Made by a program: the position numbers and the translations under genes | The notes under the pieces: generated by a model | What the model saw: only the letters and a program-made list of their open reading frames with translations | What the model was told of the DNA's origin: nothing | Database searches by the model: none | DNA from: Lactarius indigo | Taxonomy: Eukaryota > Basidiomycota > Agaricomycetes > Russulales > Russulaceae | Assembly (NCBI GenBank): GCA_025766275.1 | Contig: JAFKAC010000042.1 | Coordinates: 248,001 to 312,000, forward strand | Reading direction: 5' to 3' | Length of the DNA: 64,000 nt | Shown: positions 1 through 64,000 of the stretch, one piece after another | Position numbering within the stretch: position 1 is the first letter of the stretch | How the letters are laid out: each line of letters opens with the position of its first letter

Positions 1-1573
1 AGATGAAAAACGAGTGCTCCTGGACACAAAATTTTTCTCGGTTAATGCAGTACAAAGAACTGCAGTTAACATCCACAGCGACAATACCCTTCGACAACGC
101 ATCTGAGACACACACACCTATGACAAGGAAGTCAGCACAGCCCTAGAAACCCTCTTGAAGAATGGCCCCCGTTCCTTAACCAAGGGGCTAGAAGAGTGGA
201 ACTTAGAAGATGGAGTCATCTTATTCTGAGGACAAATCTATGTACCCAAAGACGACAACTTACGAAGAGACATCATAACTCAGTATCATGACCACATCGC
301 CACGGGACATCCAGGGCGATGGAAAACTTACGAACTCCTTTCCCGAGACTTTTGGTGGCCAGGGATGTCGACGTTTGTCAAAGAATACATCAATGGATGT
401 GCCACCTGCCAATCCACGAAAATCAAACCACGAACCCAAGTACCTCTGCAACCCAATGCTATTCCTGAAGAAATCTGGGGAACCATTACAATGGACTTCA
501 TCACCGACCTCCCCTCCTCCCACAACTACGACTCGTTGTTCATAGTCGTTGACCGACTCAGTAAAGCAGTAGTCATTTCCCCATGTAACAAGACCATCAC
601 AGCAGACGAAACTGCTCGACTTTACCTGGAAAACGTCTGGAGACGTACTGGCCTACCCCGACAAGTTATTTCCGACAGAGGCCCTCAATTTGCATCGAAA
701 GTAATGCAAGAAATCTGGAATAAATTAGGAGTCAAATCTACCCTATCCACAGCTTTCCATCTGCAAACAGATGGAGAAACCGAACGCGTAAATCAAGAAC
801 TTGAACAGTACCTCCATGTCTTCTGTAACTTCCAACAAGACAACTGGGTAGACCTAATTCCGTTCATGGAATTCATGCACAATGCACGTCAGCACAGTGC
901 AACTCACAAGTCACCCTTTGAAGTGTGGTATGGGTACAATCCAGAGTTCATTCCCCCCATCCACTTCAATAGTAAGATACCCGCAGCCGAACAAAGACTA
1001 GACGCGTTGAACTGAATCTGCTCCGAAGTCACTGCAGCCCTCAAAGTCGCTGCAGAAGTAATGAGAAATTCCAAGTCAACCACAATCTCTCACAAGTTCA
1101 ACAAAGGCGATCTAGTCTGGCTGGAAGGGACTAATATCCACACTACCCACCCTAAAGCCAAACTTGCCCCCCGACGTCATGGTCCTTTTAAAGTCCTATC
1201 TTCCTGGGGAGTCAACTGCAAACTCCAACTCCCAAAGACATGGCGAATCCACCTGGTCTTCCATAATTCCCTGATCTCCCCGTACAAAGAAAACACCACG
1301 CACGGCCCTAACTTCACCCGACCACCCCCCGAAATTGTCCAAGGGGAAGACGAACACTATGAAGTCAAAAGGGTCCTGCAGTCAAAAGTATCGCCCAACA
1401 AGAAAGGCGTACTTTACTTGATCAAATAGAAGGGGTATCCCGACTCTGAGAATTCCTGGCTCCCTGCCTCCCAAATGACCCACGCCCAAGATCTTGTCCA
1501 ACGTTTCCACAAGGACAACCCCTCCGCCCCTCGACCAAAGACCATTAGTGCTCGTGGAATAGCACGACGCTAA
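1..1573 (+). pseudogene. Decayed pol of element A (integrase and chromodomain)
   Basis: The sequence shows the integrase zinc-binding region (H..H then C-X2-C, about 290-420), the DDE core with Asp in MDFITDLP, Asp in SDRGPQF and the catalytic Glu in DGETERVN, and the C-terminal chromodomain (about 1350-1510). Compared with the open pol of D, four codons became stops: Arg CGA to TGA near 103, 227 and 1014, and Trp TGG to TAG near 1428. All are C:G to T:A transitions, so the protein cannot be made in full. The frame closes at a TAA at 1571-1573, the same end as in D. In life the enzyme would process and integrate retrotransposon cDNA, with the chromodomain steering to chromatin marks. Confidence 0.93.
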
Positions 1574-1584
1574 AAAGGGGATAC

Positions 1585-2272
1585 GGTCACGAACCTATAA
1601 CCCGGTCGTGACTCAAGGGCGCTTAAGAACCGGTCCGCGTCGGCCCGGTCTTATGTAATCACCTTCCTAAAGGGGAATTCCGAATCGGTGTTTGAATTCT
1701 GTTCTCAAACGATCACGTGATCTGTCACGTGATCAGTCACGTCTCTCAAGCCACGTGTTGTGTACACGTGTACTTATCAACAGTTGATTGTTGATCAATC
1801 AACGAAGATAATCAACCAAGTCACCACCCCTCAGGATTTCCTGCATTGACTGCGGAATCACGCCATCCTGATGCAAGATTACGCCATCAACTGCGGCACA
1901 GTCGTTCTATGTTTAAACACCTGTTGATTGGACTCTATTGTTAGATGTCTCTAGAATGTTCCTTTGCACAGTACTGCGCAGCACCCGTGGACAGGCCCTA
2001 AGCCTGCCCTAAACCTACACACAGACCACCCCCTGTAGTATATAAGCTGGTGCAATTCTACGGACAGTCCCTTAGACTGTCCACTTGTGACATCCTCCCT
2101 CTTGCCTCACAGCTCCCTCAAGTGCCCCGCTCATCACACGCCACTACCTCTCTACTGAGCCAAGAGCGCATCTTGTGTTCTTCTGTCGTCGAGCATCTCT
2201 TCTCCACACCCTCTCAGCCCCCAGTCTCTGCCTACGTCGTGACCCCCTGTCGAGTGACAGTGAGTCATCACA
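1585..2272 (+). repeat. 3' LTR of element A
   Basis: It follows the purine tract and matches the 687-bp LTRs of C, D and E over its length, with many substitutions. The first base is G instead of T of the TG..CA ends. It retains a TATATAA box (about 2039-2045), the hairpin GGACAGTC..GACTGTCC just downstream, CACGTG boxes upstream, and the GACAGTGAGT donor-like end discussed for D. Confidence 0.93.
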
Positions 2273-2311
2273 GTTAGAGCCACTTAAGTGCACAAGGGTC
2301 ACTTATCAACA
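2273..2311 (-). repeat. Remnant of a copia-type LTR terminus
   Basis: On the minus strand this short piece starts TGTTGATAAGTGACCC and resembles the first 39 bases of the LTR of copia element F (TGTTGATAAGTGGCCC). It is joined directly to the end of LTR A and to the broken gag of element Y. It is most likely a copia LTR into which element A inserted. Confidence 0.7.
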
Positions 2312-3372
2312 AGAAAGAGGAGGCTTTGTTGGTAATCGTTGCACATGATGGGGGTGTTGAGATTCATGCCCCAGTACACGTGCCATTGTGTGAGAAATGA
2401 ATCAACCTTGGTGCAGTCTCCGTCAAAGATAGTGGGAGGTTCACCGGTTAATTTCTCATGTCCATGTCCTCCTCCTCCTCCTCCTGGTGGACCTCCACCT
2501 CCACCTCCACCTCTGCCTCTGCCTCCGCCTGGGGGCCCTCCATCTGGTGGGTTGTTCGGAAGGTCTGGTGGGTTTCCTCCTCCGCCTGGTCATCAAGGGA
2601 AGTCCCCATCCAGGGGTCCTCCCCATCCTGGCGGGGGGTCAAGCAATAGTCCTCGTCTTTGTCCTCCTCCTGATGGAGGGTCGCCTTGGTCGGGTCCAAT
2701 AGCCCGAAAGATTGCGGTGTTGTCTGCGGTCATTCGGTGTCCCATTTCAGGGTTGATGGGTAGGAGATGTCATTGGGACTCTTGTCTAATTGCTTCTGTT
2801 GCTTCTCGCGCTACTTGTTCTCTTACGGTCATGATTTCTTCTGCCATCATTGTGGTTGTAGCCATCTCTGCTGCAGGTGATCGTACGTGAATGACTTCTG
2901 GCTGTTCCGAGATGTGTAGAGACTCAGCTCGTTGAATAGTGTATTGTTCGATAGGCCCAATGCTTGCCAGTCAATTTTCTTCACTCTGCTCTTCTTCTTC
3001 GGTTTCTTCACTTACTGCCTCCCCTGTGGAGTGTTCCCATATCTGGCTGTCGATTGGCCCCCAATCTGCTCTTGAATTAAGTTCGCGCGCATTGATGTTG
3101 CACTGGTACTGTCTTCCTGCTGGTCTGACAACATCCCAGCGATGGTCTATAGGATTCCACATAATCTCCGCCCAACACAGATGGTCGAAATTGAACTCAA
3201 CAGGTCTGAACCTTGTAGGTCCATTGAACTCTACAAAGTATCCAGTTTCATCTCCTCGATCTCTCCACCGAGCCGCTCCTAGGAACTGGGTTGGTACGTT
3301 ACGGTCTCCTCTTCGCTCCAGGTAGTAAGGATGAAAACTCATCCACTGTTCGCGAGTGTTGATGGTTGCCAC
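2312..3372 (-). pseudogene. Truncated gag of element Y
   Basis: The minus-strand reading starts near 3372 with a tryptophan-rich N-terminal domain of about 100 residues (motifs AEIMWNP and DHRWDVV), like the N-terminal domains ahead of gag in neighbouring gypsy elements. An acidic stretch and a Gly/Pro/Glu low-complexity linker (2450-2700) follow. In another frame comes the start of a retrotransposon gag domain (EPPTIFDGD then DSFLTQWHVYWG). The reading frame shifts at the linker, and the domain ends at the copia remnant. It would be a nucleocapsid precursor if intact. Confidence 0.75.
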
Positions 3373-3393
3373 AATGAGTTATCTTGGTCTTAA

Positions 3394-3839
3394 TGTAACG
3401 CCATCACGACGTTAGCTCGACTTGAGCGTGCAAAGGCGACCTGTTACTTAGCTAATCACGCCAAAGGCGTATGGCATGAAGGCAATTCCTAGATATTTGA
3501 AGATACTAGTGGGTTCAGACGGCACTCTATCTGATAGAGGCAAAGCTAGATGTGAAGACAAGAAGTGATGATTGAAGAAGACCAAGATGGCATATCTTGG
3601 TCTTCCACTACTACCTTAAATACAAGAAGAGCAGGCTTTCAAGTGCTGCTATGAGTCACCGTAATGTAGCGTCCAACGTATCACATAAATACCGTGATCC
3701 TAATACTACTACTACCTGTACTAGGATCGAGTCATCCTTCAACACCTAACTCCTATCATAAACCCTGAGTCCATGACTAATCTACCTTACCACTGTAGTC
3801 ACAACCGGCACGGTAAGGGTCCAAACAGAAACCGTAACA
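3394..3839 (-). repeat. 5' LTR of element Y
   Basis: 446 bp with ends TGTTACGG...CGTTACA when read on the minus strand. It contains the inverted repeat GAAGACCAAGAT..ATCTTGGTCTTC (about 3576-3607), also found in the solo LTRs at 23510 and 26162, so these belong to related families. Confidence 0.8.
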
Positions 3840-4690
3840 ATTTGGGTTCATTCCTTGGTAGAGAGAGAAGGCGTTGAGGAATGCTCGGCTGGTTTCACGA
3901 TCTTCAGTAAATTCTGGAGGAGGGTTTCCCCCGAGGTGTCCATTTGGCATTCTGCCAATGGCTGCACCCCCAGCGCCTGCTCCGCCTCCAGGCGCACTGC
4001 CTCCGCCTCCAGGCGCACCACCTCTGCCTCCAGGTGCACCGCCTCCACCTCCAGGTGCACCGCCTCCACCTCCAGGCACACCGCCTCCACCTCCAGGCGC
4101 ACCGCCTCCATGATGGCCTCCTGTGCTTCCCGCAGGGCCTCCTCCACCTGTCGGCAGACTTCCTCCCAGAGGATGTCCTCCACTACCTGCAGGATTCGCT
4201 GACAAGGTTCCTGCGAGTTGGGAACTTCCTGTGGGTTGGGTGGTGGTGAGGGTAGTGGAGAGTTGGGTTGAGGACATATTGGCATATGATGTGAAGTCGA
4301 CTGGTCTTTGGATGGTGGGAGTAAGAGTGGGGTTATTCTCTGATTCGGAGTCTGGTTCTGATGCAGGTTCTTCGACATCTGAGTCGGCATCGATGGCTTG
4401 GATATGCCCTTTTCCTGGTCCTAGTCCAAGGTGGGCAGGGACTGGTTTATATGAGTACCAGGAACGTTTGGAATCGGAGTAGGCGATGTAGGCCCAAATA
4501 TGCTGATCTTCGATGTATTCGATCGGCTTGTAGGAGAGTTTGTCAGGATCGTAGATGTAATATCCTTTGTCGTGCAGGGTGTTCCTCCAAAGAGCAGTTC
4601 CTTTGATGGAGGATCAGAGGTCGTCGTGTGGGTGTCGTTCCAGGTATTCCCGGACAAACTGAGTCCGGCTTCAGCTGGTGAGAGCCACAA
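3840..4690 (-). pseudogene. Truncated gag of element X
   Basis: Minus strand. A tryptophan/tyrosine-rich N-terminal domain (motifs KGYYIYDPDKLSYKP and IWAYIAYSD) runs from about 4690 to 4430 with in-frame stops. A long Gly-Gly-Gly-Ala-Pro tandem linker (about 3960-4200) follows, then the gag domain start (NPPPEFTEDRETSRAFLNAF) up to NPN where the Y LTR begins. The linker reads as a collagen-like glycine repeat in one frame and as a Glu/Val repeat in another; only the frame that joins the gag motif is likely real. Confidence 0.75.
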
Positions 4691-4716
4691 TGTGCAGTTG
4701 AGAGACTAGACTTAAT

Positions 4717-5296
4717 GTTACGCCACTACAGGGGCGTAAGGTACGACCTGTACCAAGTCAGTTGGGTCACAGTAGCGCAAGCTCAAAGGCTCGGCTTCAG
4801 TAGAATGGTGCACAAGGGTCACAAGGACGTTAGTCACTTGGACCGTAGTGGAAGGCTAAGACTCGAAGGTCTAGCAGAGGTGATAGATTCTTGAGACAAG
4901 AAGAGCGCAAAGGTGTCCGTGGTAGACGAGTGTAGTATTACACAAGGAGTCTAGTCTACTGTACAAGCTAGGTATGACCAGGATTAAATAGAGGTTACAC
5001 TGTATGGCGACTACAAACAGATGGCACCATCGCTTGGTTAAGGAATAAAGGGATAGGCATAAAGGGAACAAGGCATAGATATATTGAGAATAAGGGCGAA
5101 TCACACAGGGTCGTGTGTGATTGGGAACGGATTGGAAACTAGCACATGTCGAACTTTATCAGAAGGGAACATTGATGAGTAAGGCACGCGATAGGAACTG
5201 GGTAATTGTAAGGTCTGCGTAATCATACAGGGCTCGTATAGTATAGGGAAAGGAATAGTGACATGGAAACAAATGAGTCCAAGGAAAATCGTAACA
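4717..5296 (-). repeat. 5' LTR of element X
   Basis: 580 bp, TGTTACG..CGTAACA. A partial copy in the opposite orientation lies at 37273-37651 inside the hAT relic, sharing the 3' end and much of the central part. Confidence 0.85.
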
Positions 5297-8200
5297 AGTT
5301 AACTCCCCAGGAAGATAGGACTTTGAAAGGGCCATGGCGCCAGGGGGCGAGTTTAGCTTTGGGGTGGGTAGTGTGGATATTGGTCCCTTCCAGCCAGACT
5401 AGATCGCCTTTGTTGAACTTGTGAGGGGTCGTGATTGACTTGGAATTTCTCATTACTTCTGCAGCGACTTTGAGGGCTGCAGTGACTTCAGAGCAGATTC
5501 AGTTCAACGCGTCTAGTCTTTCTTCGGCCGTGGGTATCTTGCTATTGAAGTGGATGGGGGGAATGAACTCTGGATTGTACCCATACCACACTTCAAAGGG
5601 TGACTTGTGAGTTGCACTGTGCTGACGTGCATTGTGCGTGAATTCCATGAACGGAATTAGGTCTACCCAGTTGTCTTGTTGGAAGTTACAGAAGACATGG
5701 AGGTACTGTTCAAGTTCTTGATTTATGCGCTCGGTTTCTCCATCTGTTTGTGGATGAAAAGCCATGGATAAGGTGGATTTAACTCCTAATTTGTTCCAGA
5801 TTTCTTGCATTACTTTTGATGCAAACTGAGGGCCTCTGTCGGAAATAACTTGTCGGGGTAGGCCAGTACGTCTCCAGACATTTTCCAGGTAGAGTTGAGC
5901 AGTTTCATCTGCTGTGATGGTCTTGCTACATGGGGAAATGACTACTGCCTTGCTGAGTCGGTCAACAACTACGAACAACGAGTCATAGTTGTGGGAAGAG
6001 GGGAGGTCGGTGATAAAATCCATGGTAATGGTTCCCCAGATTTCTTCAGGAATAGCATTGGGTTGCAGAGGTACTTGGGTTCGTGGTTTGATTTTCGTGG
6101 ATTGGCAGGTGGCACATCCATTGACGTATTCTTTGACAAACGTCGACATCCCTGGCCACCAAAAGTCTCGGGAAAGGAGTTCATAGGTTTTCCATCGTCC
6201 TGGGTGTCCTGTGGCGATGTGGTTGTGATACTGAGTTATGATGTCTCTTCGTAAGTTGTCATCTTTGGGTACATAGATTTGTCCTCAGAATAAGATGACT
6301 CCATCTTCTAAGTTCCACTCTTCTAGCCCCTTGGTTAAGGAACGGGGGCCATTCTTCAAGAGGGTTTCTAGGGCTGTGCTGACTTCCTTGTCGTAGGTGT
6401 GTGTGTCTCAGATGCGTTGTCGAAGAGTATTATTGCTGTGAATGGTAACTGCAGTTCTTTGTACTGCATTGACCGAGAAAAATTTTGTATCCAGGAGCAC
6501 TTGCTTTTCATCTTCATCCGCTATCCCCTTTTTATGATCTGGACGCCAGGACAGTGCATCAGACTTGTTCTGAACTCCAGGCTTGTGGATGATGATGAAC
6601 TGGAAACAAGAGAGGAAAAGCGGCCACTGCGCTTGTCGACAGGAAAGTTTCTGCTTCGTCATGAAGTAGGCCAGGTTGTTATGGTCGGACCAGATTTTGG
6701 TGGAATCACTACGTCCCTCGAGGTAGTGTCGGAAGGCATGAAGGGCATGAATAATGGCCAAAAGTTCCTTATCGCAAATCTCGTAATGTCGTTCAGCGGG
6801 AAGGAGAGATTTCGAGAGAAAGGCAACAGGGTGCCATTGGTGTAGAGCATCAGGTTGTTCAAGGACTGCACCCGTGGCGAAGTCGCTGGCATCGGTGATA
6901 AGTCGGAAGGGCCTGGAATGGTCAGGAAGGGCCAGGACAGGAGCTTCCGTGAAGCATTTGATCAGGGTGCAGAAAGCGCTTTCCGCCGGGGTGCCCCAAG
7001 AAAAAGGTACGTCTTTCTTGGTTAGATCGAAGAGTGGTCGGGCGATGGTGGAATAGTCTTTGATAAATCGTCGGTAGAAGTTACAGAAGCCTAGGAAGGC
7101 TTGGACCTGCTTGACTGTATGCGGGGTGGGCCACTTGGTAATCCCAGCAACTTTTGCGGGATCCATGGAAACTTGGCCATTGGAAATAATGATGCCAAGG
7201 TATTCAACAGAGGTTTGTGCAAACACGCACTTCTCGGGTTTCAGATAGAGGTCGTGACGTTCCAGCTGTTGGAGCACGTCGTGTGTCAACACTGTGAGAG
7301 AGGAAATATCTTCCGTGAAGATCAGGATGTCGTCCAGGTAGACTACTACATGTCCACCATCGATCAGAGACTCGAAAACTTGGTTCATGAATGTTTGGAA
7401 CGTTGCTGGGGCATTGCAGAGACCGAATGTCATTATGGTCAGCTCGAAAAGTCCTAAGGAGGTTTTGAAGGCTGCTTTGCACTCATTGCCTTCTTGGATA
7501 CGGATATTGTTGTACCCCCAACGAATATCTAACTTGGTAAAGTAACGCACATTGTGAAGTTTGTCGATTAACTCGGGAATGAGGGGTAGAGGTGCCGCGT
7601 TCTTGATCATAATGTCATTCAGGGCCCGGTAGTCTTGTACTGGTCGGAGTTTTCCATCCTTTTTGTCTACAAAGAAGAAAGGGGAGGCCATGGGGGACTT
7701 GGATGGTCGGATGTAACCTTTTTGCAGGTGCTCAGAAATGTACTCCTTGAGTGCGTCAGCCTCTTTAGGCGTGAGTTGGTAGATGCCACAGTTCTTCATA
7801 GTGGCTTCAGGTTTTAGATCAATCGCATGATCCCAGGGTTGATGTTCAGGTAAACGGTGAGAGGCATTCTCACTAAAAACTCGGGTGTATCGTTGGAAAT
7901 GACTCAGGATGTGCTTGGAGGAAGGTTTAGGTGTGGTCTTCGCAGCTATCTTGGTACTTGTAGTGATTTTGGCTCAGATTGCAAGGTGATTGTACTTGCA
8001 GAAACTGTGACTCCACAGCCAGGGTTCGTAGGCTTCTTGGGTGAACGCGCGTTCAACAGGTTCTATCTCTTTGATAGTTGGGAGGCAAGCTCTTGTTGCA
8101 TCTTCAGGTCCTAGCTCTAGGATGTTTATTGTAGTATTCCTCGTTTGAGGGACTTGGGAAGAAATAACAACACTTGTTGTTGACAGGGTACAGGTTTTCG

Positions 8201-8716
8201 GGCATCTTGTAAATGCTATCTTGGGTTGATGCCAATCGATTTCCGGGTTATGTGCTCGGAGCCAATCCATTCCTAGGATTATATCGTGCTCCCCAAGGGT
8301 GGTGGTGTATAGCTCTACCGTTTCGTCATGATAAGCGTCTTCCACTGTTCTGATCCATAATCTCTGGATCGTGGTGTACTTGACTGAACCCATCTTATTG
8401 GGTGACCCATCCACATTTCTAACTGGTAAAGGTCGGATTAGTGTTCTCATTGTGAGCCCATTTGCACACGCAAACCCATCATCCACGATGATGCCCTCTG
8501 CGCCGCTGTCCAACAGGGCGCGGGCACTGATTTCTCTTCCAGACTTCTTTCCTACTAGTGTCACCTTGAGAACGATTGAAGGAGCTCTCCTATTCCGAAT
8601 CGTCTCTACAGGTACAGGCTCGGCTCCAAGTGTCTCTAGTAGGGAAAGGCCATATACAACGCTACTGGAACGAATACTTCCAATCGACAGTGCTGCGATG
8701 GAAGAGCCTAAAAATC
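5297..8716 (-). pseudogene. Decayed pol of element C
   Basis: Minus strand. Protease with LLDSGAEG (about 8500), reverse transcriptase with YLDD (about 7340), RNase H (about 6560-6900) and integrase with DGETERIN, that is with the catalytic Glu intact (about 5730). It ends at WGVN where the X LTR starts, so the chromodomain is missing. Stops include CGA to TGA at about 6410 (RQRI*), at about 6286 and at about 5499. The first three stops and an Arg to Cys change beside the third are also present in element A, but not in D or E. Confidence 0.92.
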
Positions 8717-10312
8717 CTCATTAATAGGCACCAAACGCGGACGCGCATCTGGGTTGTAAGGTAGTATCTCTCGATACATCGCCCCTATACTCGTGGGGTG
8801 GTCAGCAGGTACTTCCTCCTGACTGTCTTCGTCAACAAAGGCACCTTGTGCCCTAACGTTGTTGTCAGATTGGCCTCTTTTGGCCTTCATTGCCATTGTC
8901 TTTGCTAGGCATTCCTTGAGGATGTGGCCTGGCTTGCCACAGTAGAGACAGAGTTTGTTCTTGAATCGGTGGTCACGCTCTTCCTTTGTGAGCCTTCCAC
9001 GGGATTTACTCGGATGGGATGAAGAAGCATTGACGTTAATGCTGTCATCTTCCATCAGGACCGCTTGGCCTGAAGCAGATTTCTGGGGCTTGTTGTACTG
9101 GTTGATAGCGTGACCTGCGTAGACTCAATAGACGCGGTCGAATTCTCTTGCTTTCTCTACAAGATCGTTGAAGGTAGTGGGCAAGGGAGATACGCCAAGC
9201 AACTTCATGTTCAAGGCAGTCGGAATTGCTTGTCGGAAGGCATACATCTTTGTTTGCTCATTGGCACCACTTCGTTGGGCATGGGTGGACCATTCTTGGA
9301 ACCACTTGTTGGACGGACGAGTGCCCATTTTCATGGTGTACATCTTGTTCGTGGCTTCCATAGCTGTGTGGGCGGGGACAAAGTGTTTGTTAAAGTCGGA
9401 TTTGAATGTTGCCCACGTTCCAAAGGAAATGGCGGCTCCGCCGGTCGGGTTTAAGGCTTTCTTCTGCCTATCCTGGGCCCACTCGCCTGCAGAGGTGCCC
9501 ACCTTAAAATAGGTAAGGGCCATGGAAATCTTCTTGTCCTCGGTGTCGAAGATGGAACTGTTTAGGTGGAAATAATTTGCCAAATTATTCCAGAAAGCTT
9601 CTGCTTTATCAAGCTTTCCGTCGAAGGGTTCAGGTGCTGCTCCAAGGATCTTTGCGGGAGCAGGTGCTGCCATGGTTGAACTCGGAGGGGGAGCAGATGC
9701 AGGGGGTACGGAGGTTCTTGGGGAAACTGTTACACTAACAGTGACAGGTGGCGATGGGAGTCGAGGAGGGGGAGTTGGAAATGGGAAGCGACTTGGACCA
9801 GGGGTACTTGGGGAAACTCAAGGGGAAGATGGTCGGGAGGTTACTTGGGAAAGTAAGCCGGAAAGAGTCTTAGTGGTACTTTCTAAGATCTGGGAAACTT
9901 CAGCTACGTCGCTGTCAGAGTCAGGGGATTTGTCTTTAGTCGGGGTTGCGAACTCTTTGCTCTCAGGTGGCTCTTCTGAGTCAGAAAATCAAACCTTTTG
10001 ATTGTTGTTGTACATCCAAAGCTCTTTGACGAAATTCCAGCGGACTACTTTTCCGTGATAGGTGCCGTGTAATGTGTCGTAATCAAGGTCCTCAACCTTT
10101 TCAATGTCAGGGTAAGTTTTCTTGAGATCTTCAAATAATATGTGTTCTTGGGTTTCAACCTTTGTCCAGGGATGTTTTCCAGTGGGACTAGTGATGTCCT
10201 GTCCTTCCCACTGAGCGTGATAAAGGTTGTCGTCGTCGGAGAAAAAGGCGCTATGGAAATATAGAGGGATGCAGGCTTTCTCTTGTTCCGTAAGAGGTCG
10301 TTGCGTGCTCAT
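8708..10312 (-). pseudogene. Decayed gag of element C
   Basis: Starts with ATG at 10310-10312, in an ATGA overlap with the ORF3 stop as in D. An N-terminal Trp-rich domain, a Pro/Ser linker, the gag domain (about 9125-9673) and one CCHC knuckle (CLYCGKPGHILKEC, about 8930) follow in order. Stops split it, for example near 9122 and 9988. It ends with the same TTT-TAG in a T run as D, with pol in the -1 frame. Confidence 0.9.
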
Positions 10313-10901
10313 TCACTTCTTCTGGTGAGATGGGTGACAGTCCAACTGTCCAAGTTCCAGGGGTAGTAGACTTTGTACACGGGGAGGAGGATAGCTCTAT
10401 CTGGACGATGGGGTCTTTGTGAACGGCAGATCCAATGGTATTCTTCCCAAATACCAAAGTGGGTCAGGGTTGTCTTACTTCTCCACAAGAAGTCTTGGAA
10501 ATACAAGGGGCTCGTCGAAACCTCGCTTATGCACGTAAGCGGCTGGGAAAAGTACAGGGTTTCAAGATTGTGCCGGTTTTGGTACAACAGAGAACAGTGT
10601 CTTCTGAACACGTCGAGTTCTCGGGGGGTTCAGGTTGGTAGGCTCTTGGTTACTAGGATAGCCCCCGGGAGATGACAATGGATTTCTTGGGGTTGGGTCT
10701 CAAGATACTGAGCTTCGTCGCTGCTCGTGGAATGCTGCCTTGCAGTCGGAGTTGCTTGGATACTGGGGTACACTGGTTCACTCGGACTGGCTTGGTTAAT
10801 ACTCGGAAGGGGAATCTGGGTGTTGGTAGCTCGACGAGCTCTGGGGGCCCTTCTTGGGGTAACAGGGGTACTAGGGGTAGAGGCTATGGGCCGATCGTCC
10901 A
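10309..10901 (-). pseudogene. ORF3 of element C (decayed copy of D ORF3)
   Basis: Colinear with D ORF3 from the AAG|TG acceptor (G at 10902) to the overlap with gag, with stops from substitutions. The acceptor context and the following Asp-Asp-Arg-Pro start are preserved. No function recognised. Confidence 0.8.
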
Positions 10902-11040
10902 CTTGGAAGCGACGATGAGTTCTTCTTTGGGTGACATGTGAGGATGCCAGGTTAATTGCCCAATGAATTGGATCCAGGGTTTGACTCGGAAAATTGTCAA
11001 ATTTTACACTCGTAAAATTTATCTCGACAATCTATACTAT

Positions 11041-11974
11041 CTAGTCCTTTTCTCTATAAGGTAGATAGTTAACTCCAGGGGACCACAACACTACGTTGGG
11101 GGGTGTCGGGGGGGTGTTGGGATGATAACTGCAGGTGCAGACTTCTTGAGAGCACCAACAGGGGCCTGAGGTCAGAGTTGGTCCCCAACCGTCGTTAGGA
11201 CTAGGCGGCTGGTTAGTATCTCCATTATGCAGGGAGACGTCGGAGTCTGAAGATTCATCTTCAGTTTCAGGGGAACTAGGGGGAAGCCGATCTGTAATTC
11301 GGCGGAGCAGGGGCGGAGTCTGGAAAGTTTCTCTAGCGTTGAGAATCGAAACTAACTCTGAGTCGTCAGAGGTAGAAGGGGGGTAGTGCCAGATACTCGG
11401 GTTGACAAGGTTCCAGTCAGGGTTGGACAGGGTAGTTTCCCACACAGAGGTGGCGAAGGAATAAGTGAACTCCAAACTATCGGAGATGACTAGACGGGGG
11501 GCGGAGTCAGGATGAATGACCACTCAGAGTTCTTGAAAGGAAATCTGTATTTCCTGGTATGTGAGGCAGAGTTGGTCAACGAAGTGAAGAGAGAAACCAT
11601 CTTCTAGTTGCCAAATGTAGTGGTCTCAATGAGGGGGAATGTGGACAAACCAAAGATAGTCGCTCTTGGCCCACACTAGGAGTTGGTCTGTTGGATGGTT
11701 GGTGGCAGAGACAGAGTTGGAAAGGTGCCAATAAAGGAGTTGCTTGTTGGCAGCCTTGACGACTTCAGAAAGATTGTCAATAAACTCATGGTAAACCCTT
11801 TCAGGGATGACTTCTCCAAAGTCAAAGAGATCGATAAGGGTTCATAAGGCAGTGGGGGGTTCTGTCCAACAGTCAAGATGGGGGTTATCGATGAGGTCGT
11901 AAGTGGAAGTGACGGGGTAGTAGTGGTCAAGTTGCCGCTGCCTGTGGGACTTGAAGTTAACTCGGGCTCGTGTG
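11041..11974 (-). pseudogene. ORF2 of element C, 3' part
   Basis: Colinear with D ORF2 but broken by several stops. Element D is inserted after the codons near the N-terminus; the first about 17 codons are at 21796-21850 beyond D. Several ATGs in this stretch (for example near 11223, 11252, 11591) correspond to ACG in D. Confidence 0.85.
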
Positions 11975-12661
11975 TGTGGCGAACTCACTGTCACTCGACA
12001 GCGAGGGATACGGTTGAAGACGACGGCGGGCGAAGTAGAGACGGAGAGAGCGTCGAAGATGACGAAGAGGAGGCGTTCTTGGCTCAAAGAAGGTAGTGGC
12101 GCACACAAGGTGGGGCACTCGAAGGAGCTGAGAGGCAAGAGGGGAAGATGTCACAAGTGGACAGTCTGAGGGACTGTCCGTAGAATTGCACCAGCTTATA
12201 TACTACAGGGGGTGGTCTGTGCGTCGGTTTAGGGCAGGCTTAGGGCCTGCCCACGGGTGCTGCGCAGTACTGCGCAAAGGAACATTCTAGAGACATCTAA
12301 CAATAGAGTCCAATCGGAAGGGGTTTAAACATAGAACAACTGCGCCGCAGTTGATGGTGCAATCTTGCATCAGAATGGCGTGATTCCGCAGTCAATGCGG
12401 GAATCCCCGAGGGGTGGTGACTTGGGTGATTATCTTCGTTGATTGATAAACGATCAACCGTTGATTGATACACGTGCAGGTAGGTATGCATGTGACTTGG
12501 AAAGACAGAGTAATCACGTGACACATCACGTGACCGTCGGAGAGCGAAATTCAAACTCCGATTTCGGATTTCCCCTTTAGGAAGTTGATGACATAAGCCC
12601 GGTCCGGTCCGGTCCGGTCCTAAGCGCCTTGAGTCACGACCCAGTTTATAGGTTCGTGACA
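11975..12661 (-). repeat. 3' LTR of element D
   Basis: Ends TGTCACGAAC...TTCGCCACA on the minus strand. Its U3 part holds several CACGTG boxes, four tandem GGTCC units (12600-12620), and the 16-bp palindrome TGCGCAGTACTGCGCA. The purine tract AAAAAGGGGATAC (12662-12676) borders it on the internal side. Confidence 0.96.
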
Positions 12662-12672
12662 GTATCCCCTTT

Positions 12673-15600
12673 TTAACGTCGTGCTATTCCACTAGCACTA
12701 GTTGACTTTGGTTTAGGGGCACCGGGGTTGGCCTTGTGAAATTGGCTAACAAGGTCTTGCGCATGGGTCATTTGGGAGGAGGGGAGCCAGGAGTTTTCAG
12801 AGTCGGGGTACCCCTTCCATTTGATCAAGTAAAGTACGCCTTTCTTGTTGGGCGATACCTTTGACTGCAGGATCCTTTCGATTTCATAGTGTTCGTCTTC
12901 CCCTTGGACAATTTCGGGGGGTGGTCGGGTGAAGTTAGGGCCGTGCGTGGTGTTTTCTTTGTATGGGGAGATCAAGGAATTATGGAAGACTGGGTGGATT
13001 CGCCATGTCTTTGGGAGTTGGAGTTTGCAGTTAACTCCCCAGGAGGATAGGACTTTAAAAGGACCATGGCGGCGGGGGGCGAGTTTAGCTTTGGGGTGGG
13101 TAGTGTGGATATTAGTCCCTTCCAGCCAGACTAGATCGCCTTCGTTGAACACGCGGGGGGTCGTGATTGACTTGGAATTTCTCATTACTTCTGCAGCGAC
13201 TTTGAGGGCTGCAGTGACTTCAGAGCGAATTCGGTTCAATGCGTCTAGTCTTTCCTCGGCTGCGGGTATCTTGCTATTGAAGTGGATGGGGGGAATGAAC
13301 TCCGGGTTGTACCCATACCACACTTCAAAGGGTGACTTGTGAGTTGCACTGTGCTGTCGTGCGTTGTGTGCGAATTCCATGAACGGGACTAGGTCTACCC
13401 AGTTGTCTTGTTGGAAGTTACAGAAGACGCGGAGGTACTGCTCGAGTTCTTGATTTACGCGTTTGGTTTCTCCATCTGTTTGCGGATGGAAAGCCGTGGA
13501 CAGGGTAGATTTGACTCCTAATTTATTCCAGATTTCTTGCATTACTTTTGATGCAAATTGAGGGCCTCTGTCAGAAATGACTTGTCGGGGTAGACCAGTA
13601 CGTCTCCAGACATTTTCCAGGTAAAGTTGAGCAGTTTCGTCTGCTGTGATGGTCTTGTTACACGGGGAAATGACTACTGCTTTACTGAGTCGGTCAACGA
13701 CTACGAACAACGAGTCGTAGTTGTGGGAGGAGGGGAGGTCGGTGATGAAGTCCATTGTGATGGTTCCCCAGATTTCTTCAGGAATAGCATTGGGTTGCAG
13801 GGGTACTTGGGTTCGTGGTTTAATTTTCGTAGACTGGCAGGTGGCACATCCATCGACGTATTCTTTGACAAACGTTGACATCCCTGGCCACCAAAAGTCT
13901 CGGGAAAGGAGTTCATAAGTCTTCCATCGCCCTGGATGTCCTGTAGCGATGTGGTCGTGATACTGAGTTACGATGTCTCTTCGTAAGTTGTCGTCTTTGG
14001 GTATGTAGATTTGTCCTCGGAATAAGATGACGCCATCTTCTAGATTCCACTCTTCTAGCCCCTTGGTTAAGGAACGGGGGCCATTCTTCAAGAGGGTTTC
14101 TAAGGCTGTGCTGACTTCTTTGTCATAGGTGTGTGTGTTTCGGATGCGTTGTCGAAGAGTATTATCACCGTAAATGGTAACTGCAGTTCTTTGTACTGCA
14201 TTAACCGAGAAAAATTTTGTGTCCAGGAGCACTCGTTTTTCATCTTCATCCGCTATCCCCTTTTTATGGTCTGGACGCCGGGACAGTGCATCAGACTTGT
14301 TCTGAGCACCAGGTTTGTGGATGATGATGAACTGGAAGCGAGAGAGGAACAGGGCCCAACGGGCTTGTCGGCGGGAAAGTTTCTGCTTTGTGGTAAAATA
14401 GACAAGGTTGCCATGGTCAGACCAGATTTCAGTAACGTCATCCCGTCCTTCCAGGTAGTGGCGGAAGGCATGCAAGGCATGGATGATGGCAAGAAGTTCC
14501 TTGTCACAGATTTCGTAGTGACGTTCGGCAGGAAGGAGGGATTTGGAAAGGAAAGCGACGGGGTGCCATCGTTGCAAGGCATCCGGTTGTTCAAGAATGG
14601 CACCGGTAGCAAAATCGCTTGCGTCGGTGATGAGACGGAAAGGCTTGGAATGGTCAGGCAGGGCGAGGACAGGAGCTTCGGTGAAACATTTAATCAGGGT
14701 GCGGAAAGCGGTTTCCGCTGCGGTATCCCAAGAAAAGGGGACGTTTTTCTTGGTTAGGTCGAACAATGGGCGGGCAATGGTGGAGTAGTCTTTAATGAAG
14801 CGTCGATAGAAATTGCAAAAGCCTAGGAAAGCCTGCACTTGTTTAACAGTGCGTGGAGTGGGCCATTGAGTAATACCTGCAACTTTTGCAGGGTCCATAG
14901 AAACTTGGCCATCGGAAATGACGATTCCGAGGTATTCGACGGAAGTTTGTGCAAATGTACATTTTTCAGGTTTTAGGTAGAGATCGTGGCGCTCCAGTCG
15001 TTGAAGCACGTCGTGCGTCAATGCTGTGAGTGAGGAGGCATCTTCTGTGAAGATCAAGATGTCGTCGAGGTAGACTACAACATGTCCACCATCGATCAAG
15101 GACTCAAAGATCTGGTTCATAAATGTCTGGAAGGTGGCAGGGGCGTTGCAAAGGCCGAAAGTCATTACTGTGGGTTCAAAGAGTCCCAAGGATGTTTTGA
15201 AGGCTGCCTTGTACTCATCGCCTTCTCGGATACGGATATTGTTGTATCCCCAACGAATATCTAGCTTGGTAAAGTAGCGCGCGCCGTGGAGTTTGTCGAT
15301 AAGTTCAGGGATAAGGGGAAGGGGGGCTGCGTTCTTAATGGTTATATCATTGAGGGCACGGTAGTCTTGTACAGGTCGGAGTTTGCCATCCTTTTTATCG
15401 ACAAAGAAAAAGGGGGAGGCCATGGGTGACTTAGATGGTCGAATGTAACCTTTCTTTAGGTGTTCCGAGATGTATTCCTTGAGGGCATCGGATTCCTTTG
15501 GCGTAAGTCGATAGATGCCACAATTCTTCATAGTGGCTCCTGGTTTGAGGTCAATTGCGTGATCCCAGGGCTGATGTTGGGGTAGTCGGTGAGACGCGAT

Positions 15601-16442
15601 TTCGCTGAATACTTTAGTATATCGTTGGAAGTGGCTCGGAATGTGGTCGGTGGAAGGCTTAGGTGCAGTGCGTGCTGCTATCTTGGTGCTTGTAGTTATC
15701 TTTGCTCGGATGGCAAGGTGGTCATACTTGCTAAAGCTGTGGATCCACAGCCAGGGTTCGCAGGCATCTTGGATAAAGGTGGGTTCCAGGGGTTCAATTT
15801 CGTTTTCCACGGGGAGACAGGTTTCTTGGTCAGGGTCAAGTTCCAGGATGTTAATAGTTGTGTGTCGTGTTTGTGGTGTCTTTGAAGAAATGACGACCGC
15901 TGAGGAGGACAGGGTACAGGTTCTTGGGCATCGTGTGAAGGCTATTTTTGGTTGGTGCCAGTCGATTTCAGGGTTATGTGCTTGGAGCCAATCTGTTCCT
16001 AAGATTATATCGTGCTCCCCTAGAGTAGTTGCATAGAGCTCCACGGTTTCGTCGTGGTAGTCGTTATCAGAAGTTCTGATCCGTAGCCTCTGGATCGTAG
16101 TATACCTAACAGATCCCGTCTTGTTGGGAGACCCGTCCACGTTTCTAACTGGTAAGGGTTTAATTAGTGTCCTCATTGTTAGGTTGTTTGCACGCGCAAA
16201 CCCATCATCCACGATGATGCCCTCCGCGCCACTGTCCAACAGGGCACGGGCACTGATTTCTTTGCCAGACTTCTTTCCTACTAGTGTAACTCTGAGAACA
16301 ATTGAAGGAGCTCTCCTATTCCGAATTGTTTCTGCAGGTACATGCTCGGCTCCGAACGTCTCTAGTAGGGAAAGGCCGTGTACAACGCTACTGGCACGAA
16401 TACTTCCAATCGACAGTGCTACGATGGAAGAGCCTAAAAATC
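12673..16442 (-). CDS. pol: Pol polyprotein of element D: protease, RT, RNase H, integrase, chromodomain
   Basis: Open frame of about 1,256 codons. It becomes open at 16442, right at the gag stop, in the -1 frame, with a TGA in this frame a few bases upstream. No own start is apparent, so it is probably made as gag-pol by frameshift. Counting from the Leu of LLDSG: protease DSG at 2-4, RT about 280-440 with YLDD at 390-393, RNase H about 530-650 (Asp539, Glu581, Asp608), integrase zinc region His763/His768 and Cys798/Cys801, DDE core with Asp830 and Asp890, chromodomain about 1118-1170 with the cage-type Tyr and Trp (YEIERIL, LIKWKGY). The third catalytic position, residue 926, is Lys (AAA) where A and C have Glu (GAA). 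This should abolish strand transfer by this copy. Gene order PR-RT-RH-IN-chromodomain is that of chromoviruses. Confidence 0.96.
16434..16442 (-). promoter_or_regulatory. Probable -1 frameshift site at the gag stop of D
   Basis: The gag frame ends GAT TTT TAG inside a run of five T. A Phe-tRNA on TTT can slip one base back onto TTT, after which TTA GGC opens pol. The pol frame is closed by TGA just upstream, so this is the only short window for fusion. The same bases occur in E (47889-47897) and in the older C (8708-8716). Confidence 0.6.
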
Positions 16443-17984
16443 CTCATTAATAGGCACCGAACGCGGACGTGCATCCGGGTCAAAAGGGAGTATCTCTCGA
16501 TATATCGCTCCTATGTTTGCTGGGTGGTCAGCAGGTTCTTCCTCCTGACTTGGTTCATCAACAAAGGCGCCGCGCGCCCTAGCGTTGTTGTTGGATTGGC
16601 CTCCTTTGGCCTTCATGGCTGCCGTCTTGGCGTGACATTCTTTAAGTACGTGGCCTGGCTTGCCACAGTATAGGCAGAGTTTATTCTTGAAGCGATACTC
16701 TCGCTCTTCCTTGGTAAGTTTGTTCCTTGGTTTGGTAGTACGAGATGAGGAAGCGTTGACATTAACGCTATCGTCCTCTGCTAGGACGGCTCGTCCTGTG
16801 GTGGGCTTATGGGTTTTGTTAAACTGGTTAATGGCGTGACCAGCGTAAATTCGATAGGCGCGATCGAATTCTCTTGCTTTCTCAACAAGGGTGTCGAAGG
16901 TGGTAGGGATAGGGGATATGCCGAGCAGCTTCATATTTAGAGCCGTTGGGATAGCTTGTCGGAAAGCGTACATCTTGGTCTGCTCGTTTGCACCACTTCG
17001 CGTAGCATGGGTCGACCATTCTTGGAACCATTCGTTGAAAGGTCGGGTCCCCATCTTTAGAGAGTACATTTTGTTCGTGGATTCCATGGCAGTGTGACCA
17101 GGAACAAAGTGTGCATCGAAGTTGGTTTTGAACTGTGCCCAGGTGCCGAAGCTAATTGCTGCACCACCGGTTGGGTTTAAGGCTTTCTTTTGCCTGTCTT
17201 GAGCCCATTCTCCTGCTGGGGTCCCAACCTTGAAATAGGTAAGGGCAGTGGATACCTTTTTGTCGTCAGAGTTAAAGATATCCTGATTTAGATGGAAGTA
17301 ATTGGCCAGGTTGTTCCAAAAGGCCTCAGCATGGTTGGGTTTGCCGTCGAAGGGCTCAGGCGCTGCGCCTAAGATTTTCGCCGGTGCAGGTGCTGCCATT
17401 GCGGTGGGTACAGGGAGGATGGATAAAGGGGGTACTGAGGAAGAGGCTTGAACAGTTAGGGGTGGTGATGGGAGTCGATGTGGGGGAACTGTTGCAGGGA
17501 AACGGCTAGGGCCGGAGGTACTAGGGGAAATCTGGGGTGTCGAGGGTCGGGAGGTTACTTGGGATAGTAGACCAGAGAGTTTTTTGGTGGTAGTGTCTAG
17601 GATTTGTGATACTTCTTCCGTATCACTTTTCGAATCGTCAGATTCACTAGGTGTATTGAAGTGGACCGGTTTATTGTTTAGGTAGATCCACTGCTCGTTC
17701 ACAAAGTTCCAACGAACGTTCTTTCCTTTGAAAGTGGCGTGTAGGGAATTGTAACTTAGGTCCTGGACTTTGTCGATACCAGGAAAGGCTTCTTTTAGGT
17801 CTTGAAAAACGATTTGGTGTTGGGTAGCGACTATTGTCCACGGGTGTTTTCCTGTAGGACTGGATATCTCCTCTTCCTTCCACTTGGCGTAGTAAAGATT
17901 GTCGGTAAGGGAAAAGTAGGGTTCGAAGAAGTATACTGGAATGTTGGCTTTTTCTTCGTCTGTGAGCGGTCGTTGCGTGTTCAT
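16434..17984 (-). CDS. gag: Gag of element D
   Basis: 516 codons, starting at ATG 17982-17984. This is the first ATG of any frame downstream of the LTR promoter. Residues 1-110 form a Trp/Tyr-rich N-terminal domain, 130-200 a Pro/Ser linker and about 205-390 the retrotransposon gag domain (EAFWNNLANYFHLN, FNEWFQEWSTHA). Residues 437-450 are a CCHC zinc knuckle (CLYCGKPGHVLKEC). It would form the virus-like particle and bind the RNA. The start overlaps the ORF3 stop as ATGA, which would allow reinitiation. The stop is the frameshift site into pol. Confidence 0.95.
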   Translation of the reverse strand: MNTQRPLTDEEKANIPVYFFEPYFSLTDNLYYAKWKEEEISSPTGKHPWTIVATQHQIVFQDLKEAFPGIDKVQDLSYNSLHATFKGKNVRWNFVNEQWIYLNNKPVHFNTPSESDDSKSDTEEVSQILDTTTKKLSGLLSQVTSRPSTPQISPSTSGPSRFPATVPPHRLPSPPLTVQASSSVPPLSILPVPTAMAAPAPAKILGAAPEPFDGKPNHAEAFWNNLANYFHLNQDIFNSDDKKVSTALTYFKVGTPAGEWAQDRQKKALNPTGGAAISFGTWAQFKTNFDAHFVPGHTAMESTNKMYSLKMGTRPFNEWFQEWSTHATRSGANEQTKMYAFRQAIPTALNMKLLGISPIPTTFDTLVEKAREFDRAYRIYAGHAINQFNKTHKPTTGRAVLAEDDSVNVNASSSRTTKPRNKLTKEEREYRFKNKLCLYCGKPGHVLKECHAKTAAMKAKGGQSNNNARARGAFVDEPSQEEEPADHPANIGAIYREILPFDPDARPRSVPINEDF

Positions 17985-18573
17985 TCACCTCTTCTGGTGA
18001 GACGGGTGACAGTCCAACTGTCCAGGTTCCAGGGGTAGTAGACTTTGTACGCAGGGAGGAGGATAGCTCTATCCGGACGGTGGGGTCTTTGTGAACGACG
18101 GATCCAATGGTATTCTTCCCAAATACCAAAGTGGGTCAGGGTTGTCTTACTTCTCCACAAGAAGTCTTGAAAATACAAGGGGTTTGTCGAAACCTCGCTT
18201 ATACGCGTAAGTGGCTGGGAAAAATACAGGGTTTCAAGATTGTGCCGGTTTTGGTACAACAGAGAACAGTGTCTTCTGAACACGTCGAGTTCTCGGGGGG
18301 TTCGGGTTGGTAGGCTCTTGGTTACTAAGATAGCTTCGGGGAGGTGACAATGGATTTCTCGGGGCTGGGTTTCGAGATACTGAGCTTCGTCGCTGCTTGT
18401 GGAATGCTGTCTTGCAGTCGGAGTTGCTTGGATACTAGGGTACACTGGTTCACTGGGATCGGCTTGGTTAATACTCGGGAGGGGAATCTGGGTGTTGGTA
18501 GCTCGACGAGCTCTGGGGGCCCTTCTTGGGGTAACAGGGGTACTAGGGGTAGAGGCTATTGGCCGATCGTCCA
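17981..18573 (-). CDS. ORF3 of element D, start codon probably made by splicing
   Basis: About 197 codons, no recognised family and no Met codon inside. The frame follows the acceptor TTCCAAG|TG (intron end at 18574). An upstream exon ending in A would give ATG-GAC-GAT. The N-terminal third is Pro/Thr/Arg-rich and basic. The C-terminal half (about 100-190) is rich in Trp, Tyr, Phe and Leu, with the motif FQDFLWRSKTTLTHFGIWEEYHW written here only in part as FQDFL and WEEYHW. No signal peptide or membrane segment is seen. It ends in an ATGA overlap with gag. The same frame is kept in E and recognisable in C. Function unknown; an accessory structural or RNA-binding role would be a guess. Confidence 0.75.
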
Positions 18574-18710
18574 CTTGGAAGCGACGATGAGTTCTTCTTT
18601 GGGCGACGTGTGAAGATGCCAGGTTAATTGCCCAATGAATTGGATCCAGGGTTTTGGCTTTGAAAATTGTCAAATTTTACACTCGTAAAATTTATTTTGA
18701 CAATCTATAC
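18574..18710 (-). promoter_or_regulatory. Candidate intron 3 of element D, ahead of ORF3
   Basis: 137 nt from GATA|GTATAG, four bases after the ORF2 stop, to CTTCCAAG|TG. A CTCAT branch-like site lies about 16 nt before the AG. Joining the exon-final A to TG creates ATG for ORF3. The donor is weaker than the two upstream ones; the LTR donor at 21122 could be used instead. The same bases are conserved in C (acceptor at 10902). Confidence 0.45.
18672..18704. repeat. AT-rich inverted repeat between ORF2 and ORF3 of D
   Basis: Arms GTCAAATTTTAC and GTAAAATTT..TTGAC around a 4-base loop (ACTC). It is also present in E and in C (near 10996-11033) with minor changes. It lies within candidate intron 3, so it could influence that splice. 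Confidence 0.55.
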
Positions 18711-18713
18711 TAT

Positions 18714-19696
18714 CTAGTCCTTTTCTCTATAAGGTAGATAGTTAACTCCAGGGGACCACAACACTACGTTGGGGGGTGTCGGGGGGGTGTTGGGACGATA
18801 ACCGCAGGTGCAGACTTCTTGAGAGCACCAACAGGGGCCTGAGGTCAGAGTTGGTCCCCAACCGTCGTTAGGGCTAGGCGGTTGGTTAGTGTCTCCGTTA
18901 TGTAGGGAGATGTCGGAGTCTGAAGATTCGTCTTCAGTTTCAGGGGAACTAGGGGGTAGCCGATCTGTAATTCGGCGGAGCAAGGGCGGAGTTCGGAAAG
19001 TTTCTCTAGCGTTGAGAATCGAGACTAACTCTGGGTCGTCAGAGGTAGAAGGGGGGTAGTGCCAGATACTTGGGTTTACAAGGTTTCGGTCGGGATTGGA
19101 CAGGGTAGTTTCCCACGTAGAGGTGGCGAAGGAGTAAGTAAACTCTGAACTATCAGAGATGACTAGACGGGGGGCAGAGTCGGGGTGAATGATCGCTCGG
19201 ATTTCTTGGAAGGAAATTTGTATTTCCTGATATGTGAGGCGGAGTCGGTCAACAAAATGAAGAGAGAAACCGTCTTCCAATTGCCGGATATAGTGGTCAC
19301 GACGAGGGGGAACGTGGACAAACCAAAGATAGTCGCTCTTGGTCCACACTAGGAGTTGATCTGTTGGGTGGTTGGTGGCGGAGACGGAGTTCGAAAGGTG
19401 CCAGTAAAGGAGTTGTTCGTCGGCAGCCTTGACGACTTCAGAAAGATCGTCAATAAACTCGTGATAAGCCCTTTCAGGGATGACTTCTCCAAAGTCAAAG
19501 AGGTCGATAAGGGTACGTAAGGCGGTAGGGGGTTCTGTCCAACAGTCAAGGCGGGGGTTGTCGATGAGGTCGTAAGTGGAAGTGACGGGGTAATAGCGGT
19601 CAAGTTGCCGCTGCCTGTGGGACTCGAAGTTAACTCGGGCTCGTGCGAGCCTCTGTTCTTCAGATAAGTTGAAGGTAAACGGAGTAGAAGGAGGCA
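18714..19696 (-). CDS. ORF2 of element D, start codon probably made by splicing
   Basis: 327 codons with no Met inside and no ATG start. The frame is closed by TAA directly before the acceptor (TTTAAG|TG, intron end 19697), so it opens exactly at the junction, and an exon ending in A would give ATG-CCT-CCT. The first 200 residues look globular with many Trp/Tyr/Phe (TYDLIDNPRLDCW, DYLWFVHVPPRRDHY). The region around 235-270 is Ser/Asp/Glu-rich. Near the C-terminus is a compact Cys cluster (CWCSQEVCTC) that may bind metal. No signal peptide or membrane segment is seen. No family recognised. The stop TAG is four bases before the candidate intron 3 donor. Confidence 0.78.
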
Positions 19697-19748
19697 CTTA
19701 AATCACTCGATTTAAGTCCAAAACCCAAATAAGTAAACACTTACTTAC
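19697..19748 (-). promoter_or_regulatory. Candidate intron 2 of element D, ahead of ORF2
   Basis: 52 nt, the usual size of introns in this window. Donor GCAAA|GTAAGT, branch-like CTTAT (CTTAC in C), acceptor TTTAAG|TG. Joining A to TG gives the ATG of ORF2. A TATATA motif lies about 45 nt upstream of the donor (19789-19797), so an internal promoter is also possible. All these bases are kept in C. Confidence 0.6.
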
Positions 19749-19804
19749 TTTGCGTTGCACTTAAAACACTCGTTTCAAGACAAGGCAAATATATAACCAC
19801 TTAT

Positions 19805-20104
19805 CTAAAGTGGCTGGTTGTCGGGAAAGGTGGAAATGAAACTAAAGGGGTCGGCAGGAATACGAGGCGAAAAACAATAAGCAAGAAGGTGGGGGGCGGA
19901 ACGAACCAAGTCCTCAAAGAAGTAAGCCTGCTGGTGAGCGTAAATTAGTCCGTCAAAAGAAAAACGTAAGTGTCCGTAAGTGGTCACAATTCTTCCGTCC
20001 AAAAAGTCCTGAATCTCTAGCGTCACCAGAGAGTCAATATATCCTGCCCTGTGTACGTTAGCGAGGGGGGCGAAGGCACGTCTCAGTCCTTCCCTGAAAT
20101 CGTA
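19805..20104 (-). pseudogene. C-terminal 100 codons of ORF1, cut off by TGA in D
   Basis: Continuation of the ORF1 frame after the TGA at 20105-20107, ending at TAG 19805-19807. In element C the stop codon position is a His codon (CAC) and the frame runs through, so the ancestral ORF1 was about 420 codons. The segment is globular (EIQDFLDGRIVTTYGHLRF, AYFFEDLVRSAP). It has no Met codon. Confidence 0.75.
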
Positions 20105-21066
20105 TCAGATAGTTCCGAGGGGGGTGTCAGGGGAGGGAAGGTCGTAGATGGCCTTGGAACAGATATACAAAGGAGGGAAGTCGGGGTGTTGAGCGGGGTC
20201 AACAACACGTGGGAAAAGGGTGTAGATGTGAGGGGGAAGAAGACGGAAAGGGGTAACAGAAGGAAAGACTGGGGGGAAATTGGCGAGCGAGGTGGCAAGG
20301 GGAACTTTACTAATCAGTTCCCGGAGGGTCGTGGAAGCGGGCCGCCAAGATTCTCCTTGGGGGGTGACGACGGCGATGTACTGGTGGGGGTGTTCTCCTT
20401 GAGAAAGGAGGCAAGGGGGGGCTTGGTAGGCGGTGGGGCCGAGGGGAGGGAGGTTCTCTTGTTCAGGGTGAGGGGCCGGAGGGAAAACGGGGCCTTGTTC
20501 GGCTACTCGCTCGTAGTCAATCGGCGAGTCGGGGGTCGCAAGACGGGAGGGGACCGGAACAGGAGACGGAGAGCGACGAGGAGTCGGAGGAAGAACAGGA
20601 GGTGGCGAAGGAGAGCCACGAAGGGAAATAGGGGGGCGGGGGGTCGGGACTCGGAGGGGAGGCGCAGACTCGGCGCGGGGTTCAGGGGACAGGGGGATGA
20701 CGTTCCCGTTGAGGTCGATGATCTCGAGGACCTCTTCGTAGAACTGGGCAACACTGGGGGACAAGGGACGAGGGGAAGGGCGAGGAGTGGCTTCTTCAGC
20801 CGGGGCGTAGGGATAAACTAGTTCGGGGGTTGCGTCCCGAACGAGGGCGACAGGGGCGGGGGGCTCGGCACCACCGAAGGTGGCGGGGGTGTAGGGGGCG
20901 GTGAAGCGAAGGCTGTCGAGGCGGACAGCAGAGGTGGAGGGGACAGGGGAGGTGCGGGAAAAGTCGAGGGGGCTACCTTGGTTGTCGAATTCTGACTGGT
21001 AGCTAGCAGAATCTCCGTCCCACTGACCGTACTGCGAGAAGTCGTACTCGTAGTTGTAGTCAGTCA
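20105..21066 (-). CDS. ORF1 of element D, start codon probably made by splicing
   Basis: About 320 codons, without any Met codon or ATG start. The frame begins at the acceptor CCCCAG|TG (intron end 21067), and a preceding exon ending in A gives ATG-ACT-GAC. The N-terminus is Tyr/Asp/Ser/Gln-rich (DYNYEYDFSQYGQW), then Pro/Ser/Ala-rich with many S-P and T-P pairs to about residue 210, then a more ordered part (HQYIAVVTPQGESW). It looks largely disordered, and no family is recognised. The TGA at 20105 truncates it compared with C. E carries the same stop. An envelope role is unlikely because there is no signal peptide, membrane span or Cys-rich ectodomain. Confidence 0.75.
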
Positions 21067-21122
21067 CTGGGGAAGCCCGAGGTCAGTCTATTAAAGAGAC
21101 TGTCCAAGTGTGGCGAACTCAC
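21067..21122 (-). promoter_or_regulatory. Candidate intron 1 of element D spanning LTR end and primer-binding site
   Basis: 56 nt: donor GACA|GTGAGT inside the last 14 bases of the 5' LTR, branch-like CTGAC (21082-21086), acceptor CCCCAG|TG. Removing it joins A to TG and makes the ORF1 ATG, which would be the first ATG of the spliced RNA. In C the intron is 55 nt (29836-29890) with the same donor, branch and acceptor type, although ORF1 codon 2 differs. The intron contains the putative primer-binding site, so only unspliced RNA could be reverse transcribed. Confidence 0.7.
21097..21106 (-). promoter_or_regulatory. Putative primer-binding site of element D
   Basis: TGGACAGTCT lies two bases inside the 5' LTR. 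It is the exact reverse complement of AGACTGTCCA in the LTR (21292-21301), which starts 35 bases downstream of the TATATAA box, close to where transcription should begin. This fits self-priming by the RNA 5' end, as known for Tf1/sushi-type chromoviruses. No clear tRNA 3' match was recognised. Confidence 0.5.
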
Positions 21123-21795
21123 TGTCACTCGACAGCGAGGGATACGGTTGAAGACGACGGCGGGCGAAGTAGAGACGGAGAGAGCGTCGAAGATGACGAA
21201 GAGGAGGCGTTCTTGGCTCAAAGAAGGTAGTGGCGCACACAAGGTGGGGCACTCGAAGGAGCTGAGAGGCAAGAGGGGAAGATGTCACAAGTGGACAGTC
21301 TGAGGGACTGTCCGTAGAATTGCACCAGCTTATATACTACAGGGGGTGGTCTGTGCGTCGGTTTAGGGCAGGCTTAGGGCCTGCCCACGGGTGCTGCGCA
21401 GTACTGCGCAAAGGAACATTCTAGAGACATCTAACAATAGAGTCCAATCGGAAGGGGTTTAAACATAGAACAACTGCGCCGCAGTTGATGGTGCAATCTT
21501 GCATCAGAATGGCGTGATTCCGCAGTCAATGCGGGAATCCCCGAGGGGTGGTGACTTGGGTGATTATCTTCGTTGATTGATAAACGATCAACCGTTGATT
21601 GATACACGTGCAGGTAGGTATGCATGTGACTTGGAAAGACAGAGTAATCACGTGACACATCACGTGACCGTCGGAGAGCGAAATTCAAACTCCGATTTCG
21701 GATTTCCCCTTTAGGAAGTTGATGACATAAGCCCGGTCCGGTCCGGTCCGGTCCTAAGCGCCTTGAGTCACGACCCAGTTTATAGGTTCGTGACA
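21109..21795 (-). repeat. 5' LTR and promoter of element D
   Basis: 687 bp. TATATAA box at 21330-21336. Downstream is the perfect hairpin GGACAGTC-loop-GACTGTCC (21293-21313). The transcribed leader has no ATG. U3 (right part) has CACGTG boxes, the palindrome TGCGCAGTACTGCGCA and GGTCC tandems. The final bases supply the intron 1 donor. Confidence 0.95.
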
Positions 21796-22084
21796 GTGTG
21801 AGCCTTTGTTCTTCAGATAAGTTGAAGGTGAATGGAGTAGAAGGAGGCACTTAAATCACTTGATTTAAGTCCAGGACCCAAGTAAGTAAACACTTACTTA
21901 CTTTGCATTGTACTTAAAACACTTGTTTCAAGACAAGGCAAATATATAACCACTTATCTAAAGTGGCTGGTCGTCAGGAAAGGTGGAAATGAAACTAAAG
22001 GGGTCCACAGGGACTCGAGGGGAAAGACAGTAAGCAAGAAGGTGGGGGGCAGAACGAACCAAGTCCTCAAAGAAATAGGCCTGG
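21796..22084 (-). pseudogene. Element C: ORF2 N-terminus, candidate intron 2 and ORF1 C-terminus
   Basis: Continuation of C to the right of D, starting with the TSD GTGTG. It holds the first codons of ORF2 (acceptor G at 21850), the conserved donor GCAAA|GTAAGT, and the end of ORF1 (stop TAG 21958-21960) up to the H1 insertion. Confidence 0.85.
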
Positions 22085-22878
22085 TGTTACGGTTTCACCC
22101 TCACGACCTCGGCAAACGGCGATACGACGGACGCAATCACATGATGAAAAAGAGGATAACGAAGAAAGGGCTGAGATAAGCCGAAGACCAAAAGATAAGT
22201 GCCCCGGCCCGCGATTCCACTGGACCTTCTGCGATGATGCGCAGAATTGTAGGTTCCACCGGCCCGGATAAAGCAATATCCACATCGCCCGTCACGTGAC
22301 CCCGGCATGTGACCTGGCTAGAATGCACCGGAAGAGTCCAGATGAGCTTGTGCCTGGCTGACTGATGTTTGGTACCTGATGACTGATACTGATTGCGGAT
22401 GACTCATAGATGATTACACTGTTACGATAAGGATGACTGATGTCTCGTTCTGATTGGATGACCAACTGTATGCTGACTGATGATTACACACTCCCGATGA
22501 CACTCTTACTGTACGATTACTCACCCTAGGATCGTTGTATTAGGGTTTCTGAGTTTGAACCGAACGATAGCTGGAGTATAAGTAGAGTAGTTTGTATTCC
22601 CTACTCTCCAGCTTGAGATCTTGTGGAATTGTACCTGCTGTTTGCGGTTCTCCCTCTATCTTTTGAGCTGGGCTGTCTGCTCATTTCCCTTCCTGCTCTC
22701 TCTTATCTGCCATTTTCTGCCTCTCAGTACTTCTGTCTGATAAAAGGCTGCCAGTACCTTTGTCGACTAGGGGACGCCTTGGCTGTGACTGCCTCCCCCG
22801 TAAGTTGGCTGACTGTTTGGGGCATTGTGTTCCCACAGTTTCGTCCAAGTCGGACACTACGGACGTACAACCGTAACA
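22085..22878 (+). repeat. Solo LTR H1 (794 bp)
   Basis: Ends TGTTACGGTT..AACCGTAACA, flanked by the TSD CCTGG (22080-22084 and 22879-22883) within ORF1 of C. A TATAAGTA box near 22577 suggests plus-strand sense. Two more nearly identical 794-bp copies occur at 28336 and 35997. No internal region remains. The long inverted ends could also suggest a small DNA element, but 5-bp TSDs and TG..CA ends favour a solo LTR. Confidence 0.85.
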
Positions 22879-23509
22879 CCTGGTGGTAAGTGTAAATTTG
22901 TCCATTAAAAGTGAAGCGTAAATGTCCATAAGTGGTAACAATCCTTCTGTCCAAAAAGTCCTGGATCTCTAGGGTTACTAGAGAGTCAATGTACCCTGCC
23001 CTGTGGACGTTAGCAAGGGGGGCGAAGACATGTCTCAGGCCTTCCCTGAAGTCGTAGTGGATAGTCCCAAAGGGGGTGTCGGGGGAGGGAAGGTCGTAGA
23101 TGGCCTTGGAACAGATGTACAAGGGAGGAAAGTCGGGGTGTTGAGCAGGGTCAACAACGCGCGGGAAGAGGGTGTAGACGTGAGGGGGAAGGAGGTGAAA
23201 GGGGGTGACAGAAGGAAAGATCGGGGGAAAGTTGACGAGGGAGGTGGCGAGGGGAACTTTGGCGATCAGTTCCCAGAGTGTCGTGGAAGCGGGCCGCCAA
23301 GATTCTCCTTGGGGTGTGACAACGGCGATGTACTGGTGGGGGTGTTCTCCTTGGTGAAGGAGGCAAGGGGGCGCCTGGTAGGCAGTGGCACCAAGGGGGG
23401 GAAGATTCTCCTGGTCGGGGTGAGGGGCCGGAGGGAAGACAGGGCCTTGCTCTGCTACTCACTCGTAGTTAATTGGCGAGTCAGGGGTGGCGAGGCGGGA
23501 GGGGACCGG
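22879..23509 (-). pseudogene. Element C: middle of ORF1
   Basis: ORF1 frame of C, colinear with D 20000-20560. It reads through the position of the D stop with a His codon (near 23051). It is cut on both sides by LTR insertions. Confidence 0.85.
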
Positions 23510-24017
23510 TGTTACGCTCCACCGGTGTTAGTCCGACTTGGACTCGGAGAAGGCATAATCGACTTAGCGAAAGATAGGCGAATGGGGATCATGTGTCAAC
23601 CCAACGCAAGCTGAACAGGGGCACACGGGCACACGCTGCAGCTAAGACAAAGAAGTACTACCCCTTGGTGGGTAGAAGTGGAAGCACACTTAGTCGAAGA
23701 CTAAGGCAAGCAAAAGATGAGTCAAGATGGTGGATTCGAAGAAGACCAAGATGGGGACTCTTGGTCTTCCAAGCCAACTACTTATACAAATACACACGGG
23801 CTTTAAAGCGCCACTAGAACAGTAGGTAACCAGTAGCGTAACTAGCTCGAACCCTAGTACAGCTATCCTAGGAATGAGTCATACATGAGTCACAATCACA
23901 TGCGAACTACTATGCTGACTGATACAATGTAAAGGTCCATGACTAATACTACTGTCAGGCCATAGTCATAACCAGCCATGAGTCACTTCAAACATGTAAT
24001 GGGTCTGTACCGTAACA
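23510..24017 (-). repeat. Solo LTR in ORF1 of C (508 bp)
   Basis: TGTTACG..CGTAACA, TSD ACCGG on both sides (23505-23509 and 24018-24022); D has the unbroken target GGGACCGGAACAGG. It contains the hairpin around GAAGACCAAGAT shared with the LTR of Y, whose sense is the minus strand. Confidence 0.9.
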
Positions 24018-24097
24018 ACCGGAACAGGAGACGGAGAGCGACAAGGAGTCGGAGGAAGAACAGGAGGTGGCGGAGTAGAGCCACGAGACGGGACAGG
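24018..24097 (-). pseudogene. Element C: short ORF1 piece between solo LTR and J
   Basis: 80 bp matching D 20557-20634 with substitutions, left between two insertions. It starts with the TSD of the solo LTR and ends with the TSD-like GGACAGG of J. Confidence 0.85.
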
Positions 24098-24419
24098 CAC
24101 ATAAAGATCTGCCATGACTTCCATAACTGATGGGCCAACCGACGGTGAGAGTCTTACATATGTCATGGGCCAGCCGATGTCGGCCAACGCAGGAGATTCC
24201 TCCAAAACTCATGGGCCAGCCGATGTCGGCTCGGAGACATTTACTCCGGAGTTGTGGTCCGAAGGAGTAGATATGGGAGTGCACAGGGATTTTCAGATAT
24301 CTAGAAATCATTAGTGGAGAGATGGAACTGAAGGAAGCACTCCAAGACCATATGTGTATAATGGAGTGGGGTGTATAAACATCTGCAGGTCCAAGGAAAT
24401 TGCACATGTTCTGGAGGAG

Positions 24420-25700
24420 CACATCCAAGATTATATGGGTGTGCCAGAGGGTATAAACATGTATGGGTGTCTGAGATATCTTGGACATGCTTCGGACCAA
24501 TATGTCCGAGATTACGTCCACATACTGGAGGGTATTAACATGTATGGGTGTCCGAGATATCTCGGACATGCTTCGGACCAATATGTCCGAGATTACGTCC
24601 ACATACTGGAGGGTATTAACATGTATGGGTGTCCGAGATATCTCGGACATGCTTCGGACCAATATGTCTGAGATTACATCCACATATTAGAGGGTATAAA
24701 CATGTATGGGTGTCCAAAAAATCTCGGACATGCTTTGGACCAATATGTCCGAGATTACATCCACATACTGGAGGGTATTAACATGTATGGGTGTCCGAGA
24801 TATCTCGGACATGCTTTGGACCAATATGTCCAAGATTATGTCCACATACTGGAGGGTATTAACATGTATGGGTGTCCAAGATATCTTGGACATGCTTTGG
24901 ACCAATATGTCCGAGATTACATCCACATATTAGAGGGTATTAACATGTATGGGTGTCCGAGATATCTCGGACATGCTTCGGACCAATATGTCCGAGATTA
25001 TGTCCATATACTGGAGGGTATAAACATTTATGGGTGTCTGAGATATCTCGGACATGCTTCGGACCAATATGTCCGAGATTATATGCACATACTGGAGGGT
25101 ATTAACATGTATGGGTGTCCAAGATATCTTGGACATGCTTCGGACCAATATGTCTAAGATTATGTCCACATATTAGAGGGTATAAACATGTATGGGTGTC
25201 CAAAAAATCTCGGACATGCTTCGGACCAATAGGTCCAAGACTATATAGGTGTACTGAAGGGTATAAACATGTATGGGTGTCTGAGATATCTCAGACATGC
25301 TTCAGACCAATATGTCCGAGATTACATCCACATATTAGAGGGTATAAACATGTATGGGTGTCCAAAAAATCTCGGACATGCTTTGGACCAATATGTCCGA
25401 GATTACATCCACATACTGGAGGGTATTAACATGTATGGGTGTCCAAGATATCTCGGACATGCTTTGGACCAATATGTCCAAGATTATGTCCACATATTAG
25501 AGGGTATTAACATGTATGAGTGTCCAAGATATCTCAGACATGTTATGGACCAATAGGTCCGAGATTATATAGGTGTACTGGAGGGTATAAACATGTATGG
25601 GTGTTTGAGATATCTCAGACATGTTCCAGAGCAATATGTCTGAGATTATGTGGGTATACCAGAGGGTATAAACATGTACAGGTGTCCAAGATATCTCTGG
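24420..25700 (+). repeat. Left array of 81-bp repeats in J (about 16 units)
   Basis: The marker ATGTATGGG (or a close variant) recurs every 81 bases from 24459 to 25674 without slippage. Each unit carries an 18-bp palindrome, typically GTCCGAGATATCTCGGAC, followed by GGACCAATATGTCC, itself an inverted repeat. 81 is a multiple of three, so long frames of a 27-residue repeat appear, but see the rejected list. Confidence 0.95.
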
Positions 25701-26083
25701 ATGATTAGCCTAGAGTGTCTAGCCATGTGTATGCATTCAGAGACTAGGACCCCATAGATATATTCTGCATGAATTGTTTCCACAGCCAAGGCTCATGTAT
25801 GTGTACTTATTATGTTCTCTCCCATTGTAATGATTACCCCATGTTACTTGATTGGAACATGTACACTCCCTTTATTATTAGTTATTAGTCTAATTGATCA
25901 GGCACAAAGGACAGTATGTGTCATTTCCATTCATTTCAGAGTATTTAGTAAGTTCTCTTTGTTATGACTTGACACATCCAGTGTCACAGTGTAAGCTCCA
26001 CTCAACCATTTCTACACTTGATGACTTCCACGAAGCCTTGAAGTGTTTCCTGCCTGATAAACTCCAGCACACCCACATAATGT
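25701..26083. other. Unique centre of J
   Basis: AT-richer single-copy DNA between the two arrays. On the plus strand a frame of about 50 codons (motif STISTLDDFHEALKCFLPDKL, about 25998-26060) looks protein-like and might be a captured gene fragment, but I do not recognise it. Confidence 0.45.
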
Positions 26084-28335
26084 ATTGCTCCAGAACATGT
26101 CCAAAATATCTTGGACATCCATACATGTTAATACCCTTTAGTAGGTGCTCATAATCTTGGATGTTACGCTCCACCGGCGTTAGTCCGACTTGGACTCGTG
26201 AAAGGCGTAATCGACTTAGCAGAAGGTAGGCGAATGGGGATCACGTGTCAACCCAACGCAGGCTGAACAGGGGCACACTGGCACACGCTGCAGCAGAAGG
26301 ATAAAGAGAGGTGTCCCTTGGTAGACACTTAGAGGAGGCACACTTGGTCGAAGACCAAGGCAGACAAGAGACGATTCAGAAGGTGGATTGAAGAAGACCA
26401 AGATGGAGACTCTTGGTCTTCCGAGTCGACTACTTATACAAATACGCGCGGGCTTTAAAGCGCCGCTGGAATAGTAGGTAACCAATAGCGTAACTAGCTC
26501 GAACCCTAGTACAGCTATCCTAGGAATGAGTCATACATGAGTCACAATCACATGCGAACTACTATGCTGACTGATGCGATGTAAGAGTCCATGACTAATA
26601 TCAACCGGACCGTAGTCATAACCGGTCATGAGTCGTGTGTAATGAGTCATCAAGTCCGTACCGTAACATTGGACATATTGGTCCGGAACATGTCTGAGAT
26701 ATCTTGAACACCCATACATGTTTATACCCTCCAGTACACCTACTATATAATCTTGGACATATTGGTCCGAAGCATGTCCGAGATATCTTGGACACATATA
26801 CATGTTAATACCCTCCAGTATGTGGACGTAACTCGGACATATTGGTCTGAAGCATGTCCGAGATATCTTAGACACCCATACATGTTAATACCCTCCAATA
26901 TGTGGACGTAATCTTGGACATATTGGTCCAAAGCATGTCTGAGATATCTTGGACACCCATACATGTTAATACCCTCCAGTATGTGGATGTAATCTTGGAC
27001 ATATTGGTCCAAAGCATGTCCGAGATATCTTGGACACCCATACATGTTAATACCCTCCAATACACCTATATAATCTCGGACCTATTGGTCCGTAACATGT
27101 CCGAGATATCTCAGACACCCATACATGTTAATACCCTCTAATATGTGGATGTAATCTCGGACATATTGGTCCAAAGCATGTCCAAGATTTTTTGGACACC
27201 CATACATGTTAATACCCTCCAGTATGTGGATGTAATCTCGGACCTATTGGTCCAAAGCATGTCCGAGATTTTTTGGACACCCATACATGTCAATACCCTC
27301 TAATATATGGATGTAATCTCGGACATATTGGTCCAAAGCATGTCCGAGATATCTCGGACACCCATACATGTTAATAACCTCCAGTACACCTATATAGTCT
27401 CGGACCTATTGGTCCGAAGCATGTCCGAGATATCTTGGACACCCATACATGTTAATACCCTCCAGTATGTGGACATAATCTTGGACATATTGGTCCGAAG
27501 CATGTCCGAGATATCTCAGACACCCATACATGTTAATACCCTCTAATATGTACACATAATCTTGGACATATTGGTCCAAAGCATGTCCGAGATATCTCGG
27601 ACACCCATACATGTTAATACCCTCTAATATGTGGATGTAATCTTGGACATATTGGTCCGAAGCATGTCCGAGATATCTTGGACACCCATACATGTTAATA
27701 CCCTCCAGTATGTGGATGTAATCTCGGACATATTGGTCCGAAGCATGTCCGAGATTTTTGGACACCCATACATGTTTATACCCTCTAGTACACCTATATA
27801 ATCTCGGACCTATTGGTCCGTAACATGTCTGAGATATCTTGGACACATATACATGTTAATATCCTCCAGTATGTGGACGTAATCTCGGACATATTGGTCC
27901 GAAGCATGTCCGAGATTTTTTGGACACCCATACATGTTTATACCCTCTAATATGTGGATGTAATCTCGGACATATTGGTCCGAAGCATGTCCGAGATATC
28001 TCGGACACCCATACATGTTAATACCCTCCAGTATGTGGACGTAATCTCGGACATATTGGTCCGAAGCATGTCCAAGATATCTCAGACACCCATAAATGTT
28101 TATACCCTCCAGTATATGGACATAATCTTGGACATATTGGTTCGAAGCATGTCTGAGATATCTCGGACACCCATACATGTTAATACCCTCCAATACACCT
28201 ATATAATCTCGGACCTATTGGTCCGTAACATGTCCTAGATATCTCGGACACCCATACATGTTCATACCCTCCAGTATGTGAACATAATCTTGGACATATT
28301 GGTCCGGTACATGTCTGAGGTATCTTCACCATCTG
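26084..28335 (-). repeat. Right array of 81-bp repeats in J (about 20 units, inverted)
   Basis: Same unit as the left array but reverse-complemented, with a few units 1-3 bases shorter (AGATTTTTTGGAC variants). The first unit is split by the solo LTR at 26162. The two arrays would fold into a very large cruciform or a long double-stranded RNA. Confidence 0.95.
26162..26668 (-). repeat. Solo LTR inside the right array (507 bp)
   Basis: TGTTACG..CGTAACA, TSD TTGGA at 26157-26161 and 26669-26673. It is closely similar to the one at 23510, including the GAAGACCAAGAT hairpin. Confidence 0.9.
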
Positions 28336-29129
28336 TGTTACGGTTGTATGTCCGTAGTGTCCGACTTGGACGAAACTGTGGGAACACAATGCCCCAAACA
28401 GTCAGCCAACTTACGGGGGAGGCAGTCACAGCCAAGGCGTCCCCTAGTCGACAAAGGTACTGGCAGCCTTTTTTCAGACAGAAGTACTGAGAGGCAGAAA
28501 ATGGCAGATAAGAGAGAGCAGGAAGGGAAATGAGCAGACAGCCCAGCTCAAAAGATAGAGGGAGAACCGCAAACAGCAGGTACAATTCCACAAGATCTCA
28601 AGCTGGAGAGTAGGGAATACAAACTACTCTACTTATACTCCAGCTATCGTTCGGTTCAAACTCAGAAACCCTAATACAACGATCCTAGGGTGAGTAATCG
28701 TACAGTAAGAGTGTCATCGGGAGTGTGTAATCATCAGTCAGCATACAGTTGGTCATCCAATCAGAACGAGACATCAGTCATCCTTATCGTAACAGTGTAA
28801 TCATCTATGAGTCATCCGCAATCAGTATCAGTCATCAGGTACCAAACATCAGTCAGCCAGGCACAAGCTCATCTGGACTCTTCCGGTGCATTCTAGCCAG
28901 GTCACATGCCGGGGTCACGTGACGGGCGATGTGGATATTGCTTTATCCGGGCCGGTGGAACCTACAATTCTGCGCATCATCGCAGAAGGTCCAGTGGAAT
29001 CGCGGGCCGGGGCACTTATCTTTTGGTCTTCGGCTTATCTCAGCCCTTTCTTCATTATCCTCTTTTTCATCATGTGATTGCGTCCGTCGTATCGCCGTTT
29101 GCCGAGGTCGTGAGGGTGAAACCGTAACA
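28336..29129 (-). repeat. Solo LTR H2 (794 bp)
   Basis: Reverse-oriented copy of H1, TSD ATCTG (28331-28335 and 29130-29134), inserted at the outer edge of the right array of J. Confidence 0.88.
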
Positions 29130-29394
29130 ATCTGGCCAAGATACATTCTCAGACATGGTTCTTAGCCATCTGTCCAAGATACATTCTTGGATGTGGTTCT
29201 TAACTATCCGTCCGAGATATGTTCTCAGACTCGGAGATATTTATACATTTTGTCCGTCTGAGCCGATGTCAGTTGACTCATAAGTCTTGGGAGATTCTTT
29301 GCTGTCGGCCGACGTCGGCTGGCCCATGACATATCAAAGATTCTCACCATCGGTTGGCCCATCAGTTATGGAAGTCATGCCGGATCATTGGCTG

Positions 29395-29835
29395 GGACAG
29401 GGGGGTGGGGGGTCGGGACTTGGAGGGGAGGCGCAGACTCGGCGCGGGGTTCAGGGGACAAGGGGACAACGTTCCCGTTGAGGTCGATGATCTTGAGGAC
29501 CTCTTCGTAGAACTGGGTGGTGCTGGGGGACAAGGGACAAGGGGAAGGACAAGGGGTGGCTTCTTCAGCCAGAGTGTAGGGATAGACTAGTTCGGGGGTT
29601 GCGTCCCGAACAAGGGCAACAGGGGCAGGGGGCTCATCACCACTGAAGGTGGCAGGGGTGTAGGGGGCGGTGAAGCGGAGGCTGTCAAGATGGACAGCAG
29701 AGGTGGAGGGAACAGGGGAGGTATGGGAAAAGTCGAGGGGGCTACCTTGGTTGTCGAACTCCGACTGGTAGCTGGCAGAATCTCCGTCCCACTGACCATA
29801 CTGTGAGAAGTCGTACTCGTAGTTGTAGTCAGCCA
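29395..29835 (-). pseudogene. Element C: N-terminal part of ORF1
   Basis: Starts at the acceptor CTCCAG|TG (intron end 29836), where an A-ending exon would give ATG-GCT-GAC, and continues Tyr/Asp/Ser-rich as in D up to the J insertion. It is the best-preserved part of C. Confidence 0.85.
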
Positions 29836-29890
29836 CTGGAGCAGCCCAGAGTCAGTCTATTGGTTAGACTGTCCAAGTGTGATGACTCAC
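29836..29890 (-). promoter_or_regulatory. Candidate intron 1 of element C
   Basis: 55 nt, GACA|GTGAGT to CTCCAG|TG with CTGAC branch. It contains the primer-site candidate TGGACAGTCT (29866-29875). Its conservation in this diverged copy supports the intron of D. Confidence 0.65.
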
Positions 29891-30564
29891 TGTCACTCAA
29901 CAGGGGGTCATGACGTAGGCAGAGACTGGGGGCTGAGAGGGTGTGGAGAAGAGATATGTGACAACAGAAGAACACAAGATACACTCTTGGCTCAGTAGAG
30001 AGGTAGTGGCACGTGAAGAGCGGGGCACTTGAAGGAGCTGTGAGGCAAGAGGGAGGATGTCACAAGTGGACAGTCTGAGGGACTGTCCATAGAATTGCAC
30101 CAGCTTATATACTACAGGGGGTGGTCTGTGCGTAGGTTTAGGGCAGGCTTAGGGCCTGTCCATGGGTGCTGCGTAGTACTGTGCAAAGGAACATTCTAGA
30201 GACATCTAACAATAGAGTCCAATCAGAAGGTGTTTAAACATAGAATGACTGTGCTGCAGTCAATGGCGCAATCTTGCGTCAAGGTGGTGTGATTCTGCAG
30301 TCAATGTGGGAATCTCCGAGGGGTGGTGACTTGGGTGATTATCTTTGTTGATTGATCAACAATCAACCGTTGATAAGTACACATGTACACAACATGTGAC
30401 TTGAGAGACGTGACAGATCACGTGACAGATCACATGATCGTTTGAGAACAGAATTCAAACTCCGATTCGGAATTCCCCTTTAGGAAGATGATTACATAAG
30501 ACTGGGCCGACGCGGACTGGTCCTAAGCGCCCTTGAGTCATGACTGAATTATAGGTTCGTGACA
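29878..30564 (-). repeat. 5' LTR of element C
   Basis: 687 bp, the same length as in D but with many transitions. It has the same TATA box, hairpin GGACAGTC..GACTGTCC and donor. The right flank is the 3' end of the Plavaka transposase. Confidence 0.93.
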
Positions 30565-30569
30565 CATTC

Positions 30570-32750
30570 AGATTCTGGAAGCGAAAATACCACGTGCACC
30601 TGTCCAATATGCCGATCCTTCACTCCTGCCTCAACTCCAGTACCACTGTTGATGAGTACTATATCGTGTTGGGCGGGAATGAGCTGGTCCTTTTTGTTCT
30701 GTTGTTTGGGGTGGCAGTGAATGATATCAGCAGTGACGAGTTTGCCGGTCCAAGGATCTTCTCAAAGGTATTTGATATTGTGCCACACCGGAAAGCGACA
30801 GATTGAGAGATGGATGTCATTTGCCTCATCTTCCAGCTGGGAATAAGTGAGCCCTGTATGCGTCAGTCCAGCGACATATCGCCCGATAGCTGCGCGAAAG
30901 TGGATTGCACCATAACTTTCTTATAATCGGTCAATTGGAGCAGAGGCGACCATCGGACGAATCGCCATCTTCAAAATACAACGATGGTCAAGTCCTGGAG
31001 GGACCCAATTGATGGACTTTGGTGCAGGGCACCCATCAAGTCACCACTGAATATACTTGGTATGACAAACCATCTTCTCCTTCCACTCTAGCCATAGTGC
31101 CATTTGAGGGAACTCGTCCTTGTGATTGGTTGCAGCATAGGCATCCTTCGCGAGGTCGATGTGCAACCGTTCAGTATACTCAGTATTGAAGTTGTCAGTG
31201 GTCCCAAAAAGTTTTATCGAACAGCAGTAATGTTTTGCGAAGTGGAGCTTGGGTATGTTGAAGTTGTCCCGAATGCCGAGGGAGATGAAGATGTGCTTGT
31301 TGTTGTGAAATTACTGGAGCGCTGCATCCATCTTCTGTAATGTTTCGGTTGTGTGAACTGGGTATTGTGCGAGATAAAGAAAGTCCAACAATTTGCGTAA
31401 CGCGCACACAAGGGCACCGCTATCTCGTCTATCTGGAAGTGGAATGTCGAGTACCAAAGCCAGGAGAAAGCAACAAATCTGACCGTGCTCGGTACCAGAA
31501 ACACAAGAGAGACTGCTAATACCCTTCAAGAACAATCAGGTGTTGTGATTTGGTGGGAGATGATGGCAGTGAGCATCAATTTCAGCAGCCCCAAAGATCT
31601 CTGTTGTCCAATGGATCGTGTGCTTCATTACTCCCTGATATAGTTGGTGAAGGATGTCTGGTGTGATTGAGCGATAAACGTGGGCATATGGGAGATCCTT
31701 CCAAAATGGCTCTGTAACGGGCTTGACACCAAGCTCTTTGCATGACTCGAAAAAGGCTGCCGGATCGTCATTGAAGTTGTGGAGCGTGTTGAGGAGAGTG
31801 TGCAAGTCACACCAGCCAGTAGGGATCTCTGGACCTGTGTCTCCAAGTTTGTCGCGTGGCTCGGGGCACTGAGCACATTCACCGGTCTTTGTACAGGTGA
31901 CGAGTACCTGCTCAGGATAATCCCCGATGAAGCAGGCGTATATTGGGTGACAGCACCGACTAATGCTGTCTGCGCTGGCCATTGTGACGCCATTCCTGCC
32001 AGGTTTGATGATCAGCGAAAGGATTTTTGACAAACAAGCGTGGTAAAGGTTGATAAGGCAGCGTCAGCGAGAGGCCTTACTGGCGATGTGGGGAAGTCGA
32101 GATGTTGGAAGGTAGGCAATGAGAACATATGCATGCGACGAAGGACAGTGATGGATCTCTTTTGGAATGTTGCCGATTGTCATGTACAGTGGATAGGCAG
32201 ACTTATTCCAGAATAAAGTGATTTGAGTCTTGTCGCTTGAGAGAATGATAGGAATTGTTACGGTTCCGAGGGACCGTACGTTTGCTAAGTCACGCGGAGC
32301 TGTGCTCAACGCAGTCGGGAGAGTCGAGACTTTATGTTTCTGAACACAAGTCGAGTTTCGGGGATACCTTGGCTCAACTCAAAGAGTATCACAAGGGAGA
32401 GGGGAGTTCACGCGGGGTTCTGAGGACAAGACAAGTGGATTCGGATTCGAGAACTAAGAGTAGACAAAGAATGTACTACTCTACTAGCTACGTCTTATAG
32501 TCGTACATACTGGGGTTTTCGGGGGCTGTTTTCTACAAGCCACGTCACCTATCGATTGCTACGTGGACAATTCGTGATACTAGCACCATAAGGCGTGCTT
32601 AAGGCGAAACCAGACTTCTGCAAAACTTACGAGGACGAAGATGTGGACGCGCGTTGCGTGATGTGACGTCACGATGTCACGTGACTGTGACAGGAATGAT
32701 TGTTTTTCCGGCACCTGCATCTCGGTCTAACACTTTCTGTTCAAGCTGAT
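30570..32750 (-). pseudogene. Plavaka-type transposase, broken
   Basis: The minus-strand reading in several frames gives the typical Plavaka blocks in order: SSDKTQITLFWNKSAYPLYM with TIGNIPKEIHH (about 32130-32250), CEPRDKLG-like segment and DLPYAHVYRSITPDILHQL (about 31600-31720), GISSLSCVSGTEHGQICCF (about 31470), IKLFGTTDNFNTEYTERLH (about 31190), and the end HVVFSLPES near 30570. These are known from DNA transposases widespread in mushroom genomes, which cut and paste the element. Stops and shifts (for example after KYIQW near 31040), a 437-bp solo LTR, and loss of the N-terminus show that it is dead. C inserted at its 3' end. Confidence 0.85.
32256..32692. repeat. Solo LTR I (437 bp) in the Plavaka gene
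   Basis: TGTTACGG..TGTGACA with TSD GGAAT (32251-32255 and 32693-32697). Removing it restores the Plavaka reading into ..TIIP and IILSSDKTQ. No second copy in the window. Confidence 0.85.
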
Positions 32751-33087
32751 GTGTTAGTTAGATTATATAGAATTGAATGCGTGACTTACTTGTGTGGACC
32801 ACCACTAGTGTTGCGGGAACTTGCAGCTTTTCCCAGCTTCAGCCGAGAGCTGCAGCCGGCTTGTACATAGCCAGATGTAGCCGAGCACAGACTTGAATCC
32901 CCACTTGGATAGGTCTGTTCCAGCTCTGCTCAGCAGCTCCGCTCAGCTCCAATTTGGCTTGCCAGGTGGCTAAGCCACTATCCCTCTCAACTGACTGAGC
33001 GAAATCGCAGAGCACCACATACTCAAGTCTCAGTTGTTTCAACTTGTTTGTAATTTATCTCTTTGTACAGTGTACACCGAGCCCTTC
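32751..33087. other. Intergenic stretch ahead of the kinase
   Basis: No gene is recognised. Several GCAGCT and CAGCTC inverted motifs occur (32825-32960). It may be the promoter and leader of the kinase. Confidence 0.4.
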
Positions 33088-35471
33088 ATGATGGTCACCC
33101 CCCCAAACTCCAACAAAGTGCCTGTCCCTTTTGTGACCCCAGTGCACACGCACAGCTCGACGACTGGATATCTTAATGCAAGGTACCTCTCACGAGATCA
33201 AATCTTACATGTCATGTCACAGGAAATGGCCCCATTTTTTGTTGGCCCTATGCCTCCTCAAGAGTTTCTTTCCACTTTTCTTTTGGGTTCACGATCTTGG
33301 GCTTCGAGCTTCGAGGCCGGCATGTTTGACGCTCTAGCCAACTCTCGGTCCAAGACCTCGATGTACCAGGCATTTGTGAGTATTTGGACCTCCCACAGCA
33401 CTTTAGGTACTGAAAATGAGCTCTTAGATCGATATTGTTCAACCACACCTCAAGACAATCTATATGCGTGACACATCACGCTCGCCAGACAAGGCCCTCG
33501 CTGATCACTCAGTTTCCTTCTCACCCGACTGTACAGTTTACGACGAATCCAGCAAAAACTTCACTGACAACGATTCCGCTTCCAGTGACTTCTGCATCGA
33601 GTTTAAATTCAGAGCAGAGGAAGACGCCTTCTCGACCGATTTCACGGATGAAGGGCCAGCCGTTTCAAGTCCCACTCGAATCATGAGTCAAAAGCCCAAA
33701 GGGATCACAACAGCCGGTCAAATTACTACGTACATGGCTTTGCAACTAGACTGCCAGTACCGCACACATGTCTTCAGCGTCCTCGTGGTCAAGGATTGCA
33801 CACGGCTCATTCGATGGGATCGAAGTGGCGCAATCGTCACTGCACCTATTTATTATCAACATGATCCTGCACTATTGGATTTCTTCACTCTTTACGACCA
33901 AGCAGAGAGACCGGTGCGAGGACATGATATCAGTGTTCGCGTTGCCAGACAAGCGGAGACACTGAAAGCTGCTTGTGCTAGCAACGAATTTCTCATTTCT
34001 CAGGAGCTTCTCATCGTCACCATCCCTCTTCAAGGACGCGAGTCTAAGTGGGGCGAGTACATCATCAAACCACCTGTTGCCTGATTTTATACGCCTCCTG
34101 GCCGCGCGACTCGCACCTCAATTGCATACAACATCCATAGGGACCGCATCGTCTTCTTCAAAGATTCCTGGAGGGTTGCCTGCGATGGAATAAAGAGGGA
34201 GGGTGAGCTCTACACAATTCTTAACCACGCATGCATACCCAATGTCCCTCGCTGCTCGGCCTCTGGTGACGTTGGCGAGGACATCTACCACTCTACGCGT
34301 ACTAGCCAATTTGCTAATGCACCCTGGGCGCTGACATCGTCGAAACACAAATTCACCCCTCACCGCCACCACCGATTAATCCTTGATGACATTGGTAAAA
34401 AGTTGGAAACCTTCCAATGCAGTAAGGACATGGTACACACCGTTCTCGCAGCATTGATTGGTGCATATCCTGCCCTCTCTACTTTCCTTGACTGTCGACT
34501 GACTGCTTCCAGCTCATTGTGACGCCTACAATAAATGCAGGATCCTTCATCGCGACATCAGCCCCAACAACATCCTATTGACAGAGTGCTCTAACTTCAA
34601 AGGTGGAATGCTCATCGACTGGGACCTTTGTAAAATGGTTGATCTGGATGACCTGTCTGCAGGAGGGGCTTGCCAATCCACTCGTACAGTATGTTATTTC
34701 AACCCCCCCGTCTGGCACTTTCTTAACGAGAAGATTGATTTGCAGGGTATGTGGCAGTTTATGGTGGCGGACCTCATTGGGAACCCCAAGATCAACCAGA
34801 CTTTCATTCACGACATCGAGTCCGCATTTTTTGTTTTGCTATGGATGGCTACCCACTATGTCCAAGCTGAACTACAGACGGATCACCTGTCTGGTCTTGT
34901 CAACTCAGTCTTTCATCCACAGATCTTCAGAAGCTCTGGAGGACCAGGGAAAATTATGTTCATGCATGGTGAAGAAGAACTTGACGGGCTCGTCTTTCGT
35001 GACAATGCCCCTCTCACTCAACTCCTGTGCACTTTGAAGGAGCTACTTGCTGTTCGTCATAGGAAACGGCCAGAGGCGCCTCATCCTCACAGGCTCAATA
35101 TAAATGATGTGATCCATCAAGCTCTTCATGAAGGTGCTCAGGGGATCACATTATCTTTGGAACTGTCCGCTGCCAACGAGCTGTCGCAAGATGAAAAGGA
35201 GTTCCAAGCGCGACTCCAAGAGTACAATAACCGCATGTCAGCCCTCAGTGACCACATGGTCATTATCTCTGTCATCACTAAAGCTATCAATAATGGAGAT
35301 GCTCCTTGGCCAGCCTTTGAACCTGCCAAAAAGCAGGCGCTTGTTCTCCCCCATACCGAGAAGTTGGCCATACGTTCAGGTTCCAAGAGATGCAGGGAAG
35401 CAGCAGTGGAGTGCAAAAGTGGGGACCTTGTGGAATGGCAGGCATCGCCGAAGCAAAACAAGTCACTTTGA
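33088..35471 (+). pseudogene. FunK1-type protein kinase with one in-frame TGA
   Basis: Fungal-specific kinase family common in mushroom genomes; such enzymes phosphorylate unknown targets. Start ATG 33088 (or 33091). Three introns of normal size are inferred: 33376-33427 (52 nt), 34461-34512 (52 nt) and 34689-34745 (57 nt). Each restores the frame. Motifs: YTPPGRATR (about 34091), VFFKDSWR with the ATP-binding Lys (about 34150), EGELYTIL (34200), HRDISPNNIL as catalytic loop (34542-34571), LIDWDL in place of DFG (34610). The C-terminal tail is basic. A TGA at 34082-34084, just before the YTPPGRATR block, interrupts an otherwise full gene. It may be a CGA or TGG changed by C:G to T:A transition, or an unseen splice could avoid it. 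Everything else looks functional, so the inactivation would be recent. Confidence 0.85.
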
Positions 35472-35996
35472 TAGCTCGCGTTTTCACTGTCTGTCATCAT
35501 ACTGTCGATTTGTTTACTCTCACGTCTTAGTGTCGGCTGTTTGAATTATTGTAATCGTTCGCCATGCAATGACTTGGAGACCTTCAGCAAGGTCCACTTG
35601 ACTGCACGCAAGTCTGTTTACATCTGTTCGTATAATTACATATAGCAGGAGCAACTCAATGTTATTTTTTTTCCCACATCTGCATCAATGCCCCCTCGAC
35701 GTGCTCCCAAGGCTCTGAAGGCCAAAGTTGTCAATAATGTCCCCTCAGACACACAGGAGGGCTTGCCAACTCCTGCTGCTGTGCCCTCTCGTCCTTTGAC
35801 TGGTCAGGTTCAAGTTTGGCGTACTCATTCCCGTGTGCCAGTGAGTTTGATATCGTTCAACATTGGGGTTATAGCTTGCAATCACGACTTAGTCTACTGC
35901 TACGAAGGCCAAAGTTGTCCCCACAGACCCATGAGACTCTTCAACTCCTGCTGCCCTGGTGACACGCCAGGGTCGGTATGCTTGGACTTGTGTACC

Positions 35997-36790
35997 TGTT
36001 ACGGTTTCACCCTCACGACCTCGACAAACGGCGATACGATGGACACAATCACATGATGAAAAAGAGGATAACGAAGAAAGGGCTGAGATAAGCCGAAGAC
36101 CAAAAGATAAGTGCCCCGGCCCACGATTCCACTGGACCTTCTGCGATGATGCGCAGAATTGTAGGTTCCACTGGCCCGGATAAAGCAATATCCACATCGC
36201 CCGTCACGTGACCCCGGCATGTGACCTGGCTAGAATGCACCGGAAGAGTCCAGATGAGCTTGTGCCTGGCTGACTGATGTTTGGTACCTGATGACTGATA
36301 CTGATTGCGGATGACTCATAGATGATTACACTGTTACGATAAGGATGACTGATGTCTCGTTCTGATTGGATGACCAACTGTATGCTGACTGATGATTACA
36401 CACTCCCGATGACACTCTTACTGTACGATTACTCACCCTAGGATCGTTGTATTAGGGTTTCTGAGTTTGAACCGAACGATAGCTGGAGTATAAGTAGAGT
36501 AGTTTGTATTCCCTACTCTCCAGCTTGAGATCTTGTGGAATTGTACCTGCTGTTTGCGGTTCTCCCTCTATCTTTTGAGCTGGGCTGTCTGCTCATTTCC
36601 CTTCCTGCTCTCTCTTATCTGCCATTTTCTGCCTCTCAGTACTTCTGTCTGATAAAAGGCTGCCAGTACCTTTGTCGACTAGGGGACACCTTGGCTGTGA
36701 CTGCCTCCCCCGTAAGTTGGCTGACTGTTTGGGGCATTGTGTTCCCACAGTTTCGTCCAAGTTGGACACTACGGACGTACAACCGTAACA
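35997..36790 (+). repeat. Solo LTR H3 (794 bp)
   Basis: Same orientation as H1, TSD GTACC (35992-35996 and 36791-36795), inserted in the N-terminal region of the hAT gene. Confidence 0.88.
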
Positions 36791-37272
36791 GTACCGGTGA
36801 GTTTGATACAATTCTAACATCGAGGATTTTTGCTTTGATGTCCACAAGCCTACTGCAATCAAGCCCATCGCACATGACAGCGATGGTGAAGAATTTGAGC
36901 TTCCCGACATTGATAGCGACAGTCCCCAGGATGAGCCAGCTTCCGATCCCTCAAAAGGCTTTCTCACACCACAATCCAACACTCTTGCCACCTTAGACTC
37001 CAATGCTTGGCCTCCAGTCAGCAATATGGAGCTCTTTTTTGACAAGTTTTATAATGAGGATGGCAAGAAGATGAGACAGTGCAATGCATGTTTGTAAGTC
37101 ATCAAAATATTATTTGTGCCGTGATTCTGATGAGGCACCAGGATGGAGGGTCTTAGTGAAGAAAAGGCACATTGCTATGGTCCGAAGACAGGCAATAGTA
37201 ACCTTCGGAAACACCTGGTTGCAAAGCACGATGCCTTGTACAGGGACACTGCTAAGGCTCACAGATGGAAGC

Positions 37273-37651
37273 GTGATTCACCATTGTTCCCACTGCAACT
37301 CCCCTTTGTTCCCCTTATATCGTCTCACTTGTTCCGAGACTGGCAATGGCGCCATCTGTTTGTACTCGCCATACAGGTCACTATCTATTTAAACCTAGTC
37401 CTATCTAGCTTGTACGGTAGACTAGACTTCTTGTGTAATACTACACCAGAATACCATTGTGCCCTTTACCATCTCAAGAACCCCCTGCCTTTGCTAGACC
37501 TTCGAGTCTTAGCATTCCTCTATGATCCAAGTGACTAACGTCCTTGTGATCCTTGTGCATCATCACACTGAAACCAAGCCTTGGAGCTTGCGTTACTGCG
37601 ATCCGGCTGACTTGGTACAGGTCATATCCAACGCCCCTGTAGTGGCGTTAC
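37273..37651 (+). repeat. 5'-truncated LTR of the X family in the hAT gene
   Basis: Matches the last two thirds of the X LTR (4717-5100 reversed), ending GGCGTTACA. No TSD is visible. It replaces part of the hAT coding sequence, so a deletion or repair event rather than simple insertion is likely. Confidence 0.75.
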
Positions 37652-38559
37652 AGATTGCTTGGGATGCTAATAACAATCTCTCTCTGAAAGCCGCTCTAAT
37701 TGGCTTTCACCGCCTCACGGGTGCACATACGGGTAAAAATATCGCTAGTGCCATCTTGTCTCTCATGGATCACGCCAATATTACATCGAAGGTATGTAAC
37801 CGTGTCTTGATACCAAGAACCTTACTGAAAACCATAGATCGGCCATTTCACTCTTGACAATGCCTCAAATAATGCGGCTGCTATGAAAGAGTTGCAGGAA
37901 TTACTTGTCAACGAGCGTGACATCGCATTCGATCATCTCAATAACCGTATCATGTGCTACCCCCACGTCATCAACATCTGCTCTGCCCACATCGTCGCTG
38001 CAAGTACTCGAGTCAGCAAGAAATACCTGGACAGCAACAGTTTGGATGGTGACAACGACAACAAATTTGACCCTATTTCCCCTTGTCATTGAACAGGGCC
38101 CAAACTCGATGAGGCGTTCATTGCATCGCAGCCACCAGGGCGTCGGGCGTGGCTTAGGAGTCTGAAAAGCGATCCCATCAAACACGTTGCAGATATTGTC
38201 TGCTACATACACGCATCGGATGCCAGAAAGCAGACATTCGCGGGGATCGTCCGGCTCTGTACCAAGGATGACCCCGAGTTATGCAATGCTTGGCCACTCC
38301 AACTCATTCAGCACATCAAGACTCGATGGGATTCGGTTTACCTCATGCTCCAACGTTTCCGTTTTCTTCGAAAGGTGAGCTTAGATGCTATAATGGTCCA
38401 TCAGTACTAATTCTAGATATTAAGGCCATAGATATGTATTTTGCTAATGAACCGCCCATTGAGTCTATGAGATTAAGCGCTATGGACTGGGAGCTCCTGG
38501 AGAGCATAGAAGGTGTTCTAGAGGTATATTCTCCGAATACATTTCGCATGTCACGTTAA

Positions 38560-39169
38560 TGATGAACAGACACATAAGAACTATACTCACGGTGACTGAT
38601 AAGACTGTGGTGAGATATAGAAGGTGACTGGAAAGCAGCACAGGGGTGTCAAGCAGAGTGAAGCAAAGTGGAAGTCTGGCACACAACAGAGTGAGAACTG
38701 ATATTAGTATTACAGGAGAGGGACTTTACCTGGCACACAACAGAGTGAGAACTGATGTGGACCAGGGCGTACAGAGTACTCTACTTATACTATACAGGGG
38801 TGTGACACTAGTACAAGGACAGTAACATAGAGTCACGGAATACAAGGAGCGTTGTTCTATATACAGGACAAAAGGAATGTACCAAAGGAGAACAAGGCGA
38901 CCAGAACAAAGAAAGTCTAGACAAGTATGATATCATAGTGACATCACAATAAAGATAACGCCGCAAAGAGAACAAAGGAAGGAGTACAATGAAGTGTCCA
39001 GAGTGTTCTACATGATGTCATTGTACATGATGTCATAGATAAGCTAAGAAGTCCGAGATTGTACAGATCATATAATCTAATCTACAGGTCCAATATATCT
39101 TATCTTAAAGCAGTCCATATCTGCAAGTCCTTTTAGAGCCGCTAAGTGCGCGCGGGCCACTTATCAACA
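38560..39169 (-). repeat. 3' LTR of copia F
   Basis: TGTTGATAAGTG..GTTCATCA on the minus strand. Identical to the 5' LTR apart from one A/G difference near 38592. A TATA-like site lies about 38772 (sense GTATAAGTAG). Confidence 0.95.
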
Positions 39170-39188
39170 TCTCCCCGTGATCTACAAT

Positions 39189-42100
39189 CTAAGTACACAA
39201 GAGTCCCATGTCATCATTGTGCTTCTGCAGCAGGACACGCGGTAGTGACTTTGTAAAGCCGTCCGCAACCATATCCACAGTAGGAGTTCTAATGAGGGTG
39301 ATGGTCCCCTTTTCGATGTACTCCCTAATGACATGATGCCGTATGGCAATGTGCTTAGACCGTCTCCCAGTGACAGGGTTCAAGGCCAAGTCAATGGCAC
39401 CCTTATTATCACCATGAAGTGGGATGGGGTCGTCGACCTCGTACCCGAGTTCCGTGAGGAAGCTCTGATACCACGCAGCCTGGTTAGCCGCGTCGGTCAT
39501 GGCCATGTATTCCGCTTCCGTTGTGTTTTGGGCAACAGTCTTTTGCTTGCGCGAAGACCAGCTTATTGCACCGTTAGCTAGTAGGAACACATAACCAGAG
39601 GTGGAGTGGCGGTCATCAGTCTGGTCAGCCAGACTGGAATCAGTGTAGCCATGAAGGCCATCGCCATTGGCGCCATCATAGACAATACGCATATCCATAG
39701 TTCCCACTAAGTAGGATAGGACATACTGCGCAAGTCGCAGATGTTGTGGTGAAGGATTTGCTGCGTACTGCGCCAAACGTGACACAGCGAAGGAGATATC
39801 TGGCCTAGTGCCAATCTGCACATAAAGCAGACTCCCAATCAAGGACTGGTAATGGGAAATATCTGAGGCAGTTGCCTGCGACGTATATTTAACCAGGTGC
39901 TCGTCAGCACCAGCGGGCAAGGGTGTGTTATGTGGTGTGGCATCAGACATGCCAAAGCGTTCAAGGACATCCTTGATGTAGCCAGACTGATCTATTTCGA
40001 TGCGTCTGAGGGAGCGGTCGCGCACAATGCGCATACCAAGATAAGACTCTATCTCCCCGAGATCTGTCATCTCATAGCGTTCAGACAAATCTGACTTCAA
40101 ACGCTTGATACCACTCAGCGAGGGACCCAGTATAGTGATGTCGTCAACGTAGACAATAACGAAGAGTGGATCATACCCCTCCCGTTGAGGCATCACATAT
40201 ATGCCAGCATCAGCAAACGTCCGCTTAAAGCCGAGTGCAGTTAGCACTCCATGGAGTTGCAAGTTCCATGCGCGGGAGGCCTGTTTGAGACCATAGATCG
40301 CCTTAACCAGGCGACACACCTTCGTCTCAGAGCCAGTGACAGTGAAACCTTGTGGCTGCTCCATGTAAATCTCTTCGTCAAGCACGCCATTGAGAAAAGC
40401 AGACTTAACATCCATCTGATGGATGTGCCAGTCCTCCAGCGCGGCCAACGCCAGAAGTAAACGTAGCGACTCAAATCGTGCGACGGGAGAGAAGGTTTCA
40501 TCAAAATCTATGCCAGGGATCTGCGTGAATCCCTTAGCCACCAAGCGAGCTCTGTAGCGGCCATCCGCTTTGAGCTTAAAGACCCATTTGGATTTTACTG
40601 CCTTGCGATTAGGCGGGAGATCCACTAACTCCCAAGTCCCATTTTTAGCTAGGGCGTCCATTTCGTACTGACATGCCTTAGACCACTCATCTGAAGCTGC
40701 AGACCGCATGGCCTCTGCATAGGTTGCAGGGTCTCGGCCAATAAAAGCAGCAGCCAGTAACTCCGCATACCCCAGACGCCTGCCGCGCCATGCCGCATTG
40801 TCTGCATTGAAGTAACGCGGATTAGGGACAGGGGCACGAGCACTGCGCCTTGGTGCATTGTCCATCTCACACAACAGCTGACTTCGCTGTGCATGATCCT
40901 CAAATCCCCCAGGCATTTCTGGTGAGGGAGGAGGGACATGGCGCATAATGCGCGTTGCACTAGGACGCGGCGGGGGTGAAGTGGGAGTGGCTTGCTCACG
41001 CTTTGGTGTGGTGGGCGGAGCCGGCAGAGTGGGTGGTGGTGTGGTAGGGCGTGGTTGGACTTGTGGGGGGTCTAGGAGCTTTTCAACATCCTCCTCCTCA
41101 CTACTACTGGAGTGTGCAGGGGAGGGGGCTCGCATTGGTGGTAACGCCGGCGGGTGAGGCACGGCAGTCACTGTTGTGCTAGGCACAACTGGTGGTGAAG
41201 GTGTGGGGTGTGTCTCAACACCCTGGAGGGACGGGAAGCTACTCTCGTCGAATGTCACATCCCTGGACACTCGAACGGAGCGGGTTGAGCGGTCCCAGAG
41301 CTTATAGCCCTTAGATTCGGGCTCAAACCCGATAAGCGTGACCTCAATGGCCTTCGCATCCAATTTGCGACGCTTATCAGCGGGTACGTGCATGTACCCC
41401 TTACATCCAAAGACGCGGAGATGTGAGACATCGGGCACTTTGCCAGAGTGCCAGAGCTCGTAAGGAGTGCGCCACTTAAGCCCACGGATTGGAGAGCGGT
41501 TATAGATGTGCACAGCTGCGCACACTGCATGCTCCCAGAAGCCTTTAGACATGCCAGCTGTGTGGAGCATGGACATTGCCTTATCCATAATGGTGCGGTT
41601 AAACCACTCGGCTTTTCCGTTGGACTGTGGTGAACCTGGCATCGTGAGGTGATGTTCTATCCCTTTCTGCTTAAGAATGTCCTGCGTGACACTCGACATG
41701 TATTCGCCACCGCGGTCAGAGTGCAGAGCGCGCAGTTTATGGCCAGACTGGGTTTCACCCCATGCCAAATACATCTGCAGCGACTTAGCAAACTGGTCCT
41801 TCGACTTAAGAAAGTGTACCACAGTGAACTTAGTGTGGTCGTCTATGAAGGTGGCAGTATAGGTCGAGCCTTGCAGGGACTGAGTCTGCATAGGACCGGC
41901 GAGGTCACTGTGCACAATCTCAAATTGACGAGTTGTCCTTTTGTTGGAAGACGCAGAAAAGGGTTGGCGAGTGGATTTACCCATCTCGCACCCACGGCAG
42001 ACTGTGTGGGCCGTGGTGGAGCTATCTATGTCCATGCCGGTAGTGGCAGAGGGACCATGCACCTTCAGCGCCGCAGAGGAGATGTGTCCCATGCGTTGAT

Positions 42101-45100
42101 GCCAGATATCAAGTGTGGCAGCACTTGATTTTGTGTGGGCGTTGAGGCCGACGCTGGCTGCGTCCAACCAGTAAAGGTTGTCCTCAAGGTAGCCTTTGGC
42201 CACACACTTTTGGTTGATAGATATTTTAAATGAGCCACTATCAAAGGCAATCTCAGCACCTTTCTGTGCTAAGGCGCGCGTCAACAAGAAGCGCGTCTTC
42301 ACCTGTGGTAGGTGTAGCACATTACTGAGGGTGATAGAGATACCCTGGCTCGTTGTAAAGACGACAGACCCGACACCCACTTGGTCTATGGTGGACTTGT
42401 CCCCTAGGCGTACAGTGCCTTTAGTTGGGGTATAGTCCTTGAAGTCAGACCGATGTGGTGTTATGTGGTGTGTAGCACCACTGTCCATCATCCAACGCAC
42501 ATGTGAGGCAGCATACAAGGCAACACCGATTGATTCAGAGGCCCAATCTATCTTGGGCTCTACGACCTCCATGATGGAGGCGGTGGTAGGTACTAGGACA
42601 TGACTATTGGCAGCCTTGTTGCCTGCTTTCTCCTTCTCCTTTGCGTCAGCCTCATCCTTCTTCCTCTTCCTGCAATCAGGCTTGATATGCCCCTTTTTGT
42701 TGCAATAGTGGCAAGTCAGACCAGAGTGGTCTTTCTTGCCCTTTTTGCCCGTCGACTTGACGGGGGCCATCTTGTTGAGGGAGGAGCCAGAGGGCCCGGA
42801 GCGGCGAGCTTCTTCTAACACTATGCGCGCTATGATCTCAGCGTGCTTGAGTGCAGATGGGGCCCCACTGGCGAGGATGGTAGAGGCCAACACCTCATAA
42901 GAGGGCGGCAGTGCGTGAAGGAGAATGAGACAGAATTGAGTGTCAGTGACACCCATCTGTGCGTTGGAAAGGGCAACCCGCAGCTCATTGAGCTTGGCCA
43001 ATTGAGAGGCCATGGGTGCGGAGTCGTCGAGGCGGGCTTTAGTTAGCTGGATCCACAAATTGAAGATAGTGGTGCTGCCCGAAGCACCAGCGTATACGTC
43101 TCTGAGCTTGTCCCACTTGGCTTTGAAGGTGGGATAGGCGGCATTGTCGGCAACAAGGGAGTAGACGTCAGGTTTGAGGTAAAGGCGGAGATATGCCTTC
43201 GCCTGATGCTGTACTGAGTCCCATTCGTCTTGAGGGACGTCAACTGGTCCATGGTGGAGGGTGAACACATCCTCTGCTTCATGCAGCGTGAGGATGGCTT
43301 CAATCGTCCCAGACCACTCATTCCAGTGAGTGCCGTCGAACTGTTCAAGGCGAATGCCAGAAGGCATGCCGAACGTTGCGCCATAGGCAGCAGAGATATG
43401 AGCAGAGGGTGAGGATCCAGTAGGGGGAATGTGGCGAACTCACTGTCACTCGACAGCGAGGGATACGGTTGAAGACGACGGCGGGCGAAGTAGAGACGGA
43501 GAGAGCGTCGAAGAGGACGAAGAGGAGGCGTTCTTGGCTCAAAGAAGGTAGTGGCGCACACAAGGTGGGGCACTCGAAGGAGCTGAGAGGCAAGAGGGGA
43601 AGATGTCACAAGTGGACAGTCTGAGGGACTGTCCGTAGAATTGCACCAGCTTATATACTACAGGGGGTGGTCTGTGCGTCGGTTTAGGGCAGGCTTAGGG
43701 CCTGCCCACGGGTGCTGCGCAGTACTGTGCAAAGGAACATTCTAGAGACATCTAACAATAGAGTCCAATCGGAAGGGGTTTAAACATAGAACAACTGCGC
43801 CGCAGTTGATGGTGCAATCTTGCATCAGAATGGCGTGATTCCGCAGTCAATGCGGGAATCCCCGAGGGGTGGTGACTTGGGTGATTATCTTCGTTGATTG
43901 ATAAACGATCAACCGTTGATTGATACACGTGCAGGTAGGTATGCATGTGACTTGGAAAGACAGAGTAATCATGTGACACATCACGTGACCGTCGGAGAGC
44001 GAAATTCAAACTCCGATTTCGGATTTCCCCTTTAGGAAGTTGATGACATAAGCCCGGTCCGGTCCGGTCCGGTCCTAAGCGCCTTGAGTCACGACCCAGT
44101 TTATAGGTTCGTGACAGTATCCCCTTTTTAACGTCGTGCTATTCCACTAGCACTAGTTGACTTTGGTTTAGGGGCACCGGGGTTGGCCTTGTGAAATTGA
44201 CTAACAAGGTCTTGTGCATGGGTCATTTGGGAGGAGGGGAGCCAGGAGTTTTCAGAGTCGGGGTACCCCTTCCATTTGATCAAGTAAAGTACGCCTTTCT
44301 TGTTGGGCGATACCTTTGACTGCAGGATCCTTTCGACTTCATAGTGTTCGTCTTCCCCTTGGACAATTTCGGGGGGTGGTCGGGTGAAGTTAGGGCCGTG
44401 CGTGGTGTTTTCTTTGTATGGGGAGATCAAGGAATTATGGAAGACTGGGTGGATTCGCCATGCCTTTGGGAGTTGGAGTTTGCAGTTAACTCCCCAGGAG
44501 GATAGGACTTTAAAAGGACCATGGCAGCGGGGGGCAAGTTTAGCTTTGGGGTGGGTAGTGTGGATATTAGTCCCTTCCAGCCAGACTAGATCGCCTTCGT
44601 TGAACACGCGGGGGGTCGTGATTGACTTGGAATTTCTCATTACTTCTGCAGCGACTTTGAGGGCTGCAGTGACTTCAGAGCGAATTCGGTTCAATGCGTC
44701 TAGTCTTTCCTCGGCTGCGGGTATCTTGCTATTGAAGTGGATGGGGGGAATGAACTCCGGGTTGTACCCATACCACACTTCAAAGGGTGACTTGTGAGTT
44801 GCACTGTGCTGTCGTGCGTTGTGTGCGAATTCCATGAACGGGACTAGGTCTACCCAGTTGTCTTGTTGGAAGTTACAGAAGACGCGGAGGTACTGCTCGA
44901 GTTCTTGATTTACGCGTTTGGTTTCTCCATCTGTTTGCGGATGGAAAGCCGTGGACAGGGTAGATTTGACTCCTAATTTATTCCAGATTTCTTGCATTAC
45001 TTTTGATGCAAATTGAGGGCCTCTGTCAGAAATGACTTGTCGGGGTAGACCAGTACGTCTCCAGACATTTTCCAGGTAAAGTTGAGCAGTTTCGTCTGCT

Positions 45101-48100
45101 GTGATGGTCTTGTTACACGGGGAAATGACTACTGCTTTACTGAGTCGGTCAACGACTACGAACAACGAGTCGTAGTTGTGGGAGGAGGGGAGGTCGGTGA
45201 TGAAGTCCATTGTGATGGTTCCCCAGATTTCTTCAGGAATAGCATTGGGTTGCAGGGGTACTTGGGTTCGTGGTTTAATTTTCGTAGACTGGCAGGTGGC
45301 ACATCCATCGACGTATTCTTTGACAAACGTTGACATCCCTGGCCACCAAAAGTCTCGGGAAAGGAGTTCATAAGTCTTCCATCGCCCTGGATGTCCTGTA
45401 GCGATGTGGTCGTGATACTGAGTTACGATGTCTCTTCGTAAGTTGTCGTCTTTGGGTATGTAGATTTGTCCTCGGAATAAGATGACGCCATCTTCTAGAT
45501 TCCACTCTTCTAGCCCCTTGGTTAAGGAACGGGGGCCATTCTTCAAGAGGGTTTCTAAGGCTGTGCTGACTTCTTTGTCATAGGTGTGTGTGTTTCGGAT
45601 GCGTTGTCGAAGAGTATTATCACCGTAAATGGTAACTGCAGTTCTTTGTACTGCATTAACCGAGAAAAATTTTGTGTCCAGGAGCACTCGTTTTTCATCT
45701 TCATCCGCTATCCCCTTTTTATGGTCTGGACGCCGGGACAGTGCATCAGACTTGTTCTGAGCACCAGGTTTGTGGATGATGATGAACTGGAAGCGAGAGA
45801 GGAACAGGGCCCAACGGGCTTGTCGGCGGGAAAGTTTCTGCTTTGTGGTAAAATAGACAAGGTTGCCATGGTCAGACCAGATTTCAGTAACGTCATCCCG
45901 TCCTTCCAGGTAGTGGCGGAAGGCATGCAAGGCATGGATGATGGCAAGAAGTTCCTTGTCACAGATTTCGTAGTGACGTTCGGCAGGAAGGAGGGATTTG
46001 GAAAGGAAAGCGACGGGGTGCCATCGTTGCAAGGCATCCGGTTGTTCAAGAATGGCACCGGTAGCAAAATCGCTTGCGTCGGTGATGAGACGGAAAGGCT
46101 TGGAATGGTCAGGCAGGGCGAGGACAGGAGCTTCGGTGAAACATTTAATCAGGGTGCGGAAAGCGGTTTCCGCTGCGGTATCCCAAGAAAAGGGGACGTT
46201 TTTCTTGGTTAGGTCGAACAATGGGCGGGCAATGGTGGAGTAGTCTTTAATGAAGCGTCGATAGAAATTGCAAAAGCCTAGGAAAGCCTGCACTTGTTTA
46301 ACAGTGCGTGGAGTGGGCCATTGAGTAATACCTGCAACTTTTGCAGGGTCCATAGAAACTTGGCCATCGGAAATGACGATTCCGAGGTATTCGACGGAAG
46401 TTTGTGCAAATGTACATTTTTCAGGTTTTAGGTAGAGATCGTGGCGCTCCAGTCGTTGAAGCACGTCGTGCGTCAATGCTGTGAGTGAGGAGGCATCTTC
46501 TGTGAAGATCAAGATGTCGTCGAGGTAGACTACAACATGTCCACCATCGATCAAGGACTCAAAGATCTGGTTCATAAATGTCTGGAAGGTGGCAGGGGCG
46601 TTGCAAAGGCCGAAAGTCATTACTGTGGGTTCAAAGAGTCCCAAGGATGTTTTGAAGGCTGCCTTGTACTCATCGCCTTCTCGGATACGGATATTGTTGT
46701 ATCCCCAACGAATATCTAGCTTGGTAAAGTAGCGCGCGCCGTGGAGTTTGTCGATAAGTTCAGGGATAAGGGGAAGGGGGGCTGCGTTCTTAATGGTTAT
46801 ATCATTGAGGGCACGGTAGTCTTGTACAGGTCGGAGTTTGCCATCCTTTTTATCGACAAAGAAAAAGGGGGAGGCCATGGGTGACTTAGATGGTCGAATG
46901 TAACCTTTCTTTAGGTGTTCCGAGATGTATTCCTTGAGGGCATCGGATTCCTTTGGCGTAAGTCGATAGATGCCACAATTCTTCATAGTGGCTCCTGGTT
47001 TGAGGTCAATTGCGTGATCCCAGGGCTGATGTTGGGGTAGTCGGTGAGACGCGATTTCGCTGAATACTTTAGTATATCGTTGGAAGTGGCTCGGAATGTG
47101 GTCGGTGGAAGGCTTAGGTGCAGTGCGTGCTGCTATCTTGGTGCTTGTAGTTATCTTTGCTCGGATGGCAAGGTGGTCATACTTGCTAAAGCTGTGGATC
47201 CACAGCCAGGGTTCGCAGGCATCTTGGATAAAGGTGGGTTCCAGGGGTTCAATTTCGTTTTCCACGGGGAGACAGGTTTCTTGGTCAGGGTCAAGTTCCA
47301 GGATGTTAATAGTTGTGTGTCGTGTTTGTGGTGTCTTTGAAGAAATGACGACCGCTGAGGAGGACAGGGTACAGGTTCTTGGGCATCGTGTGAAGGCTAT
47401 TTTTGGTTGGTGCCAGTCGATTTCAGGGTTATGTGCTTGGAGCCAATCTGTTCCTAAGATTATATCGTGCTCCCCTAGAGTAGTTGCATAGAGCTCCACG
47501 GTTTCGTCGTGGTAGTCGTTATCAGAAGTTCTGATCCGTAGCCTCTGGATCGTAGTATACCTAACAGATCCCGTCTTGTTGGGAGACCCGTCCACGTTTC
47601 TAACTGGTAAGGGTTTAATTAGTGTCCTCATTGTTAGGTTGTTTGCACGCGCAAACCCATCATCCACGATGATGCCCTCCGCGCCACTGTCCAACAGGGC
47701 ACGGGCACTGATTTCTTTGCCAGACTTCTTTCCTACTAGTGTAACTCTGAGAACAATTGAAGGAGCTCTCCTATTCCGAATTGTTTCTGCAGGTACATGC
47801 TCGGCTCCGAACGTCTCTAGTAGGGAAAGGCCGTGTACAACGCTACTGGCACGAATACTTCCAATCGACAGTGCTACGATGGAAGAGCCTAAAAATCCTC
47901 ATTAATAGGCACCGAACGCGGACGTGCATCCGGGTCAAAAGGGAGTATCTCTCGATATATCGCTCCTATGTTTGCTGGGTGGTCAGCAGGTTCTTCCTCC
48001 TGACTTGGTTCATCAACAAAGGCGCCGCGCGCCCTAGCGTTGTTGTTGGATTGGCCTCCTTTGGCCTTCATGGCTGCCGTCTTGGCGTGACATTCTTTAA

Positions 48101-51100
48101 GTACGTGGCCTGGCTTGCCACAGTATAGGCAGAGTTTATTCTTGAAGCGATACTCTCGCTCTTCCTTGGTAAGTTTGTTCCTTGGTTTGGTAGTACGAGA
48201 TGAGGAAGCGTTGACATTAACGCTATCGTCCTCTGCTAGGACGGCTCGTCCTGTGGTGGGCTTATGGGTTTTGTTAAACTGGTTAATGGCGTGACCAGCG
48301 TAAATTCGATAGGCGCGATCGAATTCTCTTGCTTTCTCAACAAGGGTGTCGAAGGTGGTAGGGATAGGGGATATGCCGAGCAGCTTCATATTTAGAGCCG
48401 TTGGGATAGCTTGTCGGAAAGCGTACATCTTGGTCTGCTCGTTTGCACCACTTCGCGTAGCATGGGTCGACCATTCTTGGAACCATTCGTTGAAAGGTCG
48501 GGTCCCCATCTTTAGAGAGTACATTTTGTTCGTGGATTCCATGGCAGTGTGACCAGGAACAAAGTGTGCATCGAAGTTGGTTTTGAACTGTGCCCAGGTG
48601 CCGAAGCTAATTGCTGCACCACCGGTTGGGTTTAAGGCTTTCTTTTGCCTGTCTTGAGCCCATTCTCCTGCTGGGGTCCCAACCTTGAAATAGGTAAGGG
48701 CAGTGGATACCTTTTTGTCGTCAGAGTTAAAGATATCCTGATTTAGATGGAAGTAATTGGCCAGGTTGTTCCAAAAGGCCTCAGCATGGTTGGGTTTGCC
48801 GTCGAAGGGCTCAGGCGCTGCGCCTAAGATTTTCGCCGGTGCAGGTGCTGCCATTGCGGTGGGTACAGGGAGGATGGATAAAGGGGGTACTGAGGAAGAG
48901 GCTTGAACAGTTAGGGGTGGTGATGGGAGTCGATGTGGGGGAACTGTTGCAGGGAAACGGCTAGGGCCGGAGGTACTAGGGGAAATCTGGGGTGTCGAGG
49001 GTCGGGAGGTTACTTGGGATAGTAGACCAGAGAGTTTTTTGGTGGTAGTGTCTAGGATTTGTGATACTTCTTCCGTATCACTTTTCGAATCGTCAGATTC
49101 ACTAGGTGTATTGAAGTGGACCGGTTTATTGTTTAGGTAGATCCACTGCTCGTTCACAAAGTTCCAACGAACGTTCTTTCCTTTGAAAGTGGCGTGTAGG
49201 GAATTGTAACTTAGGTCCTGGACTTTGTCGATACCAGGAAAGGCTTCTTTTAGGTCTTGAAAAACGATTTGGTGTTGGGTAGCGACTATTGTCCACGGGT
49301 GTTTTCCTGTAGGACTGGATATCTCCTCTTCCTTCCACTTGGCGTAGTAAAGATTGTCGGTAAGGGAAAAGTAGGGTTCGAAGAAGTATACTGGAATGTT
49401 GGCTTTTTCTTCGTCTGTGAGCGGTCGTTGCGTGTTCATTCACCTCTTCTGGTGAGACGGGTGACAGTCCAACTGTCCAGGTTCCAGGGGTAGTAGACTT
49501 TGTACGCAGGGAGGAGGATAGCTCTATCCGGACGGTGGGGTCTTTGTGAACGACGGATCCAATGGTATTCTTCCCAAATACCAAAGTGGGTCAGGGTTGT
49601 CTTACTTCTCCACAAGAAGTCTTGAAAATACAAGGGGTTTGTCGAAACCTCGCTTATACGCGTAAGTGGCTGGGAAAAATACAGGGTTTCAAGATTGTGC
49701 CGGTTTTGGTACAACAGAGAACAGTGTCTTCTGAACACGTCGAGTTCTCGGGGGGTTCGGGTTGGTAGGCTCTTGGTTACTAAGATAGCTTCGGGGAGGT
49801 GACAATGGATTTCTCGGGGCTGGGTTTCGAGATACTGAGCTTCGTCGCTGCTTGTGGAATGCTGTCTTGCAGTCGGAGTTGCTTGGATACTAGGGTACAC
49901 TGGTTCACTGGGATCGGCTTGGTTAATACTCGGGAGGGGAATCTGGGTGTTGGTAGCTCGACGAGCTCTGGGGGCCCTTCTTGGGGTAACAGGGGTACTA
50001 GGGGTAGAGGCTATTGGCCGATCGTCCACTTGGAAGCGACGATGAGTTCTTCTTTGGGCGACGTGTGAAGATGCCAGGTTAATTGCCCAATGAATTGGAT
50101 CCAGGGTTTTGGCTTTGAAAATTGTCAAATTTTACACTCGTAAAATTTATTTTGACAATCTATACTATCTAGTCCTTTTCTCTATAAGGTAGATAGTTAA
50201 CTCCAGGGGACCACAACACTACGTTGGGGGGTGTCGGGGGGGTGTTGGGACGATAACCGCAGGTGCAGACTTCTTGAGAGCACCAACAGGGGCCTGAGGT
50301 CAGAGTTGGTCCCCAACCGTCGTTAGGGCTAGGCGGTTGGTTAGTGTCTCCGTTATGTAGGGAGATGTCGGAGTCTGAAGATTCGTCTTCAGTTTCAGGG
50401 GAACTAGGGGGTAGCCGATCTGTAATTCGGCGGAGCAAGGGCGGAGTTCGGAAAGTTTCTCTAGCGTTGAGAATCGAGACTAACTCTGGGTCGTCAGAGG
50501 TAGAAGGGGGGTAGTGCCAGATACTTGGGTTTACAAGGTTTCGGTCGGGATTGGACAGGGTAGTTTCCCACGTAGAGGTGGCGAAGGAGTAAGTAAACTC
50601 TGAACTATCAGAGATGACTAGACGGGGGGCAGAGTCGGGGTGAATGATCGCTCGGATTTCTTGGAAGGAAATTTGTATTTCCTGATATGTGAGGCGGAGT
50701 CGGTCAACAAAATGAAGAGAGAAACCGTCTTCCAATTGCCGGATATAGTGGTCACGACGAGGGGGAACGTGGACAAACCAAAGATAGTCGCTCTTGGTCC
50801 ACACTAGGAGTTGATCTGTTGGGTGGTTGGTGGCGGAGACGGAGTTCGAAAGGTGCCAGTAAAGGAGTTGTTCGTCGGCAGCCTTGACGACTTCAGAAAG
50901 ATCGTCAATAAACTCGTGATAAGCCCTTTCAGGGATGACTTCTCCAAAGTCAAAGAGGTCGATAAGGGTACGTAAGGCGGTAGGGGGTTCTGTCCAACAG
51001 TCAAGGCGGGGGTTGTCGATGAGGTCGTAAGTGGAAGTGACGGGGTAATAGCGGTCAAGTTGCCGCTGCCTGTGGGACTCGAAGTTAACTCGGGCTCGTG

Positions 51101-53325
51101 CGAGCCTCTGTTCTTCAGATAAGTTGAAGGTAAACGGAGTAGAAGGAGGCACTTAAATCACTCGATTTAAGTCCAAAACCCAAATAAGTAAACACTTACT
51201 TACTTTGCGTTGCACTTAAAACACTCGTTTCAAGACAAGGCAAATATATAACCACTTATCTAAAGTGGCTGGTTGTCGGGAAAGGTGGAAATGAAACTAA
51301 AGGGGTCGGCAGGAATACGAGGCGAAAAACAATAAGCAAGAAGGTGGGGGGCGGAACGAACCAAGTCCTCAAAGAAGTAAGCCTGCTGGTGAGCGTAAAT
51401 TAGTCCGTCAAAAGAAAAACGTAAGTGTCCGTAAGTGGTCACAATTCTTCCGTCCAAAAAGTCCTGAATCTCTAGCGTCACCAGAGAGTCAATATATCCT
51501 GCCCTGTGTACGTTAGCGAGGGGGGCGAAGGCACGTCTCAGTCCTTCCCTGAAATCGTATCAGATAGTTCCGAGGGGGGTGTCAGGGGAGGGAAGGTCGT
51601 AGATGGCCTTGGAACAGATATACAAAGGAGGGAAGTCGGGGTGTTGAGCGGGGTCAACAACACGTGGGAAAAGGGTGTAGATGTGAGGGGGAAGAAGACG
51701 GAAAGGGGTAACAGAAGGAAAGACTGGGGGGAAATTGGCGAGCGAGGTGGCAAGGGGAACTTTACTAATCAGTTCCCGGAGGGTCGTGGAAGCGGGCCGC
51801 CAAGATTCTCCTTGGGGGGTGACGACGGCGATGTACTGGTGGGGGTGTTCTCCTTGAGAAAGGAGGCAAGGGGGGGCTTGGTAGGCGGTGGGGCCGAGGG
51901 GAGGGAGGTTCTCTTGTTCAGGGTGAGGGGCCGGAGGGAAAACGGGGCCTTGTTCGGCTACTCGCTCGTAGTCAATCGGCGAGTCGGGGGTCGCAAGACG
52001 GGAGGGGACCGGAACAGGAGACGGAGAGCGACGAGGAGTCGGAGGAAGAACAGGAGGTGGCGAAGGAGAGCCACGAAGGGAAATAGGGGGGCGGGGGGTC
52101 GGGACTCGGAGGGGAGGCGCAGACTCGGCGCGGGGTTCAGGGGACAGGGGGATGACGTTCCCGTTGAGGTCGATGATCTCGAGGACCTCTTCGTAGAACT
52201 GGGCAACACTGGGGGACAAGGGACGAGGGGAAGGGCGAGGAGTGGCTTCTTCAGCCGGGGCGTAGGGATAAACTAGTTCGGGGGTTGCGTCCCGAACGAG
52301 GGCGACAGGGGCGGGGGGCTCGGCACCACCGAAGGTGGCGGGGGTGTAGGGGGCGGTGAAGCGAAGGCTGTCGAGGCGGACAGCAGAGGTGGAGGGGACA
52401 GGGGAGGTGCGGGAAAAGTCGAGGGGGCTACCTTGGTTGTCGAATTCTGACTGGTAGCTAGCAGAATCTCCGTCCCACTGACCGTACTGCGAGAAGTCGT
52501 ACTCGTAGTTGTAGTCAGTCACTGGGGAAGCCCGAGGTCAGTCTATTAAAGAGACTGTCCAAGTGTGGCGAACTCACTGTCACTCGACAGCGAGGGATAC
52601 GGTTGAAGACGACGGCGGGCGAAGTAGAGACGGAGAGAGCGTCGAAGATGACGAAGAGGAGGCGTTCTTGGCTCAAAGAAGGTAGTGGCGCACACAAGGT
52701 GGGGCACTCGAAGGAGCTGAGAGGCAAGAGGGGAAGATGTCACAAGTGGACAGTCTGAGGGACTGTCCGTAGAATTGCACCAGCTTATATACTACAGGGG
52801 GTGGTCTGTGCGTCGGTTTAGGGCAGGCTTAGGGCCTGCCCACGGGTGCTGCGCAGTACTGCGCAAAGGAACATTCTAGAGACATCTAACAATAGAGTCC
52901 AATCGGAAGGGGTTTAAACATAGAACAACTGCGCCGCAGTTGATGGTGCAATCTTGCATCAGAATGGCGTGATTCCGCAGTCAATGCGGGAATCCCCGAG
53001 GGGTGGTGACTTGGGTGATTATCTTCGTTGATTGATAAACGATCAACCGTTGATTGATACACGTGCAGGTAGGTATGCATGTGACTTGGAAAGACAGAGT
53101 AATCACATGACACATCACGTGACCGTCGGAGAGCGAAATTCAAACTCCGATTTCGGATTTCCCCTTTAGGAAGTTGATGACATAAGCCCGGTCCGGTCCG
53201 GTCCGGTCCTAAGCGCCTTGAGTCACGACCCAGTTTATAGGTTCGTGACAGGGAAGCGCAGAGCCTCCGGCAGTAGCAGTAGCACCGGCAGCAGCGCCAG
53301 TGGGAGATGGTGCGCGAGAAGACAT
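39189..53325 (-). CDS. Copia F Gag-Pol polyprotein (split by E)
   Basis: Coding pieces 53325-53256 and 43429-39189, joined without the duplicated GGGAA, give one frame of 1,436 codons. Numbering from Met at 43367 (residue 45 of the whole): gag with CCHC knuckle at 219-232, protease DSG at 295-297, integrase zinc region (CRGCEMGK), DDE core (HSDLAGP, HSDRGGEY, NGKAEW), reverse transcriptase with YVDD, RNase H with TEAEYMA near the end. The order GAG-PR-IN-RT-RH is that of Ty1/copia. No stop is seen, so this element was probably active until E landed after codon 23-24, separating the first exon-like part by 9.8 kb. Confidence 0.95.
43430..44116 (-). repeat. 3' LTR of element E
   Basis: 687 bp, same features as the D LTR, with single-base changes such as AAGAGGACG for AAGATGACG. 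Confidence 0.95.
44128..47897 (-). CDS. pol: Pol polyprotein of element E
   Basis: Open, about 1,256 codons, with the D domain plan. A few residue differences from D lie in the integrase C-terminal part (Arg to Cys near 44523, Thr to Ala near 44461, Ile to Val in the chromodomain). It carries the same integrase Glu to Lys change at residue 926 (about 44919-44921), so it should be integration-defective by itself. Confidence 0.95.
47889..49439 (-). CDS. gag: Gag of element E
   Basis: 516 codons, reads the same as D gag: ATG at 49437-49439 in ATGA overlap with ORF3, CCHC knuckle CLYCGKPGHVLKEC, TTT-TAG frameshift site at the end. Confidence 0.95.
   Translation of the reverse strand: MNTQRPLTDEEKANIPVYFFEPYFSLTDNLYYAKWKEEEISSPTGKHPWTIVATQHQIVFQDLKEAFPGIDKVQDLSYNSLHATFKGKNVRWNFVNEQWIYLNNKPVHFNTPSESDDSKSDTEEVSQILDTTTKKLSGLLSQVTSRPSTPQISPSTSGPSRFPATVPPHRLPSPPLTVQASSSVPPLSILPVPTAMAAPAPAKILGAAPEPFDGKPNHAEAFWNNLANYFHLNQDIFNSDDKKVSTALTYFKVGTPAGEWAQDRQKKALNPTGGAAISFGTWAQFKTNFDAHFVPGHTAMESTNKMYSLKMGTRPFNEWFQEWSTHATRSGANEQTKMYAFRQAIPTALNMKLLGISPIPTTFDTLVEKAREFDRAYRIYAGHAINQFNKTHKPTTGRAVLAEDDSVNVNASSSRTTKPRNKLTKEEREYRFKNKLCLYCGKPGHVLKECHAKTAAMKAKGGQSNNNARARGAFVDEPSQEEEPADHPANIGAIYREILPFDPDARPRSVPINEDF
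49436..50028 (-). CDS. ORF3 of element E
   Basis: Reads the same as D ORF3 (about 197 codons, no Met inside), following the AAG|TG acceptor at 50029; candidate intron 3 is 50029-50165. Unknown function. Confidence 0.75.
50169..51151 (-). CDS. ORF2 of element E
   Basis: Reads the same as D ORF2 (327 codons, no Met inside, C-terminal Cys cluster), following the acceptor at 51152; candidate intron 2 is 51152-51203. Unknown function. Confidence 0.78.
51260..51559 (-). pseudogene. C-terminal part of ORF1 of E behind the TGA
   Basis: As in D, the last 100 codons of ORF1 are cut off by a TGA (51560-51562), which therefore predates both insertions. Confidence 0.75.
51560..52521 (-). CDS. ORF1 of element E
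   Basis: Reads the same as D ORF1 (about 320 codons, no Met). Candidate intron 1 at 52522-52577 spans the LTR end and primer-site candidate (52552-52561). Confidence 0.75.
52564..53250 (-). repeat. 5' LTR and promoter of element E
   Basis: 687 bp, TATATAA box at 52785-52791, same hairpin and donor as D. Confidence 0.95.
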
Positions 53326-54110
53326 TGGGATGATTTAATCTATCGCCGAGGAGCAGTCAGCGATAGTGCTTCATAGTTTGCAAGACAAAGATAGAGGGGG
53401 ATACCACTCCTGTCTGTGATTCTGTAAGGCCAGAACGCTAACACGTCCTGCCTCCTGATAGTATGCCAGTGATACAAGGGCTAGGCCCAGGTTGGACGAG
53501 TCCCTTTGCCATACCATGAGCTAGCTGCCAGCCAGGATGTGTCTAGGACACAGCTCAAATGGTTTGCGTCAGGGGGAAGGTGAAGGGAATGCTTTTCAGA
53601 GCCCAAGGCTGTCTACCTCAGCCTCCTCGGCCTGTTGGTTGCCTCATCGCCACAAGTGGCTTTACTGAATCCTTTCCCATTGCCGCTACAAGGCAGGTAT
53701 CTGGTTGCAGAACACCATAGTGGTGAACACCCCCCAGAGCCTGAACCAGGTTTTACACTCCCATGGTGAGGAGATCCTGCGCCCAGTGTGGAGCACCAGA
53801 GACAGCTGGCGCTAAGCTCCACAATACACAGCCCAGTGGGCCATGCATGCCTGGATATTTTGAAGTTAAGGGGCTACCAGACCCAGTCTCCTTGCGCATA
53901 GTGCAGGGGCTAGGAAAACAGTAGGGGTGAAAGTAGGACTACTGGGCAGTACATGATACAGGAGGTTCCTTAGCAGAGACAAGTGGCGCCCCACTGTCCT
54001 CTGCCTTGGGCAAGGCTGGTAAGGCCCCAGACAGACCTTAGCCTGGTGTGTCCTCCTAGGAAGACAGTGACCAGCCAAGTGGAGTGGCTAGGGCACCAGG
54101 GCCCATAACC
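53326..54110 (-). promoter_or_regulatory. 5' leader of copia F with half-tRNA primer site
   Basis: 785-nt untranslated leader. Directly against the 5' LTR lies GGTTATGGGCCCTGG (54096-54110), complementary to the anticodon stem-loop of initiator tRNA-Met (GGGCYCAUAACC), as in copia-group elements primed by a half tRNA. Nothing else recognised in the leader. Confidence 0.7.
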
Positions 54111-54720
54111 TGATGAACAGACACATAAGAACTATACTCACAGTGACTGATAAGACTGTGGTGAGATATAGAAGGTGACTGGAAAGCAGCACAGGGGTGT
54201 CAAGCAGAGTGAAGCAAAGTGGAAGTCTGGCACACAACAGAGTGAGAACTGATATTAGTATTACAGGAGAGGGACTTTACCTGGCACACAACAGAGTGAG
54301 AACTGATGTGGACCAGGGCGTACAGAGTACTCTACTTATACTATACAGGGGTGTGACACTAGTACAAGGACAGTAACATAGAGTCACGGAATACAAGGAG
54401 CGTTGTTCTATATACAGGACAAAAGGAATGTACCAAAGGAGAACAAGGCGACCAGAACAAAGAAAGTCTAGACAAGTATGATATCATAGTGACATCACAA
54501 TAAAGATAACGCCGCAAAGAGAACAAAGGAAGGAGTACAATGAAGTGTCCAGAGTGTTCTACATGATGTCATTGTACATGATGTCATAGATAAGCTAAGA
54601 AGTCCGAGATTGTACAGATCATATAATCTAATCTACAGGTCCAATATATCTTATCTTAAAGCAGTCCATATCTGCAAGTCCTTTTAGAGCCGCTAAGTGC
54701 GCGCGGGCCACTTATCAACA
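54111..54720 (-). repeat. 5' LTR of copia F
   Basis: 610 bp, nearly identical to the 3' LTR, followed by the TSD GTTAA and the continued hAT coding sequence. Confidence 0.95.
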
Positions 54721-55797
54721 GTTAACCTGTTTACAATCATGAGGCCTCACACATGGTCCTGCAAACTATGTCATCTGAATCAACTCCTGTCTTGTGCGGT
54801 GCCATCGCTAGTTTCGAACTTCTCATGACTAAGTGGGAACGACTGGGTGAGGAACACCAGGAACTACAATATTGGACACAGATCGGTTTGGCCTGGGCGC
54901 GAAAGTATTACAAGCGGATGGACGACACTGATGCCTACGTCATTACCATGAGTGAGTCTCTGTTTTCTAGACTACACAGTTGCTGAGTTGTGCAATACAA
55001 TTGGCTATATAGTTCTCAACCCTTCCATACGCTTCTCATGGATCCAGTGCGAGTGGGATCCGGAATACATTAAGAGGTCGAAAAAGATCATGCACGACCT
55101 CGTAAATACTTGACCTATTCTCACGTCTTGCATTGACTATTTGCCCTAGATGCACAAGTATCGCGAAAAGACCCATCTATCGTGCAACCCGCACAAACTG
55201 AAGCTCGCCCCAAGCTTCCGTCGTATGCAAAGACATCAACACGCTTCCAACTCAAGGACCACCCCATTTACCCTGGACTCAATAGTTCAGACCCAATGGG
55301 AGGTGTTGAAGACGAATTCGCAAAGTACACCTCGGGTCCATTGACGTCAGACAAGACCAACATCCTAGTCTACTGGGAGGTAAGCCCCATGTCCTCAATC
55401 AGGTTAGCGGCGTTATTACAACTCATGCTACCGATACTAGGCCCACAAGTCAGAACTACCTACCCTGTTTGCTATTGCCATGGACTACCTTCCGATTCAG
55501 GTGTCTTCTGTCCCATGTGAGCGTGTCTTCTCATTGGCTGGGGAGACCGATACCAAGAAACGAAATTGGATCACCGTGGCCTTAATGAAGGCTCTACAAA
55601 TGCTTAAGTTCCTGCTGAAGAAGCAGCGTCTAGACTTCATGGCTGGTTGGAAGACCCCGGAAGCTGCGATGCTGGGAGGGACCAGGACAGAGGAAGAGCC
55701 AGCAATTATGCTTGATTCTTTGTTGGGTGAGGACGCCGAAACAGTGAGGGATGAGCTACTTGGCAATGATATGAAGAACTACGATAATGAACTCTAG

Positions 55798-56054
55798 GTA
55801 TTCAGTTTTGTTATATCAGACACCTCACATGTTCCCGATTCCTGATACTTCCATGTACTTCAATACACTCTGAAATCATCTGTTACACGCTCTCATCGTT
55901 GGAAAAACTGTGGGAATGTCCTGTCGGAGCTCTAACTAGCACACACCATTCCGTTCTCTCCCATTTTCACCCCCTCACACTCTCAGACTAGAATCCTTGT
56001 CTTTTTTGATTTATATTTCCAGGATATATTTGGTCAACCCAAATCTCTGTCCCC
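55798..56054. other. Spacer between hAT relic and kinase fragment
   Basis: 257 bp without a recognised gene. It probably contains the 3' end of the hAT element and the promoter of the next gene. A pyrimidine-rich tract lies at 55950-56030. Confidence 0.4.
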
Positions 56055-56230
56055 ATGTCGGATTCAAATGAACACCTCGTGACACGTCTAGATAGGCAGC
56101 AGTCCAGCATAGTTCGCAGACGTGGAAGGTATAGAGTGGGGATGTTACTGGGCTCTGGCACCTCCAGTGAGCCATTCTGATTCAGTCCCTTTGATTTTTC
56201 TCAACCCTCTAGGGGATGTCTATCTGGGAC
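56055..56230 (+). pseudogene. 5' fragment of a casein kinase 1-like gene, cut by element K
   Basis: Start ATG at 56055. The sequence reads basic residues then YRVGMLLGSGTS, a 46-nt intron (56167-56212, GTGAGC..CTAG) and RDVYLG. This is the glycine loop of CK1 family kinases (Y-R-V-G-x-x-x-G-S-G-S-x-x-x-I-Y-L-G). At 56231 the frame runs into the terminal repeat of K, so the rest of the kinase would lie beyond the right end of K, outside the window. Confidence 0.65.
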
Positions 56231-56845
56231 CAGCCAATGGATAGCGATGGCTTATGTAATTGATACCCCCAACTGATGGTGAGATTCTTTAATAGTTCAT
56301 ACTCAGCCAGCGCCGGCCGACGGCGGAGATTCCGCCATAATTGATAGTCCAGCCGACACCGGCTGGGTCGGAGATAATCGGAAATCCATGCGGATAGTTC
56401 CATGATAATGTAGGGTATCCAGAGATGCTCTTGAACTCAAATATTTGACTGGGTGAGCACTGTTTAGGTGTGTGGGATCATTGATCACCTGTTGAGATAT
56501 GTACAGCAAATTGCATACATATCAGACAACTACAATTATATTGGACAAGTAATGAACATCTGATTGCAAGTCAATATATAATGATAGATGATCTGTGTTG
56601 GGGGAAATAGCTAATAACTAATAGTTCATACTCAGAATATACATGTCAGGAAATCCGCTGTAATGATAGTCCAACAGCATTGCCCAAAAGCGGACCTCTG
56701 CTTAATTCCTGTCACAGGCAAATGGATATATATGAGAGGGGATTGGGGGGTTCGAGAAAAGCCATTCATTTCATTTGCAAGAACCAAACACTTATGTCAA
56801 TTGATATGTACTATAGGAGGAATACATGAATCAGGACAGGCAATC

Positions 56846-59800
56846 TCATTTCATCTTACAGTGCTTCAATGGAGCATCAGTAATCGGAGTAAGAGCCTTC
56901 ACAGAGCTTCTGGAAAGTCCCTCCCATGCATGCATCTGGTATGATGCATATGCTTGATGCCCCTTTAATGAACCTTGTGCAGCAATGATCATGAGTTTCT
57001 TCCATGTCTCTGCTTTGGTATGGAAGTATGCTGGGATCCATTTAGCTTCATTATGGATGCTGTCTTGTTCCTCTGACCACTGCTCAAACTGTGCCCTTGC
57101 ACGGAGCCAGTGAACCCTTTCAACTGTATGAATATATGAGCACATGAATATAGAATTCAATGGAGCACATACAATCATCCATCCATGTTCAATCATCTTC
57201 AGTGGTATTGCCAAAGCCCCAGATCCAGGATTGTTGTGTATTCCGCTGTCCTACTTGTTGTGATCCAAGGACCAATGTTGCTACACGGAGATCCTTTGAA
57301 TGGAGCTTCGGGAGGTCCTGTAGAATGGGTGCAGCTTTGCGAAGCTTCCTATAGGCATCCCGTGCCATGCTATATATGCGCGCATGCTCATGGACATTAG
57401 TGTCAACACTGTGTATGGCATTCCAGGCGCGGGTCTTTGTCTGTTGTGTGTGAGCAGGTCATACCTGAGTGCGGAACAGAGCGGATTTAAATCCAAGAGC
57501 GAGGCGGATTCCATGAATGGATTCACTAGCTTGAGCATGGCGTAGCTGTACCTCCTTTCCAGCAAGGGATTGGAAACCATACCTAACACACCATTCCCAT
57601 CCAAGGGAAGATGGGAGGAGGACCGGAAAGTCCTCAGGATTAGTTGCATCCATCCCAGATCCATCCAGTGCTTGCGGAGTAGGACGGATGGAGGCATGGG
57701 CTGAATGATCATCATCTGTATCTTCAGGATCTCCAAGATCATCCATATGGTCATATTCCTCATAGTCACCCAAAGGCACTATTGAGGAATCATCTGCAAG
57801 CGGCTGGTGGAGTAGGAAGGAATCTCCCTGGTGCTCAAATATGTCAATGAGCTTCTGAAGGCGACTCCGCTTGTTTTCAATGACTTGAGCCTCCTCAGTG
57901 TTGATCTTCAGACCATGTGCTCGGAGTTGATATCTGATAGCAAGCCTTTACAGAGTGGATGTTAACCAACAGTCAAATGGGTCATTGGATGGACTCACTG
58001 CAACTCCTGGATCTTTATCCCACATGCAATCCAAGATGTTTGACCATGAGCGGTAATATCTCCGCTCTCCTCCGAAATCAGCTGCTGCTGAACCTCTGCA
58101 CGAGAGGGAGCTAATGATAGACATTAGTATAGAATACATAGGATTTGTCAGGTCACAATACCTTTGGATGTCACTGTATCATATATGTCCATTAAAGTGG
58201 GGTCTTCATGCCTGTTTGATTGAGCATGACTTTCTGCCTTAAGCCATCGTTTAGTCTTCTTCTTGAACCTTGCATTGAGAGTGTCTAATATCTCAGCACT
58301 GAGATCTATACCATTATCCATCCATTTCCACCGCTTCAGAAGTGATGGAACTGGAACATTATTATATTAGAATCAAATGGATTATAGATACGGATTAAAC
58401 GGACCAATGCGGACCATCTTCTTCCAATTGGAATGGTTCATATGTGCATCCAATACCTCCTGGTGATGGGCAAGGAACATCCCACGGATGCTCCGTGAGA
58501 TGTTATTGAGTGGTGCCCACAATGTCTCAATGATCTCTCCATCCACCTGCTTCGCTTCAGGGATATAGCTTGGGGAAAAGCGGGGTAAGCATGAATCTTG
58601 ATGGCCATGGATATGAAAGAGGCCAATCCCAGTGTGAAGTTGCAATGAGCTAGACAGAGATAACTCCGGGCTCCTCTCCACCCTTTCCTTGAAGTGAACA
58701 CCATATTGGCACATGATATCATACATGACCAAGGCCACAGGGATGTCCCCCATATTGTAGGAAAGGGCCTTGCAAAGGCTATAGTCCATATTGATTTGCC
58801 TGACATCAAACATACATCAATTATCAATTCCATACTTAGGGTGCTTAATGCGTCAGACATACCTCTCTCCCTTCTGGAAGTCAACTACAGATGTAGGGAC
58901 AAAGAATCCATGACAGCATGCGGTTGCTCCGATGCCTGTAACATCAAGGTGTGGACGACTTGAATTGGCCTGTTCAATGGCCCTGTATGTATTACATGTG
59001 CTGGGCTATGAGACTATAAGACAACAGTCACTGTCAATAGTATCTGACATACCTGGGAAATCTCTTGCCCACTATGCAGATGAGCCTTATATGAATTGGG
59101 ATTTGCCATGAAGGCCATCCCCACTGATAGCGGAACGTCCGTATCTCCTGTCCTACACCTCATGTGCTCTGCTGAGAAGTTGCCATCCATTATGAAGGTT
59201 CGGATGAGTTGATTCCTTCGAGCAAGTCAATACTGAGATATTTGACATGTTCTCAATGAATACATACGGCTTATCATTATATCTGGTCCTCCAATCATCT
59301 GGTAGATTGATGCCTGGCTGTGGACAGGCTGGACAGAATATGGCCATGGACCCTTCATTAGCGGATGTCCCTGTGTGCTGATGTCCCAAACCACTTTCAA
59401 TCCTATTCCTCAAGTCCCTCCATTGTTGGGATGCCCTCAAGAGCTGTTTGTAGGAGGTTCTATATGTCTCCATCAATAAGATGTTATGCAGTATCAGGAT
59501 AGCATTGATACCCACCGGGACATGGTCAGGGAACATCCAATTGGTGATGCTCTGAAGCTTAGAATAGTACTGTTGTGCAGTTGTCTTGCACTCCAGGTTG
59601 TCAGCCAAGAAGTCATCCAGAACTGAGAAGGTGAATGCAGTCTCAATCTGCTTGAAGGTTGAAGGAAATATTCCAGCTTGGAGTAGTTGCTCATCATTGG
59701 CACCAGCGTTGGGGCATATGCAGAAGAGTACATCCATATCAAAGACACCTGTTTGATTGACAATGGTGATCAGCAGGTTTCCCGACATTGTGGTCCAAGT

Positions 59801-60720
59801 GCGTTGTGTGTTTCCCTCAGAGGGATCCAACACATCCCCAGCAAAGTCAAACAATGTGTCTGAAATCCCAGGCATATCTTCAAGAGTTTGTGACAAAGGC
59901 TGCAGACCTCCCGATGAATGAGCCTGCTCTTCCTCAACAGATACAAGTGATGCAGAACGAGTCTGATGGGACGTCCACTTTCTGCGCTGTGTCCCATCTG
60001 ACACTTGGTGTCCCTATGGATATATGAGTATATGTGGGATTCATATATCTGATATGTTCATACCTCCACTGTAAGTGGACATGGCCTCCCATCATGACCA
60101 AAGCAGAGCTTAAATCCAATTGACGTTAATGACATTGGTGCAAAGTGTGTGCCAGTCCAGCGGGACATCCGATGGAATGGGGATCACATATGTGTTTGAA
60201 GGCAACATTCCTTGCAGAAGTACTTTCCTCCAATACAATCGGAGCACTTGATCTGCATTGAACTGGTACACATAGAGCAATTTGGAGCACTTGTCAGACC
60301 CTCCATCTCAAGCAAAAGGTGGATGTATCTGCTCCGCATGTCTGTCCACTGGCTCATTGGTGTCTACGAATAATCAGAAGTCCGACAATGATCATAGGAG
60401 GTTTGTGGACATACACTTTGTTGGGGCTGGGATTCCTCTGCTTGAAAGTCTTGCAAATCAGGTTCATATGGCTCTATGCGGTGAAGGGCATGTGATTCCT
60501 CTATCCCATGTGGTGAGTCCCTGGATGACTGCGACTGTACTGTCTCCATAGTGGTCTCCACTCCAGTTTGAGACATTGAAGCTTGACCTGACTTCCCCTT
60601 CTTTCAGTGGAAAGGGACTTCCTTTACAGTGGTACGGAGTCCCCGCTTAGTCTTCCGTGTCTGGTTAACAACCTCAACAACATCTCCCATGGGAATGGTG
60701 AAGGTATTCTTTGGAGGCAT
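56846..60720 (-). pseudogene. KDZ transposase with CxC2 domain, several exons, two in-frame TGA
   Basis: Minus strand, start ATG at 60718-60720 (MPPKNTFTIP). The CxC2 cysteine cluster lies about 60060-60350 (NCSMCTSS, CSDCIGGKYFCKEC, WTGTHF, GHDGRPCP), then FCICP and a CP-X-CP segment (59153-60004). The KDZ catalytic part follows with LDVTGIGA (about 58945), YDIMCQY (about 58710) and DGEIIETLWAPLN (about 58520), whose Asp, Asp and Glu are the likely triad. NHSNWKK and the C-terminal helical part (VHWLRARAQFEQW) come next, ending at 56846. Several introns of about 50-60 nt interrupt it. TGA codons after VPFH (about 60604) and after QTHM (about 60214) both fit an Arg CGA changed by C to T. The enzyme would mobilise K and relatives such as J. 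Confidence 0.85.
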
Positions 60721-60946
60721 GATGAATGGAAATGGATAGAATGAAGATGGTGTGAATGAAAGTCAATGGGTGACATGGATTATCTCCATTCTTAAATATA
60801 CCTGAGCATCCTCAATGATCTATACACCTGGTTGATCCACTAGTGGTGTTGTCCAACCTTCAAATCTGAAACCAGTCCCAATGTGAAACCCTACATGAGA
60901 CAGTACGACCACAGTACAATAGTCTACATCATGGAGGACCTTCTAA

Positions 60947-61579
60947 TCAACTATCATTAGTATTTCCTAATTCCGAAGACATCTCTGATGCATGATCCAA
61001 CCCATCATCATGATACAGGCTATCTTCTGTTCCATGTGAAATATTGGAAACATCAATCCCTTCTGCCTCACACAGTGCCCTTACCATGAGGGAGAAGTCA
61101 TTCACACTCCTGTGTATATTCTCTGAGTCGGAAATGATATCCATGTCCACCTTGAAAGGTAAGATGGATGGAATGGATTGACAATGACAGGTACACACCT
61201 CATAGTCATTGAGTGAGCTTTCCTGCTCCTCCAAAGGATGTTCCACATCCGCCTTGAAAGGTAAGATGGAATAGGAAGAATTGATGGTGACAGGTACATA
61301 CCACACATTGATTGATTGAACTTGTTTCTTGCTCCTCAGAAACATGTTCCAGCAGGGGTTTCAGACTGATGGTTTCAACATCACCATCTGAGCCATACAT
61401 GTCATCCTCATCAAATGATTGTGTATCAGAGGGTGAGTCGTCCACAGGATCGGAAAACATGGTGGGAGTGTGGAGAGGGGGGGAGCGGGAGATCCGCTTA
61501 TGTTCGTGAATGGTGCTGGTGTACTGGGAGGGCTTTGATGTGGATGATACAAGTTTGCCTTTGGATGTGTGAGACTCCA
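60947..61579 (-). CDS. Small acidic protein gene with duplicated exon-intron unit
   Basis: Start ATG at 61577-61579, stop TAA-side at 60947. Two introns (61253-61301, 49 nt; 61151-61198, 48 nt) share nearly the same sequence from donor (GTRTGTACCTGTCA) to acceptor (CTTACCTTTCAAG). The short exon between them resembles the start of the next, so the unit is a tandem duplication. The protein, about 180 residues, is Ser/Asp/Glu-rich with no recognised domain. Being inside K beside the transposase and on the same strand, it may be an accessory gene, but this is only inference. Confidence 0.6.
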
Positions 61580-61670
61580 TGATTGGTAGTAGAGCAATAG
61601 AGTAGCTAAACCTGAAGCAATATAAATACCATGGACATGTGAAACAGGTTTGGCCTTGCTGAAGATACAT

Positions 61671-62200
61671 GAAATGCTGCCTGAGGATCTATGGTAATTG
61701 TTAGACTACACCTCAATATATGACATGGCATGAATGTCGGACGGTCCGCTGTTTCAATGTCACATATAAATGGCGAAGGAATAATACTAGACATACAATA
61801 CTCTAAACACATGCATATTTGATATGATCTATAGAAGGCATATGTGATACAACCTGCCAGCTTTACTACAGAGATATTCAGCCATGTATCCCGCCTTTGC
61901 AATGTGCCAACCACTTAATGGAGATGTATTTAGGGTGTGAGTCGGGTTTATTCCGGATGGTCCGATGTATTAAGTCGCATGCCACTCAGCTTTGCAGAAT
62001 CCCACATATGGGAATCAAGTCGTATGATATACGACGTCACATGTTACAGATGGGTCACATGAAGCAAATGACAGATGGATCACATGAAACTGATTGCACA
62101 CATGTCACATGTACTGATTCATTCAAATGGGGAAGTCCGACTATGTGATTACAAATTGTCCTAAAATGCATATTCGATTATTTACTGTGCAGGGGGGATC
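61671..62200. other. Spacer in element K
   Basis: AT-rich, with repeated CACATG/CATGTG and ATGACATG-like words (61700-62130). It probably holds the promoter of the small acidic gene. No coding signal recognised. Confidence 0.4.
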
Positions 62201-64000
62201 TCCGGCGATGGCCTGCGTGATGCAGCACTCCCACCCGAATGCGCAACTTGAAACATACATTAGGTGTGCATGAAACAGCCAAGAAACACAAACTACTCAC
62301 CTGATGGTTGGTGCAGCGGCCCACCCGTAGAGGAATGGTGTGAGGCCACGGAATGGCGAGAGGTGACGGATGCGGCCTTGGAGGCAGGGGCACTCCCACC
62401 CAATCGATCCACTTGAAACACATGTCAGAGCGGGACATCCGCTATAAGAATAATACATACCCATCACTTGGCGGGGCTCTGAAACGACACTTGAAGTTTT
62501 TGATGATGCATTCGAATGCGCATCTGAAAGTTTGAGTAAAGATAAGGGGATTCCTGGCGAAGATGTGGCCTGGAGGCCAGGGGAATTAGTGGTGCTAGAA
62601 GCGGGCTGTCCGATGCCGGGGATAGAGGAAGAATCGACCCCCTGCTTCTCCAAGAGCACTCCCAGCATGAGGAGAGCGTCCTGCAACTTCTGGTTCATTC
62701 GACGTCGTCCACGACGGTTCTCCTCCATCGATGTGGCCTGGTCCTTCTTCAAATCACGTATTTCGCTGGACAGTTCGTCCACCCGTTGCGCAAGAGCTTC
62801 AATTTGCGCATCCACAAGAATGCCTAGATATTATAAGTGATATCTCTGGCACATTTGCGTTCGGAAATATACCGGACTTACTCGGGGTTTGTGTGCGTAC
62901 GGACGAGGCGGATCAGGCATCCCCCATCCAATGCGGCCTGATGCCCTAGGATGCAGGCGGACTGCAGGTCTTGTGTAGAGTCGCACAGGCGACACAAGCG
63001 GACATCAAGCGCCTCACATTGGCCTGGGGCTTGCACACCTTTGCTTTGCGAGTTATACATGGGCCACACATATCCTGCAGCGAATATAGTAACCAATAAA
63101 ATGATAGAATAAGTCCACAATGCTCACCAGACCCGTGGCCTCAACCGTACTATCCTCTTCAAGACGTGGGCGCTGTTTGGCACGAGGAGGGGATGAAATA
63201 ACCACCTCAACTTGTGACTTGCCGGACTTCCGAGGGGTTGTTTCCTCTGACTCCACAGTTGGTTCATCAGGGCTCACCGGAGCAGGCCGCTTCTTGTTCC
63301 GCAGGCCATACAGATGCTTCGAAGGCTCAGATGGTGGTGGATCAGCTCGAGCCTTTCCCTTGTCGGGAAGCGTTGCACTTGCGAGGGACGACTCTGGTCT
63401 GGATGGATGAGTTGAGCCATCCCCAGGATCATCTGTGGGATCATCCGCAGGCTCGTCCGTGGAGCCATCTGCAGGCTCATCCGCCGGGTCATCCGCCGGG
63501 TCATCTGCTGGCTCATCCATAGCGACTTGGCACAAGTGAGCGATGGAACAAGTGTATGCAGGGGACGTACCATCATCCACATATTCGTTGACAGGAGCCC
63601 ACCACATCTTCTTCAGCTGAATACCCTCCAGATACTTGCTTAGATTGATAGATGTGTATGCTTCGTGCCAGTCCGGACTTATTATCTCTTGTTCTTCGCA
63701 TAGAGATGCAATGTAATCGATGGTTACATTGTCCCAGTCTGGATCGCGGGACTCCTGCCTAGCGTTCCCCCACTCATATCCCATTACCTGGGCGACTGCA
63801 TGAAGCCTGGGCTTCTTGGGGCGGTCTATATACCATCTGAATATCGCACTGACTGTCTTCTATAACATGTATCAGTTTATTGCTCAGTACATTTATCGAA
63901 CTGACTTACCAGCTCCACACTGACATGCTTGTTGAGCATGGCCAGTTGCTCAGCCGTTGTAGGGACCTCCGCAATGTGTCTAATCGCTGCCAGGCACTTA
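62201..64000 (-). CDS. Unknown multi-exon protein, N-terminus beyond the window
   Basis: Minus strand, entering from the right edge. The exon at 63903-64000 ends at a GTAAGT. The next exon (about 63860 to 63120) contains RWYIDRPKKPRLHAVAQVMGYEWGN written here as RWYIDRPKK and MGYEWGN, a Trp-rich part (KKMWWAPVNEY), then a tandem Asp-Glu-Pro-Ala repeat (about 63420-63520) and a basic Pro-rich part. After an intron (about 63070-63118) comes a cysteine cluster CGPCITRKAKVC..SACVACATLHKTC (about 62950-63065), whose frame meets a TAG that could be a changed CAG. Then follows a coiled coil (about 62680-62815, EALAQRVDELSSEIRDLKK). Such Cys cluster plus coil proteins are common unknowns in mushrooms. 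It may be decayed. Confidence 0.5.

Follow-up and report, generated by a model that had tools for sequence, protein, structure and literature searches.

The 64,000-nucleotide window of Lactarius indigo DNA analysed here carries element D, a full-length Ty3/gypsy chromovirus on the minus strand (21795-11975). D is nested inside an older copy, C, and a second copy, E, is 99.9% identical to D over 9.8 kb. The LTRs are direct repeats with TG...CA ends and target duplications (CACAC around D, TTCCC around E), and pol has Pfam matches to RVT_1, RNase H, H2C2, rve and Chromo, with reverse transcriptase, RNase H, integrase and a C-terminal chromodomain in order. The inferred RNA 5' end lies 35 nt past the TATA box. 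The primer-binding site, just after the LTR and complementary to this inferred end, is evidently of the self-priming (Tf1) type. The letters of the primer site also occur just upstream of the gag ATG (TGGACAGTTGGACTGTC, 17984-18025), where pairing with the inferred 5' end of the RNA would be possible. Three open reading frames, ORF1-3, precede gag (Table 1). A search with Rfam at the gathering threshold gave no family in the window.

Table 1. Features of element D, in order along the minus strand (a slash marks a candidate exon-intron boundary).
Feature	Position	Strand	Details
5' LTR (TG...CA, 687 nt)	21109..21795	-	LTR repeats; ends and CACAC duplication read from sequence
TATA box in 5' LTR	21336-21329	-	
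Inferred RNA 5' end, AGACTGTCCA	~21301	-	inferred from TATA box and primer-site complement
GAGT-loop hairpin, 3' strand holds donor 1	21118..21139	-	
Intron 1 (candidate), 56 nt	21067..21122	-	donor A/GTGAGT in last 15 nt of LTR, acceptor CAG/TG; 48/50 loci, pair test
Primer-binding site TTGGACAGTCT	21097..21107	-	inside intron 1; complementary to AGACTGTCCA at inferred RNA 5' end
ORF1, 420 codons, no Met codon	19805..21066	-	omega 0.10 within family A
GAGT-loop hairpin upstream of donor 2	19760..19779	-	
Intron 2 (candidate), 52 nt	19697..19748	-	donor A/GTAAGTAAGT, acceptor AAG/TG; 49/50 loci, pair test
GAGT-loop hairpin, 3' strand holds acceptor 2	19696..19717	-	
ORF2, 327 codons, no Met codon	18714..19696	-	C-terminal CWC..CTCGYRP.TPPTPP motif; omega 0.06 within family A
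GAGT-loop hairpin between ORF2 stop and ORF3 CTG	18671..18694	-	
ORF3, 222 codons from CTG 18649	17981..18649	-	A at -3, G at +4; TGA stop overlaps gag ATG
gag	16434..17984	-	first AUG 17984 in weak context; no further ATG until strong AUG 17399
pol (protease, RT, RNase H, integrase, chromodomain)	12673..16443	-	Pfam matches
3' LTR	11975..12661	-	LTR repeats, ends read

The genome (90.3 Mb, 291 contigs) was searched for copies, and the 50 loci were divided into family A (L001-L030, L049 and L050) and family B (L031-L048). This DNA comparison covers one genome, in which copies within a family share ancestry and are not independent; independent support comes from family A versus family B, from Lactarius gene models and from metagenome proteins. 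Median omega for ORF1, ORF2 and ORF3, computed for at most 25 randomly drawn pairs of intact copies per class (39, 41 and 40 of the 50 loci were intact), is 0.10, 0.06 and 0.05 within family A and 0.10, 0.23 and 0.04 within family B. Between the families it is 0.16, 0.25 and 0.08, which are approximate values since dS there approaches or exceeds 1. By these ratios the three ORFs are evidently real proteins under purifying selection. In D itself ORF1 is interrupted by an in-frame TGA at 20107-20105; among the copies listed, this TGA at codon 321 occurs in the D and E copies alone (L001 and L002). ORF2 proteins of the two families share approximately 47-57% identity. Set against an ORF2 that is about 50% identical, gag is mostly 90-96% identical between the families, a contrast that points to recombination or to rapid change in the leader ORFs.

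Lactarius gene models are the closest named homologs of ORF1-3, and the most distant metagenome homologs share roughly 30% identity. Methionine counts excluded the 32 named Lactarius models because these carry predicted extra exons. Among the remaining homologs, those of ORF1 being drawn from the best 8,000 candidates scored, internal Met is absent from 49 of 69 for ORF1, 10 of 13 for ORF2 and all seven for ORF3; in total there are 39 Met in 26,998 residues, 3 in 3,940 and 0 in 1,559, respectively. The 69 metagenome ORF1 proteins from these best 8,000 candidates start with V (41), M (19) or L (9), and in several longer ones (P0031, P0051, P0078 and P0079) the primer site is read through as HTWTV, YTWTV or NTWTV. 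Pfam domains were found neither in D ORF1-3 nor in the 20 members of the ORF1 alignment. Comparison with solved structures gave no match for ORF2 and one insignificant match for ORF3 (E 0.83). Relatives' DNA was sought by one ORF2 scan each of genome contigs and viral contigs, with none confirmed, and searches of this genome for further families, in which distant relatives of ORF2 and ORF1 served as queries, led mostly to places already known.

The minus strand of D has no ATG between 21419 and 17984. Its leader, taken from the inferred RNA 5' end at 21301 to the gag AUG at 17984, is 3,317 nt long with 22 CAT and 0 ATG, compared with 32.6 ATG expected in 21301-17985 from base composition and 19.1 from a first-order Markov model. 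The ATG desert described in an earlier, sequence-only reading of this DNA is thus real, and it makes the leader AUG-free in all frames, as RTBV-type leaky scanning requires of upstream ORFs. ATG was also counted per locus in the 48 of 50 loci in which the stretch running from immediately before ORF1 to gag has both its ends: 26 carry none, 11 carry one, four carry two and seven carry 3 to 28. The ATG-richest loci are short of ACG, as if ACG had decayed to ATG. The desert is present in both families and lost in old copies. In the ORFs of 15 copies there is no out-of-frame ATG, compared with approximately 5-10 after synonymous shuffling; these copies were picked for having no ATG and the observed zero is true by selection, so the main test of the desert is D against expectation together with the counts in all 48 loci. 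Out-of-frame ATG is not depleted in gag from 17399 (11 versus 9.8 expected) or in pol (44 versus 33.8), and is depleted in the 195-codon gag N-terminus (0 versus 3.7).

The same reading proposed that each of the three ORFs obtains its start codon by splicing, an A before the donor being joined to TG after the acceptor. For ORF1 and ORF2 the letters are as described: the frames open at CCCAG/TG (21067/21066) and TTTAAG/TG (19697/19696), neither ORF contains an ATG, and a TAA stands directly before the GTG of ORF2, both in D and in 49/49 loci. The donors are GACA/GTGAGT (A at 21123) and GCAAA/GTAAGT (A at 19749), giving introns of 56 and 52 nt, and A plus TG joined across intron 1 or intron 2 is the ATG of ORF1 or ORF2. 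The statement that all junctions are kept in a diverged copy C holds for the AG/TG letters of junctions 2 and 3 and fails on divergence, since C is 91% identical here; C is also not ATG-free (for example, ATG at 21908).

Across the genome, junction 1 is found in 48 of 50 loci, in frame in 48/48, with an intron of 54-56 nt; the exceptions are L038, without an ORF1 start, and L045, in which the donor is lost and AG/TG kept. Junction 2 occurs in 49 of 50 loci with an intron of 47-53 nt, L045 again having lost the donor. Both junctions are common to families A and B in sites, frame, spacing and preceding A. We searched for A/GTRAGT donors with AG/TG 40-80 nt downstream in D, in the family-B copy L034 and in 2,000 random leaders from a Markov model of D. 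The pairs leading into long frames are, in both D and L034, junctions 1 and 2 (320 codons, up to the TGA, and 327 in D; 418 and 341 in L034). D has in addition one pair opening just 2 codons and a second in-register GTAAGT reaching acceptor 2. The Markov leaders have a mean of 0.032 pairs, and none has two pairs or a pair opening at least 200 codons. Chance as the source of junctions 1 and 2 was rejected, with 0/2,000 random leaders having two pairs.

The named Lactarius models (n = 32), which are gene predictions and copies within a few species, read SD-M-SD at junction 1 in 15 cases, where AGT GAC A/TG would join, and (A/T)T-M-PP at junction 2 in six. Two of them (P0006 and P0121) run straight through the ORF1 junction as PLV-SD, and two (P0030 and P0088) reach the ORF1 acceptor from a different donor. 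The spliced ORF1 AUG would have G at -3 in 48/48 loci. For ORF2, A or G is at -3 in 17/17 B loci and 6/32 A loci; the C found in the other 26/32 A loci is not in favour of splicing. Also against splicing are the AAG acceptor of intron 2, both ends of which are in hairpins, and its lack of a textbook branch site. Gaps of 40-70 nt between neighbouring actin-family matches (56, 70, 47, 67 and 40) give a hint that such intron sizes are normal in this genome.

At ORF3 the features of an intron-split start codon, namely an A before the donor, an in-frame TG and an intron-like distance, do not come together in most loci, whereas junctions 1 and 2 have them all. The codon at 18574, where the A/TG junction had been placed, is GTG in just 19 of 48 readable loci and otherwise GTA (24), ATA (2), GCA (2) or GCG (1), and therefore ATG is impossible there in most loci. 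By eye, the donor GATA/GTATAG is missing from the family-B copies and altered in the A copies L013, L021, L049 and L050. With the acceptor codon variable and the donor not kept, a splice-built start of ORF3 was rejected. Protein-like conservation of ORF3 reaches 25 codons above 18574, as far as CTG 18649. Position -3 of this CTG is A and position +4 is G in 49 of 50 loci; L042 falls outside the CTG pattern by its following codons alone and has the same context by eye. A non-AUG start in strong context is thus found at the ORF3 CTG and not at the GTGs of ORF1 and ORF2. In the ORF3 alignment, four of the six other homologs (P0020, P0021, P0024 and P0026) have Leu-Glu at our Leu-Asp column, P0022 has Leu-Glu four residues upstream and P0025 starts downstream; P0023, which also starts downstream, was left out. 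On this evidence, CUG 18649 is most likely the start of ORF3.

The ORF3 stop overlaps the gag ATG in family A (ATGA) and lies just upstream of it in family B. In D and the seven family-B copies examined, gag has a weak AUG (17984 in D) and a strong next ATG (17399), 585 nt on. The weak-then-strong order suggests two Gag forms by leaky scanning. From the weak AUG, gag has a 195-codon N-terminal extension before the strong one.

In the reading that we prefer, with a probability of roughly two in three, the AUG-free leader is scanned in unspliced RNA to the ORF3 CUG and to gag, and removal of intron 1 or intron 2 builds the AUG of ORF1 or ORF2. Three accessory proteins would thereby be expressed from an AUG-free 3.3-kb leader ahead of gag. 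Some ribosomes scanning the unspliced RNA would start ORF3 at CUG 18649, others would start at the weak AUG 17984, and the remainder would reach the strong gag AUG 17399. We infer that some of the transcripts lose a short spliceosomal intron, the A/TG junction then being the first AUG of the spliced mRNA: removal of intron 1 (21122-21067) would give the ORF1 AUG, and removal of intron 2 (19748-19697), or joining of donor 1 to acceptor 2, the ORF2 AUG. The self-priming primer-binding site would be lost together with intron 1, and hence the ORF1 mRNA should be a dedicated message. The N-termini predicted by this reading are MTDYNYEYD for ORF1, MPPSTPFTF for ORF2 and, with initiation at the CUG, M-DPIHWAINL for ORF3. 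Of the switch as first proposed, the parts concerning ORF1 and ORF2 (conserved sites, Lactarius models) and gag from unspliced RNA are retained, and a CUG takes the place of the splice-built start of ORF3.

Alternatively, nothing is spliced, and ORF1 and ORF2 start at their GUGs (21067 and 19697) on unspliced RNA, with RTBV-like leaky scanning that passes from non-AUG starts to a weak and then to a strong AUG. Both ORFs do open with GTG on unspliced RNA in the loci scored, V is the most frequent first residue of the metagenome ORF1 proteins (41/69 from the best 8,000 candidates), and the ATG-free leader and the CUG of ORF3 suit leaky scanning. GUG initiation is known in viruses, but according to PMC3542737 non-AUG initiation normally requires a purine at -3 and G at +4. 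At -3 the ORF1 and ORF2 GTGs have a pyrimidine (C or T), whereas the ORF3 CTG has A. Starts at GUG would moreover leave unexplained the A/GTRAGT donors at intron-like distance, the A kept before GTG, and the pyrimidine-rich stretch before the ORF1 site. We consider this explanation unlikely.

Structure could also act in place of splicing, with the hairpins between the ORFs driving internal entry or reinitiation at non-AUG codons. D has GAGT-loop hairpins of 6 or more pairs at 21139, 19779, 19717 and 18694; the 3' LTR copy of the first is the only other one. In nine picked copies there are 25 GAGT hairpins with at least 7 pairs and at most five with any other tetraloop, numbers that do not amount to a significance test because the nine copies are related. 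The first hairpin is shorter in some A copies (L014 and L024); the family-B copies listed keep hairpins 1 and 2, with the third bulged and the fourth missing. Strong hairpins between the ORFs, in D and in the folded B copies, and the ATGA overlap of family A would suit such a mechanism. However, internal entry needs no leader that is ATG-free in all frames, and both families retain the letters of donor and acceptor even where the stems around them differ, which makes this explanation very unlikely. If ORF1 and ORF2 starts are instead built by splicing, as we prefer, the GAGU hairpins might form a switch: a protein of the element would bind them, cover donor 1 and acceptor 2 and shut off the splice-built AUGs. 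Gag would be the obvious candidate binder, its accumulation moving RNA from ORF1 and ORF2 translation to gag translation and packaging. We offer this addition tentatively and think it rather improbable.

Slighter still is the chance that ORF1-3 are internal exons of longer proteins, with the ATG in an exon outside the element or in U3. Several Lactarius models do add upstream exons with ATG, and two, as described above, use another donor with the ORF1 acceptor, but D lacks ATG between its inferred RNA 5' end and 17984, stops lie just before ORF1 and ORF2, and conserved protein sequence starts at the junctions. That base composition or codon choice produced the desert as a side effect has a negligible probability: the leader is C-rich and G-poor, but the expectation of 19.1-32.6 ATG in D contradicts this origin, as do the shuffled ORFs of the 15 copies chosen as ATG-free and the undepleted gag (from 17399) and pol.

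Among known systems RTBV offers the closest working model, and D would extend RTBV-type AUG-free leaky scanning. According to PMC5902531, RTBV and the badnaviruses, like D, carry accessory ORFs that lack internal AUG in front of the main ORF, and RTBV combines leaky scanning and a weak AUG before a strong one with RNA splicing, as we propose for D. The two differ in host, element type and proteins; in the non-AUG start, which is AUU in RTBV and probably CUG in D; in the AUG-free stretch, which is about 900 nt in RTBV and 3.3 kb in D, approximately 3.7 times longer; and in splicing, which in RTBV fuses a short uORF to a distal ORF, whereas in D the junction itself appears to make the AUG. D is a fungal LTR retrotransposon, with two start codons apparently made by splicing. 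RTBV-type ribosome shunt with a short uORF has no counterpart in D, in whose AUG-free leader a short AUG-started uORF, a feature of shunting, is not possible.

In retroviruses the donor lies near the U5 end, unspliced RNA serves as gag message and genome, and spliced RNA yields accessory proteins. D resembles them in the position of its donor and probably in the division between unspliced RNA (gag) and spliced RNA (accessory proteins); unlike them, it has its accessory ORFs upstream of gag, its donor before the primer-binding site and a start codon that would be assembled at the junction. Neither accessory ORFs in front of gag nor an AUG-free leader is known to us from Tf1 and Tj1. These fission yeast elements are, like D, fungal Ty3/gypsy elements with a primer-binding site complementary to their own RNA 5' end (PMC4600332). 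In BARE, a plant copia element, splicing separates translation from replication RNA, as it may in D, but it favours Gag, whereas in D it would favour the accessory proteins (PMC3735527 for BARE). The accessible part of a survey of fungal LTR elements (PMC3248453) makes no mention of an additional ORF, of sequence upstream of gag or of an intron. In the part of the open-licence literature covered, we recognised no description of splice-built start codons in a retrotransposon or of the family of D.

If the preferred reading is true, a retroelement chooses its protein through the very presence or absence of a start codon in the RNA, and keeps kilobases of coding sequence free of AUG and Met to allow splice-built starts. 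A spliced ORF1 message without a primer site would likewise keep translation apart from replication. Gene callers that need ATG easily misread such genes.

Elsewhere in the window are a Ty1/copia element at 39189-43439, with a single open frame of 1,416 codons, and two 81-bp tandem-repeat arrays in opposite orientation (24323-25756 and 26706-28381).
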